Assembly (NCBI GenBank): GCA_028821195.1
Contig: JAPPHB010000064.1
Span: forward strand, 1-64,000
Source: Gammaproteobacteria bacterium
Lineage (GTDB): Bacteria > Gemmatimonadota > Gemmatimonadetes > Longimicrobiales > Gaopeijiaceae
DNA length: 64,000 nucleotides
Reading direction: 5' to 3'
Under the pieces are notes generated by a model. The model did not search any database. It was not told where the DNA came from and worked only from the letters and a program-made list of their open reading frames with translations. This document shows positions 1 to 64,000 of this stretch, piece by piece. The stretch's first letter is position 1; the number at the start of each line of letters is the position of its first letter. The translations under genes were made by a program, and so were the position numbers.

Positions 1-249
1 CCTCCTCTGAACCCTCGAGGCTCCTTCCCGCGAGCGGGATGGGTAGCTATGTAAGTTCGCCAAGCGCCAAACCGGTGTCAATCTGACGCGAACCGGCGCG
101 AGAGGGGGCGCAAGCCCCCTTCACCTGCTGACGCACTGGCACCAGAACGGATGACGAGCCCGGGCAGGCCGGAAGCCCCGGGACGCGATGCCCGGGACTA
201 CCGGCGAACCTGTCCGGGATACGGAGCAGGCCGTGTCCGGGTTTCCTCC

Positions 250-1494
250 TCAGGTGATGTTGGGGTTCCCGTTCCGTTCCGTGTCGGGCAGCGGGAAGCA
301 CTCCATGCCGCCGTAGGCGTCGCCCACGTAGGGGTGCGATCCGCTGGTGAACTGCGTGATCCTGCCAAGTCGGCGCAGCACGCCCATGCGATGTCCCTCC
401 ACGAAGAGCTCGCGACGGCGCTGCTCCTGCACCTGCTCCTGGATCTCCTGCGCGTCGGCACTCGCGAAGTTGCCGGGGAGCCCGGCCCCCTCGAGCAACT
501 CGTTGATGATCCCGACCGCGGTCGCGCCCCCTTCCACCTCGGCGACGATCAGACGTGCTTCGGTGTAGCTGGCGAGCCGGATCTCCGCGTCCCGGCTGGT
601 ATACTTCTGCTGGAACCACATCGGCGTGAGCCCGTCCTGACCGAGAATCCCCTGATCCGTCACGTGAACCCTGGGATCGGGCATGCCTGCCCACTCGAGG
701 TTCCAGAAGGCGGGATCCACCGAGACGGCCTGCTCGACGTGATTGCGGTTGAAGATCTTGTTCTCGCGCACGTTCGCGGCAGTGGAGCGGGTGATGAAGA
801 ACTCGAATCCCTCGGGAACCGCGCGGGCGTCGGCGAGCGCGCCCGCGGTTTGTCCCAGGCTCATCTGGGCTCGAGCCCGGCCCATGTATGCCGCGCTGCG
901 TATATCGGCATCCGGCGACTCCAGGGCCATGCTGAAGCGCTCCTTTGCGAGTTCGAAGACTGCCGCGGGCTGCAGTTCGGGCCCGAGATCGAAGGCGGCG
1001 CTGCACCATCCCTCGGCGAACGTCGTATAGCTGTAACCGGCGTAGAGCGCGTTGGTGGCCAGGAGCGCCGACCGGTTGGGAACGTCGCCGTCGGAGAACC
1101 CGCTGATGCGGTTGATGGCGTCATCCGCGATGAAACGGGCCTGCGCGAGCGGCGTGTGCAGCGAAGTCGAGCTCCCGCATCCGGAAGTGGCGAACGACGC
1201 ATCCAGGGGCCGCACGTCCCTGCGCTGATAGGGGACCTGGCCCAGGAAGGTCTGTGAACCCATGAACTCGCCCGAGACCAGCCCGGAGAGCAGCGCGTAC
1301 TGCGTGTAGGCGCACTCGAAAGCCCCCTGCGCGCTTACGGTGAGCAATGGAGCGGCCGAGGGATCGTCCAGGGCGTCGGCCGGCGTTTCCCCGGGGAGCG
1401 TCACCGACAGGTCGCACGCTCCCAGGAAGAGGGTGAGCAACAGGAAGAGAAATCCTTCCTTCATCTTCTTTCGATTATCAAGTATGCCTGACAT
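250..1494 (-). CDS. SusD/RagB-like outer-membrane lipoprotein
   Basis: Signal peptide with lipobox (LFLGACDLS); sits directly downstream of a SusC-type receptor on the same strand; SusD-like C-terminal segment (RRRELFVEGHRMGVLRRLGR). Confidence 0.85.
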   Translation of the reverse strand: MSGILDNRKKMKEGFLFLLLTLFLGACDLSVTLPGETPADALDDPSAAPLLTVSAQGAFECAYTQYALLSGLVSGEFMGSQTFLGQVPYQRRDVRPLDASFATSGCGSSTSLHTPLAQARFIADDAINRISGFSDGDVPNRSALLATNALYAGYSYTTFAEGWCSAAFDLGPELQPAAVFELAKERFSMALESPDADIRSAAYMGRARAQMSLGQTAGALADARAVPEGFEFFITRSTAANVRENKIFNRNHVEQAVSVDPAFWNLEWAGMPDPRVHVTDQGILGQDGLTPMWFQQKYTSRDAEIRLASYTEARLIVAEVEGGATAVGIINELLEGAGLPGNFASADAQEIQEQVQEQRRRELFVEGHRMGVLRRLGRITQFTSGSHPYVGDAYGGMECFPLPDTERNGNPNIT

Positions 1495-1548
1495 CTATTC
1501 CTCCCTTGTTTCCATATTGAGCATTGAGCTTCGCGCGAGACGCGGCCA

Positions 1549-4500
1549 TCAGAACCTGACCCTGAAGGACAGGAGGAAGCTGTGCGGGAGCGGCGCCTGG
1601 GTCTGCTGCCAGCCCCAGGGATTGTCCCGCGTGCGGCGCGTCTCGGGGTCGAGCCCGGGCTGGCTGAAGCTGTCGTGGACCCACGGGGTCCAGATGTTTC
1701 GCCCGCTCAGGGTGATTGCGGCCCGGGAAACGCCGTACCCTTCGACGAAGTCCCCGGGAAGCTCGTAGGTAAGGGAGATTTCGCGCAGGCGGAGGTGATC
1801 GTCCCTCTCCATCCAGGGGTGCTCGATGTCGAAGGTCTGGATTTCCGCGGCCTGGATCGGGTCCAGGGTGCCCATGAGATAGAGCTGAGCGCGCTCGGTG
1901 TTGCGGGTGTTGCGATCGCGCTGCCAGGTGGTCGTGCTGAAGCGCCGGCTCTCCCAGGTGTAGTTCCAGAGCGCGTTCAGCGTGAGCCCCAGGTTGGGGA
2001 GCGCGAGGGACTGAGTGAACGATCCCTGCCAGACGGGTCCGGGCGGGCCGAGATAGTGGAACGGCGCCTGGGAGCATGGAGTGGGCGCGCGCGAGGGGTC
2101 CGGCCCCTCGCACATGACGTCGATCAGCCGTGTCGGGTTGTTGGGGTCCCAGCGGGCCGAAGCGATGTACTTGCTCCAGTATCCCCCGAGAGGATACCCG
2201 ACGCGGTGCTGGAAGCGGCCCCGGGTGTCGGCCTGGATGCGCTCCCGGCCTTCGCCGAGCGAGACCAGCAGGTTGTCGTTGTAGGCGGCGGTCGCCCCGA
2301 GGTCGAAGCTCATGCTCGGAGTCCGGATGACCTGGGAGTTCAGGGTGAGCTCGATGCCCTTGTTATTGACCTCCCCGACGTTGATGAAGCGGGAGCCGGG
2401 GAACCCGAGCGAGGGCGCGACCAGGTCGGCCAGAATCGCGTCGCGGGTGGTCTGGTTGTAGTAGGTGAACTCGATGCCCAGGCGGTCGGAGAAGAGACCC
2501 GCGTCGAAGCCCAGCTCGAGTTCGGTTCCGACCTCGGGCTTGAGGTCGGGGTTGCCCAGGTTGCCAGGCAGAAGCGCGGGCTCGTCGCCGGGGCCGGTGG
2601 TCGGCGAATAGGTGCGCACCGCCGCGAAGGCGTCCGGCTGCAGGCCCGACTTGCCCCACGCCGCCCGCAGGCGGAAGCTCTCGGCGAAGCCGACGTTCCA
2701 GAAGTCGGTGTCGCTCAGCACCCACGAGGCGCTCAGCTTGGGATAGTAGACCGCGTTGAAGGTCTCCCCGAAGGCGCTGTGGGCGTCGCCGCGGAGCGCC
2801 GCGGTCACATACAGCTGGTCCCGCCAGCCGATTGTCTCCTGGATGAAGAGCCCGGCGCTCTTCGTCTCGACGAAGTCCTCGTCACCCCGTGTGCGCGCCG
2901 CCGCCCCCACCGTGGAAACCGCCGAGTTGGGGAGCTCGTCGCCGCGCGATAGGAGCGTGAGGCTTTCCTTGGTGAAGTATTGAGCGCCGAAGGATGTCGC
3001 CGAAGTGATGTCCGCAGTGAGATCGAAGCTGGCCGTGACGTTGTAGTCGAACGTGGACTGAAGTCCGCGGTCGTATATGACGTCCTTGCGTCCCTGGCTG
3101 AGCCCGGCGTAGGCGAGGAATCCCCCCGATGGCACGCGGGGCCAGAAGCGCGAGACCTTGGCGTCGGTGAAGTCCAGGCCCGCCACCAGCCTGTGGGTGA
3201 GCCAGTTGAACGGGCGGTGGGTCGCGGTGATGGACGCCGTGCCGCGGTTCAGCTCCTCGGCAAAGTCGATGTCGTTCTGGGCCTCGGGCGGGCCGACCAT
3301 GAAGCCGCGCGAGCCGGTTTCGCGCGATGCCGGAGTGCCCCACAGAAACATGGCGAACATGCCGTAGATGCCGCCCTGGCCGTCCGGGGCAAACCTGCCG
3401 TCGCTGCTGATGACGCCCAGATCCGCGGCGAGATCGAAGTCCTCGGAGACCGCGAGCCCGAGGTTGGTGCGGACCGAAGTTTTCTCGATCTGGTTGTTGA
3501 GCATGTAGCCCTGCTCGTTGTCGTGGCCCACCGACAGGAAGTAGGTGAGGTCGTTGGTGCCGCCCGAGACGCTCAGGTCGTAGTTCTGGAGGTGTCCGGT
3601 GCGGAACATCTGCCGGCCGGCGGCGACTTCCTCGGCGTACAGGTCCTGGCTGATGATCCGCCCACCGACGAGACCGTAGTTGGTCGGGATGCGCCCGTCC
3701 GGATTATTGAACCAGTTGCCGCCCTGGCGGACCGTGAGGTTGACCACGGGCCGGCCGGTCTGGCCCTTGCGGGTGATGATCTGGATGACGCCGTTGGACG
3801 CCTCGGTCCCGTACAGCGTCGCCGCGGCGGGCCCCTTGATGACCTCGATGCGCTCGATCTCCTCGGGGTTGATGTCGTTCAGGCGGGAGGTGCCCGCGCC
3901 GCTCGAAGGCCCGGCGCGGTTGTCGGCGTTGATGCGGACCCCGTCGACGTAGACCAGTGGCCCGGTGTTGGCCTGCCTCGTGCTCGATCCCTGCGTGAGG
4001 GTGCCGATGCCGCGGATGAGGACGTTGCCGCCGGTGCCGACGTTGCCCCCGCCGATCTGCACCCTGACCCCGGCCACCTGCCCGGCCAGCAGTTGCTGGA
4101 AGCTGGCGGGCGCGATCTCCTCGATCTGCGCGGAAACCTCGAGGGTGCCCACGACGTTTGCGACCGCCCGGCGCTGCTGACCCCCGGCGGTGCCGGTGAC
4201 GATGATCTCGTCGAGGCCGAGGGCTTCGGAGGACAGGGTGAAGTCCTGCACCACGGTTTCGCCCGCGGTCACGGTGACCTGGGCGCTTACGGTGCTCATG
4301 CCGATGCGCTCGGCGCGCATCTCATAGGTGCCCGCCGGCACGTTGACGAGCAGGTAGCGGCCGTCCTGGCGGGAGAGAGTGCCGAGACCGGCGCCGGCCA
4401 GGTAGACCTGGACCTCGCCGAGCGGCGTGCCGGCGGTCGCGTCGGTGACCTGACCGGTGATGTTGCCGGGTTCCTGGGCGGTTGCGGGGGGTGCCATGGC

Positions 4501-4608
4501 GATCACCGCGGCGGCGACAAGAAGGGTGAAGGTGAGGGGGTGGGCGGCACGGCATCGCCGCCCGCGCGAGGATTGGGTGTTGGAGTCATTGGACCATCGT
4601 TTCGTCAT
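1549..4608 (-). CDS. SusC/RagA family TonB-linked outer-membrane receptor
   Basis: Signal peptide, N-terminal carboxypeptidase-regulatory-like domain (GNITGQVTDATAGTPLGEVQVYLAGAGLGTLSRQDGRYLLVNVPAGTYEMRAERIG), plug motif (GPAAATLYGTEASNGVIQIITRKG), C-terminal aromatic (RVRF). Confidence 0.93.
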   Translation of the reverse strand: MTKRWSNDSNTQSSRGRRCRAAHPLTFTLLVAAAVIAMAPPATAQEPGNITGQVTDATAGTPLGEVQVYLAGAGLGTLSRQDGRYLLVNVPAGTYEMRAERIGMSTVSAQVTVTAGETVVQDFTLSSEALGLDEIIVTGTAGGQQRRAVANVVGTLEVSAQIEEIAPASFQQLLAGQVAGVRVQIGGGNVGTGGNVLIRGIGTLTQGSSTRQANTGPLVYVDGVRINADNRAGPSSGAGTSRLNDINPEEIERIEVIKGPAAATLYGTEASNGVIQIITRKGQTGRPVVNLTVRQGGNWFNNPDGRIPTNYGLVGGRIISQDLYAEEVAAGRQMFRTGHLQNYDLSVSGGTNDLTYFLSVGHDNEQGYMLNNQIEKTSVRTNLGLAVSEDFDLAADLGVISSDGRFAPDGQGGIYGMFAMFLWGTPASRETGSRGFMVGPPEAQNDIDFAEELNRGTASITATHRPFNWLTHRLVAGLDFTDAKVSRFWPRVPSGGFLAYAGLSQGRKDVIYDRGLQSTFDYNVTASFDLTADITSATSFGAQYFTKESLTLLSRGDELPNSAVSTVGAAARTRGDEDFVETKSAGLFIQETIGWRDQLYVTAALRGDAHSAFGETFNAVYYPKLSASWVLSDTDFWNVGFAESFRLRAAWGKSGLQPDAFAAVRTYSPTTGPGDEPALLPGNLGNPDLKPEVGTELELGFDAGLFSDRLGIEFTYYNQTTRDAILADLVAPSLGFPGSRFINVGEVNNKGIELTLNSQVIRTPSMSFDLGATAAYNDNLLVSLGEGRERIQADTRGRFQHRVGYPLGGYWSKYIASARWDPNNPTRLIDVMCEGPDPSRAPTPCSQAPFHYLGPPGPVWQGSFTQSLALPNLGLTLNALWNYTWESRRFSTTTWQRDRNTRNTERAQLYLMGTLDPIQAAEIQTFDIEHPWMERDDHLRLREISLTYELPGDFVEGYGVSRAAITLSGRNIWTPWVHDSFSQPGLDPETRRTRDNPWGWQQTQAPLPHSFLLSFRVRF

Positions 4609-5048
4609 GGATCCCCCCGGTGGTGAGAAGACGGACAGAAGCAGGCTGGGGTGGGGGACGCAGGCCGGGTGGGCCCGGACCTGATCGACGAATGGGTGCG
4701 TCAGGGCCCTCCTTGGTCGGGGTGGTCAGGAAACGGGCGTCGCCCGGGCGGGCGTGGCGGCGGGATTCCGCCGGACGGGAGAGAAGGGAATCCGGGCCGC
4801 GAGGAGGATGGCGGATGCGGACGAACGAGTACTTGTCCGCTTCAGGTCGCGGGCGTGAGGCCGCAGGAAGCCCCTGAAATGCCAGCGTTGGGCGCCCTCA
4901 CCGCCGCGAACGACGGTGCGGACGGGGATCGCCCGGTACAGCATACCCATCTCCCCGAATCCCGGTACAAACGTCCGTTCAAGCTACGGCGGGGCGGGTC
5001 CGGGCGCCATCAGGGACGTGGCCCTAAGCGAGCCACCGCGCGGCCCCC

Positions 5049-7004
5049 TCAGTAGCTCACCCCTTCCAGCTCCTCCAGGTAGCCGACGCCGGGCAGCTCG
5101 GTGTCCTTCCCGAGCAGGTAGAAGTCGAAGAAAGCCTGCATGTCGGCGAGCATCCGCCTCGTGTTGTCGAAGCCCCGGACGTAGAAGTTCTCGCCGGGAT
5201 AGGCCTTGTAGCGGGCCGGCTTGTAGAGGCGCTGAAGCTCGCGGAAGAACTCGGTCATCTGGGGTGAGCCGGGGTAGCGGCCCTCGCCGTGGAGCACGAA
5301 GACGGGTACCTGGGCGTCGGCGATGTGGTAGTAGGGGGAATTCGCCAGATAGCGATCCCGGTGCTCGTCGAGCCGCCCCATCTCCTTGCGCAGCTGCTGC
5401 AGGTGGCGGAACTCGCCGTCCTGGAAGAAGGTGACCCGATCGCAGTAGCCGGACGCCGCGATCACGGCCTGGAAGGTCTCGCCGCCGAAGCTCACCGCCG
5501 CGCACGACATGAAGCCGCCGTAGCTGGTGCCCGTGGTGCCGATGCGCTCCGGGTGGACGTAGGGCAGGGTGCGGAGATACTCCGCAGCCGCGACCGCATC
5601 CGCGAAGTCGCACTTCCCCCAGCAGCCGTCGTTGGCCTCCTCGAAGTCGCGTCCGTAGCCGGAGCTGCCCCGCACGTTGGGCAGCAGGACGACGTATCCG
5701 CGCTGCGTAAAGTACTGGATCGATCGCTCGAAGCCGTCCTCCCACTGGGACGTGGGTCCGCCGTGGGTCCACACGATCGCCGGATGGCGGCCATCGTCAT
5801 CGCCCGAGCCCTCGGATGGCCGGTAGAGGTAGGAGGGGATGATGAGCCCGTCCCCGCTCCGGAACTCTACCTTGGTGGGCGTGATCAGTCGGTTTTCAAT
5901 CCCCTCGACCGGCATCGAATCGGTCAGCCAGGATTCCTTCCCCGAATCGAGCAGGTGGATCACCAGATCGCCGGGGCGGGTCGGCGTCTCGAGCGTGTAG
6001 GAGATGCGGCTGCCGTCCGGCGACCACTGGGGCGCACCGATGACCCCGGACGCAGGGCGCGCCACGACTCGGGACTCGCCGCCATGCGCGGTCGCGGTCC
6101 GGAGCTGATAGGTGCCGCCGTGGTTCTCGACGTACGCGAACGAGCCGCCGTCGGGCGACCACACGCCGTCCGTCTGGTCGGCTTCGCCCGGCGCAAACGG
6201 GCGTGGTTCGCCTCCCGGGCGGGGGACGCTCCAGTAGTTGATCCACCCGGAGCGGTAGGACGGGAATATCACCGTGGATCCATCCGGCGAGACCAGCGGA
6301 TAGCCGAACGTTCCTCCTTCCCCGTAGTCGAAGAAGTCCTTGTCCTCGACGATCACCCTTTCCTCACCTCCGTCGGCTGGAACCTCGACGATGGCGTGGT
6401 CCATCCACTGGTCATCGAGTCTCACGAAGAGGACAAAGCGCGAATCGGGGCTCCAGGTCGGGTAGACCTCCAGTTCGGGGCCATCGGTCAGTCGCCGCGC
6501 CTCGCCGGAGGCGACTACCACCGTCCACACGTCATATTGCCCGTGGCGATTTCCGGCAAATGCGATCCGACTTCCGTCCGGCGACCAGGAATAGCCCTTG
6601 ATCAGCCGGCCGCCGTTGCCCGTGATGCGCATCTCTTCGCCGTCCCGCGGCGACCAGAGCCAGATTTCGGGCGTGCCGCTCTTGTCCGACACGTAGGAGA
6701 TCCAGCGCCCGTCCGGCGACCAGCGGGGTTCGGCCGAGGCGAGAAAGTGACCGCTTCCCCCCGTCGCAACCGGAAGTTCGCTGATGGCGCCGCCCTCTGG
6801 ACGAACCAGGCGGAGGTTCGAGCCGCCCAGAAGGATCCAGTCGCCGCCGGGTGCCCAGCGCGGGGTTTCTCCGCCGACCGCGGATGAGAGCGACAGGAGT
6901 GTTTCCGCCGGAAGCGGGCCGGTCGCGACCTGGGCCGGCAATGGCGCCAGCCGCGTCGAAGATGTCAGGACGAGGCATAGGAGGAGCGGGACGATTCTCA
7001 TCAT
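5049..7004 (-). CDS. S9 family peptidase with TolB/WD40-like propeller (prolyl oligopeptidase type)
   Basis: ORF 5049..7205; likely start at MMRIVPLLLCLVL. Repeated WSPDGS blades and serine hydrolase motif GTSYGG. Confidence 0.88.
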   Translation of the reverse strand: MMRIVPLLLCLVLTSSTRLAPLPAQVATGPLPAETLLSLSSAVGGETPRWAPGGDWILLGGSNLRLVRPEGGAISELPVATGGSGHFLASAEPRWSPDGRWISYVSDKSGTPEIWLWSPRDGEEMRITGNGGRLIKGYSWSPDGSRIAFAGNRHGQYDVWTVVVASGEARRLTDGPELEVYPTWSPDSRFVLFVRLDDQWMDHAIVEVPADGGEERVIVEDKDFFDYGEGGTFGYPLVSPDGSTVIFPSYRSGWINYWSVPRPGGEPRPFAPGEADQTDGVWSPDGGSFAYVENHGGTYQLRTATAHGGESRVVARPASGVIGAPQWSPDGSRISYTLETPTRPGDLVIHLLDSGKESWLTDSMPVEGIENRLITPTKVEFRSGDGLIIPSYLYRPSEGSGDDDGRHPAIVWTHGGPTSQWEDGFERSIQYFTQRGYVVLLPNVRGSSGYGRDFEEANDGCWGKCDFADAVAAAEYLRTLPYVHPERIGTTGTSYGGFMSCAAVSFGGETFQAVIAASGYCDRVTFFQDGEFRHLQQLRKEMGRLDEHRDRYLANSPYYHIADAQVPVFVLHGEGRYPGSPQMTEFFRELQRLYKPARYKAYPGENFYVRGFDNTRRMLADMQAFFDFYLLGKDTELPGVGYLEELEGVSY

Positions 7005-7243
7005 GTTGTCGGCGGGTCGTCGCATGGCTGGACTCCAGGAAGGGCAAGATCTAATCGGTTCGGGCGCGGGTTGCGGATCACATGGACCAGAACTTGCAAG
7101 TAATGTAGGGCTGTCGCACGGCTGAACCACAGATCCGGGAAGGCCGGGGCATTCCAGAAGCAGTGGCTCCCGACATCTCGGCCGGACTCGAGGCCCGAGG
7201 ACCACGGGGCCACGCTGTTGACCGGGAAACGTGCAGGTCGGCT

Positions 7244-8878
7244 ATGAACGTGGGCAGCGCGCGCGGTCGTCGAGCAGGGGCCCTGACGGCTGCGTTCCTG
7301 ACGGTCGCCATTTGGTCCTCTGCGTGTGGCGAAGCGGGTACCGAACCGACGGCGGCCGATCCTCCCCACCCCGCAATGGTCGCGGTGGCGCCCGCAGCCG
7401 TGACGTTCGGGACCCTCGGGGACACTATCCGGGTTTCCGCAGAGGTACGCGATCAGTACGGAACCGCGATGGCGGGTGCGCACGTTTCCTGGCTCAGCCG
7501 GCATCCCATGATCGCGGAGGTAAGCCCGGCGGGGCTTGTGACGGCGGTCGGCAATGGCACGACGACGGTCGTCGCCGAGACCCGGCACTGGGAGGTGCGC
7601 GGAGGCCGAATGATGGCCACCGGCGGGACCTCGGACTCGGTTGTAGTCCGCGTGGATGCCCCATCGTTCACCCTGTCCGGCACGGTGACCGACAGCCGGA
7701 GACCGAGCCTGATCCTGCCCGGCATTCACGTGCGCCTGGAAGGGTGGAAGCGGACAACTACGACCACCGATGCGGATGGGCGGTACAGCTTTCCCAACGT
7801 CGGGGGGACCCTGCAGGTGACGGCCCATGCGGAGTTCAGCTACGTCAGCCAGACGGTGGATGTGCACGTGGACGGGGACCTGACGCGGGACTTTGCGATG
7901 GAGCACAACGGCGTGACGCCATTCCGGTCCACATCGCGGATCTCGCCGTTCATCCTCGGGCCGGACTCCACGTGGCTGCAAAGCGTGATTTACGCCGGCC
8001 GCGGGGTACGGACGGTATTCGATCGGCGGTTCGACAACTGGATCCGCACCAGAGCGTTCCTGTTCGACGCACACATCGCCGAACAGGTAGTGGAATTCCG
8101 AGTCAATGCCGAGTTTGCCGACGTCGAGGCGGCCAGGACGGAAGTCGACAGGTTCGCCGCCGCCGTGGGACGGCTGCCGGCGGCATTCCTTTCGAATGTC
8201 GCGTGGGTGGCGATCAACGGCGGCTACGGGGCCTGGGGCGGCGGACGGGACGCGGAACAGGCCGGGATGATGCTGATCCACAAGCACTCCGCCTGGGACG
8301 CCATCCGCCGCGGCTTCCTCGAGGAGATCTTCCTGCACGAAGCCGCGCACGCTTCGCTGGATCACCCTCACGCAAGAGCCGACGGCTGGCGCGCCGCGCA
8401 GGCGGCCGACGGCGTGTTCATTTCCGACTATGCCCGGAATAATCCCGTCCGGGAGGATATCGCGGAGACCGGCATCATGTACTTCGCAGTCCGGTATCGA
8501 CCGGAAAGCCTGACCCGCGACGAGCGGTGGATCATTCTGACTTCCATACCCAACCGCCTCGCGTATCTCGAGGAGCAGGACCTGGACATGTGGCCATACG
8601 TCGAGACGGGTTCGCTGATCCCTGGTCTCGAACCCGGCTCAGTCGCCGGCGATCTCCGGGGAAGGGTCGCCGGCAGCTTCGATCGAACAGTGCTCCCCGC
8701 ACCCGAAGCGGCGGCGGTTGCGGGCGAAGTTGCGGTAGCCCCAGGCGAAGAGGGGCCGTGCGAGGGGGAGCCGGAAGACCCAGCCCAGCCTTGGACCGCG
8801 AGGGAGTACCCGCAGCAGTTGCTCGATGGCCCGTGCGCCCTCCCAGGCATCGCGGGGAGCCGAGCCCGGCGCCACTAG
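7244..8878 (+). CDS. secreted lipoprotein with Ig-like (Big2) and carboxypeptidase-regulatory-like domains and a HEAAH putative metallopeptidase motif
   Basis: Signal/lipobox AIWSSACG; VSWLSRHPMIAEVSPAGLVTAVGNGTTTVVAET; SGTVTDSRRPSLILPGIHVRLEGW...DADGRYSFPNVGG; EEIFLHEAAHASLDH. The 3' end overlaps the convergent DCC gene. Confidence 0.6.
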   Translation: MNVGSARGRRAGALTAAFLTVAIWSSACGEAGTEPTAADPPHPAMVAVAPAAVTFGTLGDTIRVSAEVRDQYGTAMAGAHVSWLSRHPMIAEVSPAGLVTAVGNGTTTVVAETRHWEVRGGRMMATGGTSDSVVVRVDAPSFTLSGTVTDSRRPSLILPGIHVRLEGWKRTTTTTDADGRYSFPNVGGTLQVTAHAEFSYVSQTVDVHVDGDLTRDFAMEHNGVTPFRSTSRISPFILGPDSTWLQSVIYAGRGVRTVFDRRFDNWIRTRAFLFDAHIAEQVVEFRVNAEFADVEAARTEVDRFAAAVGRLPAAFLSNVAWVAINGGYGAWGGGRDAEQAGMMLIHKHSAWDAIRRGFLEEIFLHEAAHASLDHPHARADGWRAAQAADGVFISDYARNNPVREDIAETGIMYFAVRYRPESLTRDERWIILTSIPNRLAYLEEQDLDMWPYVETGSLIPGLEPGSVAGDLRGRVAGSFDRTVLPAPEAAAVAGEVAVAPGEEGPCEGEPEDPAQPWTAREYPQQLLDGPCALPGIAGSRARRH

Positions 8879-9067
8879 CTGCAACGCGTCCTCGAACCGG
8901 GCCGGGTCGATCCAAGGGAAGCGGGCCGGTACGCCGCCTTCCTGATACGCGACGATCTCGATCGTGCCCGCCGGATCGCGGCGCCGCAGGTAGTCGATGA
9001 AGCGCAGGCAGACGGCACATTGGCCATCGTAGATGACGGTGTAGCCGGCGGACGCGCCCGGGATCAT
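8639..9067 (-). CDS. DCC/DUF393 family thiol-disulfide oxidoreductase
   Basis: Motif YDGQCAVCLRFIDYLRRRD and family-like spacing (FPWIDPARFEDALQLV). Confidence 0.85.
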   Translation of the reverse strand: MIPGASAGYTVIYDGQCAVCLRFIDYLRRRDPAGTIEIVAYQEGGVPARFPWIDPARFEDALQLVAPGSAPRDAWEGARAIEQLLRVLPRGPRLGWVFRLPLARPLFAWGYRNFARNRRRFGCGEHCSIEAAGDPSPEIAGD

Positions 9068-9263
9068 GTCGACAGGTGTCGGGGATCACGTGGGCGTGCG
9101 TGGCATCGCATCGACGTGCGCGGGATCATATGCCTCGGGTTTGCGGGTAGGAGTTCTGCGGAGACTACCCTCAACGGGCGAAACTGTGACGGAACCGGCA
9201 ACCGCCAGGCCTCATCCGCTATCTTTGCGCCGGAACGCGTCCCTCTCATCTCCCTGGAGAAGC

Positions 9264-10202
9264 GTGGATACGGCGGAATTCTGTCGCGAACTCGAACGGC
9301 GCCTCGGGCCGGGCCGGATCGAGCGCGACGTGCCGCTCGGCCCGATGACGACGTTCAAGATCGGCGGACCGGCGGACCTGTTCGTGCGGGCGCGCACTGC
9401 CGACGGGTTGGCGGACGCCATCATGGCGGCACGGGAACTCGGGATCCCGCACTTCCTTCTGGGCCGGGGCGCGAACATTCTCGTCGGGGACGGCGGCTTC
9501 CGCGGCCTGGTGATCCGCTCGGACGTGGGCGGAATCGATTTTCTCGACGACGTGCGCGTGCGCGCCGGCGCCGGCGTGGACAGCTTCCCCGACCTCATTC
9601 AGGCTACCGTGCGGCGCGGACTCGGGGGGCTCCATCACTTCGTCGGCATCCCGAGCACGATCGGCGGGGCCATGTGGCAGAACCTGCACTTCCTCGCCCC
9701 GGAGCGGGATCGGACGGTCTTTCTCGAGGAGGTAGTGGAATCCGCGGAGATTCTCACCGAGGAGGGAGAACGCAGGTGCGTCGATCTGGACTACTTCCGG
9801 TTCGGCTACGACTACAGCATCCTGCACGAGCGCGACGACGTTGTCCTCACCGCCACCTTCCGCCTCGAACCCACTCCGGCGCGCGAGCTGCGCCGGGTGA
9901 TCCGCGAGAACCTGCGCTGGCGCGACGACCGTCATCCCGACCTGTGGCTGTATCCGTGCGCGGGGTCGATCTTCCAGAAGATCGAGGGCATCGGGGCCGG
10001 GCGGCTCGTCGACGAGTGCGGGCTCAAGGGTTACTCCCACGGCAACGCCCAGATCTTCCACCGGCACGCGAACATCATCGTCAACCTGGGTGGGGCGTCG
10101 TCCGCCGAGGTGCGCGCGCTGATCGACCTCTCGCAGGAGACGGTTGCGCGCGAGACAGGTTACGAGCTCGTCCCGGAGATCGTGTTCGTGGGAGAGTTTT
10201 GA
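9264..10202 (+). CDS. murB: UDP-N-acetylmuramate dehydrogenase
   Basis: In-frame GTG start within ORF 9066..10202; PLGPMTTFKIGGPADLFVRA, LLGRGANILVGDGGFRGLVI, PCAGSIFQKI. Confidence 0.9.
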   Translation: MDTAEFCRELERRLGPGRIERDVPLGPMTTFKIGGPADLFVRARTADGLADAIMAARELGIPHFLLGRGANILVGDGGFRGLVIRSDVGGIDFLDDVRVRAGAGVDSFPDLIQATVRRGLGGLHHFVGIPSTIGGAMWQNLHFLAPERDRTVFLEEVVESAEILTEEGERRCVDLDYFRFGYDYSILHERDDVVLTATFRLEPTPARELRRVIRENLRWRDDRHPDLWLYPCAGSIFQKIEGIGAGRLVDECGLKGYSHGNAQIFHRHANIIVNLGGASSAEVRALIDLSQETVARETGYELVPEIVFVGEF

Positions 10203-10213
10203 GCGCTTCCCGC

Positions 10214-12256
10214 CTACGGCACGGCTAGCGCTACGTACTCCGCGGGGCTCTCGCTGCCGCCGACGGCGACCACGATGTACTGCTTGCCCTCGTGCATGTA
10301 GGTCATGGGGCCGCCGGTTGTGCCCGACGGGAGGTCCATCTCCCACACGACGTCGCCTGTCGCCTTGTCGTAGGCCCGGAATTCGGTTCCCCAGTGGGTA
10401 TCCGGGGTGCCGATGACCGCGTCGCTTCCCTCCCCGATGAACAGCAGCGTCGCCGTGAGCAGCGGCACCGGCCGGTTCGCGTTGCCGAGGGGGGGCAGAT
10501 CCAGGCCCTCGAGCAGGGGATGATCGTTGGGGGCGTCGCCGTTGGGCGCCATCCAGAGATGCTCGCCCCGGTCCATGTCAATGGCCGTGATCCGGCCCCA
10601 GGGCGGCCCGACGATGGGCAGACCCTCGATCTCCGCGCGGGGCCATCCTCCCTGCGTGCCGAACTCCATCTCGCCCGGTTCATCCGTCCTGGACAGGCGC
10701 CAGACGTTGGGCAGGGTGAGCGACACGGCGTAGTAGGTGCCCGTCTCCGGATCGAACGCGCCGGTGTGCCAGTTGCCCGCGCCCCACGCTCCCGGGACGA
10801 CGTAGGTGCCGATCTTCCCTTCGATCGAGCCTTCTTCCATCGGGGGCGTGAAGAGAGGGCCCAGGACCAGTGAATCCGCCAGCGCCACGGCCCGCTTGTG
10901 GATCTCCGGGGTGAAGTCGATCAGGTCCTTTTCGGAGACGCCCTGCCGGTCGAACGGCGGCGGCTTGCTCGGGAAGGGCTGGGTCGGGGAGGTCGCCTCG
11001 CCGGGCACCTTCGACTGTGGCACTTCCCTCTCTTCGATGGGCCACACCGGTTCACCCGTGCGGCGGTCGAAGGTGAAGAGGAAGCCGGTTTTGCTCGCCT
11101 GCATTACCGCGTCGATCGCGCGCCCGTCCACGTTGATCCGCCCCAGGACGGGCGGGCCGAGGGTGTCGTACTCCCAGATGTCGTGGTGCACCATCTGGAA
11201 GTGCCAGACGCGCTCGCCAGTCGCGGCGTCGAGCGCCACGAGGCTGTTCGCGAAAAGGTTGTCGCCGGGGCGGTGGCCCCCGTAGTAGGCCGAGGTCGGG
11301 GCACCGAGAGGCACGTAGACGATGCCCAGTTCGTCGTCGGCGCTGAGACAGCACCATGAGCCCACGTCTCCCGAGAGTTCGCGCGAGCCGTCACCCCAGG
11401 TGTCGGCGCCGAATTCTCCCTCCCGGGGGATGACGTGGAAGGTCCACGCCAGCTCGCCCGTGCGGGCATCGTAGCCGCGGATGTCCTCCGGCTCGCTGTC
11501 GCGCCATTCCGTGCCCGAGTCCCCGGCACCGTCGACGGTGCCCGCGATGATGATGATGTCGCCGACGACGATGGGTCCCGAACTCCAGTTGAAGCGGTCC
11601 CGGCCCTCGGGCACGAGGTTTACGCTGCCGCCGTCGCCGAACGACGCCACGGGCTTCCCGGTCCCGGCGTCGAGCGCGTGCAGCCAGGATCCGCGTACGG
11701 AGATGATGCGTCCGCCGGCGTGTCCGTTGTCGGAGGTAAGATCCTCGGCGCCGTCCCCGCTCCAGTGTGCGACGCCGCGGAAGCTGCGTCCGCGCGCATC
11801 TTCCAGAGAAGCCGCCTGCTGGACCCAGCGGGTCTTCCCGGTCCCGGGATCGAAGGCCTCCACCAGACCCACCGCGTTGGGCGCGTACAGCGTCCCGTCG
11901 ACGAGGATCGGGGTCCCGCGCAGGTAGTTGTTGAAGGCGAGCTCGGGGAACTCGTCCTTCAGGCTCGCATCGACGCCGGGGCGCTGCCATGCGATTTTGA
12001 GCGACGCGACGTTTTCCGCGCTGATCTGCGTGAGCGGGGAGTACCGGTTGAAGGAGTTCTGGCCGCCGTAGTAGGTCCACTCGGCGCTGGGTGAAGGATC
12101 GCGGTCGGGATTCTCCCCGGAACCGTCATTCCCCCCGAGACCGCCGTCCGCGCAAGACGACGCCATGAAGGCGGCCATCGTGACGAAGCAGGCTGCGAGC
12201 GCCATCCGGTTGCGGTGCAGGCTTGTTCTCGTGCTCGTCGTTCGACTCGTGCGCAT
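10214..12256 (-). CDS. PQQ-binding-like beta-propeller quinoprotein dehydrogenase (glucose/alcohol dehydrogenase type)
   Basis: Start at MRTSRTTST. EWTYYGGQNSFNRYSPLTQISAENVASLKIAW; AGTGKPVASFGDGG; YEWDT-like blades; vicinal Cys in GSWCCLSADDELG. Confidence 0.85.
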   Translation of the reverse strand: MRTSRTTSTRTSLHRNRMALAACFVTMAAFMASSCADGGLGGNDGSGENPDRDPSPSAEWTYYGGQNSFNRYSPLTQISAENVASLKIAWQRPGVDASLKDEFPELAFNNYLRGTPILVDGTLYAPNAVGLVEAFDPGTGKTRWVQQAASLEDARGRSFRGVAHWSGDGAEDLTSDNGHAGGRIISVRGSWLHALDAGTGKPVASFGDGGSVNLVPEGRDRFNWSSGPIVVGDIIIIAGTVDGAGDSGTEWRDSEPEDIRGYDARTGELAWTFHVIPREGEFGADTWGDGSRELSGDVGSWCCLSADDELGIVYVPLGAPTSAYYGGHRPGDNLFANSLVALDAATGERVWHFQMVHHDIWEYDTLGPPVLGRINVDGRAIDAVMQASKTGFLFTFDRRTGEPVWPIEEREVPQSKVPGEATSPTQPFPSKPPPFDRQGVSEKDLIDFTPEIHKRAVALADSLVLGPLFTPPMEEGSIEGKIGTYVVPGAWGAGNWHTGAFDPETGTYYAVSLTLPNVWRLSRTDEPGEMEFGTQGGWPRAEIEGLPIVGPPWGRITAIDMDRGEHLWMAPNGDAPNDHPLLEGLDLPPLGNANRPVPLLTATLLFIGEGSDAVIGTPDTHWGTEFRAYDKATGDVVWEMDLPSGTTGGPMTYMHEGKQYIVVAVGGSESPAEYVALAVP

Positions 12257-12350
12257 GGAGGCCTCCGTATCCGGTGCGCTGACTTCCGGCTGCTCGGGCT
12301 GAACGTAATGCGCGGAGAGATGCGAGGCACCCGGTGGGGAGGAGTCGGAA

Positions 12351-13046
12351 TCAGCCTTCGGGCACGTCAGCCTGGGCGACGTCCAGAAGCGCCTCGCGCG
12401 CGATCTCGTGCTCGCCCGCATGAACCAGCACGCGGAAGGACACACCCAGCTCCTTCAATATCGCTTCCTGAGCCTCCTCCTCCCGCCTGTCACGGAACTT
12501 GTCGCGCGCGCCCCGCACGAACGTGACGTGCACGCCCTCCAGCCCGGCGGCGAGGGCATCCCGGGTCAGGTCGGTGGCAAGGCCGGCGCCCCAGAGCACC
12601 AGCTCGTGCACGTTCGTGTGCCCCAGCACCACCCATCGGGACGCGGTGTGCGCCCCCTGCGAGAAGCCGAGCACGACCCTGCGGCGGACGTCGGGCGTGG
12701 ACGAGATTGCCAGCTCCCTGGCTAGCGCATCCAGATACGCCGCGTAGTCCGCGATCTCGTTGTCCCGGTCCTCGCGCGTCATCCAGCTCGCCCCTACGCG
12801 GTGCTCCGGCCCGTGCCTGCCCGGACTCGGATCCACGTAGAAGCGCGAGAGCGCCTCGGGGACCACGACGATGCGCTCCGGGGCATCCAGCACCTCGAAG
12901 CGCCGCGCGAAGCGGCGGGCGGCCTGCCGGTAGCCGTGAAGCGCGAACCAGGCTTCGCCGACTCTTTCGCCCCCACCTCCCAGCGTGTAGTAGCGGGCCG
13001 TGCGCGTGACCCGGATGTGGCGGGTGGACAGTACAGTGCCGCTCAT
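12351..13046 (-). CDS. alpha/beta hydrolase, phospholipase/carboxylesterase-like
   Basis: FALHGYRQAARRFARRFEVLDAP..., GFSQGAHTASRW nucleophile elbow; ATGA overlap with the upstream LON-domain gene. Confidence 0.75.
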   Translation of the reverse strand: MSGTVLSTRHIRVTRTARYYTLGGGGERVGEAWFALHGYRQAARRFARRFEVLDAPERIVVVPEALSRFYVDPSPGRHGPEHRVGASWMTREDRDNEIADYAAYLDALARELAISSTPDVRRRVVLGFSQGAHTASRWVVLGHTNVHELVLWGAGLATDLTRDALAAGLEGVHVTFVRGARDKFRDRREEEAQEAILKELGVSFRVLVHAGEHEIAREALLDVAQADVPEG

Positions 13047-13648
13047 CACTCCTCCGCCTCCGGCGGACGCCGCGCGATCACCTGCTCGAAGATCTCGTCG
13101 AGTCGCCCCAGGCGGGCTTCCTCCTTGCGCATCTCCAGGAGATCCTGCCGCCACTCGGGGTCCACCTGCACGAATGCGGCCAGCCGAAACGACACTTCCT
13201 TGTCCGCATCGAAATCCGGAGACGCGGAGGACCGGCGCTGAAGGGCGGAGACGGCGGCGCGGAAGAGATCGATGGAAGCCTGTCGCCGCGCCGTCAGCTT
13301 TCGCGGGCCGCGCTCGTCGTCGTACTCCGCGACGACGGCCTCGTAGTACGGCTCGCCGGACTCGAGCCCGTCGTGAATCGCGAACCGGCCCATGCCTTTC
13401 ACCAGGATGAAGGAGCGTCCGTCCTCGAACCCATGATGCCGTTCGATCGCGGCCAGCGCGCCCACGCGCCCCTCCTCCATGAGAAAGGGGCCGAAGCGGT
13501 CGGAGTCGTGATAGATGAGCCCGAAGCGATGGTCGGTCTCGAGGCAGCGCGCCACCATGCGGCGGTAGCGGGGCTCGAAGATGTGGAGGGGGAGCAGCTC
13601 TCCGGGGAAGAGGACGACGTCGAGCGGGAAGAGGGGCAGGCGCCTCAT
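13046..13648 (-). CDS. stand-alone Lon substrate-binding (LON) domain protein
   Basis: MRRLPLFPLDVVLFPGELLPLHIFEPRYRRMVARCLETD is characteristic; 200 aa; 4-bp overlaps with both neighbours. It is the tail of the misleading 547-aa ORF. Confidence 0.88.
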   Translation of the reverse strand: MRRLPLFPLDVVLFPGELLPLHIFEPRYRRMVARCLETDHRFGLIYHDSDRFGPFLMEEGRVGALAAIERHHGFEDGRSFILVKGMGRFAIHDGLESGEPYYEAVVAEYDDERGPRKLTARRQASIDLFRAAVSALQRRSSASPDFDADKEVSFRLAAFVQVDPEWRQDLLEMRKEEARLGRLDEIFEQVIARRPPEAEE

Positions 13649-15036
13649 GCCACCCGTCTGGGCCGGGCCGCGCGGGAGGCGGCCGGATCGTCGATGACCA
13701 CCCGCCCCACCCCGCGGGCCAGCAGGCGGCGGACCCGGATGAAGAGCAGGACGGCCACCGCCCCCAGCCCCGCGGCGAGGCCCCACCAAAGGCCGCGCGC
13801 GCCCATGTCCGCTCCGAAGGCGAGCGCGGCGCTGACCGGAATCCCGAACACCCAGAAGCCCAGCGCGTTGAAGATGAAGGGCGAGCGGGTGTCGCCCGCG
13901 CCGCGCAGCACCCCGGCGGCCACCGCCTGCAGGCCGTCCGCGACCTGGAAGATTCCCGCGATGGGCAGAAGCGCCACCGCCACCGCGAGCACCCCCGTGT
14001 CCGCAGTGTAGACCCGGGCGAGCAACCCGGGCGCGCCCAGGAACACGCACGCGGTCACCACCATGAACCCGCCGCCCAGCAGGGTCCCGGCTCCGGCGGC
14101 CCGCCGTGCTTCCACCATGTCCTCGCGACCGACCGCGCGCCCCACCAGCACCGCCGCCGCGCCCGCGATGCCCAGCGGCACCATGAAGGCGAGCGCCGCC
14201 AGGTTGAGCGCCACCTGATGGCCGGCCATGGTCACGGTGCCGAGCCAGCCCATCATCACGCCGATGAGGGAGAAGGCCCCGAACTCGAGCTGCTGCTGGA
14301 AGCCGACGGGCGTCCCGAGCCGGACCATGCGCCCCAGAGCGAACACGTCGAAGGCCTCTCGCCGGACGCGCGCCAGATAGGGCCTCACGACGCGCCATGA
14401 GACGATCAGCAGGTACGCGGCCATGAACCAGCGGGCCACGCTCGATCCCCACGCCGATCCCACCGCACCCATCTGCGGAAAGCCCAGGTTGCCGAAGATG
14501 AGCACCCAGTTGAGAAACACGTTCAGAAGGTTGGCGGCGACGATGGTCCACACCACGGGGGCCACGCGGCCCATGGCCTGCAGGCTCTGGCGCAGCACCA
14601 CGAAGGCGTAGAAGGGCAGCATCCCCGGGATGGAGCCAAAGATGTACCCCGCCCCGACCGGCACCACGTCCTCCGGCTGCCGCAGCCACACGAACACCGT
14701 GCCGGAGGGCAGGAAGAGCAGCGACGCGATCACGGCCAGAAAAAACGTCAGCACGAAGCCGCGCTGGATGCCGCGCGCCACCGACTCGGCGTCATCCGCC
14801 CCCACGGCCTGCGCCACGATGGGATCGAGCGCCATCAGCATGCCGTTGCCGAAGACCGCGATGGTGTAGAAGTAGACGTTGCCGAGCGCCACGGCGGCCA
14901 GGTCGGTCGCGGACAGGCGGCCGACCATCATCGTGTCCACCACGCCCATGAACATCATCCCCACCTGCACCGTCACGATGGGCAGCGAGAGCCGCACCAT
15001 GCTGGCCAACTGGGCCCGGCGGGGCATCAGGTCCAT
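13645..15036 (-). CDS. MATE family efflux transporter
   Basis: Twelve-helix-like hydrophobic pattern; LSLPIVTVQVGMMFMGVVDTMMVGRLSATDLAAVALG; internal MATE repeat. Confidence 0.92.
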   Translation of the reverse strand: MDLMPRRAQLASMVRLSLPIVTVQVGMMFMGVVDTMMVGRLSATDLAAVALGNVYFYTIAVFGNGMLMALDPIVAQAVGADDAESVARGIQRGFVLTFFLAVIASLLFLPSGTVFVWLRQPEDVVPVGAGYIFGSIPGMLPFYAFVVLRQSLQAMGRVAPVVWTIVAANLLNVFLNWVLIFGNLGFPQMGAVGSAWGSSVARWFMAAYLLIVSWRVVRPYLARVRREAFDVFALGRMVRLGTPVGFQQQLEFGAFSLIGVMMGWLGTVTMAGHQVALNLAALAFMVPLGIAGAAAVLVGRAVGREDMVEARRAAGAGTLLGGGFMVVTACVFLGAPGLLARVYTADTGVLAVAVALLPIAGIFQVADGLQAVAAGVLRGAGDTRSPFIFNALGFWVFGIPVSAALAFGADMGARGLWWGLAAGLGAVAVLLFIRVRRLLARGVGRVVIDDPAASRAARPRRVA

Positions 15037-15102
15037 GAGGAGTCCCGGGATCCGCGCGGCGGCGGGTGTGGAATGCGGTGAGAGGCTCCGGGGAGCGGTG
15101 CC

Positions 15103-15597
15103 TCAGAAATCCAGCATCGAGTCATCGACGTCGCCGGGATCGTCCTCGATACCCATGCGCGCGGCTTCCGCGGGGCGGATCGGGCGGCGTCCGGAGAATC
15201 CTGCGTCCACTTCGTGCCACTGCGAGATGCGCGGCTCTCCGCGGCGCCAGCACAGATAGACCCACCGCCCCTCGAACGTGGTCGGAAAGTCGAGCAGGCC
15301 GTGCTCCAGCCCTCCCGCCGGAAACCGGATGCCTCTCCCCAGGATCTCCTCCTCAACGCAGCGCCGGATGCGCGCACCCGCCTGTCCCACGCCTTCGCGA
15401 TGCTTGAGGAACTCGGCGTGATCCGGGTTGGTCGGCGCCATGACCAGACGTCCCCAGAGAGCCTCGAGGATCTTGAGCTGCTCGACGTGGCGCTCCAGGT
15501 CCTGGCGCGCACGGGCGAGGTCGGCCAAGACGGTCTCGAGTGCGGGCAGGAGGGCGTTGGCCTCGGCCAGGGTGAAGGCCTTGCGCGGGAACTTCAC
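15103..15597 (-). CDS. DUF2203 family protein
   Basis: [17 protein letters not shown]...[57 protein letters not shown] start overlaps the upstream stop by 4 bp. Confidence 0.85.
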
Positions 15598-15758
15598 CTG
15601 GCGCGCGCCTCCAGAGCCGCGAGTCGCCGCTCGATCTCCTCCAGCTTGTAGAGGATCATCACGTGGGTCTTCTTCGCATCGATCCCGACAGGGCTGGCAT
15701 CGCTGGCGATCTCGCGCGCGATGCGCCGGTAGTCCTTTGCGGATGGCTGGCTGCTCAT
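15594..15758 (-). CDS. 54-aa hypothetical helical protein
   Basis: [58 protein letters not shown] coupling into DUF2203. Hidden at the C-terminus of the spurious 623-aa ORF. Confidence 0.65.
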
Positions 15759-15965
15759 GCGTCGGCTCCCGTGGGTGTTGCCGCGAATCCTCGGGGAGAA
15801 GCGTCGGATTGGCAAGCCGGACGTCGTCCCGGCGCCGACACCCGGAGCGGCGCATCGGCAGCCGGGTTGGCGGATCGACGACCGCTGCGCGATCTTGCCG
15901 GAGCGACGGCGTTCGACTCCGATACTTCGACCACATTTGAGACCCCAGCGACGACAGGCGGCCCG

Positions 15966-17453
15966 ATGACCGACATCACGCGCAGGGAATTCGTATCCGG
16001 GAGCGCCGCTCTGGCGATGGGCGCGACGGTGGTGCCCCGCCACGTGCTGGGCGGCCCCGGATACCAGGCGCCCAGCGACACTCTGGCGATCGCCATCGTG
16101 GGCGCGGGCGGAATGGGCGCCGAGAACGCCCAGGAGCTCGGCAGCGAGCGCATTGTCGCAGTGTGCGACGTCGATCATCGGCTGGTGGAGAACAAGGTCG
16201 AGGAGCGCTCGGTCGACCGCGACGGGAACCCGCGCGAACCCGGCGTGCGCTGGAAGGAGCAGTACGCCGCGGCACGCAAGTACGCCGACTTCCGCGTCAT
16301 GCTGGAGCAGGAAGAGGAGGTCGATGCGGTGCTGGTCGCGACCCCCGACCACACCCACGCGGTCATCGCCGGAGCCGCCATGCGCGCGGGCAAGCACGTC
16401 TATGTGCAGAAGCCCCTGACCTGGTCGGTGCACGAGGCGCGCGAGCTCGGCCGGCTGGCGGAGTCGACCGGGGTGGTCACCCAGATGGGCAACCAGGGCC
16501 ACTCGAGCGACGAGGCGCGCCTGGTCAACGAGTGGGTGCAGGCGGGAGTCATCGGCGTGGTGCGCGAGGTCCATGTGTGGACCAACCGCCCCATCTGGAT
16601 GCAGGGGCTCCCGCGCCCGGCGGCGTTGCCCGACGACGCCAGCATTGCCGACCCCGGCCGCTCGTGGTGGCCCGGCTCGGCGCAGGAAGCGGTCGCGGCG
16701 GGGCTGTGGGCCGACTTCAGGGCGCCCGCGCACCTCCACTGGGACCTGTATCTCGGGCCGATCGCGCGCGAGGTGGCGTACCACCCGATGTACCACCCCT
16801 TCCACTGGCGCGGATGGGTCGACTTCGGGGTGGGGGCGCTGGGCGACATGGGAGCGCATCTGATCGACCACCCGTTCTGGGCGCTCGACCTCGGGCTTCC
16901 CCACGCCATCGAGGCGACCTCCACCCCCTGGGGCGGTCCCGCCGACGATCCGGTTTCGTATCCGGTCGCCACCAAGGTGCACTTCGAGTTCGGCCGTCGC
17001 GGCGTCCTGCCCCCCGTCGACATGCACTGGTACGATGGCGGACTGATGCCCAGGCGCCATGCGTGGCTGCCGGAAGACGTGCCGCTGGATCGCGGGGGCG
17101 GCGTGCTTTTCGTGGGCGAACGCGGGCTGCTGCTGCACGAGACCTACGGCCGCAACCCCAGGGTCTATCCGGAGGAGTTGCAGGAGGAGGCGGACGCGGT
17201 GCCGCCGACCTACGCGCGCGTCGAGGGCACCCACGAGATGAACTGGGCCAACGCCTGCAAGGGAATCGGCGAGGCGGTCTCGCCGTTCTCGTACGCGGCG
17301 CCGCTGACCGAAACCATGCTGCTGGGGCTGGTCGCGCTGCGCGCGGGCCAGGGCGAGCGCATCGAATACGACGCGGCCAACATGCGCGTCACGAACCACG
17401 AGAAGGCCAACGAGTACCTGGTGCGCGAGTATCGGGAGGGATGGAGCATATGA
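15966..17453 (+). CDS. Gfo/Idh/MocA family oxidoreductase with Tat-type leader
   Basis: [20 protein letters not shown] leader; [21 protein letters not shown]-like motif [20 protein letters not shown]. Confidence 0.9.
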
Positions 17454-18181
17454 GAACCTTGGCAAGGCTATGGCCTGGGGCGGTGCTTCGCCCCTCCCTG
17501 TGCGCGGTCCTCCTGGGCCTCGCCATGTCTCCTGGGGTCTCCGGCGCGCAGCAGCAGAACGTGCTCACCGCCGCCGAACGGCAGGCGGGGTGGCGGCTGC
17601 TCTTCGACGGGCGTTCGCTCGATGGCTGGCAGCGCTACGACGGCGAGCCGATGACGGGGGGCTGGGTCGTGGAGGACGGGGCGCTCGCGCACGTGCGCGA
17701 GGGGCGCTCCATCATCACCGACGACATCTTCAAGGACTTCGAGCTGGCGCTTGAGTGGAAGGTCGAGCCCGGGGGCAACTCGGGCATCTTCTACCGCGCG
17801 GCGCCGGGGGCGGAGGAGATCTTCCACAGCGCGCCGGAACTGCAGGTGCTGGACGACGCCGGCCACGCGGACGGGCGCAGCCCGCTCACCAGCGCGGGCG
17901 CCAACTACGCTCTGCACGGGGTGCCACGGGGGATCGTGCGTCCCGCAGAGGAGTGGAACCAGGTCCGGATCCTGGTGCGGGGAAACCACGTCGAGCACTG
18001 GCTCAACGGCGAGAAGGTGGTCGAGTACGAACTGCGCGGCGACGACTGGAAGGCGAAGGTGGCCGCGAGCAAGTTCGTCGAGTGGCCGGAATACGGGCAG
18101 GCGGCGCGGGGACACATCGGCCTTCAGGATCACGGGAACCGCGTCTGGTTCCGCAACGTCAAGCTGCGGGAGATTCGATGA
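17450..18181 (+). CDS. DUF1080 / 3-keto-disaccharide hydrolase domain protein
   Basis: [33 protein letters not shown]...[21 protein letters not shown]...[32 protein letters not shown] overlap with the upstream gene. Confidence 0.92.
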
Positions 18182-19761
18182 TGGCCGGGATTCGGCCGCG
18201 TGGATGGGCATCCGGCGCTGGAGCGATGGCGCTGCTGGCCGCGTTTGCGCTGGGTCCGGCTCCCTCGGAGGCGCAGTCCGGAACCGACGTCGCGCGCGCC
18301 TGGCGGCAAGCCCGCGAGGCCGAGCTGCTCGACGACTTCCGCGAGCTGCTGACCTACCCGAACCGCGCGCGCGACATCGAGGACGTGACCCGGGCCGCCA
18401 TCTACATCCGCGACCTGCTGCGGGAAGCGGGAGCCGAGTCCGAGTTGCTCTCCATCGACGGCGTGGCGCCCGCCGTCTACGGTCGGCTCATGGTCCCCGG
18501 GGCGACTCGCACCCTCGGCATCTACGTGCACTACGACGGCCAGCCCGTCGACCCGTCGAACTGGACTCATCCCCCCTTCGAGCCGACGCTCTACTCCGCG
18601 TCGATGGAGGCCGGAGGCGCACCCATCCCCTTCCCCGCGGCCGGTGACGCGGTGGACCCGGAGTGGCGCATCTACGCGCGCTCGGCGGGGGACGACAAGG
18701 CGCCCATCGCCGCGGTGCTCCCCGTCCTGCACGCCTTTCGCGAAGCGGCCATCCCGCCCACCTCCAACCTCGTCTTCCTCTTCGACGGCGAGGAGGAGGT
18801 GGGTTCGCGCAACCTGGGGCAGTACATGGAGATGCGGGCCGAGGCGCTGGACGACGTGGACATCTGGCTCTTCTTCGACGGGCCGGTGCACCAGAGCGGA
18901 CGTCCGCAACTCACCTTCGGGGTGCGCGGGGCCATGGGGATGGAGGTCACGGTATACGGCGCCAGCCGCAACCTGCACTCCGGGCACTACGGCAACTGGG
19001 CCCCGGACACCGGCAACATCCTGGCGCACCTGCTGGCTTCGATGAAGGACGAAGAGGGACGGGTGCTGGTCGAGGGCTGGTACGACACCACCGACCCTAT
19101 CGGTTCGGAGGAACGCGCCGCACTCGAGACCATGCCCGATATCGAAGCTGAGCTGAAGCGGGAACTGGGACTGGTCTGGACGGAGGGTGAGCCTGAGACG
19201 CTGTCCGAGCGGCTCCTGGTGCCGGCGCTGAACGTGCGCGGCATCACCAGCGGCAACACCGGGGCTCTGGCCCGCAACATCATCCCCAACACGGCGGTGG
19301 CGGCACTCGGCATCCGGCTGGTGAAGGGGAACGACGCCGGCCACCTGCGGCAGTTGATCGTGGACCACATCGAGAGGCAGGGCTTCCACGTGGTGTCCGA
19401 GGATCCGGACATGCAGACCCGCCTGCGCTACCCGCGCATCGCCAAGGTCACCGGAGGCGGCGGATCGCCGGCATCGCGGACGGAGATGGCCAACCCGTTC
19501 GTGCAGGAGATCATCGCGGCGACTTCCGACGCCGCGGATCGCGCCTTCGGGCCCGGGTCGCTGGTGCTGGCTCCGGGAATGGGCGGGACACTGCCCCTCT
19601 ACCTGTTCACCGACGTCGCGGGCAAGCCCGCCATCAACGTGCCCATCGCCAATCACGACAACAACCAGCACGCGCCCGACGAGAACCTGCGCATCGCCAA
19701 CCTGTGGTATGCGATCGATCTCTACGCCGCGCTGCTGACCATGCCGAGGGGGGTCTCGTGA
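18178..19761 (+). CDS. M20 family metallopeptidase/dipeptidase
   Basis: LGIYVHYDGQPVDPSNWTHPPFEPTLY; ARSAGDDKAPIAAVLPVLHAF; LFDGEEEVGSRNLGQYM; 4-bp overlap upstream. Confidence 0.9.
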   Translation: MMAGIRPRGWASGAGAMALLAAFALGPAPSEAQSGTDVARAWRQAREAELLDDFRELLTYPNRARDIEDVTRAAIYIRDLLREAGAESELLSIDGVAPAVYGRLMVPGATRTLGIYVHYDGQPVDPSNWTHPPFEPTLYSASMEAGGAPIPFPAAGDAVDPEWRIYARSAGDDKAPIAAVLPVLHAFREAAIPPTSNLVFLFDGEEEVGSRNLGQYMEMRAEALDDVDIWLFFDGPVHQSGRPQLTFGVRGAMGMEVTVYGASRNLHSGHYGNWAPDTGNILAHLLASMKDEEGRVLVEGWYDTTDPIGSEERAALETMPDIEAELKRELGLVWTEGEPETLSERLLVPALNVRGITSGNTGALARNIIPNTAVAALGIRLVKGNDAGHLRQLIVDHIERQGFHVVSEDPDMQTRLRYPRIAKVTGGGGSPASRTEMANPFVQEIIAATSDAADRAFGPGSLVLAPGMGGTLPLYLFTDVAGKPAINVPIANHDNNQHAPDENLRIANLWYAIDLYAALLTMPRGVS

Positions 19762-20780
19762 GCGGGACGAGTGCGGAGAGCAGGGATCGGCGCGGTGATT
19801 CAGACCCGATGAGCGCGGCCGCACAGCGGCAGGGCCGGGAAGGCCGGGGCACCGCCATGGACCGGCGGAGCTTCCTGGGGGTGCTTCCCGGGACCGCGAT
19901 AGCTGTGGGCGGGCTTGCCGAGACGCGGGCCTGGCCTTCGGACAGCCGAAGCAACCCTTACGTTACGTCAGGGTTGGTCCGGGAAGAGCTTCGACACGGG
20001 CGGGGATCCCGCGCACCCAGCGCGATCGGGCTCCAACTCTACACGGTGCGCTCGGTGATGACGAGCGACCCGGACGGTACCCTCGCCGCGATCGCCGCGA
20101 TCGGCTACGAGGAGGTCGAGCTGGCGGGCCTGTACGGGATGTCGGCACGGGAGATGAAGGCCCGGCTGGACACGGTGGGGCTGGCCGCCACCTCGAGCCA
20201 CCACTCGGTGGAGGAGGTGCGGGGCAGTTGGGAGGCGACCCTGGAGGCCGCCGTCGCGCTCGGCCAGCGCCTGGTGGTGGTGCCGGCCCTTCCGGCCGCC
20301 GAGCGCGCCGGGGAGGCGCTGCGGCGGGTCGCGGACGATTTCAACCGGGCGGGTGAGGCCGCCCGCGCCGCCGGCCTCCGCTTCGGCTATCACAACCACG
20401 ACTGGGAGATGCGCCCGGGCGCGGACGGGGTGCGCCCCATCGACCTGCTGCTCGACCGCACCGACCCGGAGCTGGTCGACTGGCAGATGGACATCTTCTG
20501 GGTCGTGCACGGCGGCGCCGACCCCATGGCCGAACTGGACGCGCGCGCGCGCCGGGTGACCAGCGTCCACGTGAAGGATCGAACCGCCGCGGGCGAGATG
20601 GCCGACGTGGGCGCGGGCGTGATCGACTTCCGCCCCGTGCTGGCGCGCGCCGGCGAGCTGGGACTCCTGCACCAGTACGTGGAGCACGACCAGCCCGGCG
20701 ACCCGATCGAGAGCGTGCGCGCCAGCTACCGGGCACTCGCGGCCATGGTGCCCGCGGGCAGGGAGGATCACGCGGCGTGA
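19758..20780 (+). CDS. sugar phosphate isomerase/epimerase (xylose isomerase-like TIM barrel), Tat-type leader
   Basis: MDRRSFLGVLPGTAIAVGG leader; IGLQLYTVRSVMTSDPDGTLAAIAAIGYEEVELAGLYG; FGYHNHDWEM. GTG start at 19758 overlaps the upstream stop; the internal ATG at 19857 is an alternative. Confidence 0.87.
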   Translation: MSGTSAESRDRRGDSDPMSAAAQRQGREGRGTAMDRRSFLGVLPGTAIAVGGLAETRAWPSDSRSNPYVTSGLVREELRHGRGSRAPSAIGLQLYTVRSVMTSDPDGTLAAIAAIGYEEVELAGLYGMSAREMKARLDTVGLAATSSHHSVEEVRGSWEATLEAAVALGQRLVVVPALPAAERAGEALRRVADDFNRAGEAARAAGLRFGYHNHDWEMRPGADGVRPIDLLLDRTDPELVDWQMDIFWVVHGGADPMAELDARARRVTSVHVKDRTAAGEMADVGAGVIDFRPVLARAGELGLLHQYVEHDQPGDPIESVRASYRALAAMVPAGREDHAA

Positions 20781-22558
20781 GGCCACGCACCCAGGATGGC
20801 TACGACGCCATCGTGGTGGGCTCGGGCGCCGGGGGCGGCATGACCGCCTATGTGCTCGCCTGCTCGGGACTCAGGGTGCTGATGCTCGAGGCGGGCCGGC
20901 ACTACGACCCGGTCGCCGAGACCCCCATGTTCAACCTTCCGCGCGACGCGCCCCTGCGCGGGGGCGGCACCCGCCACAAGCCCTTCGGCTTCTACGACGC
21001 GACCGTCGACGGGGGTTGGGAGGTGCCGGGCGAGCCCTACTCGAGCGCCGAGGGAACCGACTTCCGCTGGTGGCGCGCGCGCATGCTGGGCGGGCGCACC
21101 AACCACTGGGGCCGCATCTCCCTGCGCATGGGCGAGTACGACTTCAGGCCGTATTCCCGCGACGGGCTGGGCTTCGACTGGCCACTCTCCTACGACGATC
21201 TCGCGCCCTGGTACGACAAGACCGAGGCCCTGATCGGCGTCTACGGCTCGAACGAGGGACTGGAGAACACCCCGAACTCCTCCCCGGGCGTGCTGCTTCC
21301 GCCTCCGGCGCCCCGCGCCGAGGAGCTGCTGACCCGGCACCACTGCGGTGATCTCGGCATCCCCGTCATCCCCGCGCATCTGGCGATCCTCACCCGGCGT
21401 CTCGACGCCGCCCGCATCGCGCGCACCCTCTGGCCCGGAAACGCGCTGGCGCAGCGGGTGACCGAGGAATCCATGGCGGCGCGCGCCGCGTGCTTCTACG
21501 CGACCCCATGCGGGCGCGGCTGCTCCATCAAGGCCAACTTCCAGACGCCGACCGTGCTGCTGCCGCCCGCCCTGGCTACCGGCAACCTGGACATCATCAC
21601 CGACGCCATGGTGCGCGAGGTCACCATCGACGCGCGCGGGCAGGCGACCGGGGTGCACTACATCGACAGGAACACACGCCTCGACGAATATGCCGGCGCC
21701 CGAGTGGTGGTGCTGGCCGCCAGCGCCTGCGAGTCGGCGCGCATCCTCCTCAACTCGAAGAGCTCCCTTCATCCAGACGGGCTGGGCAACGGCAGCGGTC
21801 TGGTCGGCAAGTACATCATGGACACCGTCGGTGCGGGCGTCGGCGGCCAGATTCCCGCCCTTGAGAACATGCCCCCGCACAACGCGGACGGTGCCTCGGC
21901 GATGCACCTGTACATGCCCTGGTGGCTTTATCAGCAACAGGCAAACGGGCAGCTCGACTTCGCGCGCGGCTACCATATCGAGTTCGGCGGGGGCCGGCGC
22001 ATGCCCGGCTTCGGTTTCATGGGGGGGCTCGCGGAGCTCACCGGGGGCAGCTACGGCCAGCGGCTGAAGGACGAATGCCGCCGCTACTACGGCTCCTTCC
22101 TCTGGTTCGACGGGCGCGGCGAGATGATCCCCAACGAGGATTCCTTCTGCGAGATCGATCCCGAGGGGGTGGACCGCTGGGGCATCCCGACGCTCAGGTT
22201 CAACTGGAAGTGGTCCTCGCACGAGCTGAACCAGGCCCGGCACATGCAGCACACCTTCGCCGACATCATCCAGGCGATGGGCGGCCGGGTCACCAGCGAC
22301 GTCCACGACGACGGAGCGCGGGCGATCGCCGCCCCCGGCGTCATCATCCACGAAGTGGGAGGCGCGATGATGGGCGACGACCCGCGCACCTCGGTGCTCA
22401 ACCAGTTCTGCCAGTCGTGGGAGGTCGACAACCTGTTCGTGACCGATGGGGGCTGCTTCGTGTCGAACGCGGACAAGAACCCGACCCTGTCGATTCTGGC
22501 GCTGGCCTGGCGCGCGTCGGACTACATCGTGGAACAGTTGCGCACCCGGAGCCTGTGA
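20777..22558 (+). CDS. GMC family oxidoreductase (candidate glycoside 3-dehydrogenase large subunit)
   Basis: DAIVVGSGAGGGMTAYVLACSGLRVLMLEAG; MLGGRTNHWGRISLRM; CGRGCSIKANFQTPTVLLPPA; GTGA overlap. Confidence 0.9.
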   Translation: MRPRTQDGYDAIVVGSGAGGGMTAYVLACSGLRVLMLEAGRHYDPVAETPMFNLPRDAPLRGGGTRHKPFGFYDATVDGGWEVPGEPYSSAEGTDFRWWRARMLGGRTNHWGRISLRMGEYDFRPYSRDGLGFDWPLSYDDLAPWYDKTEALIGVYGSNEGLENTPNSSPGVLLPPPAPRAEELLTRHHCGDLGIPVIPAHLAILTRRLDAARIARTLWPGNALAQRVTEESMAARAACFYATPCGRGCSIKANFQTPTVLLPPALATGNLDIITDAMVREVTIDARGQATGVHYIDRNTRLDEYAGARVVVLAASACESARILLNSKSSLHPDGLGNGSGLVGKYIMDTVGAGVGGQIPALENMPPHNADGASAMHLYMPWWLYQQQANGQLDFARGYHIEFGGGRRMPGFGFMGGLAELTGGSYGQRLKDECRRYYGSFLWFDGRGEMIPNEDSFCEIDPEGVDRWGIPTLRFNWKWSSHELNQARHMQHTFADIIQAMGGRVTSDVHDDGARAIAAPGVIIHEVGGAMMGDDPRTSVLNQFCQSWEVDNLFVTDGGCFVSNADKNPTLSILALAWRASDYIVEQLRTRSL

Positions 22559-23286
22559 TGAGCGAAGACGCTGGCACCCCCACCATGGACCGCCGTCACG
22601 CCCTCAAGGTGATGGCGCTGGCCGTCGCCGCGCCCGGCCTTGCATCGTGCGGTCCCGGACCTGGTGGCGAAGCCGGGGCCGCGGGCACATCCGCGGGAGC
22701 TCCCGGGATCCCCGCCGGCGCAACCCCCGGCCAGGTCACCAACCCCAACGCGCGCGGCGACCTCTGGGACCCCGACCTCCTCTCCCCAGTGGTGCCCTGG
22801 CAGCGGACGCTGGAGCCCGACGAACTGGAATCGCTGGCCGCGCTCTGCGACGTGATCCTGCCGGCCGACGACCACTCTCCCTCCGCGAGTGAGGTGGGCG
22901 CCCACGACTTCATCGACGAGTGGGTGAGCGCGCCCTACGAGGCCCTCCAGGAGGGCGGCGTGCTGATCCGGGGCGGGCTGGTGTGGCTCGACCGTGAAGC
23001 CCACACGCGCTTCGGCAGCGGCGCGCCGTCCGCAAGCGTGCGCTTCCGCGACCTCACGCCCGCGCAGCAGCAGGCCATCTGCGATGACATCTGCGACCCG
23101 GAACGGGCGGAAGGCGGGCCGTTCGAGGCTCCCTCCCTGTTTTTCGACCGGGTGCGCTACCTCACCCTCACCGCCTTCTGGACCACGGCCGAGGGCATGG
23201 ACGACCTACGGTACATCGGCAATACTCCCCTCACCCGATGGGATCCGCCGCCGCCCGAGGTGCTCCGGCACATCGGGCTCGCCTGA
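22558..23286 (+). CDS. gluconate 2-dehydrogenase subunit 3 family protein
   Basis: Tat/lipobox-like leader MDRRHALKVMALAVAAPGLASCG; LESLAALCDVILPADDHSPSASEVGAHDFIDEWVSAPY; directly coupled (TGATG) to the GMC gene. Confidence 0.86.
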   Translation: MSEDAGTPTMDRRHALKVMALAVAAPGLASCGPGPGGEAGAAGTSAGAPGIPAGATPGQVTNPNARGDLWDPDLLSPVVPWQRTLEPDELESLAALCDVILPADDHSPSASEVGAHDFIDEWVSAPYEALQEGGVLIRGGLVWLDREAHTRFGSGAPSASVRFRDLTPAQQQAICDDICDPERAEGGPFEAPSLFFDRVRYLTLTAFWTTAEGMDDLRYIGNTPLTRWDPPPPEVLRHIGLA

Positions 23287-23312
23287 CCGGCCCTCTCAAC
23301 CAGAACCACGCC

Positions 23313-24803
23313 ATGGCCCCATCCGACGACAACTCATCCGCCAACGCCGGGCGTCTCTTCCGGGGCAGTTGCGTCGCCCTCATCGCGACTTCGGTTGCGT
23401 TCGCGACCGTGGGCGCCGTCATGCTCGACCTCAAGAACGAATTCGTGCTCACCAACGAGCAGGTGGGCTGGATCGGAGGCGCGGCGCTGTGGGGATTCGC
23501 GCTCTCCCAGGTGGTCTTCGCGCCGCTGGCCGACACCCTGGGCTTCCGCACCCTGCTGCGAACGGCGTTCGCGGCCCACCTCATCGGCACGATCACGCTG
23601 ATGCTCGGGGGGAGCTTCGCATACCTCTTCACCGGCGCGCTGATCATCTCCATGGGGAACGGGCTGGTGGAGGCCGCGTGCAATCCCCTGGTGGCGGCGC
23701 TCTACCCCGGCGACAAGACCGTCAAGCTGAACAACTTCCACGTCTGGTTCCCCGGCGGGATCGTGCTGGGCGGGCTGGCCGCGTACGGGCTCGATCAACT
23801 GGCGGCTTCGTCCGCAGGGCTGGAGGTCCTCGGGGAGTGGCGGGTTAAGATCGCGCTGATCGTCATCCCGACCCTGATCTACGGCCACATGCTGCTGCGG
23901 GAGAAGTTCCCGCCCACGGAAGGGGTGCAGGCGGGCGTGTCGGTAGGGGAGATGTTCCGCGCCGCGCTCACCACGCCGTTCATGCTGCTCATGCTGTTCG
24001 CGATGACGATGACCGCGTCCATCGAGATCGGGCCCACCCGCTGGGTTCCGGCCGTGCTCGAAGCGGGCGGCATTCCGGGCATCCTGGTGCTGGTGTGGAT
24101 CAACGGGCTGATGGCGGTGCTGCGCCACCGGGCCGGGACGGTCGTGCACCGGCTCTCGCCGCCGGGCCTGCTGCTGGTGTCGGCGGCCCTCTCCGGCGTC
24201 GGGCTGCTCGCCTTCAGCTACGCGTCCGGCACGGCGGCGGTGTTCCTCACCGCGACGGTCTTCGCCGTAGGGATCTGCTACATCTGGCCCACCATGCTGG
24301 GCGTGGTCTCGGAGCGGGTGCCGAAGAGCGGCGCGCTGGGGCTGGGACTGATGGGCGCGGTGGGGATGGCGACGACCGGGCTGGTGACCGCGCCCCAGAT
24401 GGGCCGCGTCGCGGACGTGTACGCCCACGACCAGCTTCCGGTGGCGGAGGTGGTCGCGCTGTTCGAGCGCGCCGACGGCGAGATGGCAACCGTGCCGGGG
24501 CCGGACGCGAGTGCCGCCCGCGCCGCCGCGCTCGAGGTGGTGGACGAATACCGGGCGGCAGGCGCCCTGCCCTCGCCCGCCACCGCCAACGCGCTCCGGC
24601 AAATCATCGACTCCGGGGCGGGTGAAGGCCTCACCGGAGATGCGCAGGCGATCCTCGGTCCCGCGGACAACTTCGGGGGACGCATCTCCTTCCGCTACCT
24701 GGTGCCGCTGTGCGCCGTCCTCATGGTGATCTTCGGCGTGTTGCAGGCGCGCGCCCGACGGGAAGGCGGATACCGGGCGCGGCGGATCGCCGAGGCGGCA
24801 TGA
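23313..24803 (+). CDS. MFS transporter, FHS/sugar-symporter type
   Basis: NEQVGWIGGAALWGFALSQVVFAPLADTLGFR; GNGLVEAACNPLVAALYPGDKTVKLNNFHVWFPGGIVLGGL. Confidence 0.86.
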   Translation: MAPSDDNSSANAGRLFRGSCVALIATSVAFATVGAVMLDLKNEFVLTNEQVGWIGGAALWGFALSQVVFAPLADTLGFRTLLRTAFAAHLIGTITLMLGGSFAYLFTGALIISMGNGLVEAACNPLVAALYPGDKTVKLNNFHVWFPGGIVLGGLAAYGLDQLAASSAGLEVLGEWRVKIALIVIPTLIYGHMLLREKFPPTEGVQAGVSVGEMFRAALTTPFMLLMLFAMTMTASIEIGPTRWVPAVLEAGGIPGILVLVWINGLMAVLRHRAGTVVHRLSPPGLLLVSAALSGVGLLAFSYASGTAAVFLTATVFAVGICYIWPTMLGVVSERVPKSGALGLGLMGAVGMATTGLVTAPQMGRVADVYAHDQLPVAEVVALFERADGEMATVPGPDASAARAAALEVVDEYRAAGALPSPATANALRQIIDSGAGEGLTGDAQAILGPADNFGGRISFRYLVPLCAVLMVIFGVLQARARREGGYRARRIAEAA

Positions 24804-24810
24804 GGCGGCC

Positions 24811-26013
24811 TTGACCCTCCGTTACGGCATGGTCGGGGGCGGACCGGGCGCCTTCATCGGTCCGGTACACCGGATGGCGGCCGCCCTCGACGGCGAATGG
24901 CGGCTGTGCGCGGGCGCATTCTCGGCGGACGCGGACCAATCGCGAGGTACCGGCGCCCATCTGGGGCTTGCGCCGGATCGTGTATACGGGTCCTGGCGGG
25001 AGATGGTGGAGACGGAGGCGACACTTCCGCCCGATGAGCGCATCCACGCGGTGGCGATCGTCACCCCGAACCACCTGCACCATCCGGTGGCGCGCGCTTT
25101 TCTGGAGCGGGGCGTCCACGTCCTCTGCGACAAGCCGCTGGCGGTGACCGTGGAGGAGGCCGACGACCTGTGCCGCATGGCCGCGTCGACCGGCCTCGTC
25201 TTCGCGGTGACCTACAACTATTCCGGCTACCCGCTGGTTAAGGAGGCGCGCGCGCGGGTGCGGGGCGGCGCCATCGGCCAGGCGCGCAAGGTCGTGGTGG
25301 AGTATTCGCAGGGGTGGCTGGCGAAGCTGCTCGAGGCGGAGGGACACAAGCAGGCGGAGTGGCGGGCCGATCCCGGGCGCGGGGGGCCGTCCGCCGTGCT
25401 GGGGGACATCGGGTCTCACGCGCACCACCTGCTGCGCTACGTGACCGGCCTGGAGGTGCAGCGCCTGTTCGCCGACCTGGGCACCGTGGTGGCAGGTCGC
25501 GCCGCCCACGACGACGCGGTGGTGCTGCTCGAGCTGGACGGCGCGGTCCGGGGCGTGCTGATGGCTTCCCAGATCGCCACCGGCGAACGCAACCACCTGC
25601 GCCTGCGCGTGTACGGCAGCGAGGGCGGGCTCGACTGGAACCAGGAGGAGCCGAATCGCCTGCGCCTCCTGCGGCCGGACGGCTCGGTGGAGGTGGTGCA
25701 CCGCGCCGCCGGCACCCGCGCGCCCATGGCCGCGGCCGCCACCCGCCTGCCCGGCGGCCACCCGGAGGGCTTCGTGGAGGCGTTCGCGACCCTCTATAGT
25801 GAAGTGGCGAGGGCGGTGCGGGGGCGGGACTGCGCGGGCGCGGACACCGGGGGCGGTCCCACGGTCCACGATCCGGCGACGGGAGGCGACAAGGCTCCCG
25901 AGCCCGACTTCCCCACCGTCCGCGACGGCGCCCGCGGGATCCACTTCATCGACGCCGCGATCCGGAGCCAGGAGGCGGGCGCCTGGATCGAGACAGACTA
26001 CACGCCCCCCTGA
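24811..26013 (+). CDS. Gfo/Idh/MocA family oxidoreductase
   Basis: RYGMVGGGPGAFIGPVHRMAAAL; HVLCDKPLAVTVEEADDL; TTG start. Confidence 0.9.
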   Translation: MTLRYGMVGGGPGAFIGPVHRMAAALDGEWRLCAGAFSADADQSRGTGAHLGLAPDRVYGSWREMVETEATLPPDERIHAVAIVTPNHLHHPVARAFLERGVHVLCDKPLAVTVEEADDLCRMAASTGLVFAVTYNYSGYPLVKEARARVRGGAIGQARKVVVEYSQGWLAKLLEAEGHKQAEWRADPGRGGPSAVLGDIGSHAHHLLRYVTGLEVQRLFADLGTVVAGRAAHDDAVVLLELDGAVRGVLMASQIATGERNHLRLRVYGSEGGLDWNQEEPNRLRLLRPDGSVEVVHRAAGTRAPMAAAATRLPGGHPEGFVEAFATLYSEVARAVRGRDCAGADTGGGPTVHDPATGGDKAPEPDFPTVRDGARGIHFIDAAIRSQEAGAWIETDYTPP

Positions 26014-26080
26014 TTCCGCGATTTCGCCGTGCCCAACCAGGGCCAAAACGTTCCAGGCCGGTTCCGAGTCGACCCCGATC

Positions 26081-27538
26081 ATGACATCAAGCAGCCCACA
26101 ATCTCACCCCGACGCGAACGCGAACGGGTCCGGCGATCTCCAGATGGCACCGGAGGAGATGCTCGCCCTGGCCCGAGAGACCGCCGAGGTTCTGGTGGAG
26201 CGGATCGCGAATCTGCCTTCCGAACGCGCATGGGAAGGGGAATTCAAAGAGGGACTCGACCACCTGATGGTGGAGCCACCCGAACATGGCTCTCCGGCGG
26301 CGGATGTGCTTCGACGAGCCACGCGCGACATCCTTCCCCTGACGTTGCGCCTGGACCATCCGCGCTGCTTCGGATTCGTGCCGTCATCACCCACCTGGCC
26401 CGGCGTCCTGGCCGATTTCATCGCCGCGGGCTACAACGCCAACACCATCAGCTGGCTGGTCGCGAGCGGCCCCAGCCAGATCGAACTGGTCGTAGTCGAC
26501 TGGATGCGCCGGTGGCTGGGATATCCCGGGAGCGCCGGAGGGCTCATGACGAGCGGTGGCTCGGCAGCCGCGCTCGACGCCTTCGTCGCCGCCCGCGAAG
26601 CGGCAGGAAACCCGGAGCGCGCCGCCGTATACATGAGCGACCAGAGCCACAGCGCACAGATCCGCGCGGCCAGGATCGTCGGCGTTCGGCCCGAGTGCGT
26701 GCGGCGGGTGACGAGCGACGCCCACTTTCGACTTGACATGGAGGCGCTGGCGGACGCCGTGGCCGGCGACCGCGCCGCCGGACTCCATCCCATCGCCGTG
26801 TGCGCGAATGCCGGCGCCGGCAGCACGGGTGCCATCGACCCGCTCGAACCGATGGCGGACTACTGCGAGGCCGAGAACATCTGGATGCACGTCGATGCCG
26901 CGTACGGCGGATTCGCGGCCCTTACCCAGAAGGGCAGGAAGCTGCTGAAGGGGATCGAGCGGGCTGACTCGATCGGGCTCGATGCGCACAAGTGGTTCTT
27001 CCAGCCGTACGAGGCAGGCTGTCTTCTGGTAAAGAACGCGGAAACCCTCGAACATGCGTTCCGCGTTCCGCATGACATGCTGCAGGACTCGGTGTGGGGT
27101 GCAAACCACCCGAACTTCTCGGACCGTGGCCTGCAACACAGTCGCCTGTTTCGCGCGCTCAAGATCTGGATGTCGGTCCAGACCTTCGGGATGGCTGCGT
27201 TCCGGCGCGCGGTTTCGCTAGGGATGGAGCTGGCCAGCCGGGCGGAGGACTACATCAGCGCGAGCGCGGTCCTGGAAGGGATGACGCGCGCCTCGCTGGG
27301 CATCGTGTGCTTCCGGGTCAACCCCACAGGCGGCGGCCTCGATGAAGCATCCCTGGACGCGATCAACCGCAAAGTACTCTCCCGGGTTTTCTGGGAGGAT
27401 CGTGCGTTCATGTCGTCGACGCTTGTTGCCCGGCGTTTCGCGCTTCGAATGTGCATCCTCAACCACACGACCACCTGGGACGACGTGCGCGAGACCCTGG
27501 AGGCCGCCGAGCGGTTCGGGACCGAGGCGCTGGCTTGA
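26081..27538 (+). CDS. pyridoxal-dependent (group II, aromatic-L-amino-acid-type) decarboxylase
   Basis: [72 protein letters not shown] (PLP Lys). Confidence 0.9.
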
Positions 27539-28536
27539 CCCGGCCCGTCACACTCTTCACCGGCCAGTGGGCCGACATGCCGCTGGCCGAGCTGGCCGCA
27601 AAGGCGAGCGCCTGGGGCTACGACGGCCTCGAACTCGCCTGTTGGGGCGACCACTTCGACGTGGCGCGTGCCGCCACCGACTCAGCCTACTGCGCCGAGC
27701 GCCGCGAGCTGCTCGAAGCCCACGGCCTCGGGGTGTGGGCTATCAGCAACCATCTGGTCGGCCAGGCTGTGTGCGATCCGATCGACGACCGCCACCGGGC
27801 CATCCTTCCTCCGCATGTGTGGGAAGACGGCGACCCGGAAGGCGTCCGCGCCCGCGCCGCCGCCGAGATGAAGGCCACCGCGCGCGCCGCCGCCAACCTG
27901 GGCGTCGAGGTCGTGAACGGTTTCACCGGCAGCTCCATCTGGCACCTGCTGTATCCGTTTCCGCCCGTCTCCGAAGCCGTCATCGACGCGGGCTTCGCCG
28001 ACTTCGCCGAGCGCTGGCACCCCGTCCTCGACGCCTTCGACGAGGCGGGCGTCCGCTTCGCGCTCGAAGTGCATCCCACCGAGATCGCCTTCGACATCGC
28101 CAGCGCCGAGCGCGCGCTGGAAGCCATCGGCAGGCGCGAGGCCTTCGGCTTCAACTACGACCCCAGCCACCTCGCCTACCAGGGCATCGACGCGGTTGAG
28201 TTCATCCACCGCTTCGCCGACCGCGTCTACCACATGCATGTGAAGGACGTGTGGTGGGCGGATCGTCCGATGCCTTCCGGGGTTTTCGGCGGACACCTGC
28301 CCTTCGGCCACCGGGATCGGGCGTGGGATTTCCGCTCCCCCGGACGCGGGAAGGTGCCCTTCGAGGACATCGTGCGCGCCCTCGCCCGCATCGGCTACGA
28401 CGGACCGCTCTCCGTCGAATGGGAAGACATGGACATGGACCGCGAGCACGGCGCCCGGGAGGCCTGCGCCTTCGTGCGTTCCCTTGACTTCCCGCCTTCG
28501 AGCGCCGCTTTCGATGCCGCCTTCGAGCGCCCCTGA
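27535..28536 (+). CDS. sugar phosphate isomerase/epimerase
   Basis: TIM-barrel family motifs ([55 protein letters not shown]); TTG start with TTGA overlap. Confidence 0.88.
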
Positions 28537-28591
28537 GGGCGGCGAGGGCTGATCGCGCTCCCAACATTCACGGACCCTTCCGCCGATACCC

Positions 28592-29683
28592 ATGGACCTG
28601 TCTTCTCCGATCCGGGCGCCGTCCCGTGAGGCGCCGCATACCCGCCTGCTACCGCTGCTTGCCATCCTTGCCGCTCCCCTGGCCGCGTGCGAATCCGAGA
28701 TCGCGGCACCCGGGGAGGAAGTGTTCGAGGAGGGCGAACTCTCCTTCGATGCCTCTTCCCCTACGGACTTCGTCTACCTGAACCTCGCGGGCGGGACGAG
28801 GGTGAGCCCTTCCGACCCCGCGGCCTCCACCGAATGGCACATGGCGTTCCGCCGCTTCTCGGTACGCCTCAACAGCGGCGTTTCGGGCCCGGGATCCGTG
28901 TCGGGGTACAATCTCGGCAACAACGCTTCCTCGTCGGCGGACCAGGTCGTCGCACTTACGCCCGGGGATGGAGAGGCAGCGTTCCAGGCCGTTACCGAGG
29001 CCGATATCCCGGTTTCGTCCGCCTTTGTCGAGGATGGCCTCGCCCCGGATCCGGGTTCTTCCTGGTTCCGCTTCGATCCCCAGGCCGGGACTCTGGTGGC
29101 AGATCCGCGGGTGGCATGGAAGCTGCGGGAGAGTTCGGGACGAGGTCACGCGCTCTTTCGCGTCGTGGAGTTGCGCATGGAGGGACAGCGGCCGCTGGGG
29201 CTGAACATCGAATACCGGCGCCAGGATCCGGGCGGCACCCTGGGCGAGCCAGGCATCGCAGACGTCGACCTTACGCGCGGCCCCGCGTACGTGGGGTTTG
29301 CGGGTGCCGAGCGGCCGCAGGCGGAGAGCTGCGACTGGGATATTGGTGTCTCGCCCGAGTTCGGCGTCCTGGTGAACGGCAACTGCGGTGCGGGGACTTT
29401 CCCCCTCGACGCCGCACAGGATTTCACCACGCAGACGCGCGCGGACGACGCCCCCGAGTACGCGGACTTCCTGGCCGTGATCGCGGGCGCCTTTCCGGCC
29501 AGCGTCATCGACGCCGGCGGCATCTTCTGGTACGGCATCCAGAACAACAACCGCCTGTGGCCGACCTACAACGTCTTCCTGGTGAGAGTGGACCAGGATG
29601 TCTACAAGGTGCAGGTCCACGACTACTACAGCGCCACTGGAGCGTCGGGATTCCCGTCCGTGAGGTTCCAGCGACTTCGATGA
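28592..29683 (+). CDS. HmuY-like heme-binding lipoprotein
   Basis: Lipobox LAACE; VYLNLAGG...SPSDPAASTEWHMAFRRFSVRLNSGVSGPG; C-terminal YNVFLVRVDQDVYKVQVHDYYSATGASGFPSVRFQRL; coupled to a TonB receptor. Confidence 0.78.
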   Translation: MDLSSPIRAPSREAPHTRLLPLLAILAAPLAACESEIAAPGEEVFEEGELSFDASSPTDFVYLNLAGGTRVSPSDPAASTEWHMAFRRFSVRLNSGVSGPGSVSGYNLGNNASSSADQVVALTPGDGEAAFQAVTEADIPVSSAFVEDGLAPDPGSSWFRFDPQAGTLVADPRVAWKLRESSGRGHALFRVVELRMEGQRPLGLNIEYRRQDPGGTLGEPGIADVDLTRGPAYVGFAGAERPQAESCDWDIGVSPEFGVLVNGNCGAGTFPLDAAQDFTTQTRADDAPEYADFLAVIAGAFPASVIDAGGIFWYGIQNNNRLWPTYNVFLVRVDQDVYKVQVHDYYSATGASGFPSVRFQRLR

Positions 29684-31893
29684 ACGGGGCCGTGCGCGCG
29701 GGATCGACCGCGGCCTTCGTACTCACAGCCCTCGTGGCGGCTTCGAGCCTGCACGCTCTGGCGCCATCCGGCCTTCGGGCGTTTCCGCCGGCGTGGCAGG
29801 AGTCGCCCCCGGGACAGGTTGTCGACCAGGCGTCGGGCGCGGGCATCGCCGGGGCGGGCCTGACGTGGATGCCGCCCGGTGCGGCGCGGGGGCCCCGCGA
29901 CGGCGATGACAGCCTGCTTCCCTTGACCACCAACTCGCTCGGAGCCTTTGCGCTGCCCGAATCCTGGGGTCCCGGGGGCACGGTCGAGGTGGCGGCTCTC
30001 GGATTCGTCGCCCGCACGCTCACGTGGGCGGAGGCCGCGGCGGCGGAATGGCGCCTTGAACTCGCGCGCGATCCGCTGGCGCTGGACGAAGTGGTGGTCA
30101 CGGCCAGCGTACGCGCGCGGCGCCGGTCGGAGATCGCCGTCCCGGTGGAGACCATTGAGGCGGCGGAGATCGCCGCGGCCGGGGCGGCATCCGCGGACCG
30201 CCTTCTGGAGGAGCTGCCCGGCGTGCAGGTCACCGGGAATGCGCCGACCGGGTCGAACCTGCTGATCCGCGGCATCGGCGGCGCGCGCGTGCTGGTGCTC
30301 CTGGACGGGCAGCCGGTCACCGGAACCCTCATCGAGAACCGCGACCTGAGCCGCATGTCGCTCGCCGGCAGCGAGCGCGTCGAGATCGTGAAGGGCCCCC
30401 TCTCGTCCCTCTACGGTTCCGACGCCCTGGGCGGCGTGGTGAACGTCATCACCCGGCTGCCCGCGACCGGCTTCCGCCTGGACGCACGCGCGCTTTCGGG
30501 AGGGGCGGGCCGGCGGGAGGCGGAGGCGACCGCAAGCGGAGGAGGCCGCCTCCAGTACAGCATCACCGGGGGATGGCGCCAGGAGAACCAGGTTCCGGGA
30601 CTCGTCAGCGGCGGCCAGGACGCCTTCGGGCGCGTGTGGGACGGCCGTTCCCGCCTGCGCTTCGCCGTGACCGACGACTGGGAGCTGCGCGCCGGCCTCA
30701 CCTTCCTGCGCGAGCGCCAGCGATGGCCGGTCGGGGGCGGGTTCTCGGGGTTCAACGACAATCGCGGCGTCTCGGGCTGGCTGGAAACCAGGCGCCGGGC
30801 CGGCCCCGGGGAATGGAGCGCGACCGTCTTCGCCCAGGACTACGAACATCTCTACCGGAGCGCGCGGGGCGACGCCCCCATCGCCGGCGACCGCGCCAAC
30901 GCCCAGTGGGAGAGGCTGGCCAAGGGCACCGCCGGCTACTCGGGCAGCCGGGGCGACCACGACTTCGACGTTGGCATCGAGGCCGCGGCGCGCTCCATCC
31001 AGTCGCCCGACAAGCTGGTCGAGGAGCGGGCCTCGGACGACCAGATCGCCTTCTTCGTGCAGGACGCCTGGCGGCTGGGCGTCACGGTGGTGAGCGGCGG
31101 CGCGCGCCTCACCCGCAACAGCCGCTGGGGGTCGAATCTGGCGCCCTCGCTTGGGCTGACACGTGCCTTCGGGGAGAGCCTGCGCATGCGCGCCGCCATC
31201 GCCCAGGGTTTCCGCGCGCCGTCCTTCAAGGAGCTCGGCTGGAGGTACGTCAACCTGGCCGCGGGCGTCACCGTCCAGGGCTATCCCGACCTTCAGCCCG
31301 AGCGCTCCTGGAACGTATCGGCCGGCGCGGAGTGGCGGGCGGGCGAGCGGCTGCTCGTCGACGCCGAGGTCTACACCAACCGCATCCGGAACCTCGTCGA
31401 ACTCGGGTTCATCGGCAACGCGCCGAGCGGTCTGCTCGTCTACTCCCCGCGCAACCTGGCCGACGCCGTCACCCAGGGCTTCGAGCTATCGCTGCACGTG
31501 CTCGCGGGAGACGGCGAGTTCTCCGCCGGCTACGCGCACCTTGACGCACACACGGGGTCCGGCGGGCGGCTCGACCGGCGCGCCAGACACTCCGCGCGAG
31601 CCCGCGCAAGCTGGACCGCGGAGCAGTTCTCGGGCCTCCGCCTCGATGCGACCGCCCACTTCACCGGAAGCGCGCCCATAATCCTGACCCGGCCCGACGG
31701 GACCTCCGTTCCCCTGGGGACCCAGGAGCGGTTCACGGCCGTGGACCTGCAGGCGACCCTTCCCATCGCCGGCAATCTCGAGCTGCTCGCGGGCGTCGAC
31801 AACCTGTTCGACGCCCGTCCCGAGGGATGGCAGGGCATCGTCGAACGCCGGTTCCGGACGAGCATCCGGCTCCGGGAGCTGTTCGCGGGATAG
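29680..31893 (+). CDS. TonB-dependent receptor (heme/siderophore type)
   Basis: TonB box-like region then LLEELPGVQVTGNAPTGSNLLIRGIGGARVLVLLDGQPV; GPLSSLYGSDALGGVVNVITR; ATGA overlap with the HmuY-like gene. Confidence 0.9.
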   Translation: MNGAVRAGSTAAFVLTALVAASSLHALAPSGLRAFPPAWQESPPGQVVDQASGAGIAGAGLTWMPPGAARGPRDGDDSLLPLTTNSLGAFALPESWGPGGTVEVAALGFVARTLTWAEAAAAEWRLELARDPLALDEVVVTASVRARRRSEIAVPVETIEAAEIAAAGAASADRLLEELPGVQVTGNAPTGSNLLIRGIGGARVLVLLDGQPVTGTLIENRDLSRMSLAGSERVEIVKGPLSSLYGSDALGGVVNVITRLPATGFRLDARALSGGAGRREAEATASGGGRLQYSITGGWRQENQVPGLVSGGQDAFGRVWDGRSRLRFAVTDDWELRAGLTFLRERQRWPVGGGFSGFNDNRGVSGWLETRRRAGPGEWSATVFAQDYEHLYRSARGDAPIAGDRANAQWERLAKGTAGYSGSRGDHDFDVGIEAAARSIQSPDKLVEERASDDQIAFFVQDAWRLGVTVVSGGARLTRNSRWGSNLAPSLGLTRAFGESLRMRAAIAQGFRAPSFKELGWRYVNLAAGVTVQGYPDLQPERSWNVSAGAEWRAGERLLVDAEVYTNRIRNLVELGFIGNAPSGLLVYSPRNLADAVTQGFELSLHVLAGDGEFSAGYAHLDAHTGSGGRLDRRARHSARARASWTAEQFSGLRLDATAHFTGSAPIILTRPDGTSVPLGTQERFTAVDLQATLPIAGNLELLAGVDNLFDARPEGWQGIVERRFRTSIRLRELFAG

Positions 31894-32052
31894 ACCCGCT
31901 CGACCCAAGCCGGCGCCGAACTGATTACACCCGGCCGGGGACAGGCCGATCCGGCTTTCGCCAGGCGTCATCGCGCCACCTTTCGGACTCGGGTCGGCCG
32001 CGCTTATGTTGCGGGGTCTCTTGTCTTCCCGTCTCCTTCTCGCGGTGCGTCA

Positions 32053-33678
32053 ATGGTCAAACGAACGATCACGGCAATGCTGGTCGCCCTGGTAATCACC
32101 CCCACCCTCCTGGCGGCCGCGCAGGGCCTCTCCGACGATGAACTCGAGCCTCTCGTGGCCCGTGTGGAAGAGGGCGTCCTCGAGCGCGCCAAGCTGGCCC
32201 AGGTCATGGTGGACAAGATCTTCTCCTTCTCCGAGCTGGGGCAGCAGGAGATCGAGACCTCGGCCTACATAACGGGGATCCTCGAGGACAACGGTTTTAC
32301 CATCGAGCACGCTCCCTCCGGCATTCCGACCGGATGGTTCGCGCGCTGGGGGAGCGGCAGGCCGGTCATCTCCTTCGGGTCCGACATCGACGGCATCCCC
32401 AAGGCCAACCAGAAGCCCGGCGTAGCGTACCACGACCCGCTGATTCCGGGCGCCCCCGGCCACGGCGAGGGCCATAACTCGGGACAGGCCGTGAACGTGG
32501 TGGCGGCGCTCGCGCTGAAGGACGTCATGGAGGCCGAGGGCATCGAGGGCACGCTCGTGCTATGGCCCGGGGTCGCCGAGGAGCAGTTGGGCTCGAAGGC
32601 CTGGTACGTGCGCGACGGCTATCTCCAGGACATCGACATCACCCTCTTCACGCACGTGAGCAGCAACCTGTCGGTGAGCTGGGGCCAGGGGAGCGGCACC
32701 GGGCTGGTCTCCGTGGAGTTCACCTTCGCGGGCGAGGCTGCGCACGGCGCCGGCGCGCCCTGGCGGGGCCGCAGCGCACTCGACGCGGTCGAGCTGATGA
32801 ACGTCGCCTGGAACTTCCGGCGCGAGCACCTGCGGCCCGACCAGCGCTCCCACTACGTGATCAGCGACGGCGGCGATCAGCCGAACGTCGTGCCGCCGAG
32901 CGCTTCGGTATGGTATTTCATCCGCGAGATGGATTACGAGGACATCAGGCGCAACTTCGACACCGCCATCCGCATCGCCGAAGGCGCCGCCCTGATGACC
33001 GACACCGAGATGTCGTACCGGATCATCGGAGCCGCATGGCCGCGGCACTTCAACAGGGTCGTGGCCGAGACGATGTACGAACACATCGAGGATGTCGGGC
33101 TGCCGGAGTGGACCGACGACGACCACGACTTCGCGAGCGCGGTGCAGGAATCGGTGGGAAGCGTCCCGTCGGGGATGCCGATCACCCTGTCGCCCCTGGG
33201 CGAGCCGGGGCCGCGCCGGAGCGGCGGATCCGACGACATCGGTGACATCTCGTGGAACGTGCCCACGGTGACCATGCGCTTCCCGTCCAACGTGCCGGGG
33301 CTTCCGGGTCACCACTGGTCCAGCGCCATGGCGATGGCTACCCCGATCGCGCACAAGGGCGCGGTAGCCGGTGCGCGCGTGATGGCCCGCACCGCGCTCC
33401 AGCTCTTTGCTCAGCCGGAGCTGGTCGACGAGGCGTGGACCTACTTCCGGGAGGAACAGACCGCGGCCGTGGAGTATATTCCCTTCATCGGCCCCGACGA
33501 CCCGCCGCCCATCGACCTTAACAAGGAGATCATGGACGCGTATCGTCCGCTCCTCGAGCAGTTCTACTATGACGAAACCCGCTTCGAGACGTATCTTGAG
33601 CAGTTGGGGATCACGTATCCCACGCTCTCGCGGCCGGTTTCCCAGGAAGACCGGCAGGACACCCCGGGATCGAACTGA
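32053..33678 (+). CDS. secreted M20-family amidohydrolase (aminobenzoyl-glutamate hydrolase-like)
   Basis: Signal peptide; FSELGQQEIETSAYI; FGSDIDGIPKANQKPG; GHGEGHNSGQAVNVVAALALK; TFAGEAAHGAGAPWRGRSALDAVELM. Confidence 0.85.
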   Translation: MVKRTITAMLVALVITPTLLAAAQGLSDDELEPLVARVEEGVLERAKLAQVMVDKIFSFSELGQQEIETSAYITGILEDNGFTIEHAPSGIPTGWFARWGSGRPVISFGSDIDGIPKANQKPGVAYHDPLIPGAPGHGEGHNSGQAVNVVAALALKDVMEAEGIEGTLVLWPGVAEEQLGSKAWYVRDGYLQDIDITLFTHVSSNLSVSWGQGSGTGLVSVEFTFAGEAAHGAGAPWRGRSALDAVELMNVAWNFRREHLRPDQRSHYVISDGGDQPNVVPPSASVWYFIREMDYEDIRRNFDTAIRIAEGAALMTDTEMSYRIIGAAWPRHFNRVVAETMYEHIEDVGLPEWTDDDHDFASAVQESVGSVPSGMPITLSPLGEPGPRRSGGSDDIGDISWNVPTVTMRFPSNVPGLPGHHWSSAMAMATPIAHKGAVAGARVMARTALQLFAQPELVDEAWTYFREEQTAAVEYIPFIGPDDPPPIDLNKEIMDAYRPLLEQFYYDETRFETYLEQLGITYPTLSRPVSQEDRQDTPGSN

Positions 33679-33703
33679 GGACTTTCACAACCGGAGTTTT
33701 CCG

Positions 33704-34207
33704 ATGATCGACGCCAGCCGCAGACTTCTCTCCGCCGCCGCCGCCATGATGTTTGTGGTGACCCTTACCGGCGCGGGCGGCCTCCCGGAGGCCGTCACGG
33801 AACCCCCGGTCGATGCAGCCCCCGTTGTTTCCGCCGACGATCCCACCGAGGTGGGCTGGCGCCTTCTGGCCAGCCTCAACTACCGCACCGGCGAGACGGG
33901 CGAGGAGCTGGCCGCTCTTGCCGGCAAGCTCGTCAAGATCCCCGGGTTCACGGTGCCGCTCGAGGACTGGGCGTCTTCGGCGACGGAATTCCTCCTCGTG
34001 CCCTACGTCGGCGCCTGCATCCACACGCCGCCTCCGCCACCTAACCAGCTCGTCTACATCCAGATGGATGCGGGAAAGCGGGCGACGATGGACGGGTGGA
34101 ACCCGGTGTGGGTCGAGGGTGTGCTCGAGATCGAGATGACCCAGAGCGTGTACGGCTACGTCGGCTTCACCATCACCGGCCAGCGCGTCTATCCGTACGG
34201 TTCCTGA
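33704..34207 (+). CDS. DUF3299 family periplasmic protein
   Basis: GKLVKIPGFTVPLE...EFLLVPYVGACIHTPPPPPNQLVYIQM, characteristic of DUF3299; Sec-type leader. Confidence 0.85.
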   Translation: MIDASRRLLSAAAAMMFVVTLTGAGGLPEAVTEPPVDAAPVVSADDPTEVGWRLLASLNYRTGETGEELAALAGKLVKIPGFTVPLEDWASSATEFLLVPYVGACIHTPPPPPNQLVYIQMDAGKRATMDGWNPVWVEGVLEIEMTQSVYGYVGFTITGQRVYPYGS

Positions 34208-34238
34208 TCCGCGGATGCAGCCAGCTGCTTGCATCAAG

Positions 34239-34273
34239 CGCGCCCTCGCCTGAGTCGAGGGCGCGTTTTTTTT
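34239..34273 (+). terminator. rho-independent terminator
   Basis: Perfect 10-bp stem CGCGCCCTCG/CGAGGGCGCG, 7-nt loop CCTGAGT, followed by 8 T. Confidence 0.93.
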
Positions 34274-34306
34274 GGTGAGACGACGTTCGCAGGGAGACCC
34301 CAATAG

Positions 34307-34990
34307 ATGAGCCTCGCGATCGATCTCCGGCGTCTGCGTTTCCGCTACGGCGGAGGTCCCTGGGTGCTGGACATCCCCGAGCTGACGCTCGCACGCGGCG
34401 AGCGCGCGTTCCTGTTCGGCCCCAGCGGCAGCGGCAAGACCACGCTGCTCGGAGTGCTGGCGGGGGTCCTGGAAGCGAACGAGGGCGAGGTCAGGGTGCT
34501 GGGCGAGGATCTCGCCTCACTCTCAAGCGCACAGCGCGACGCCTTCCGGGCGCAGCACATCGGCTACGTCTTCCAGATGTTCAACCTCATCCCCTACCTG
34601 TCGGTGCTCGACAACATCGCGCTCCCGGCACGCATGGACCCTGCCCGCCGGGCCCGGCTGGACGGCGCCGGCGTGAAGGAGACCGCCGCCCTGCTGGCCG
34701 ATCATCTCCAGATCGGCGATCTGCTGAAGAAGCCCGTGACGGAGCTCTCGGTGGGCCAGCAGCAGCGCGTGGCCGCCTGCCGTGCGCTGATCGGTGCCCC
34801 GGAGCTCATCGTCGCCGACGAACCCACCTCCTCCCTGGATTTTGACCGCCGTGAGGCCTTCCTCGAGCTGCTCTTCCAGGAGTGCGAGCGCGCCGGCGCC
34901 ACGCTGGTGTTCGTGAGCCACGACCGCACCCTGGAGGGCATGTTCTCCCACAGGATCTCCCTCCCCGACATCAACAGGGCGGTGCTCTGA
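34307..34990 (+). CDS. ABC transporter ATP-binding protein (LolD/MacB type)
   Basis: Walker A FGPSGSGKTTLL; signature LSVGQQQRVAACRALIGAPELIVADEPTSSLD. Confidence 0.93.
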   Translation: MSLAIDLRRLRFRYGGGPWVLDIPELTLARGERAFLFGPSGSGKTTLLGVLAGVLEANEGEVRVLGEDLASLSSAQRDAFRAQHIGYVFQMFNLIPYLSVLDNIALPARMDPARRARLDGAGVKETAALLADHLQIGDLLKKPVTELSVGQQQRVAACRALIGAPELIVADEPTSSLDFDRREAFLELLFQECERAGATLVFVSHDRTLEGMFSHRISLPDINRAVL

Positions 34991-36255
34991 TGCTGGTTTT
35001 CGACCTGGCACTCAAGTCGCTCCGCAACCGCGCCTTCAGCACCTCGCTCACGGTGGGCTCCATCGCCCTCAGCGTCGCCCTGCTGATCGGCGTCGAGAAC
35101 GTGCGCGTGGGAATGCGGGAGAGCTTCTCCAACACCATCAGCCAGACCGATCTGATCGTGGGCACCAAGGGCGGCACGATTCAACTGCTGCTCTATTCGG
35201 TCTTCGGGATGGGGTCGCCGACGAACAATCTGACCTGGGACACCTACCGCGAGTGGGCCGAGCATCCCGCCATCGAGTGGACCATCCCCTACGGCCTGGG
35301 CGACAGCCACAGGGGATTCCGCGTCATCGGCACCAACGAGGACTTCTACCGGCACTACCGGTATCGAGGGGGGCAGGCCATCGCGCTGGCCCAAGGCCGG
35401 CCCGGCTCCGGGGTTTTCGATGTAACCCTGGGCGCGGATGTGGCGAGCGAACTGGGCTACGGGCTCGGCGACGAGGTCGCGGTGACCCACGGGATCGGTG
35501 AGGTGGGCTTCCTGAACCACGACCAGATGCCGTTCACGGTCGTGGGTATCCTCGACAAGACCTTCACCCCGGTCGACCGCGCGGTCTACGTCACCCTCGA
35601 GGGCATTGAGGCCATCCACTTCGGATGGGAGGACGGCGCGCCGCCCATGCCGGGCGAGGAGCAGACGCGCGAGGATGTGCTCGCGATGGATGAGATCGAG
35701 ATCACCCAGGTGACGTCGTTCTTCGTGGGGGCGACGAACCGGAGGGACGTGCTCCGGCTGCAACGCGAGGTCAACGACTACGAGGGCGAGCCGATGATGG
35801 CGGTCATCCCCGGGCTGGCGCTGAACGAGATGTGGCAGGGGATCGGCTACGCCGAGACCGGGCTCCGGGTGGTGACGATCTTCGTCGTGCTGGTGGGACT
35901 GCTGGGCATGCTGGTGTCGCTCTACACGTCGCTCAACGAGCGCAGGCGCGAGATGGCGATCCTGCGCGCCGTCGGAGCCGGACCCAACCGGATCGTCTCG
36001 CTGCTGGTGCTCGAGTCGGTGTGCCTGGCCGCGGCGGGGGCGATTGGCGGACTGGCGCTGGTGTACGTGCTGCTCTCGGCAGGGCAGCCCATCGTCGAGG
36101 CGCAGGTGGGGCTCTTCATCCCGATCCGGCCCCCCGGATCCGTCGAACTGCTCTTCCTCGGCGCCGTGGTTACGGCCGGATTCCTGATGGGGTTCGTGCC
36201 CGCGCTCAAGGCCTACCGCACCGCCCTCCACGACGGGCTGGCGGTGCGCGTGTAG
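34990..36255 (+). CDS. ABC transporter permease (FtsX/MacB-like)
   Basis: LKSLRNRAFSTSLTVGSIALSVALLIGVENVR; C-terminal SLYTSLNERRREMAILRAVGAGPNRI; TGATG coupling with the ATPase gene. Confidence 0.92.
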   Translation: MLVFDLALKSLRNRAFSTSLTVGSIALSVALLIGVENVRVGMRESFSNTISQTDLIVGTKGGTIQLLLYSVFGMGSPTNNLTWDTYREWAEHPAIEWTIPYGLGDSHRGFRVIGTNEDFYRHYRYRGGQAIALAQGRPGSGVFDVTLGADVASELGYGLGDEVAVTHGIGEVGFLNHDQMPFTVVGILDKTFTPVDRAVYVTLEGIEAIHFGWEDGAPPMPGEEQTREDVLAMDEIEITQVTSFFVGATNRRDVLRLQREVNDYEGEPMMAVIPGLALNEMWQGIGYAETGLRVVTIFVVLVGLLGMLVSLYTSLNERRREMAILRAVGAGPNRIVSLLVLESVCLAAAGAIGGLALVYVLLSAGQPIVEAQVGLFIPIRPPGSVELLFLGAVVTAGFLMGFVPALKAYRTALHDGLAVRV

Positions 36256-36261
36256 GAGGGC

Positions 36262-37140
36262 TCAGCTCGAAGCCAGCCAGCGGTAGACCGCGCCCACATT
36301 CAGCGGGAACCACTCCTCGTACTGACCCCAGTGGGCGTAGTCCTCCAGGCGCACCTGGGCCATGGCCTCCTCTTCGGACAGGCCCTCGTCGAGCGCGCTC
36401 TGGACGGCGTCCCGCAGATCCGCGTAGTAGGCGAGTTGGCGCTCGATGGTGCCCCGGTCCCCTACGGTTCCGTGCCCGAAGACCATGGTCTCGAAGGGGA
36501 TCTCCATCAGCAGATCCAGCGCCACGTAGAACTCGTCGAAATACCAGCCCGGGAGGTCGCGGAAACCCACCCGGTCGTTGCTGACGAAGTCCACCGCGAA
36601 GGCGATGCGCTCCTCGGGGAGAAACGTCACGATGAGGTTGTCGCTGTGGCTCCGCCCCAGGTAGTGGAGTTCGATGGCACGGCCGCCGAAGCGGAGCGTC
36701 ATCTCGTCGGAGAAGGTCAGGTCCGGAGGCGGCAGGTCGGGATCGCCGCGCTCGAGGATGATGGGCAGCGCGTTTTCCTGGGCGATGATCGGGACGTCTT
36801 CGCCGAACTCGGCCAATAGTGCCGGTGCGCCGGTGGCGTGGTCGGCGTCGCTGTGGCTGTAGACGATGGCCGCGAGCGGCTTGTCCGGGACCGCGCCGCG
36901 GATGGCGCCAGCGAGACCAGCCGCCGCCTCCATCGAGATGGGGTCGACCGCCACCACGCCGTCGTCGGTGTCGACGAAGAACGCGTTGTGCGTGCCCGCG
37001 TTGTACCAGAAGACTCCGTCGGCGACTTCGCTGGTCGCGGGATCCATGGCGGGCGCCTGTTCGGCTGTCTCGGCACATGCGCCGAGGGTCAGGACGATAG
37101 TGGCCGCAATCGGAATGGGGGTACGAATGGGACGGGTCAT
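36262..37140 (-). CDS. MBL-fold metallo-hydrolase lipoprotein
   Basis: Lipobox LTLGACAE; AIVYSHSDADHATGAPAL (HxHxDH-like, first His replaced by Ser), FGHGTVGDR. Confidence 0.85.
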   Translation of the reverse strand: MTRPIRTPIPIAATIVLTLGACAETAEQAPAMDPATSEVADGVFWYNAGTHNAFFVDTDDGVVAVDPISMEAAAGLAGAIRGAVPDKPLAAIVYSHSDADHATGAPALLAEFGEDVPIIAQENALPIILERGDPDLPPPDLTFSDEMTLRFGGRAIELHYLGRSHSDNLIVTFLPEERIAFAVDFVSNDRVGFRDLPGWYFDEFYVALDLLMEIPFETMVFGHGTVGDRGTIERQLAYYADLRDAVQSALDEGLSEEEAMAQVRLEDYAHWGQYEEWFPLNVGAVYRWLASS

Positions 37141-37202
37141 GCGGTCATCCTCCTCCGGGGGCGGGATGGGATCGAGCAGGGCTCCCTCTCGGCAACCACA
37201 CT

Positions 37203-37225
37203 CTGTAATACTCCTGTAATACTCC
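37203..37225. repeat. tandem direct repeat of 11 bp, CTGTAATACTC x2 plus C
   Basis: Read directly in the divergent intergenic region: CTGTAATACTC CTGTAATACTC C. Confidence 0.9.
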
Positions 37226-37358
37226 GCTGCCGATGTCCCACGTGCAACAGGCCGGAGACGCTGCGGCAGTTGCAGCGACCGCGCGTCGTAGCGCTCCATG
37301 CGCGGCTGCGTCTGGAATCCCTTTCGACATCCGGTCGGTCTCGACATCTTTGACGTTG

Positions 37359-38675
37359 ATGCTGAACACGCAACGAGTCTCCTTCAGGGAGTGGGCCTTG
37401 CCCCCAACGTGTCTTTCGTTCTCCCCCGGCAAGAGGCGGCGAAGCTTTCAGCTTGCGTGCGCCGTGTCGGTGGCTGTTGTCGCAGGCTGCGTAGCGCCGG
37501 ATTCCACCGTCACCGAGCTCGCCCTGGAGGAAGTGGCTGTTGAGGCGGCGCCTGGAGCCCGCTTTCCGTCACTCGAGCGCCACGGCGATGCGGTTGTGCT
37601 GAGCTGGCTCGAGCCGCACATGGTGGCGGGCGAGGAAGTGTGGGCGCTGAAGGGGGCTGCGTATCAGGACGGCGCGACGGGCAAGCCCTTCGAGGTGACC
37701 CGGTCGGGCGGCGGCGTCTCGTTCTTCGTGAACTGGGCAGACTTCCCGGTGGTGTGGCCCGTGGGCGACGGGCGGCTGGCGGCGCACTGGCTCCAGCGGG
37801 GCGGCTCGTCCACCTACGACTACGGGGTGCGGGTCTCCTTCTCGGAGGACGGCGGGCACTCCTGGAGCGAGCCGTGGACGCCGCACGAGGACGGCACCCC
37901 CTCCGAGCACGGGTTCGTGTCGGTGTTCGGGCTGGGGCATGGGGAGGCGGGGATGGTCTGGCTGGACGGCCGGCGCTTCTTCGCGGCCGACGGTTCGCGC
38001 GCGGCCAGTCCCCGCATGACGTTGCGATACCGTACGGCTGGCGCCGACGGGACGAAGACCGCCGAGGTCGAGCTGGACGACCGCATCTGCGACTGCTGTC
38101 AGACCGACGCGGCGATGACCTCCGAAGGGCCGGTGGTCGTTTACCGCGACCGTACCGAGGAGGAGGTGCGTGACATCTCCGTGGGCCGCTTCGTGGACGG
38201 GAAGTGGACGGGCGGCGTCCCCGTCCACGACGACGGCTGGGTGATCCCGGGCTGCCCGGTGAACGGCCCTTCCGTAGCGGCCGCGGGCGATGAGGTCGTG
38301 GTCGCGTGGTTCACCGGCGCCGGCAACACGCCCCGGGTGCGGGCGGCCTTCTCCGGCGACGCGGGCGCGAGCTTCGCACCGCCGGTCACCATCGACCTGG
38401 GCAATCCGGTGGGGCGCGTCGCGACCGTGATGCCCGAGCCGGGCACGGCGCTGGTCGCCTGGCTGGAGGCCGAGCGCCTGTTCGCGCGCATCATCACCGC
38501 GGACGGGAACCTGGGACCCGCGCGCCTGGTAGCAGCCTCCTCCAACGCACGCGCGAGCGGCTTCCCGGCCATGCTCGTAGACGCATCGGACCGGGTCATC
38601 TTCGCGCAGACGGTGGTGGACGAGGGCATTCGCGTCCTGCGGTCGCGGCAACCGTGGACGGCCTGGCGGGACTGA
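37359..38675 (+). CDS. sialidase/BNR-like beta-propeller lipoprotein
   Basis: Leader with VVAGCVAP lipobox; repeated SFSEDGGHSWSEPW and AFSGDAGASFAPPV Asp-box-like motifs. Confidence 0.75.
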   Translation: MLNTQRVSFREWALPPTCLSFSPGKRRRSFQLACAVSVAVVAGCVAPDSTVTELALEEVAVEAAPGARFPSLERHGDAVVLSWLEPHMVAGEEVWALKGAAYQDGATGKPFEVTRSGGGVSFFVNWADFPVVWPVGDGRLAAHWLQRGGSSTYDYGVRVSFSEDGGHSWSEPWTPHEDGTPSEHGFVSVFGLGHGEAGMVWLDGRRFFAADGSRAASPRMTLRYRTAGADGTKTAEVELDDRICDCCQTDAAMTSEGPVVVYRDRTEEEVRDISVGRFVDGKWTGGVPVHDDGWVIPGCPVNGPSVAAAGDEVVVAWFTGAGNTPRVRAAFSGDAGASFAPPVTIDLGNPVGRVATVMPEPGTALVAWLEAERLFARIITADGNLGPARLVAASSNARASGFPAMLVDASDRVIFAQTVVDEGIRVLRSRQPWTAWRD

Positions 38676-38766
38676 GACCGGGCAACCGCGGAAGGTTGCG
38701 GGTTCAACCCGATTCCTCCCGGCGGCACCCGATCCCGCCCTCGCGCAACGCTATCCGGAGGCCATC

Positions 38767-39156
38767 ATGACTGACCATCCGTTCGGTTCGGCAGGAAAGT
38801 TCTGGGTGCTGTCCCTCGCGTGGCTGCCCGCCGGAATCGTGGCGGTGTCCCTCGCCCGCGGAGTGGCCCCTCCGCTCACGCCCGAGACCCTGTTCATGCT
38901 CCCCGTGGCGCTCATGTCGCTTGCGGTGACCGCGCCGTGCGGGCTGCCGCTCGCGCTGGCCTTCCGGGGGATCTGGCGGACAGGATCCACGCGCGCAGCC
39001 TGGAAGACCTTCGCGATCCTCGCGCCCATCACCTCGTTCGCGGCGCTATTCGCGGGGCTGCTCGGCCCGGTCGCGATCGCGATCTACGCCGTCGTGCTCA
39101 GCGTTCCGGCGTGGATCGTATACGCGGTCGTGCGCCGCCGCCGGGGTTCGACCTAA
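38767..39156 (+). CDS. hypothetical membrane protein (about 4 TM)
   Basis: 129 aa, strongly hydrophobic segments (FWVLSLAWLPAGIVAVSLA; LFAGLLGPVAIAIYAVVLSVPAWIVYAVV). Confidence 0.65.
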   Translation: MTDHPFGSAGKFWVLSLAWLPAGIVAVSLARGVAPPLTPETLFMLPVALMSLAVTAPCGLPLALAFRGIWRTGSTRAAWKTFAILAPITSFAALFAGLLGPVAIAIYAVVLSVPAWIVYAVVRRRRGST

Positions 39157-39187
39157 TTGGCGACTCCTTCCTGAGCCGTCTGGTTCG

Positions 39188-39448
39188 CTAGGTCGGAGGA
39201 GACTCCCCGGACATCATGATGATGTTCATCCGGCAATGCCTGTAGATCATGGGAAGCCCCCTGCAGACGGTGATCTCCACCCGGTTGCGCCCCTCCACAT
39301 AGTCTGGAGGGTATTCCGTGATGGTGCGGCTGAACAGTGCCGGAAAACGGAACGCTCCGCTGAGACCTACAAGAAGATAGAGCGCCAGTGCGCACGCGAT
39401 CATGGCTTTGTGCTTCACCGTGGTCTCCTGCGACGAAAAGGGCGGCAT
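39188..39448 (-). CDS. hypothetical small membrane-anchored protein
   Basis: 86 aa; single hydrophobic helix MIACALALYLLVGLSGAF followed by a short extracytoplasmic-looking domain; start uncertain. Confidence 0.45.
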   Translation of the reverse strand: MPPFSSQETTVKHKAMIACALALYLLVGLSGAFRFPALFSRTITEYPPDYVEGRNRVEITVCRGLPMIYRHCRMNIIMMSGESPPT

Positions 39449-39464
39449 GGGTGGTCTTCAGGGT

Positions 39465-40766
39465 CTACGCACCCGCCCAACCCATGACTACGCGTTTCAG
39501 TGCCCCCAAGCTGGGGGGAATCCGGGTGAAGCGCGAGGGTCTCGCCTCTCCCGCCGCCAGTTGCTCCGGCACGGGCACCGGCCGCCCGATGGCCTCCTCC
39601 ACGATGTCGCCGAACTTGGCCGGATGGGCCGTGGCCAGCACGACGCCGTGGGCGCCCGGCCTTTCGGCGAGGGCCTTCTCCAACGCCAGCCATCCGACCG
39701 CTGTATGCGGGTCCAGGATGTACCCATGCTCGTCGAATACCCGTCTCATAGCCTCCCGCGTATCGGCGTCGCTCCATGCCGAGCCCGACAGACACCCCCG
39801 CAATCGCTCCAAGTCGCCATCGAACAGAGCGAGGATACGCGCCAGGTTCGACGGTGCCCCGACATCCATCGCGCTGGATAGCGTGCGGACCGACGCCCGC
39901 GGCTCGTAGCAACCCGTACGCAGATACTCCGGGACAACGTCGTTGGCGTTGGTGCCCGTGACGAAGCCCGCGACGGGTAGGCCGAGTTCCCGAGCCATCA
40001 GCCCGGCCGCCAGGTTGCCGAAGTTGCCCGACGGCACCGAGAAGACCAGCGGCTCGTGCCGGCTCAGCTGCGCCCATGCGTGGAAGTAGTAGAAGATCTG
40101 CGGCAGCAGGCGTCCGATATTGATGGAGTTTGCGGACGTCAGCGCGAGAGCCTCCCGGGCGTCCGGATCGCGGAACATCGCCTTGACGAGCCGCTGACAG
40201 TCGTCGAACGCGCCCGCCACCGCCACGGCGAGCACCTGGTCGCCCAGCGTCGTGAACTGCCGCTGCTGGCGCTCGCTCACCTGTCCTTCCGGGAACAGCA
40301 CCACCACGCGCGTCCGCGGCAGACCCAGGAGGGCGTGCGCGACCGCCCCGCCCGTGTCGCCCGAGGTCGCCACCATGACCGTCAGGGGAGGCCCGGAGCG
40401 CTGCAATCTCGACATCAGACAGCCCATGAAGCGCGCGCCCACATCCTTGAATGCAAGCGTGGGGCCGTGGAACAGCTCCAGCACATGCGTGCGCGGGCCC
40501 AGCGGAACCAGCGGCAGCGGAAAGCCGAGCGCCTCTCGCGCCGCGGACTCCAGCACTTCATCCTCCAGTTCATCGCCGAGAAGATGACGCGCCACGGCGA
40601 CCCCGCAGCGGATCGCGCCTGCGCCCCTCAGCGCATCGATCTCGCCCGCGGCAAGGGGCGAGAGCTCCTCCGGCATGAAGAGCCCGCCGTCGGGAGCGAG
40701 TCCCCGGAACAGCGCTTCGCCGAAGGAGACCGGTGCGGCCTGGCCCGACGTGCTGACGAGCTTCAA
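39465..40766 (-). CDS. thrC: threonine synthase
   Basis: GLAPDGGLFMPEEL; LFHGPTLAFKDVGARFMG; VMVATSGDTGGAVAHAL; VFSVPSGNFGNLAAGLMARELGLPV; TTG start overlapping the thrB stop. Confidence 0.93.
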   Translation of the reverse strand: MKLVSTSGQAAPVSFGEALFRGLAPDGGLFMPEELSPLAAGEIDALRGAGAIRCGVAVARHLLGDELEDEVLESAAREALGFPLPLVPLGPRTHVLELFHGPTLAFKDVGARFMGCLMSRLQRSGPPLTVMVATSGDTGGAVAHALLGLPRTRVVVLFPEGQVSERQQRQFTTLGDQVLAVAVAGAFDDCQRLVKAMFRDPDAREALALTSANSINIGRLLPQIFYYFHAWAQLSRHEPLVFSVPSGNFGNLAAGLMARELGLPVAGFVTGTNANDVVPEYLRTGCYEPRASVRTLSSAMDVGAPSNLARILALFDGDLERLRGCLSGSAWSDADTREAMRRVFDEHGYILDPHTAVGWLALEKALAERPGAHGVVLATAHPAKFGDIVEEAIGRPVPVPEQLAAGEARPSRFTRIPPSLGALKRVVMGWAGA

Positions 40767-41782
40767 TCTCCCTCCGGTGAGACGTCTTCGACGCGCACCC
40801 CATGCCGGTTGACGGGGGAGGCCCAGGCCTGGCAATCAAGCGCCGCGGTCTCGCCAAAGGCCCGGCGGATGCCCTCGGCGACGTGTTCGGCGGCGTCGCC
40901 GCCCCGGCACAGCGCGAAAACCGAGGGCCCGGACCCGGACAGGGAGAAGCCGAGGGCGCCGCGAGCCAGCGCCGCTTCCCTGGCCTGGGCGAAACCCGGG
41001 ATGCGGCCGGCGCGCAGCGGCTCCGCCACGACATCCCTGATCGAACGCGAGAGAAGGTCCCAGTCGGAGGCGTAGAGCCCGGCGGTGAAGGCCGCGGTGT
41101 TGGCCCACTGCGTCACTGCGGCCTTGAGCGGGACGTGTTCGCCGAGCACGCGGCGCGCGTCCTCCGTGCGGGTCTCCAGGTGCGGGCGCACCACCACCGC
41201 CCAGAGTTCCGGTGGGACGGGAAGCTCCACGACCTGCAGCGACCTCCCGGGCAGGACGAGCACGATCCCTCCATGGAGGGCGGGCGCGACGTTGTCGGCG
41301 GCAGGCGATCCGGAACCCGCGAGCTCGCCGGCCAGCGCGCACTGGAGCAGCTGTCCACGGGAAAGGCCAGCCCCGATTGCGCGGTCCGCCGCCACCGCGC
41401 CCGCCACCGCGCTGGAGGCGCTGCCGCCCATGCCTCCGGCGAGCGGAATGCCCTTGTGAAGCTCGATGGCGACTCCGGCTGCGGTGATCCCGGAGTCCGA
41501 GGTCACGGCCTCGGCCCTTGCGCCGGCTCGTGCCAACCCCAGCACCGCGCGGGCGGCCGCGCCGGCACTGTTGCGGGCAGGATCCACCGGAACGCGTCCC
41601 TCGTCGCCCGTGATGCGCTCGATGATGACTCCCGGCTCCCGCGTCGCGCGCGCCACCACCGCGTCGGACGGCCGCGCGACGGCCATGCCGAAGACATCGA
41701 ACCCGCACGCGATGTTGCCGATGGTGGCGGGGGCGGAGACGCGCACGGCAGCCGCGCCGCCGGGAGAGTGCGTCCCGGTCAT
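40763..41782 (-). CDS. thrB: homoserine kinase
   Basis: VRVSAPATIGNIACGFDVFGMAV; KGIPLAGGMGGSASSAVAGAVA (GHMP motif). Confidence 0.92.
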   Translation of the reverse strand: MTGTHSPGGAAAVRVSAPATIGNIACGFDVFGMAVARPSDAVVARATREPGVIIERITGDEGRVPVDPARNSAGAAARAVLGLARAGARAEAVTSDSGITAAGVAIELHKGIPLAGGMGGSASSAVAGAVAADRAIGAGLSRGQLLQCALAGELAGSGSPAADNVAPALHGGIVLVLPGRSLQVVELPVPPELWAVVVRPHLETRTEDARRVLGEHVPLKAAVTQWANTAAFTAGLYASDWDLLSRSIRDVVAEPLRAGRIPGFAQAREAALARGALGFSLSGSGPSVFALCRGGDAAEHVAEGIRRAFGETAALDCQAWASPVNRHGVRVEDVSPEGD

Positions 41783-41790
41783 CGTGGCGT

Positions 41791-43332
41791 TTACTTGAAC
41801 ACGCGGAAGAAGGCCCGGAACACCTTCTGGGCGGTGGGCGTCAGCTTCTGCTTGCGCCATGCGTTCGCCGCGCGCGCAAAGACGTCGCTGCGCGTGGGAT
41901 AGGGGTGGATGGTGCTCCCGAGCTTGCCCAGGCCGAGGCCTGCCGTCATCGCGAGCGTGACCTCGCCGATCATGTCCCCCGCCTGCGCGCACACGAGCGT
42001 CGCGCCGAGGATGCGGTCGCTGCCCTTCTTCAGATGGACGCGGAAGAAGCCATCTTCCTCACCCTCGAGGATGGCGCGGTCGATGTCGTCGAAGTGGATG
42101 GTGATGGTTTCGACATCGTGGCGCGCCGCAATGGCCTCGTCTCGATGGAGACCGACGTGGGCGACCTCCGGGTCCGTGTAGGTCGCCCACGGGATCACCA
42201 GGCGGCTCGCCCGGCCGCGGCCGAAGAAGAGCGCATTCTGCACGGCGATGCGTGCCTGGTGGTCGGCCGCATGGGTGAACTGGTGCTTCGACGCCACGTC
42301 GCCCACCGCGTAGATGCCCTTCGCCGTCGTGCGCAACTGATCGTCGACCCGGATGCCGGTGCGGTCGTACGCCACGCCGGCGGCCTTGAGGCCCATCCCG
42401 TCGACGTTGGGTGCACGGCCGGCGGCCACCAGCACCGCCTCGGCTGCGAGTTCCTCCTGATGTCCGCCGTGCTCCACCGCCAGCACGGTGGCGCCGTCTT
42501 CGCGGCGCGCTTCGAGCACGGCCGCCGAATTCAGAACGCGCACACCGTCGGCCTCGATGGCGCGGGTCACGATGGCGGCCGCGTCCCGGTCATCGCGCGG
42601 CAACGGATGCGGGTCTGCGTGCACCACGGTGACCTCGCTGCCGAAGCGCGCGAAGGTCTGCGAGAGTTCCACGCCGATGGGACCGGCGCCGATCACGATC
42701 ACGCGCGGCGGCAGCTCGGTGAGCGAGAAGATGGTCTCGTTGGTGTAGACGTTCGGGCCCTCGAGCCCCGGCACCGGGAGGAGCGCCGCGCGGGCGCCGG
42801 TCGCGATGACCGCGCGGCGGAAGTGCAGTTCGTCCCCGTTGACGCGCAGCCGGTCCGGCCCCACGAACTCGCCGTGGCCGAGGAAGACGTCCACCCCCAG
42901 CCCGGCGAACCGCGACGCCCCGTCGACGGGACTGATTCGGGCGCGCAGCCGGCGCATGCGCGCCATGGCGGCGGTGAACTCGCTCGCCGATCCATGACCC
43001 GCCCCCGGGCCGGCCCGCGATTTGGGACGGCCGTTGGCGGAGGCCGCGCTCGCCGCGTGCACCCGCCGGGCCGAGCTGATCACCGCCTTGGAGGGCACGC
43101 ACCCGAAGTTGAGACAGTCGCCGCCCATGAGGTGGCGCTCCACCATGGCGACCTTCGCGCCCAGCCCTGCGCCGATGGCGGCGCTCACCAGCCCCCCCGT
43201 CCCCGCCCCGACCACGACCAGGTGGTAGCGGTCGCGGGGTTCGGGGTTGCGCCAGTCGGACGGGTGCACATGGCTCACCAGTTCGCGGTTGTGCACGTCG
43301 TCGGGAAGGATCACGACTCTGTCTGCCGACAC
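41791..43332 (-). CDS. FAD-dependent pyridine nucleotide-disulfide oxidoreductase (mercuric reductase-like)
   Basis: LVVVGAGTGGLVSAAIGAGLGAKVAMVERHLMGGDCLNFGCVPSKAVIS; dimerisation domain HPYPTRSDVFARAANAWRKQKLTP; no C-terminal Cys pair. Confidence 0.88.
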   Translation of the reverse strand: MSADRVVILPDDVHNRELVSHVHPSDWRNPEPRDRYHLVVVGAGTGGLVSAAIGAGLGAKVAMVERHLMGGDCLNFGCVPSKAVISSARRVHAASAASANGRPKSRAGPGAGHGSASEFTAAMARMRRLRARISPVDGASRFAGLGVDVFLGHGEFVGPDRLRVNGDELHFRRAVIATGARAALLPVPGLEGPNVYTNETIFSLTELPPRVIVIGAGPIGVELSQTFARFGSEVTVVHADPHPLPRDDRDAAAIVTRAIEADGVRVLNSAAVLEARREDGATVLAVEHGGHQEELAAEAVLVAAGRAPNVDGMGLKAAGVAYDRTGIRVDDQLRTTAKGIYAVGDVASKHQFTHAADHQARIAVQNALFFGRGRASRLVIPWATYTDPEVAHVGLHRDEAIAARHDVETITIHFDDIDRAILEGEEDGFFRVHLKKGSDRILGATLVCAQAGDMIGEVTLAMTAGLGLGKLGSTIHPYPTRSDVFARAANAWRKQKLTPTAQKVFRAFFRVFK

Positions 43333-43364
43333 GATCTATCTCTCCTCTGTTTGTCTCATAGTGG

Positions 43365-44087
43365 TCAGTCCCCGGTGATCTCTTTCAGCGCGCGTCGGGC
43401 GATGCGCGTGACCAGGGTGGTGACCACGATGGTCGCCGCCAGCCCGACCCCGAGCACCGTGTAGTAGCCGGCACCCCGCGCCACCTCCACCCCGCTCGCC
43501 AGCGCCGCCACGTCGCCGATGACCTGGCCGTAGTACACGTACAGAAGCGTCCCGGGAATCATCCCCAGCGATGCGATCAGGTAATCCACGAAGCGCACCC
43601 TGGTCAGGCCCAGGGCATAGTTAAGCAGGTTGAAGGGAAAGACCGGCGACAGCCTCAGGAGGACGACGATCTTGCGTCCCTGCTCGCCGATGGCGCGGTC
43701 GATGGCGGCGAAACGCGGATAGTCGGCCACCTTGCTTTCGATGGCGGACCGGGCCAGGTAGCGCGCCACCAGAAAGGCGAGCGCGGCACCCGTCGTGGCC
43801 CCGACGAACACGATCACCGTCCCGCGCCCGATGCCGAAGATCGCCCCCGCGGCCAAGGTCAGAATCGAGCCCGGGGCGAAGGCTACCGTGGCAGCCGCGT
43901 AGGCGCACACGAAGACCACCGGACCCCACACCCCCATCTCCTCGATGCGCTCCGCGAGCGCGGGGATGACCCCTGCGAGCTGCCTTCCCGCAAACACCAG
44001 CAGCACAACCACCGCCACCGCAACGAGCGCCAGCAGCCACGGTCGCCGCGCCCGCGACTCCCGGGCCTCCGAATTCGCGTCGGTCAC
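43365..44087 (-). CDS. TVP38/TMEM64 family (VTT/SNARE-associated domain) membrane protein
   Basis: FAPGSILTLAAGAIFGIGRGTVIVFVGATTGAALAFLVARYLAR; FPFNLLNYALGLTRVRFVDYLIAS; GTG start. Confidence 0.9.
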   Translation of the reverse strand: MTDANSEARESRARRPWLLALVAVAVVVLLVFAGRQLAGVIPALAERIEEMGVWGPVVFVCAYAAATVAFAPGSILTLAAGAIFGIGRGTVIVFVGATTGAALAFLVARYLARSAIESKVADYPRFAAIDRAIGEQGRKIVVLLRLSPVFPFNLLNYALGLTRVRFVDYLIASLGMIPGTLLYVYYGQVIGDVAALASGVEVARGAGYYTVLGVGLAATIVVTTLVTRIARRALKEITGD

Positions 44088-44123
44088 CTTGCCTCCTCCC
44101 CGCATCGGGGCAGTGCGCGCCAC

Positions 44124-44152
44124 TTGCCGGATGCGGCCGGCTACGGTATTGA
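44124..44152 (+). promoter_or_regulatory. candidate promoter of first cupin gene: TTGCCG-N17-TATTGA
   Basis: Hexamers and spacer are identical in type to the second cupin promoter at 44642-44670. Confidence 0.55.
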
Positions 44153-44206
44153 GGTGGTTCGTCCGGACGATCGCCGGCACTCCCCCAGCCATCACAAGGA
44201 GAACCA

Positions 44207-44578
44207 ATGAGCCCCGAACGGCGCGCCCGTCATTTCCGCTGGGACGATATGCCAATGGAAGAGGTGAAGGAAGGTCTGGGAAGGCGCGTGGTGACCGGCG
44301 AGCGCATGATGCTCGCGCACTGGTACATGGTCAGGGGCACCGTCGTCCCGCTGCACGAGCACGACAACGAGCAGATCGCCCATGTGCTGGATGGCGCGCT
44401 CAAGCTCCGGCTCGGCGATGACGAGGGCGAGGAGGTGATCGTTCGCGCCGGCGAAGTTCTCTACATCCCGTCCGGACTGCCGCACAGTGCGCTCGCGCTC
44501 GAGGACACGCTTGTGACGGATGTCTTCTGCCCGCCTCGCCAGGACTGGCTCGACGGGACCGACAGCTACCTGCGGTGA
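44207..44578 (+). CDS. cupin domain protein (copy 1)
   Basis: Cupin motif MVRGTVVPLHEHDNEQIAHVLDGALKLRLGDDEGEEVIVRAGEVLYIPSGLPHSALA. Confidence 0.88.
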   Translation: MSPERRARHFRWDDMPMEEVKEGLGRRVVTGERMMLAHWYMVRGTVVPLHEHDNEQIAHVLDGALKLRLGDDEGEEVIVRAGEVLYIPSGLPHSALALEDTLVTDVFCPPRQDWLDGTDSYLR

Positions 44579-44641
44579 TGGCCCCGAACTCTCCGCGCCA
44601 ACGGACCGGGCGCCACCCCCGGCACCATCGACCTCCGCTAC

Positions 44642-44670
44642 TTGCCGAAGTCCCCCGGTTACGGTATTGA
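44642..44670 (+). promoter_or_regulatory. candidate promoter of second cupin gene: TTGCCG-N17-TATTGA
   Basis: Same hexamers with a 17-nt spacer in the duplicated leader. Confidence 0.55.
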
Positions 44671-44749
44671 GAGGGTTCGCCCGGCGCATCCGCCGGTCGT
44701 TGATCCGGTCCACTACAGCGTTCATTCAACCCACTGCCGAGGAAACCCA

Positions 44750-45121
44750 ATGAGCTCCGAACAGAGCGTACGCCACTTCCGCTGGGACGACATGCCGATC
44801 GAACAGGTCAAGGAAGGACTTGGGCGGCGCCTGGTGACGGGCGAGCGCATGATGCTCGCGCACATCTATCTCGACAAGGGCTCCGTCGTGCCGCTGCACT
44901 CGCACGACAACGAGCAGCTCACCTACGTGCTCGAGGGCGCATTGCACTTCTGGATCGGGGAGGATGAGAGCGAGGAAGTGGTCGTGCGCGCCGGAGAGGT
45001 GCTGCACATTCCCTCCTGGGTGCCGCACAAGGCGGTCGCGCTGGAAGACACCCTGGACGTGGACGTCTTCTGCCCGCCACGGCAGGACTGGCTGGACGGG
45101 ACCGACGCGTACCTGCGATGA
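44750..45121 (+). CDS. cupin domain protein (copy 2, tandem paralogue)
   Basis: 123 aa like copy 1; shared RHFRWDDMP, EQVKEGLGRRLVTGERMMLAH, VFCPPRQDWLDGTDAYLR. Confidence 0.9.
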   Translation: MSSEQSVRHFRWDDMPIEQVKEGLGRRLVTGERMMLAHIYLDKGSVVPLHSHDNEQLTYVLEGALHFWIGEDESEEVVVRAGEVLHIPSWVPHKAVALEDTLDVDVFCPPRQDWLDGTDAYLR

Positions 45122-45145
45122 ATCCCCTCCGTCGCGTGAGATGAC

Positions 45146-45937
45146 ATGGACCTCGGGCTGACCGACAAGGTCGCGCTGGTGGCGGCCTCAAGCCGCGGGC
45201 TGGGGCGCGCGGTGGCGGAGGAGTTCGCGCGCGAGGGGGCCCGGCTGGTGATGTGCGCCCGGGGCGAAGACGACCTGAACCGCACGCGCAACCGCATCGC
45301 TCGCGACACCGGCTCCCAGCCCGTGGCCGTGGCCGCCGACCTCACCGATCCGGAAGGCGTGCGGCACGTTGCCGACACGGCCGCCGAGGCCTTCGGACAG
45401 GTCGACATCCTGGTCACCAACACCGGCGGCCCTCCCTCCGGCCCCTTCGAGGCGCATAGTCCCGAGGCGTGGCGCACCGCCGTCGCCCAGAACCTCGAGA
45501 GCGTCCTCAACCTGACCCGCGCCGTCCTTCCGGGCATGCGCGAGCGAGACTGGGGCCGGATCATCAACGTCACCTCGATCGCGGTGAAGCAGCCGGTCGA
45601 CGGGCTCATCCTCTCCAACAGCGTGCGCGCCGCGGTGACCGGCTTCGCCCGCACCCTGGCCAACGAGGTGGCGCGCGACGGCGTCACCGTGAACAACGTG
45701 ATGCCCGGTTACACGCGCACCGCCCGCCTGGACTGGCTGGCCGGCCAGATCGCAGCGCGCGAAGGCATCGACCGGGAAGCCGCCTTCGACCGCTGGGCCA
45801 GCGAGATCCCCGCGGGACGCGTGGGCGACCCTGCGGAATTTGCCGCGTTGGTTACCTTTCTCGCTTCCGAGCGCGCGAGTTACATCACCGGCACCTCCAT
45901 CCCGGTTGACGGGGGATGGATTCGCGCCCTGGTATGA
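45146..45937 (+). CDS. SDR family oxidoreductase
   Basis: DKVALVAASSRGLGRAVAEEFAREGARLVMCAR; C-terminal SYITGTSIPVDGGWIRAL. Confidence 0.92.
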   Translation: MDLGLTDKVALVAASSRGLGRAVAEEFAREGARLVMCARGEDDLNRTRNRIARDTGSQPVAVAADLTDPEGVRHVADTAAEAFGQVDILVTNTGGPPSGPFEAHSPEAWRTAVAQNLESVLNLTRAVLPGMRERDWGRIINVTSIAVKQPVDGLILSNSVRAAVTGFARTLANEVARDGVTVNNVMPGYTRTARLDWLAGQIAAREGIDREAAFDRWASEIPAGRVGDPAEFAALVTFLASERASYITGTSIPVDGGWIRALV

Positions 45938-45978
45938 CGACACCGACCCCAACCTGATCCCCGAGACCGAGAACCCCG

Positions 45979-46905
45979 ATGGCCCTTGAGCTAAAGGCAA
46001 CCGAATTCGTCTGGAAGGACGGAGAGTTCATCCGCTGGCAGGACGCCCAGGTGCACCTGCTTTCGCTGGCCGTACAGTTCGGCGTCTCCCTCTTCGAGGG
46101 CATCCGCTGCTACGAGTCGGAGGGGCGGCGGGCCATCTTCCGCCTGGGCGCGCACATCCGCAGGCTCTACAACTCCTGCATCGTCTATCGCATGCCGCCG
46201 GAGTACTCGCAGGAGGAGTACGCGCAGGCGTGCGTCGACGTGGTGGCGAAGAACCGCCTGGACAGCTGCTACATCCGACCCATGGTGATACGCGGTTACG
46301 GCGCCGCGGCGCTCGATCCCCGCGCGAGCCCGATCGAGTCGTACGTGGCCTGCTGGCCGCTGGACACCTACCTGGGCGCGGGAGCTCTGGAGAAGGGCGT
46401 CGGAGTGAAGGTCTCCTCCTGGCAGCGCGCCGAACCCAACACCTTCCCGATGCGGGCCAAGGCGGCCGGCCACTATAACGCGGCCATGCTCATGAAGATG
46501 GAGGCGCACGCCGACGGCTACGCGGACGCCATCGCGCTCGGCCCCAACGGGCTGGTGAGCGAGGGCAGCGGGCAGAACCTCTTCCTTGTGGTGGACGGCC
46601 AGTTAATCACGCCGATTCTCGACGGCACGTCGCTTCAGGGCATCACCCGCGACACGGTGCTCAAGCTCGCGACCGAGATGGGCATACCGGCGAGCGAGCA
46701 ACTGGTCGCCCGCGAGACCCTCTACACCTGCGACGAGCTCTTCTTCTCGGGCACCGCCACCGAGGTGACCCCCATCACGAGCGTCGACCGCATCCCGGTC
46801 GGTTCCGGCAAGGCGGGCGAGGTTACGCTGCAGATCCAGCGGCGCTTCATGGACATCGTCAAGCAGCGGGCGGAAGACCCCTACGGCTGGCTGACGCCCG
46901 TGTAG
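45979..46905 (+). CDS. ilvE: branched-chain amino acid aminotransferase
   Basis: VWKDGEFIRWQDAQVHLLSLAVQFGVSLFEGIRCYES; RPMVIRGYGA; GLVSEGSGQNLFLVVDGQLITP; ELFFSGTATEVTPI. Confidence 0.93.
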   Translation: MALELKATEFVWKDGEFIRWQDAQVHLLSLAVQFGVSLFEGIRCYESEGRRAIFRLGAHIRRLYNSCIVYRMPPEYSQEEYAQACVDVVAKNRLDSCYIRPMVIRGYGAAALDPRASPIESYVACWPLDTYLGAGALEKGVGVKVSSWQRAEPNTFPMRAKAAGHYNAAMLMKMEAHADGYADAIALGPNGLVSEGSGQNLFLVVDGQLITPILDGTSLQGITRDTVLKLATEMGIPASEQLVARETLYTCDELFFSGTATEVTPITSVDRIPVGSGKAGEVTLQIQRRFMDIVKQRAEDPYGWLTPV

Positions 46906-46943
46906 GGCGCCGGGGCGGGAGCAGCCGCAACAAGGAGCAGGCC

Positions 46944-48911
46944 ATGACCCGTTATCGGAACCCGGAGGCGGCCCTGCGCCAGCGATCCGCCACGAACCTG
47001 ACTTCGGTCCTCATCCTCGCCGCCGCGGCCGCGGGCGTCCCCGCTCAGGCTGACGCCCAGGAGGCCGACGTCCTCACCATTGACCAACTGCTTTCCATCG
47101 AGTCGGTCGTCTCCGGCTCGCCTGCCTGGTCGCCCGACGGCTCGTCGATCCTCTTCCAGTCCTCGCTCTCCGGCGGGCTGGTCACGCTCTCGCCGGACGG
47201 CGGATTCCCGACCCGCGTCCCGATCGAGATGGGCAGCTCGGGCCACTTCCTTTCCTCCCAGATGCCCGGCTGGTCACCGCAGGGCAACTGGATCTCCTAC
47301 GTGTCGGACAAGGGTGGCTCGCCGGAGATCTGGATCTGGTCGACCCGCGACGGCAGCGAGGTGCAGCTCACCAACCTGGGCGGGCGCATCAACTCGATGA
47401 CCTGGTCGCCCGACGAGCGCTCGATCGCCTTCGCCGGCGACCGCTACGGCAACTACGACATCTGGACGGTCAAGGTCGACACCAGGCGCGTCCGCCGCAT
47501 CAGCAACGAGAAGAACTACGAGGTCTTCCCCACCTGGACCCCGGACTCCCAACGCATCCTCTTCGTGCGCCTCGACGACGCCTGGGAGGACCACGACGTC
47601 ATCGAAGTCGCTCCGGACGGCACGGGCGCGCGCACCGTGCTTCAGGACCGCGACTTCTTCGACTACGGCGCCGGCTCCACTTTCGCCTATCCGCAGGTTT
47701 CGCCCGATGGCCGCCAGGTCCTCTTCCGCTCGCACCGCAGCGGGTGGATCAACTACTGGATCGCCCCGATCGAGGGTGGTGAGCCCCGTCCGATCGCCGC
47801 GGCCGAGGCCGACCAGAGCAGCGCGGTCTGGTCGCCTGACGGCCGCTCGATCGCCTACATCGAGAACCACAACGGTCACCACGACCTGCGCGTGGTCTCC
47901 TCCGACGGGGGCAAGCCCCGCGTGCTGGCCTCACCCGACGGCGGGGTGGCGTCGAGTCCCTCGTGGTCGCCCGACAGCCGCGCGATCGCGTACCTGAAGG
48001 CTGACCTGGTCACTTCGCAGGATCTGCATGTGGTGTCCGTGGAGAGCGGCCGGAGCCGCCAGCTCACCTTCTCCATGCCCGCCGGGAACTTTGCCGAGCG
48101 CCTCGTCCTGCCGGAGAAGGTTCACTACCCCAGCACGGACGGATACTCGATCCCGGCCTACCTCTACCGCCCGGCGGGAGTCCCGGCCGGCGGACGCGCA
48201 CCCGGCATCCTGTGGATTCACGGCGGCCCCACCTCGCAGTTCAACGACACCTTCCAGCAGCACGTGCAGTTCTTCGCGCAGCGCGGATACGCGGTGCTGC
48301 TGCCCAACATCCGCGGCAGCTCGGGCTATGGGAAGGACTTCGCCGACGCGAACAACGGCTGCTGGGGCCACTGCGACCTGGAAGACGTGCTCGCGGGCGC
48401 CGACTTCCTGAAGGCGCAGCCCGGGGTCGACCCCGACCGGATCGGCCTGACCGGCACCAGCTACGGCGGCATTATGGGCATGTACGCCGCGGCTTTCGCC
48501 CCGGACGCTTTCCGCGCGATCGTCCCCGGCTCGGGCTACTCGGACTGGGTACACTTCTATCGCAGCGAGAACGAGCTGCGCCACGTCAAGCTCCTCGAGC
48601 ACGAACTCGGGCCCTTCGAAACGAGCCAGGAGGTGTGGCGCAACAGCTCGGCGATCTACGAAATCGACAAGGTCTCCACGCCGATCTTCCTGGTGCACGG
48701 CGAGGGACGCTATCCCGGCTCGGACCAGTCCGAGATCTTCGCGCGGGCGCTCGAGAACCACTACAAGCCCTTCGAGTACACGACCTACCCGAACGAGAAC
48801 TACTATGTCCGCGGCAAGGCCAACCGGCGCCAGATGCTGCTCGACATGCTGGACTTCTTCGGTCGGTTCCTGAAGGACGAGATGGTCGACGCGGGTGAGC
48901 GCATGAAGTGA
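46944..48911 (+). CDS. S9 family peptidase with TolB/WD40-like propeller (paralogue of 5049..7004)
   Basis: Propeller blades (WSPDGRSIAYIENHNG), GLTGTSYGGIMGMYAA; long similarity to the first S9 gene (SGHFL...ISYVSDK.G.PEIW). Confidence 0.9.
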   Translation: MTRYRNPEAALRQRSATNLTSVLILAAAAAGVPAQADAQEADVLTIDQLLSIESVVSGSPAWSPDGSSILFQSSLSGGLVTLSPDGGFPTRVPIEMGSSGHFLSSQMPGWSPQGNWISYVSDKGGSPEIWIWSTRDGSEVQLTNLGGRINSMTWSPDERSIAFAGDRYGNYDIWTVKVDTRRVRRISNEKNYEVFPTWTPDSQRILFVRLDDAWEDHDVIEVAPDGTGARTVLQDRDFFDYGAGSTFAYPQVSPDGRQVLFRSHRSGWINYWIAPIEGGEPRPIAAAEADQSSAVWSPDGRSIAYIENHNGHHDLRVVSSDGGKPRVLASPDGGVASSPSWSPDSRAIAYLKADLVTSQDLHVVSVESGRSRQLTFSMPAGNFAERLVLPEKVHYPSTDGYSIPAYLYRPAGVPAGGRAPGILWIHGGPTSQFNDTFQQHVQFFAQRGYAVLLPNIRGSSGYGKDFADANNGCWGHCDLEDVLAGADFLKAQPGVDPDRIGLTGTSYGGIMGMYAAAFAPDAFRAIVPGSGYSDWVHFYRSENELRHVKLLEHELGPFETSQEVWRNSSAIYEIDKVSTPIFLVHGEGRYPGSDQSEIFARALENHYKPFEYTTYPNENYYVRGKANRRQMLLDMLDFFGRFLKDEMVDAGERMK

Positions 48912-48943
48912 AGGCGCACCTCATCCCTGGCGCCTGAGAACCG

Positions 48944-48972
48944 TTGACATCCGACGGGCTGTCGCCTACCCT
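48944..48972 (+). promoter_or_regulatory. candidate sigma70 promoter TTGACA-N17-TACCCT
   Basis: Exact -35 consensus, 17-nt spacer, followed by an operator-like dyad and a CDS start at 49013. Confidence 0.7.
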
Positions 48973-48977
48973 TGTCT

Positions 48978-48991
48978 ACGAAGAACTTCGT
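48978..48991. promoter_or_regulatory. operator-like dyad ACGAAG-AA-CTTCGT
   Basis: Perfect 6-2-6 inverted repeat overlapping the predicted transcription start; same motif at blaI. Confidence 0.7.
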
Positions 48992-49012
48992 GGCCCGGCA
49001 AGGACACCAGAA

Positions 49013-50311
49013 ATGAGTCGAGAGCGATTGACCTGCCCCGGGAGACGCTCCCACACGGCCGTCGCGTGGTCATGCGGTGTACTGTTACTCCTTGGCGCCT
49101 GCGGAGACGGCGGCGAACGCATTCCTTCCCCGGCCCAATTCACCGACTCGGCGGGCGTCGCCATCGTCACCAACCCGTCCGGCGGTGCCATCTACGCTAC
49201 CATCGCCCCGGAGCCGGTGCTCTCCATCGGTGCCATCGACGGCCCGACGGAAGTGCTCTTCGGGCGCATTGCCTCGGTCGCGGTCGACGGCGCCGGCAAT
49301 CTGATTGTTGCCGACGCGCAGATGGATGAGATCCGTATCTTCGACGGGAGCGGTGTCCACCTCCAGACCATTGGGGGCCCCGGAGAGGGGCCGGGCGAAT
49401 TCCGGGCGCTCGCGGGAGCCTGGCCCACGGCGGGGGGCGCCATCGTCGCGGCGGACCAGCGGCTCGACCGCATCACCCGCTTCGGTCCGGAAGGCGAGCT
49501 GCTGGCCACCGCTACCTTCCAGGGCCCGGGCGAGCAGCCCGTGATCCGCCCGATCCGCGTGGCGGGACCGAGCCTTTTCCTCAACCGGGTGGAATCCCTG
49601 AACCTCCCCTCACTGGAGGACACCTCCTTCAGCCTGGAAGATGCCCTCGAATCGATCTCGGACCCTTCCGGAAGCAGATCCGAGTACCTGGTCCGGCACG
49701 ACCTGGAGGGCATCCTGATCGACACGGTCACGGCAGTGCCCGGTCAGGCCACCCAGACTTCCGCACAGGGCAGCGGAACCAATCTGTCGATCCAGATTCT
49801 GCGGCTGCCCTTCTCGTCCGCCGCGGCCGCCACCGCTTCGCCGGAAGGGCGCATGGCCGTGACCACGGGCCGGTCCTACGAATACTCCACCTACGACCCC
49901 TCGGGTACTCTGGAGCGCGTCGTGCGCCTCGCTGAAGAGCCGCCCCTGCGAACCGACACGCACCTCGAGGCGTGGGTTCGGGGCTCCACCGGCGGTCGCG
50001 AACCCATGGACGACGCCCAGGTGGAGGCAGCCCTGCGCCGCTTTCGAGAGATGCCCCTTCCCGACCGGCTCCCCGCCTGGAACTCGCTGGTCATCGCCGA
50101 CGGTGGCGAGATCTGGGCGCGCCGCTTCGCGATCAGGGGCGCCGAGACGGTCGTCCGCGATGTGTTCGGGAGCGACGGAAGCTTGCTGGGCCAGGTGGTG
50201 GCGCCAGCCATCCTTCGCATCCAGCATGTCGGCGACCGGAGCGTGACCGTCATATCCACCGACGATCTGGGTGTCGAGCGCGTGGAGGTGTACGAGCTGC
50301 AGATGCCCTGA
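49013..50311 (+). CDS. 6-bladed beta-propeller (NHL-like) lipoprotein
   Basis: Lipobox LLLGACGD; IASVAVDGAGNLIVADAQMDEIRIFDGSGVHLQTIGGPGEGPGEFRALAGAW. Confidence 0.8.
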   Translation: MSRERLTCPGRRSHTAVAWSCGVLLLLGACGDGGERIPSPAQFTDSAGVAIVTNPSGGAIYATIAPEPVLSIGAIDGPTEVLFGRIASVAVDGAGNLIVADAQMDEIRIFDGSGVHLQTIGGPGEGPGEFRALAGAWPTAGGAIVAADQRLDRITRFGPEGELLATATFQGPGEQPVIRPIRVAGPSLFLNRVESLNLPSLEDTSFSLEDALESISDPSGSRSEYLVRHDLEGILIDTVTAVPGQATQTSAQGSGTNLSIQILRLPFSSAAAATASPEGRMAVTTGRSYEYSTYDPSGTLERVVRLAEEPPLRTDTHLEAWVRGSTGGREPMDDAQVEAALRRFREMPLPDRLPAWNSLVIADGGEIWARRFAIRGAETVVRDVFGSDGSLLGQVVAPAILRIQHVGDRSVTVISTDDLGVERVEVYELQMP

Positions 50312-50374
50312 GGTGCAGCAGCCACCATATCGGAGATAAGCGAGCCCGGTCGCGCAGCTCGTCGACCATCGGCG

Positions 50375-50887
50375 CTACTTGAGCTGCTTGGGCCGTACGT
50401 AGTACTCCAGGGTTCCGCTGGCCCCCGGGAGATCGGCCCACCTGTCGATCCTGAACGAGAGGACGGCGAGCGCGCCGGTGGGATACTTGCGCCGCATGCG
50501 CGCGATCTTCTTCTCGTTGCCGAAGACGGAATAGCGCCACGCGAATTCAGCGATGCCCGGATTGTGCCCGACCACCGCCACCGTGTTCGCCTCGTCGTCC
50601 TGTTTGACCAGCTGCTTCAGGATCGCCTGCATCGACGCGTGGTAGAGGGCCCGCCGGTGGACGACCGGCACCTCGCCCAGCTCGGGAACCATGCGCTCCC
50701 AGGTCTCCGAGGTGCGGCGGGCGGCGGAGCACAGGACCCGGTCGGGAACCAGGTCGTGGTCACGGATCCAGGCTGCGACGCGGGGTGCGGCCGCGCGGCC
50801 GCGTGGGGCGAGCGGCCGGTCGAAATCCGCAAGAGTGTAGTCCTTCCAGTCGGACTTGGCGTGGCGGAGCAGAAGGATCCTCTTCAA
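50375..50887 (-). CDS. histidine phosphatase family protein (SixA-like)
   Basis: MKRILLLRHAKSDWKDYTLADFDRPLAPRGRAAAPRVA; VAVVGHNPGIAEF. Confidence 0.92.
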   Translation of the reverse strand: MKRILLLRHAKSDWKDYTLADFDRPLAPRGRAAAPRVAAWIRDHDLVPDRVLCSAARRTSETWERMVPELGEVPVVHRRALYHASMQAILKQLVKQDDEANTVAVVGHNPGIAEFAWRYSVFGNEKKIARMRRKYPTGALAVLSFRIDRWADLPGASGTLEYYVRPKQLK

Positions 50888-50893
50888 GAGCGC

Positions 50894-51061
50894 TCAGCGG
50901 TTCTTCCTTCGTCGCCACTCAAACCCGGGCGGGGCGGGCGGCTTCGGAAGACGGAATGGGTTGTCGGGTTTCTCGGCGGTGGGCGGCTTCGGCTTTTTCG
51001 GATACTGGACGCGCGGCTTGTCGAAGACGCCTCCCTTCTTCGTGATCAGCTTCCAGATCAT
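50894..51061 (-). CDS. 55-aa Pro/Lys-rich hypothetical protein (not in ORF track)
   Basis: Manual translation: MIWKLITKKGGVFDKPRVQYPKKPKPPTAEKPDNPFRLPKPPAPPGFEWRRRKNR. Confidence 0.4.
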   Translation of the reverse strand: MIWKLITKKGGVFDKPRVQYPKKPKPPTAEKPDNPFRLPKPPAPPGFEWRRRKNR

Positions 51062-51173
51062 GATGCGGGCTCCTTGGGAATGCGTGGGGATGCTACACGA
51101 ATACGGCTCGTTACGACAGGGGCCGGCCGGCCGTTTCGGTCCGCGCCGGTCCGAAGAGCTCGATCCCCCGGCG

Positions 51174-52481
51174 CTAGGACTTCCCCGACGGGAGCTCGCG
51201 AAGCGACTCCTCTGCCGGCGCCCCCGCCGCTCGGTGCAGCACTTGCTGGATGTCGAGGCCGAGCACCGACGCCAGCCCCTCGAGCGTCCCGTAGGCGCCC
51301 CGGACGCGCTGGTTCAAGGCGTTGGAGACACCCTCGCCCTGGCCCCCGTCCATGACCACGACGCGGTCGATGTCTACTCCTTCCACTGCGCCGACCGCGA
51401 TCTCCAGCAGTTCCGGCAGCTTCTCGGCCATGAACACGGCGAACGCAGCGTCGCCTCCGGTCTGGACCTCCGCGTAGAGCCGCTTGAGCACCTCCACCTG
51501 GGCCTTCCCGCGCTCCAGAATCGGGGCTGCTTCGGCCTGGGCTCGGGCGAAGGCGGCCATCTTCTCGGCCTTGGCGGGCTCCACGACGTCCGCACGCAGC
51601 CGCTGCTCCTCACGCTCGACGCGCTTCATCTCGAGGATCTTCTCGGCCTCGACCTCGGCCTCCTGCGCCTTGACGCGCGCGATCTTCTCGGCGGTCTCGC
51701 CCTCGCGGTCGAGCTCGGCCTTGCGCACGCGAAGCTCGTTTTGCGCTTCCGCCACCTTGATGGAGGCCGCCGCCTCGCGCACCTGGGCGCGGCGGCGGGC
51801 CTCGGCGCGCGCTTCGCGGGTGTCCGCCTCGGCCTGCGCCTCCGCGATTTCGGCCGCCCGAATGGCCTCGGCAGACTTCTCGCGCCCGATGGCCTCCAGG
51901 TAGCCGCGCTCGTCGCTGACGTTCTGGATCTTGAGGACGTCCAGATGGAAGCCCAGCGAGGCCAGGTCCTCGCCGGCGTCATCGGCGAGCGCCTTGGCGA
52001 AACCGAGCCGGTCCTCGTTGACGGCCTCGGGGGTGAGGGTGGCGAGGACGCCGCGCAGGTTGCCGGTGAGGGTGTCCTGGGCCAGCTCGCGCACTTCCCC
52101 CTCCGTCTTCCCGAGGAGTCGCTCGACCGCGTTGTTGAAGACCCATTCAGGCTCCGACGCGATCTTCACGTTGGCGATCGCCTCGACGCTCAGCGGGATA
52201 TTCCCCTTCGAGAAGGCGTTGTTGACCGACACCTCTATGGGGATGGTCTCGAGGTTCATGTGCTGGACGGTCTCGATGATGGGCACGCGCAGCGTGCGGC
52301 CCCCGGAGATGGAACGGTATCCAACCGTCTGACCGTCCGAGGACGTTCGGTTCCGGCCGGTGAGCACGGCGGCCTGGTTGGGGGGCACGATCACGATCAG
52401 GCTCTTGATGGTGATGACAAACACGATCACCGCCACCAGGATCACGATGGCCATCGTCAGGGGTGCGGCGAGAAACTCCAC
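51174..52481 (-). CDS. SPFH/flotillin-like protein
   Basis: VIVPPNQAAVLTGRNR; long charged coiled-coil (REARAEARRRAQVREAAASIKVAEAQNELRVRKAELDREGETAEKIARVKAQEAEVEAEKI); GTG start with AGGAGG SD. Confidence 0.88.
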   Translation of the reverse strand: MEFLAAPLTMAIVILVAVIVFVITIKSLIVIVPPNQAAVLTGRNRTSSDGQTVGYRSISGGRTLRVPIIETVQHMNLETIPIEVSVNNAFSKGNIPLSVEAIANVKIASEPEWVFNNAVERLLGKTEGEVRELAQDTLTGNLRGVLATLTPEAVNEDRLGFAKALADDAGEDLASLGFHLDVLKIQNVSDERGYLEAIGREKSAEAIRAAEIAEAQAEADTREARAEARRRAQVREAAASIKVAEAQNELRVRKAELDREGETAEKIARVKAQEAEVEAEKILEMKRVEREEQRLRADVVEPAKAEKMAAFARAQAEAAPILERGKAQVEVLKRLYAEVQTGGDAAFAVFMAEKLPELLEIAVGAVEGVDIDRVVVMDGGQGEGVSNALNQRVRGAYGTLEGLASVLGLDIQQVLHRAAGAPAEESLRELPSGKS

Positions 52482-52504
52482 TATGCGCCTCCTCTTATAT
52501 TGTT

Positions 52505-52534
52505 CTTGTATGACAATCTTGTATTATCCTGTAT
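52505..52534. repeat. AT-rich leader with repeated (A)TACAAG/ATACAG elements
   Basis: Plus strand CTTGTAT (52505), CTTGTAT (52518), CTGTAT (52529) in the intergenic region ahead of the SPFH gene. Confidence 0.6.
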
Positions 52535-52535
52535 G

Positions 52536-53108
52536 TTATTCATCGATCAGCTTCATCTCGACTGGAACCACGGCTGCGATCCCGGACTCCATGCCGACCA
52601 CCACTACGGACTGACCGGGGCTCAGCGTCCGATCCGGCGGGCAGCTCGAATCGAGCCGGGCGCGGATGCCGTGGCGCCGGTCGCCGCGCAGCACCCGTAT
52701 CGAGCCGGGGCTCGAAGCCGTTATCTCGAGCGACACCTCCGCGGTCAGCCCCACGAAGGACTGCTCCCCCAGCATGGCTCCCGCGCTTCCGCGCTTGAGG
52801 AACCCGAATGCCGCCCCGATCAGCGCGCCCGTGGCCAACCCGGTGACCCCGGCGACGATGGCGGTCAGTCCGGGGCGTCCCCCTCCCCATACCAGGTGCA
52901 GAAGGGTGCCGGAGGCACCGAACCCGAAGAGGGCGTAGACGATGGCCCGCAGCGAGAAGAGCTTTGCGACATCGCCGGCATCCCCGATGGCGAGATCCGC
53001 GTCGGCGTCCAGATCCACATCCGCGTCAGCATCCAGAAAGTCGCCGAAGAGGGACAGAAGGAGGAAGCCGCCGCCCACGACAAGGCAGAAGATGTACGCT
53101 GCGAGCAT
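52536..53108 (-). CDS. NfeD/OB-fold-like membrane protein (SPFH partner)
   Basis: N-terminal TM, acidic DADADVDLDADADLA loop, further TMs, C-terminal beta-rich domain (GLTAEVSLEITASSPGSIRV...LSPGQSVVVVGMESGIAAVVPVE); adjacent to the SPFH gene. Confidence 0.75.
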   Translation of the reverse strand: MLAAYIFCLVVGGGFLLLSLFGDFLDADADVDLDADADLAIGDAGDVAKLFSLRAIVYALFGFGASGTLLHLVWGGGRPGLTAIVAGVTGLATGALIGAAFGFLKRGSAGAMLGEQSFVGLTAEVSLEITASSPGSIRVLRGDRRHGIRARLDSSCPPDRTLSPGQSVVVVGMESGIAAVVPVEMKLIDE

Positions 53109-53115
53109 GACGCGC

Positions 53116-55248
53116 CTACATCGCCGGCCGCGCCTTCAGCCACTGCTCCCACCAGTCGAGCTGCACCCAGGTGCGGTGTACCATCCGCCAGGGAGTCCAG
53201 CCGCCGTGGTAGGACTCGGGATAGCGTACGAATTTGGCGGGGACGCCTTGCTTGTGCAGGGCGACGTACATCTGCTCGGCCTCCTCGATCGGCACTCGAT
53301 GGTCGATCTCGCCGTGCACGAAGAGGGTCGGCGTGGTCACCCCGTCGGCGTGGATGATGGGCGACGAGCGCAGCAGGTGCTCCAGACCACGCTCCTCCCA
53401 GGGCGGGCCGTAGAACTCGCTCTCCTTGGTGCGAGGGATGTCGGCGACAGCGTAGTCGCTCACCCAGTTCGAGATGGAGGCCCCGGCGATGGCGGCAGCG
53501 AATCGGTCGGTCTGGGTGATGACCCAGTTGGTGAGGTAGCCGCCGTACGAGTAGCCGGTCACGCCCATGCGGCTGGTGTCGACGCGGTAGTTGTCGATGG
53601 CGTGGTCGACGCCGGCCATGACATCGTCGTAGTCGTTGAAGCCCCATCCACCCCAGGTGCCCCAGCGGAAGTCCTCCCCGTAGCCCGTGGAGGCGCGCGG
53701 GTTCGTGTAGAGCACCATGTAGCCCTGCCCGGCCAGCAACTGGCGGTCGAACGAGAAATCGTTGCCGTACATGCCGTGCGGCCCGCCGTGCATCACGAGG
53801 ATCATGGGGAAGTCGCCGCTCGCCGCGTCGTAGCCGCGCGCAGGCAACATCCAGCCCTCCACCTCGGTGCCGTCCGGGCTGTCGAAGATGAGGTTCTCGG
53901 GTTCGAAGAGCTCGAGTTGGGCCAGCAGCGCCGCGTTCACCTCGCTCAGGCGGGTCTCGGTCGCGGCGGATACGGGCGCGACGTAGATATCGCCGGGCTC
54001 CGTGGGGGCGGTGGCGCGGTAGGCCATGCGGGAGAAGTCCGCCGAGAAGGAGAAGCCGGCGAGCCGGCGATCGCCATCGGTGACCTGCTCGACCCCGCCG
54101 CCGCCCACCGGCACGCGGAACAGGTGCGTGTTGCCGCGCACGCCGCTCAAGAAGTAGACGTGGCCGTCGGGTGACGTGATCGGTCCACCCGGGATCAGGT
54201 CCCAGTCGGCGGTGAGGTTGGTCCTGTCGTCGCCGTCGGGGTTGAACGCAAACAGGTCGTTGGCCGCCCCGCGGTCACGGCCTTGGCGGATGATCACGTC
54301 CAGCCCCTCGTTGCCGCGGACCACGATGCGGTCGCCGTCTGCCGACCACGCTGGCCCGGAGTAGTTGTATTCGTCGTCGGTGAGGCGGGTGACGGCGCCG
54401 TCCAGGTCGACGGTCCACAGGTCGGCGCGCTCGTAGCTGAGCTCGTCGCGCTGGTGCATGTCGGCGGTGAAGGCGAGGCGGCTGCCGTCGGGGCTCCAGG
54501 CCAGTCCGGAAGCGTCGACGTTGAGGTCGGTCAGACGGCGGGGTTCACCTCCGGTGGCCGGCAGCACGTACACCTCCCGCGGCGGGGTGGCGGCTGGGTC
54601 GCGGGGATCGGGCAGGTAGCCGCGGCGGTCGAAGCGGTAGTTCATCCAGTCGTACATGCGCCCGTCGAAGCGCTCCGCCGTGCGGCGCTCGAAGTCCGAC
54701 GCGTACACCGGCTCGGGAGCCGGCCCGGGCGGGGTGGGCCGCGTGAACACGATCCATTCGCCGTCCGGGCTGAACACCGGCGACCCACCCAGCCCTTCGA
54801 TCTGGAAGGCCTCGCCGGCAGGCTGGTCCATGCGCAGGAACCAGGTGCTGCCGCCGCTCCCGCCATCGCCACCCGGGCGGTTCGATGTGAAGACGAGCAG
54901 GCGCCCGTCGGGCGACCAGCCGGGCCCCGAAGCGCTGAAGCTCGGACTGGTAAGCCGCACCGGTTCACCCGTTCCCGCGGCGTCCGCGAGCCAGATCCCG
55001 CTGTGGCTGCGGTTTTCCTCTTCGAGGACCGACGTGATGACGAACGCAACCCGTGACCCATCCGGCGAGATGGCCGGGCTGTTCGCGTTCTTCAGCCGGT
55101 AGTAGTCCTCGAGCTCGACGGGCCTCCGCTCCTGGGCGGCCAGCCCCGCGGCCGCCGGTTGTACGCTCGACAGACCGAACGAAAGGAGCGACAGCAAGGC
55201 CGCGGCGAAGGCGGAGCGGCACAGGGCGGATGATGGACGCGGAATCAT
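53116..55248 (-). CDS. S9 family peptidase (acylaminoacyl-peptidase/prolyl oligopeptidase type)
   Basis: Start at MIPRPSSALCRSAFAAALL; propeller blades; HGGPHGMYGNDFSFDRQLLAGQGYMVLYTNPRASTGYGEDF; GVTGYSYGGYLTNWVITQTDRF. Confidence 0.92.
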   Translation of the reverse strand: MIPRPSSALCRSAFAAALLSLLSFGLSSVQPAAAGLAAQERRPVELEDYYRLKNANSPAISPDGSRVAFVITSVLEEENRSHSGIWLADAAGTGEPVRLTSPSFSASGPGWSPDGRLLVFTSNRPGGDGGSGGSTWFLRMDQPAGEAFQIEGLGGSPVFSPDGEWIVFTRPTPPGPAPEPVYASDFERRTAERFDGRMYDWMNYRFDRRGYLPDPRDPAATPPREVYVLPATGGEPRRLTDLNVDASGLAWSPDGSRLAFTADMHQRDELSYERADLWTVDLDGAVTRLTDDEYNYSGPAWSADGDRIVVRGNEGLDVIIRQGRDRGAANDLFAFNPDGDDRTNLTADWDLIPGGPITSPDGHVYFLSGVRGNTHLFRVPVGGGGVEQVTDGDRRLAGFSFSADFSRMAYRATAPTEPGDIYVAPVSAATETRLSEVNAALLAQLELFEPENLIFDSPDGTEVEGWMLPARGYDAASGDFPMILVMHGGPHGMYGNDFSFDRQLLAGQGYMVLYTNPRASTGYGEDFRWGTWGGWGFNDYDDVMAGVDHAIDNYRVDTSRMGVTGYSYGGYLTNWVITQTDRFAAAIAGASISNWVSDYAVADIPRTKESEFYGPPWEERGLEHLLRSSPIIHADGVTTPTLFVHGEIDHRVPIEEAEQMYVALHKQGVPAKFVRYPESYHGGWTPWRMVHRTWVQLDWWEQWLKARPAM

Positions 55249-55445
55249 GAGATCCTCCGGATGGGATGGACTTCCGTGCAATGTGAATGGTGAGGGGGCT
55301 GGAGTCCAACCGGCAATTAGAGGCTCCCCCGGGGCGGTCCGACCCACGGGCCCATGGCAAGCCCGGGACAGGAGGCAAGCCCCAGCCAACTTGACCGTAT
55401 CCGGCCGGTCCTGAATGCTAACGGCATGGACTGCATCAAAGGCTG

Positions 55446-56693
55446 ATGATGGCACCAGCACCCAGATACATCCGGTTGTCCGCTCTCGCCCCCTTGGCGG
55501 TCGTGGTCGCCGCCTCGTGCGCGACCGATGCTCCCGACCGGCCCGCGGCAAACCCCGATCCCATCGCCGCCGCACCGTCGCCGGCCGCCGTAGACCCCGG
55601 TTCCGGTCCGATGCTCGACCTGGAGACCGCGTTGTCCCTCGCCGCGATGCCCCTCTCCTGTGTGGATCGCCCCCACGCCCTGCGTCCGGACCGGGCCGGC
55701 TATCTGGACGACATCAGCTACACCCGGCGTCGCGACTTCGACCGGAGCCGAGCCTTCTACGGCTGCTGGGACTGGCACTCGGCGGTGAACTCGACGTGGG
55801 CCATGGTGCGGCTGGTGAAAGAGGTGCCCGGCCTGCCCGTGGCGCCTCTCATCCGCGAGAAGCTGAGAGACCATCTCTCCGAGGAAGCCCTCGCCGGCGA
55901 ACTCGAATACCTCTCGGACAACCCATCCTTCGAACGGCCCTACGGCTGGGTGTGGCTCCTCCTCCTGCACGGTGAACTGGCATCCTGGGACGATCCCTTC
56001 GGCGCCGTCTGGGCCGAGCGTCTCGAGCCCGTGGTGAGCCACCTGAGCGACCGTCTGATCGACTATCTGGAGGACCTGGAACGGCCAGTCCGCACCGGCG
56101 TTCACCCCAACACCGCCTTCGCCATCGCCACGGCGCTGCAGGCGGAGGAGATGGCGGAACGCCCCGAGCTGGCGGAGGCCCTGCGCACGTCTGCCGAGCG
56201 CTTCTTCGGCGAGGACCGCAACTGTCCGGTCGCGTACGAGCCCGGCCGCTCCGACTTCCTCTCGCCCTGCCTGGAGGAAGCCGCTCTCATGGGCATGGTG
56301 CTGAACCCGGAGGCCTACGCCGCCTGGCTCGACGGCTTTCTCCCCGCGCTCGACTCCCACGAGTTCGAGCCGCTTCTCGAGACCAATCCGGCGGGCGCGG
56401 GCGACGAGGATCCTCCCGAGGGCGACGTGGTCACCAACGACTCGCTGAGGTCGGCCTACGGAACCTACTCCCACCTCATCGGGCTGGCGTTCACCCGCGC
56501 GGACGCCATGCTGCGCATCGCGGCAGCGCTTCCCGAGGCCGATCCCAGGGCTCCCGAGCTGCGCGCATTGGCGACCAGGCACGCTCGCACGGGCTACGAC
56601 ACCATGTTCGACGCCGACTACGCCGGGTCCCACTGGATCGGCTCGTTCGCGCTCAAGTACCTGGTTCTGACGACAGGAGGCTCCACGCCATGA
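55446..56693 (+). CDS. DUF2891 family lipoprotein
   Basis: Lipobox AASCAT; RSRAFYGCWDWHSAVNSTWAMVRL; NPSFERPYGWVWLLLLHGEL; HWIGSFALKYLV. Confidence 0.85.
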   Translation: MMAPAPRYIRLSALAPLAVVVAASCATDAPDRPAANPDPIAAAPSPAAVDPGSGPMLDLETALSLAAMPLSCVDRPHALRPDRAGYLDDISYTRRRDFDRSRAFYGCWDWHSAVNSTWAMVRLVKEVPGLPVAPLIREKLRDHLSEEALAGELEYLSDNPSFERPYGWVWLLLLHGELASWDDPFGAVWAERLEPVVSHLSDRLIDYLEDLERPVRTGVHPNTAFAIATALQAEEMAERPELAEALRTSAERFFGEDRNCPVAYEPGRSDFLSPCLEEAALMGMVLNPEAYAAWLDGFLPALDSHEFEPLLETNPAGAGDEDPPEGDVVTNDSLRSAYGTYSHLIGLAFTRADAMLRIAAALPEADPRAPELRALATRHARTGYDTMFDADYAGSHWIGSFALKYLVLTTGGSTP

Positions 56694-57967
56694 CGCATCG
56701 CGACCAACCCTACGACCCACCCCACTGGGCAGCCCGTCACTCCGACGGACCTGCCTCTGCGGCTCGCCCCTCGGGCGCGCGTCGCCTCGCAGCCCGTCTC
56801 CTCACGGCCCTTCTGTTCATCTCCATCCTGACTCCGGCCATCCCCCTCGCGGCCCAGGGAACCGTCATCACGCGCGCGGCCCCGGCGGACGCCGGCATGT
56901 CCGAGGGCGTTCTCGCCGGGGGGGTCGCGCTCTACGAGGAAGCCATCGAGCGCGGCGACCTCGTCGGGGCGGTGTTGCTCGTGGCGAAGGATGGCAAGGT
57001 CGTGCTGCACGAGGCGCTGGGATGGCGGGACAAGGCCCGCGGCATCCCCATGGAGCCGGGCACCATGTTTCGCATGGCATCCAACACCAAGCCGCCGGTG
57101 GCCACCGCCATCGCGACGCTGGTGGAGGACGGGAGGCTCGCCTACGACGACCTCGTGCGCGAACACATGCCGTCCTGGGACAACTATCGCGCCGGCTTCA
57201 TCAACATCGGCCATCTGCTGTCGCATGCGAGCGGGCTCAGAATCCCTACGCTCTTCCTTCAGCCCTACATGGAACCGTCCGCCGAACATCCCGGCGCTCC
57301 CACGCTCCAACTGGAAGCGGCGCGCTTCGGCGGCGTGGGCTCGGAAGCCATCCCCGGCACCACCTACAGCTACAACAATCCCGGCTACAACACCCTGGGC
57401 GCGCTGGTGGAGATGGCGTCGGGGACGCCGCTGGAGGAGTACCTCGACCGCGAGATCTACACGCCGCTCGGCATGCACGACAGCTACCATCACGAAGTCG
57501 CGGAGAAGATGGACGGCAAGCTGGAGCGAATGGGGGTCGTCTACTACGAGCGCGACGGCGAGGGCGGCTGGATGCCCGGATGGACCCCCGGCGATCCGCC
57601 CCAGGTCCCGTTCGTGCGGGCCTCGGGCGGCATGATCTCGACGGCGGACGACTATGTGATCTTCTGTCAGATGTTCCTGAACGGCGGAATCTACGATGGA
57701 AAGCGGATCATCTCCGAGGAGACCGTGGAGTTCATGACGTCGCCGAAGATCCGGACCAACCCCGGTTCAGAGGGGCCGGCCCGCTACTACGGATACGGAT
57801 GGTCGGTGTCGGAGGACGGCGTGTATTCGCACACCGGATCCGACGGCACGGGCGCCTGGGTGGACCCCTCGACGAACCTGATCGTGCTGGTGTTCACGCA
57901 GACGCCGCGGGGCCGCGATCCGGTCGCGCGCTTCCGCGAAATCGTGAACCTGGCGATCGAGGGGTAG
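56690..57967 (+). CDS. serine hydrolase, class C beta-lactamase fold
   Basis: SxxK (MASNTKPP), YxN (YSYNNPGYNTLG), HTG (YSHTGSDGTG); ATGA overlap with the DUF2891 gene. Confidence 0.9.
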   Translation: MTHRDQPYDPPHWAARHSDGPASAARPSGARRLAARLLTALLFISILTPAIPLAAQGTVITRAAPADAGMSEGVLAGGVALYEEAIERGDLVGAVLLVAKDGKVVLHEALGWRDKARGIPMEPGTMFRMASNTKPPVATAIATLVEDGRLAYDDLVREHMPSWDNYRAGFINIGHLLSHASGLRIPTLFLQPYMEPSAEHPGAPTLQLEAARFGGVGSEAIPGTTYSYNNPGYNTLGALVEMASGTPLEEYLDREIYTPLGMHDSYHHEVAEKMDGKLERMGVVYYERDGEGGWMPGWTPGDPPQVPFVRASGGMISTADDYVIFCQMFLNGGIYDGKRIISEETVEFMTSPKIRTNPGSEGPARYYGYGWSVSEDGVYSHTGSDGTGAWVDPSTNLIVLVFTQTPRGRDPVARFREIVNLAIEG

Positions 57968-58048
57968 ATGCCTGCCGCACTTGAACGGCAGAGCGTCCAC
58001 TGCTGACCGGTTGAGGCGGTTGACCCGTATGGGCATCGGGATTAGAGT

Positions 58049-58083
58049 AGATCGGTTGAGATCGACTGACATTGGATGACATT
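58049..58083. promoter_or_regulatory. candidate RHH antitoxin operator: AGATCG x2 and TGACATT x2, each pair at 10-bp period
   Basis: AGATCG at 58049 and 58059; TGACATT at 58067 and 58077. Confidence 0.5.
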
Positions 58084-58118
58084 ACACGGCATTGCAGAAG
58101 AGCAGGACGGAGAGCTTG

Positions 58119-58340
58119 ATGACCCAGATCACAGCGCGGGTTTCCGATACGCTTGTCACCGCACTCGACGCAGCCGCGAGAGGGCTGAACCGCAGCCGAG
58201 CCGAGATCGTGCGGCAGGCACTGGAGAGGTACCTGGAGGATTTTGACGATCTCACCGTAACCCTGGAGCGGCTCCGCGATCCGACAGATCCCGTGTTGGA
58301 CTGGGAACAGGTCCGGGATGACCTTCTCAGTTCAGATTAA
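58119..58340 (+). CDS. ribbon-helix-helix (CopG/RelB-like) antitoxin
   Basis: MTQITARVSDTLVTALDAAARGLNRSRAEIVRQALERYLED. Confidence 0.85.
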   Translation: MTQITARVSDTLVTALDAAARGLNRSRAEIVRQALERYLEDFDDLTVTLERLRDPTDPVLDWEQVRDDLLSSD

Positions 58341-58575
58341 GCGTAGCGCGGCCAAGGAACTGGCACGCGTGCCCCAGCAGGACAGGGTTCGGATCGTGGA
58401 GGCCATCGACCGCCTGGCCCAATGGCCTCATACCGGTTCCCCCCTCAAGGGGCAACATCGCGGACTCCGCCGAGTTCGCGTCGGCTCCTACCGAGTGATC
58501 TACGAAGTAATGGATGAAGTGCTTATCGTGCTGGTAGTGCGAGTGGCTCATCGGCGGGATGTCTACCGCAACTGA
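58318..58575 (+). CDS. RelE/ParE family toxin
   Basis: VQIKRSAAKELARVPQQDRVRIVEAIDRLAQWPHTGSPLKGQHRGLRRVRVGSYRVIYEVMDEVLIVLVVRVAHRRDVYR; overlaps the antitoxin gene by 23 bp. Confidence 0.92.
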   Translation: MTFSVQIKRSAAKELARVPQQDRVRIVEAIDRLAQWPHTGSPLKGQHRGLRRVRVGSYRVIYEVMDEVLIVLVVRVAHRRDVYRN

Positions 58576-58624
58576 ATCAAGCGCCAGGATCATCAAGACC
58601 TGCGAATCACAACAAAAGGATCCC

Positions 58625-59227
58625 ATGACTCAGCCTCGCCCTAATTCCGGTCCTCTTCTCGTGATCCTCCTTGCGGCATGTGGAACAGGCGAAGCGCCGA
58701 ACGCGGATGGCGCCCGAGCGTCGGATGGCTCGCCGACATCGCACGACTCCCATGCCTTGCACGCGTCCGGGGACGTGGCGGCGGGTGGTGCCAGCGAGGC
58801 GACCACGACCTTGGCGACTTCGTCCACACGGGCCGTCGCCGATGCCCTCCCCACTGCGCTCGTCTACAAGACGCCGTCCTGCGGCTGCTGCAACCTGTGG
58901 GTCGATCACATGCGCGAGGCCGGCTTCGAGGTGGATGCACGGAACCTGAACGACCTCATCCCGGTGAAGATCGACGCGGGCGTGCCGCCGCGGATGTCGT
59001 CGTGCCACACCGCGCTGATCGACGGCTACGTCGTCGAGGGCCACATCCCGGCCGAGCACGTCAAGCGGCTGCTGGAGGAGCGGCCAGACGTCGTCGGCAT
59101 CGCAGTGCCGGGCATGCCGATCGGCTCCCCTGGGATGGAAGGGATCGGCGCGCGCCCGTACCAGGTGCTGTCGTGGGATCGCGACGGCAACATGGAGGTC
59201 TACGCGGAGGTCGATCCCCGCCGGTAG
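58625..59227 (+). CDS. DUF411 metal-binding lipoprotein
   Basis: Lipobox LLAACGTG; KTPSCGCCNLWVDHMREAGFEV; GVPPRMSSCHTALIDGYVVEGHIPAEHVKRLL. Confidence 0.9.
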   Translation: MTQPRPNSGPLLVILLAACGTGEAPNADGARASDGSPTSHDSHALHASGDVAAGGASEATTTLATSSTRAVADALPTALVYKTPSCGCCNLWVDHMREAGFEVDARNLNDLIPVKIDAGVPPRMSSCHTALIDGYVVEGHIPAEHVKRLLEERPDVVGIAVPGMPIGSPGMEGIGARPYQVLSWDRDGNMEVYAEVDPRR

Positions 59228-59351
59228 GCGATATGCACTCCGTGGGGAGTGCGTCGACGGGCTGCTTTGTGAGCCTGAACGTCTCTCCGTCGACAAGCGC
59301 GCTCGTCGCGCGCCCTTGACAGCCCCGGGCGGGGCACCACATTCTCACCCA

Positions 59352-59473
59352 ACTCATCGAGACCGGCTGAGGGACTGGCCCTTTGAAGCCGGGGCAACCG
59401 GATCGTTTTCTCTGGAGAGCGATCAGCGGTGCCAACTCCCGCGGATTCCCGTGATGGAATCCGAGAGATGAGT
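59352..59473 (+). ncRNA. SAM-I (S-box) riboswitch
   Basis: P1 ACTCATC/GATGAGT perfect 7 bp; GAGGGACTGGCCCTTTGAAGCC; GGGGCAACCGG; GCGGTGCCAACTCC; GAGAGATGAGT; lies upstream of metX-metB. Confidence 0.95.
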
Positions 59474-59540
59474 GCCTCGGTCGGCTTGGCCGCCCGGCGC
59501 ATCCAGGGGTTGGCATCGCGCCAACCTGTGGAGAGCCAGG

Positions 59541-60650
59541 ATGCGAGCGACGACCTCCCCTCCCCAAGCGTTCCCGCTTCCGTACCCGCCTGCCCGCAAC
59601 GGGGACGTTCCGGACCTTAGGCAGCCACCGCGCGCCCATGCACTTCCGCCTGCCCGGCGTGGGGCGGTCTACATGCGCCCCGGCTGGAAGCCGGAGCTCG
59701 AGCCGGAAATGGCGGCGCGTTTCCGGGTTCCCTTCGAGGTCGCGGGGCCGGAGGACGCCCCGCTGCTGGTGGCCATGGGCGGGATTTCGGCGAGCCGGCA
59801 CGTGTCGTCCAACGCCAAGGATCGCTCCGAAGGCTGGTGGCGGAGGATCGTCGGACCGGGGCTCGCCATCGACTCGCGCGAGTGGCGCGTCCTCGGCATC
59901 GACTTCATCGGCGCACCGGGCACCATCGAGCCCGTTGGACGCGACGGGTCCCGCACGCAGTTCCACATCACACCGGGGGACCAGGCGGACGCGGTGGTGG
60001 CCGTGCTGGACCACCTCGGCGAAAAGAAGGTCCATCGGGCCGTGGGCGCCTCCTACGGGGGCAACGCCGCGCTGGCCCTGGGCATCCGGTATCCGGCGCG
60101 TGCGGAAGGCGTCGTCGTCATTGCAGCCGCCCACCGCCCCCATCCCCTCGGGACCGGGGTGCGCAGCGTGCAGCGCGCGATCCTCGAGTTCGCACGCGAC
60201 CAGGGCCGCGAAGCCGACGGCGTGGCCATCGCGAGGGCGCTGGCCTTCACCACCTACAAGACCGACGCGGGACTGGACGCGCGCTTCCCCTTCGAGGCCG
60301 ACCTCTCGAGCGGCAAACCGGTCCACCCGGTGGACCGCTACCTGTGGAAGCGCGGACGGGCGTTCGCCGGGCGCTTCGATGCGAGAACCTACCTGACATT
60401 GTGCGCGTCGATCGATCTGTGCGACCTCCGGCCCGAGGAGCTGACGGTCCCCTCCTGGCTGATCGCCTGGGAGGAGGACAGGTCGGTGCCGCTCTGGCTG
60501 GTCGAGGAGATGCACCGGCGGACCGGCGCCCGTTCGCGCCTTCGGATACTCCATTCAGACGGCGGGCACGACGCCTTTCTCCTTCACGCACCCGAATACC
60601 AGACCGCCCTGCGGGAGAGCCTCGAGCTTTCCGTCGCACAGGAGGCATAG
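59541..60650 (+). CDS. metX: homoserine O-acyltransferase (MetX family)
   Basis: FEVAGPEDAPLLVAMGGISASRHV; VHRAVGASYGGNAALALGIRYP; EDRSVPLWLVEEMHRR, HSDGGHDAFLLH; downstream of a SAM riboswitch. Confidence 0.88.
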   Translation: MRATTSPPQAFPLPYPPARNGDVPDLRQPPRAHALPPARRGAVYMRPGWKPELEPEMAARFRVPFEVAGPEDAPLLVAMGGISASRHVSSNAKDRSEGWWRRIVGPGLAIDSREWRVLGIDFIGAPGTIEPVGRDGSRTQFHITPGDQADAVVAVLDHLGEKKVHRAVGASYGGNAALALGIRYPARAEGVVVIAAAHRPHPLGTGVRSVQRAILEFARDQGREADGVAIARALAFTTYKTDAGLDARFPFEADLSSGKPVHPVDRYLWKRGRAFAGRFDARTYLTLCASIDLCDLRPEELTVPSWLIAWEEDRSVPLWLVEEMHRRTGARSRLRILHSDGGHDAFLLHAPEYQTALRESLELSVAQEA

Positions 60651-60653
60651 ACC

Positions 60654-61988
60654 ATGAAAGAGCACTGTACCCGAGAGGGGAACGTCGCCGGGAGTGACCT
60701 CGGCGCGACGACACCCGGTCCCGATGGCAAGGGCCGCATCTCCGCGCGGGCAACTGAAGTCGTCCGGGCCGGGCTCGCCTCGGACACCGCCTATGGGGCG
60801 GTCATGCCCCCGCTCTATCTGTCGAGCAACTTCCGCTTCGCCGGGCTCGAGGACCCGCCGCCATACGACTATACCCGATCCGGCAATCCCACCCGCGAAC
60901 ATCTCACCGGCGCGCTGGCCCAACTGGAAAGTGGCGTGGGCGCGGTGGCGACCTCCTCCGGAATGTCTGCGGTGGGCGTCGTCCTCAACCTGGTGCACGC
61001 CGATGACCTGGTGGTGGCGCCGCACGACTGCTACGGAGGGACGCACCGCCTGCTGGTTGGCCTAGAGCGTCAGGGCCGGTTGCGTGTGCGCTTCGTGGAC
61101 TTCACGGACCCGGCTTCGCTCGCGGCGGGGCTGGAGCAGGAGCCTCGCATGATCTGGGTCGAGACGCCCAGCAACCCGCTGCTGCGCATCACCGACCTGG
61201 CCGCGGTGGCGCGCGAGGCCCGGCGCGTCGGAGCGATCGCCGTCGCCGACAACACCTTCCTCTCCCCTGCGCTCCAGCAGCCCATCGACTTCGGCTTCGA
61301 TCTGGTCGTGCACTCGACGACCAAGTTCATCAACGGCCACAGCGATGTCGTGGGCGGCGCGGTGATCGCGGCCAGCGACGAACTCTTCGAGGAGATCGCG
61401 TGGTGGACCAACGCCACCGGCGCGGCCCAGAGTCCCTTCGACAGCTACCTGGCGCTGCGCGGCGTGCGCACGCTGTTCGCCCGCACCCGCATCCACGAGG
61501 AGAACACCAGCGCGGTCGTCGATCTGCTCGCGTCGCATCCCGCGGTCGCCCGGGTCTACTACCCGGGGCTTACGACGCACCCCGGCCACGACCTCGCCCG
61601 CCGCCAGCAGTCCGGATACGGCAGCCTGTTCAGCTTCGAGCTGAACGGCGGGCGCGCGGCAGCCGAAGAGCTCCTCGCCCGGCTTCTCCTGTTCACCCTG
61701 GCCGAGTCGCTGGGCGGCGTCGAGAGCCTCATTTGCCATCCGGCCACGATGACCCACGCGGCCATGGACGAGGCCGCCCAGGCCATCGCGGGGATCGGCA
61801 AGGGCCTGCTCCGCGTCTCCGTCGGCATCGAGTCGGCGGACGACCTGGTCGCTGACCTGGACCAGGCGCTGCCCGCGTGTCGGGTAGCGGCGCCCGGACG
61901 AAGCGCCCATTCGGCCGATGTCGTGCCCATCGGTTCGGTCGCGGGTGAGCCCGGTGTGCCGCGGGCGGGCATCGGGAGAATCGGTTGA
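60654..61988 (+). CDS. metB: Cys/Met metabolism PLP enzyme (cystathionine gamma-synthase / O-acylhomoserine sulfhydrylase)
   Basis: YDYTRSGNPTREHLTGALAQLE; ATSSGMSAVGVVLNLV; HSTTKFINGHSDVVGGAV; ESLICHPATMTHAAM. Confidence 0.9.
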   Translation: MKEHCTREGNVAGSDLGATTPGPDGKGRISARATEVVRAGLASDTAYGAVMPPLYLSSNFRFAGLEDPPPYDYTRSGNPTREHLTGALAQLESGVGAVATSSGMSAVGVVLNLVHADDLVVAPHDCYGGTHRLLVGLERQGRLRVRFVDFTDPASLAAGLEQEPRMIWVETPSNPLLRITDLAAVAREARRVGAIAVADNTFLSPALQQPIDFGFDLVVHSTTKFINGHSDVVGGAVIAASDELFEEIAWWTNATGAAQSPFDSYLALRGVRTLFARTRIHEENTSAVVDLLASHPAVARVYYPGLTTHPGHDLARRQQSGYGSLFSFELNGGRAAAEELLARLLLFTLAESLGGVESLICHPATMTHAAMDEAAQAIAGIGKGLLRVSVGIESADDLVADLDQALPACRVAAPGRSAHSADVVPIGSVAGEPGVPRAGIGRIG

Positions 61989-62001
61989 TCGGCAGGCGTC
62001 C

Positions 62002-63222
62002 CTACATCGCGGTCGGCGTTCGCGCGAGGGTCAACACCTGAGGGTGCTCCACGCCCAGTTCGTCCGTCCAGACCCCGAGGACGGCATCCATGGTGATGTC
62101 CATCACCGCGAAGTCGTCCGGTGCCTCCACGGTGCCGAGCCAAGTGCCGTCCGCATCCAGCACCAGCCATGCCTGGGGCCGGCCCTGCTCGCTCCTTCCC
62201 CGGTAGAGCTCCAGCCAGACCGCTCCCGAAGGGTCCACAAGGATGTCCGCGTAGGCGGGGCGAGCCGCCGGGGCCGGGAGTTCTTCGATGAACCGGCGAA
62301 TTGGCGGGGGGAACGTCGCCCCGGGAGGGAGTTCCACGTCGAACTGGGCCTCCCGCTCCGCAGAGACTTCTTCATCAGTCACGCCCAGCGGATAATCCGG
62401 AATGCGCAGTATGCGAACCACGTCGCCGATCACCGAGAGTTCCCGCACCTCCATCAGATCTGCCGACCCCACCAGAATCACGTCGCCGTTCGCGGCCAGG
62501 TGTCCCTCCCTGCCGAACAACGGAGGACCCAGGATCGGCCGATCGTCGATCACCCGTCGTACTTCCTCATAGCCAGCGATCAAGCCGACGCTGTCGATGC
62601 GCGCGCCGCTCAGGTCGTAACGCAGCAGAGCGCTCGAACCTCGAATGATCTGAGGCCCGGGCTCGATTTCCGTGAGCGAGCGGACTTCCACTAGGACCGT
62701 TCCGTCACGAAGGTCATGAAGGTCGAAGACGCGGTCCGCCACATCGAAGGTGTGCGTCGGCACCAGATCGGGCGTGAACACGGTGACCCGGCCTCGCTGG
62801 TCGAGCGCGAGAATCCGGTCCGCCGATGGCTCCACCTTCGAGAGGTTCCGAAACTCGCCCGGCCCGTCTCCGGTGCCTCCGACGGATCCCAGGAATTCTC
62901 CGCTTGACGAATAGAGGCGCACCTCCTGCGAACCTCGGTCGGCAACCATCAACGATCCATCCGGACGCTGCCGGACGTCGCGGACGCGGAAGAACTCGTG
63001 GGAGGGACCGCTCCCGGAGCGCGTCAGGTCGACAAGGGGATCCGGATCGATGCTCTGCAGGCTGGAATCACCCCACAGCGGTCTCAGCGCCTCGATGATT
63101 CGGACACCGGCGCTGTCTCGCTGAACGACCAGGGACGGAACCGGGTCCGGGGCATTGCACGACACGAGACCGGAGACGAGGAGAACCGCGACGGGCTGCA
63201 GAACAGATCTGGCTCTAGGCAC
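62002..63222 (-). CDS. 6-bladed beta-propeller lipoprotein
   Basis: GTG start; lipobox GLVSCNAP; LRDVRQRPDGSLMVADRGSQEVRLYSSSGEFLGSVGGTGDGPGEFRNLSKVE. Confidence 0.8.
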   Translation of the reverse strand: MPRARSVLQPVAVLLVSGLVSCNAPDPVPSLVVQRDSAGVRIIEALRPLWGDSSLQSIDPDPLVDLTRSGSGPSHEFFRVRDVRQRPDGSLMVADRGSQEVRLYSSSGEFLGSVGGTGDGPGEFRNLSKVEPSADRILALDQRGRVTVFTPDLVPTHTFDVADRVFDLHDLRDGTVLVEVRSLTEIEPGPQIIRGSSALLRYDLSGARIDSVGLIAGYEEVRRVIDDRPILGPPLFGREGHLAANGDVILVGSADLMEVRELSVIGDVVRILRIPDYPLGVTDEEVSAEREAQFDVELPPGATFPPPIRRFIEELPAPAARPAYADILVDPSGAVWLELYRGRSEQGRPQAWLVLDADGTWLGTVEAPDDFAVMDITMDAVLGVWTDELGVEHPQVLTLARTPTAM

Positions 63223-63299
63223 GGGCGCCTCACGATTGCGGGTGGACGATGGGCGGACCGCTTTATTGCCCGCGCGGCCAGCGCCGGAGAAGCGATGGG

Positions 63300-63328
63300 A
63301 TCGTAGCGGCCCCAACGGGTCTCGGCAA
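63300..63328 (-). promoter_or_regulatory. candidate promoter for the leftward beta-propeller gene: TTGCCG-N17-TACGAT
   Basis: Reverse strand reading; 17-nt spacer; upstream of the 63222 GTG start. Confidence 0.5.
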
Positions 63329-63360
63329 AGGACTCCGGAATCATTCTACGAAGACCCTCG

Positions 63361-63389
63361 TTGACATCCGGGGAACCATCGGCTACAGT
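63361..63389 (+). promoter_or_regulatory. candidate blaI promoter TTGACA-N17-TACAGT
   Basis: Exact -35 consensus, 17-nt spacer, flanked by dyads. Confidence 0.7.
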
Positions 63390-63396
63390 TCTGACT

Positions 63397-63410
63397 ACGA
63401 AGACCTTCGT
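63397..63410. promoter_or_regulatory. operator-like dyad ACGAAG-AC-CTTCGT
   Basis: Perfect 6-2-6 inverted repeat; imperfect second copy ACGAAG-AC-CCTCGT at 63348-63361. Confidence 0.72.
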
Positions 63411-63513
63411 GAAGCGAGGGCCCGGAGATGGGCTCGAGAGCCGGAGAATCGTTCAAAGCCGACGAGTGAGATGGTTCAATCGGGCGACAGCTGGACGGTG
63501 CGGGGAGCGCAAC

Positions 63514-63921
63514 ATGCCAAGTGAATCAGCCGAATCGAGACGGGAACCGAATCGATTCACCCACCGCGAACTTGACATCATGAGCGTCCTCTGGCGCCGG
63601 GGCTCGGGGACGGTGGCGGAGGTCCGGGACGTCCTCGGGGAGGATGTCGGCTATACGACCGTTCTCAAGATGCTGCAGATCCTGGAGGGCAAGAACGCGG
63701 TTCGCCATGAGAAGGAAGGACGGGCCCACCGCTACTACCCACTGGTCGAATCCGCCGACGCAGGCGGCAGTGCCCTCAAGCGGGTCATGAACAAGATCTT
63801 CCACGGTTCCGCGGAGCTGCTGCTGGCGACGCTGGTCGAGAACCGGGAATTCAGTGACGAGGAGATCGAGCGCTTGCGGTCCATCCTGGATCGTGCCCAG
63901 GAGAAGGAAGACGAAAGATGA
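63514..63921 (+). CDS. BlaI/MecI/CopY family transcriptional regulator
   Basis: FTHRELDIMSVLWRRGSGTVAEVRDVLGEDVGYTTVLKMLQILEGKNAVRHEKEGRAHRYYPLV. Confidence 0.94.
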   Translation: MPSESAESRREPNRFTHRELDIMSVLWRRGSGTVAEVRDVLGEDVGYTTVLKMLQILEGKNAVRHEKEGRAHRYYPLVESADAGGSALKRVMNKIFHGSAELLLATLVENREFSDEEIERLRSILDRAQEKEDER

Positions 63922-64000
63922 TCTTCTGGTGGATGGGCTACGCGGCCGGAATCGGTGTCCTGCTGGCGGTCGGCGGCTGGGCCGGCGAGCGACTCTGCGA
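63918..64000 (+). CDS. start of a membrane protein, probable M56/BlaR1-like (truncated by window edge)
   Basis: ATGA overlap with blaI; MIFWWMGYAAGIGVLLAVGGWAGERLC; assigned mainly by context. Confidence 0.6.
   Translation, partial: MIFWWMGYAAGIGVLLAVGGWAGERLC

Follow-up and report, generated by a model that had tools for sequence, protein, structure and literature searches.

In the bla and mec divergons of S. aureus and B. licheniformis, a Penicillinase_R repressor is co-transcribed with an M56 membrane protease, and autoregulation acts through several operators around the blaI promoter. The B. licheniformis bla divergon has three operators (PMC3305447), and in S. aureus BlaR1 cleaves BlaI directly at Asn101-Phe102 (PMC9834060). 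The classic bla/mec/cop box carries the core TACANNTGTA (PMC7253601). The copper repressors CopY/CopR also have two operators upstream of the operon that they control, and it has been proposed, with reference to BlaI, that one of them obstructs the -35 and the other RNA polymerase (PMC7253601); CopY operators are usually 24-39 bp apart, and the response to metal depends on CXC motifs. In C. thermocellum, BlaI_0696 and BlaI_1845 have small regulons and ordered inverted-repeat pairs upstream of blaI-blaR1 operons, with a motif made of GTCTAT repeats and paired sites that seem strictly required (PMC8457756). BlaI-M56 pairs are numerous in Gemmatimonadota; no target or operator for any of these pairs was reported in the literature searched, and no relevant study on Gemmatimonadota BlaI/M56 or BlaI-M56-TonB was found among the matches listed.

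The locus described here resembles the bla/mec divergons in its repressor-protease pair, in the several operators of its blaI promoter region and in its predicted autoregulation. It differs from them in that the operator core is GAAG..CTTC, the classic core being absent from these operators, in that neither a penicillin-binding sensor domain nor a beta-lactamase target was found, and in that the divergent gene is inconstant and the likely second target lies 14 kb off. Two operators precede the operon as in CopY systems, but they are 49 bp apart and of other sequence, and the repressor lacks CXC motifs. The predicted regulon is small and the inverted repeats upstream of the operon are paired and ordered as in C. 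thermocellum, whereas the motif is different and one of the sites, O3, is single. The system is known in kind, as BlaI-M56 autoregulation; its operator is unfamiliar and its protease partner unusual. For Gemmatimonadota it offers a defined operator sequence, a promoter layout that is conserved and a regulon of two promoters that can be tested, and it hints at a way in which several repressors of the same family could escape cross-talk.

The blaI-M56 operon and its control region

The window (the whole 64-kb stretch of DNA that was analysed) opens contig C66 of a draft genome of 4.2 Mb, whose source we take, from its relatives and the sponge literature, to be an uncultured, sponge-associated member of the Gemmatimonadota. 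An intergenic region of 291 bp (63223-63513) separates blaI (ATG at 63514, forward strand) from a lipoprotein gene read in the opposite direction (GTG at 63222, reverse strand), and is best read as the region through which a blaI-M56 operon regulates itself. The 135-aa product of blaI (63514-63921, forward strand) matched the Penicillinase_R winged-helix family PF03965 with 102.6 bits (cut-off 22.6, E 2.2e-29), and its structural relatives were MecI/BlaI proteins (MecI 1sd6, E 3.2e-11); against the CopY model it reached 54 bits, under the 122-bit cut-off. Six BlaI homologues are encoded in this genome.

As in other BlaI/MecI systems, a gene for a BlaR1-type M56 metallopeptidase (PF05569, 60.1 bits; HEREH motif) is adjacent to blaI. 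Its ATG overlaps the blaI stop (ATGA), and the gene extends on the forward strand from 63918 through the end of the window at 64000 to contig position 65300 (L007:3919-5301). The C-terminal part of the protein resembles a SusC/RagA TonB plug (Pfam); Pfam returned the M56 and this TonB-plug-like part only, with no penicillin-binding sensor domain, and the score against the blaR1 model was 34 bits, far under the 400-bit cut-off. Due to the TonB-plug-like part and the lack of a detected penicillin-binding domain, beta-lactam sensing is not indicated. In an alignment, the residues of the known cleavage bond (Asn-Phe in S. aureus) were not conserved in this BlaI, which makes the protease step uncertain.

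A promoter scan of both strands gave TTGACA (63361-63366) and TACAGT (63384-63389), separated by 17 bp, as the sole promoter-like match (63361-63389, forward strand, 10/12; 0.0 expected in shuffles), and the same spacer was found in 10/10 genus genomes. Around this strong predicted blaI promoter, the first-pass annotation had described an imperfect dyad, ACGAAGACCCTCGT at 63348-63361, meeting the -35, and a perfect dyad, ACGAAGACCTTCGT at 63397-63410, covering the expected blaI start. Both dyads, and all the other elements that it listed, were recovered at their coordinates when the sequence was re-read, and their likeness to BlaI operators placed against the -35 and the predicted start holds as far as sequence can tell. 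Two features had been missed. The dyads belong to one 16-bp element present in two copies 49 bp apart, here named O1 (TACGAAGACCCTCGTT, 63347-63362, forward strand) and O2 (TACGAAGACCTTCGTG, 63396-63411, forward strand), and the last two bases of O1 are the first two of TTGACA. O2 lies 6 bp past the -10, over the predicted transcription start. The centre of both copies reads GAAGACC(C/T)TC, and the general form of the operator is TAC-N10-GTA, here TACGAAG-NN-CTTCGT.

Dyad symmetry by itself was rejected as evidence, as chance alone accounts for a dyad of this kind: the 291 bp contain one perfect 6-bp dyad, against a shuffle mean of 0.7 (P = 0.51). At the level of sequence, the weight is carried by the repetition, rarity and conservation of the sites and not by a single dyad. 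A 16-mer repeated with up to 1 mismatch appeared in 0/200 shuffles of the 291-bp region. Allowing up to 3 mismatches on both strands, TACGAAGACCTTCGT was found five times in the window against 0.73 expected, a count reached in 0/100 shuffles. With up to 1 mismatch, the whole 4.2-Mb genome contained three sites only, namely O1, O2 and O3 (48977), and no further regulon site in this genome at that threshold.

From these data, BlaI very probably represses its own blaI-M56 operon by occupying O1 and O2. A BlaI dimer would bind each 16-bp operator and, with O1 running into the -35 and O2 over the start, the bound repressor would keep RNA polymerase off blaI and the M56 gene transcribed with it.

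Conservation of the promoter-operator layout

Upstream of the blaI orthologue, the arrangement O1-TTGACA-O2 was present in 10/10 genus genomes having this gene, with a spacing of 49-50 bp, so that the inverted repeats at the repressor's own promoter, a feature of the BlaI/MecI family, are conserved here as predicted operators. For the phylum, a set of 80 GTDB loci plus this locus was subjected to a strict test, which demanded a pair of TACG..CGTA sites at a distance of 36-60 bp together with a -35 matching in at least 5/6. The test was passed at 39/81 loci, compared with 0/1620 mononucleotide-shuffled upstream regions. Among the loci that failed, several showed this layout with a TACTA-type operator or had blaI within a longer operon, and a relaxed extraction revealed three half-site classes, TACGAA, TACGG and TACTA, in that layout. 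A strict pattern searched phylum-wide matched 7/200 genomes and proved too narrow to be informative.

An M56 homologue was found near blaI at 69/80 loci. In another genus of the same family (L200-L205), stand-alone M56 genes located apart from blaI have their own O1-TTGACA-O2, which links operator and protease without reliance on gene order.

The first-pass annotation had predicted cooperative control. Cooperation between O1 and O2, by contact between dimers or by DNA looping, would agree with the genus having two similar sites at a distance of about 49 bp and with the paired sites of C. thermocellum BlaI targets (PMC8457756), but O3 is a single site and the spacing in relatives ranges over 42-59 bp (42-50 or 57-59 bp), off any single helical phase, the constant feature being the contact of O1 with the -35. 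As the spacing varies while O1 merges into the -35 throughout the relatives, simple steric exclusion is favoured, and cooperation seems quite improbable.

At L001 (G000:C126, reverse strand), a paralogous blaI of this genome has the arrangement with TACTA sites, the first ending in TTGACA and the second just past the -10; TACTACA-type half-sites were seen only at paralogous repressors such as this one. A second blaI promoter-operator copy is located at a contig end of one relative (G004:C32:119-182), from either a duplication or mixed strains.

The divergent gene and the distant third site

The gene divergent from blaI (62002-63222, reverse strand) encodes a predicted beta-propeller (NHL-like) lipoprotein with the lipobox LVSC, and its GTG at 63222 is accompanied by a GAGG Shine-Dalgarno-like stretch. 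A structural model of low confidence (pLDDT 58) contained repeated strands and had beta-propellers as best structural matches, NHL domains first, which supports a propeller and nothing finer. The leftward promoter proposed for this gene, TTGCCG (63328-63323)-N17-TACGAT (63305-63300), was found on the reverse strand (63300-63328) with its 17-bp spacer, as a weak match (8/12) below the scan threshold. In five genomes with the divergent gene, 76% of the columns in this block were identical, compared with 50-53% in its flanks, a moderate support on which the promoter may well be real. No operator lies over it (63300-63328); it is located about 20 bp beyond O1, the centre of which is near -61 relative to the predicted leftward start. 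A BlaI operator on this promoter was also considered, since its -10 TACGAT is half-site-like, and was rejected because the partner is not conserved in relatives.

The divergent gene is present in 6/10 genus genomes. It is absent from G008, G009 and G001 (L111, L112, L117), where the Cys/Met-metabolism gene that elsewhere lies past it is directly next to the blaI promoter and reads the same way as blaI, and in G006 (L116) it is reduced to a 32-residue remnant, which remains beside blaI (L116:4723-4818) as a scar of gene loss. These four genomes keep O1, the promoter and O2 at the same positions and with almost the same sequence. As the sites persist where the gene was lost (4/10), O1 and O2 appear to serve blaI, and the divergent arrangement to be incidental.

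This bears on whether the region is a true divergon as in bla/mec, with BlaI on O1/O2 controlling blaI together with the divergent lipoprotein gene, the joint control that had been proposed at first. Both genes share the intergenic region and the leftward promoter block is conserved, but that promoter has no operator, and an O1 centred near -61 is too far upstream for its direct block. B. licheniformis offers a precedent, with three operators for blaP and blaIR1 (PMC3305447), and the divergent gene and the O3 target are distantly paralogous; against this, the gene is missing or a remnant in 4/10 genomes with O1/O2 kept, and the same layout recurs across the phylum without it. A divergon is therefore unlikely, and by conservation the divergent gene does not behave as one held under shared operators. 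We favour instead a bystander, apparently independent of BlaI: the gene would have its own weak promoter, no operator, and the position of an inconstant neighbour. BlaI, or opposed RNA polymerases, might still act weakly and indirectly on the leftward promoter.

The third genomic copy of the operator, O3 (TACGAAGAACTTCGTG, 48977-48992, forward strand), lies 4 bp past the -10 of a predicted promoter, TTGACA-N17-TACCCT (48944-48972, forward strand), and overlaps the promoter region of a gene for a 432-aa beta-propeller-like lipoprotein (49013-50311, forward strand; lipobox LGAC; DUF5128/NHL matches weak and under cut-off). This gene is 14 kb from blaI, with a nearly identical position of the site on the promoter, and its product is about 30% identical to the divergent lipoprotein. 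The site was kept in 9/10 genus genomes with the blaI orthologue. In eight of these nine genomes the downstream gene was checked, and in 8/8 it encoded the orthologous lipoprotein (77-100% identical over aligned parts), at a constant operator-to-(-10) distance of 4 bp. As a control, reversed patterns were searched in the genus genomes; the promoter-plus-operator form gave 0 in every genome, and the operator with one mismatch gave 0-2 per genome.

Given the retention of O3 in 9/10 genomes, the gene behind it, and not the divergent neighbour, is likely the second BlaI target, and we conclude that BlaI would repress this distant lipoprotein gene by occupying the single operator O3 on its promoter. 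On the model of BlaR1, the M56 protease would respond to an envelope signal and inactivate BlaI, which would release both promoters. Differential control, also proposed in the first pass, is plausible with a change of partners: the pair would be blaI, with two operators, and the gene at 49013, with one.

Operator classes and a tentative signalling relay

Residue 52 of BlaI lies in the predicted recognition helix and aligns with Thr47 of MecI. Lys at this position accompanied TACGAA operators in 37/37 cases, Ser or Trp accompanied TACGG operators in 25/25 (L057 and L061 having been put in this class by hand after inspection of their O1), and Thr accompanied TACTA operators in 9/9. Operator class thus follows residue 52 in 71/71 repressors, a match that is suggestive of residue 52 setting operator specificity. 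Its covariation was rejected as statistical proof, because the class changes just twice on the tree and the matches are not independent evidence.

Could the dyads instead serve another regulator or belong to an mRNA leader? Their sequence is unlike the classic bla/mec/cop box, and in principle O1, O2 and O3 could be bound by some other protein. However, throughout the phylum the sites are found with blaI and M56 genes, and their changes parallel those of the BlaI recognition helix; O1 is upstream of the predicted start, thus outside the transcript. The idea of an RNA element within the leader of blaI was considered separately and discarded, since there was no Rfam match and about 80 bp of the leader are missing in L112, L114 and L115. 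Non-BlaI readings of the dyads are accordingly very improbable, and BlaI operators are the reading retained.

As to the signal, we put forward a relay not dedicated to beta-lactams, as a possibility rather than an expectation. The inner-membrane M56 protein with its TonB-plug-like domain would sense the state of the envelope or outer membrane and relay it to BlaI, which would govern a minimal two-promoter regulon, the blaI-M56 operon itself and a single propeller lipoprotein. In the same proposal, parallel BlaI-M56 pairs within one Gemmatimonadota genome would be kept apart by the half-sites TACGAA, TACGG and TACTA, read by residue 52 as Lys, Ser/Trp and Thr, respectively.

Elsewhere in the window, a ribbon-helix-helix/ParE-type toxin-antitoxin pair (PF01402, PF05016) was found at 58092-58575, followed at 58559-59227 by a DUF411-domain protein (PF04214) whose listed ORF starts within the end of the ParE gene.
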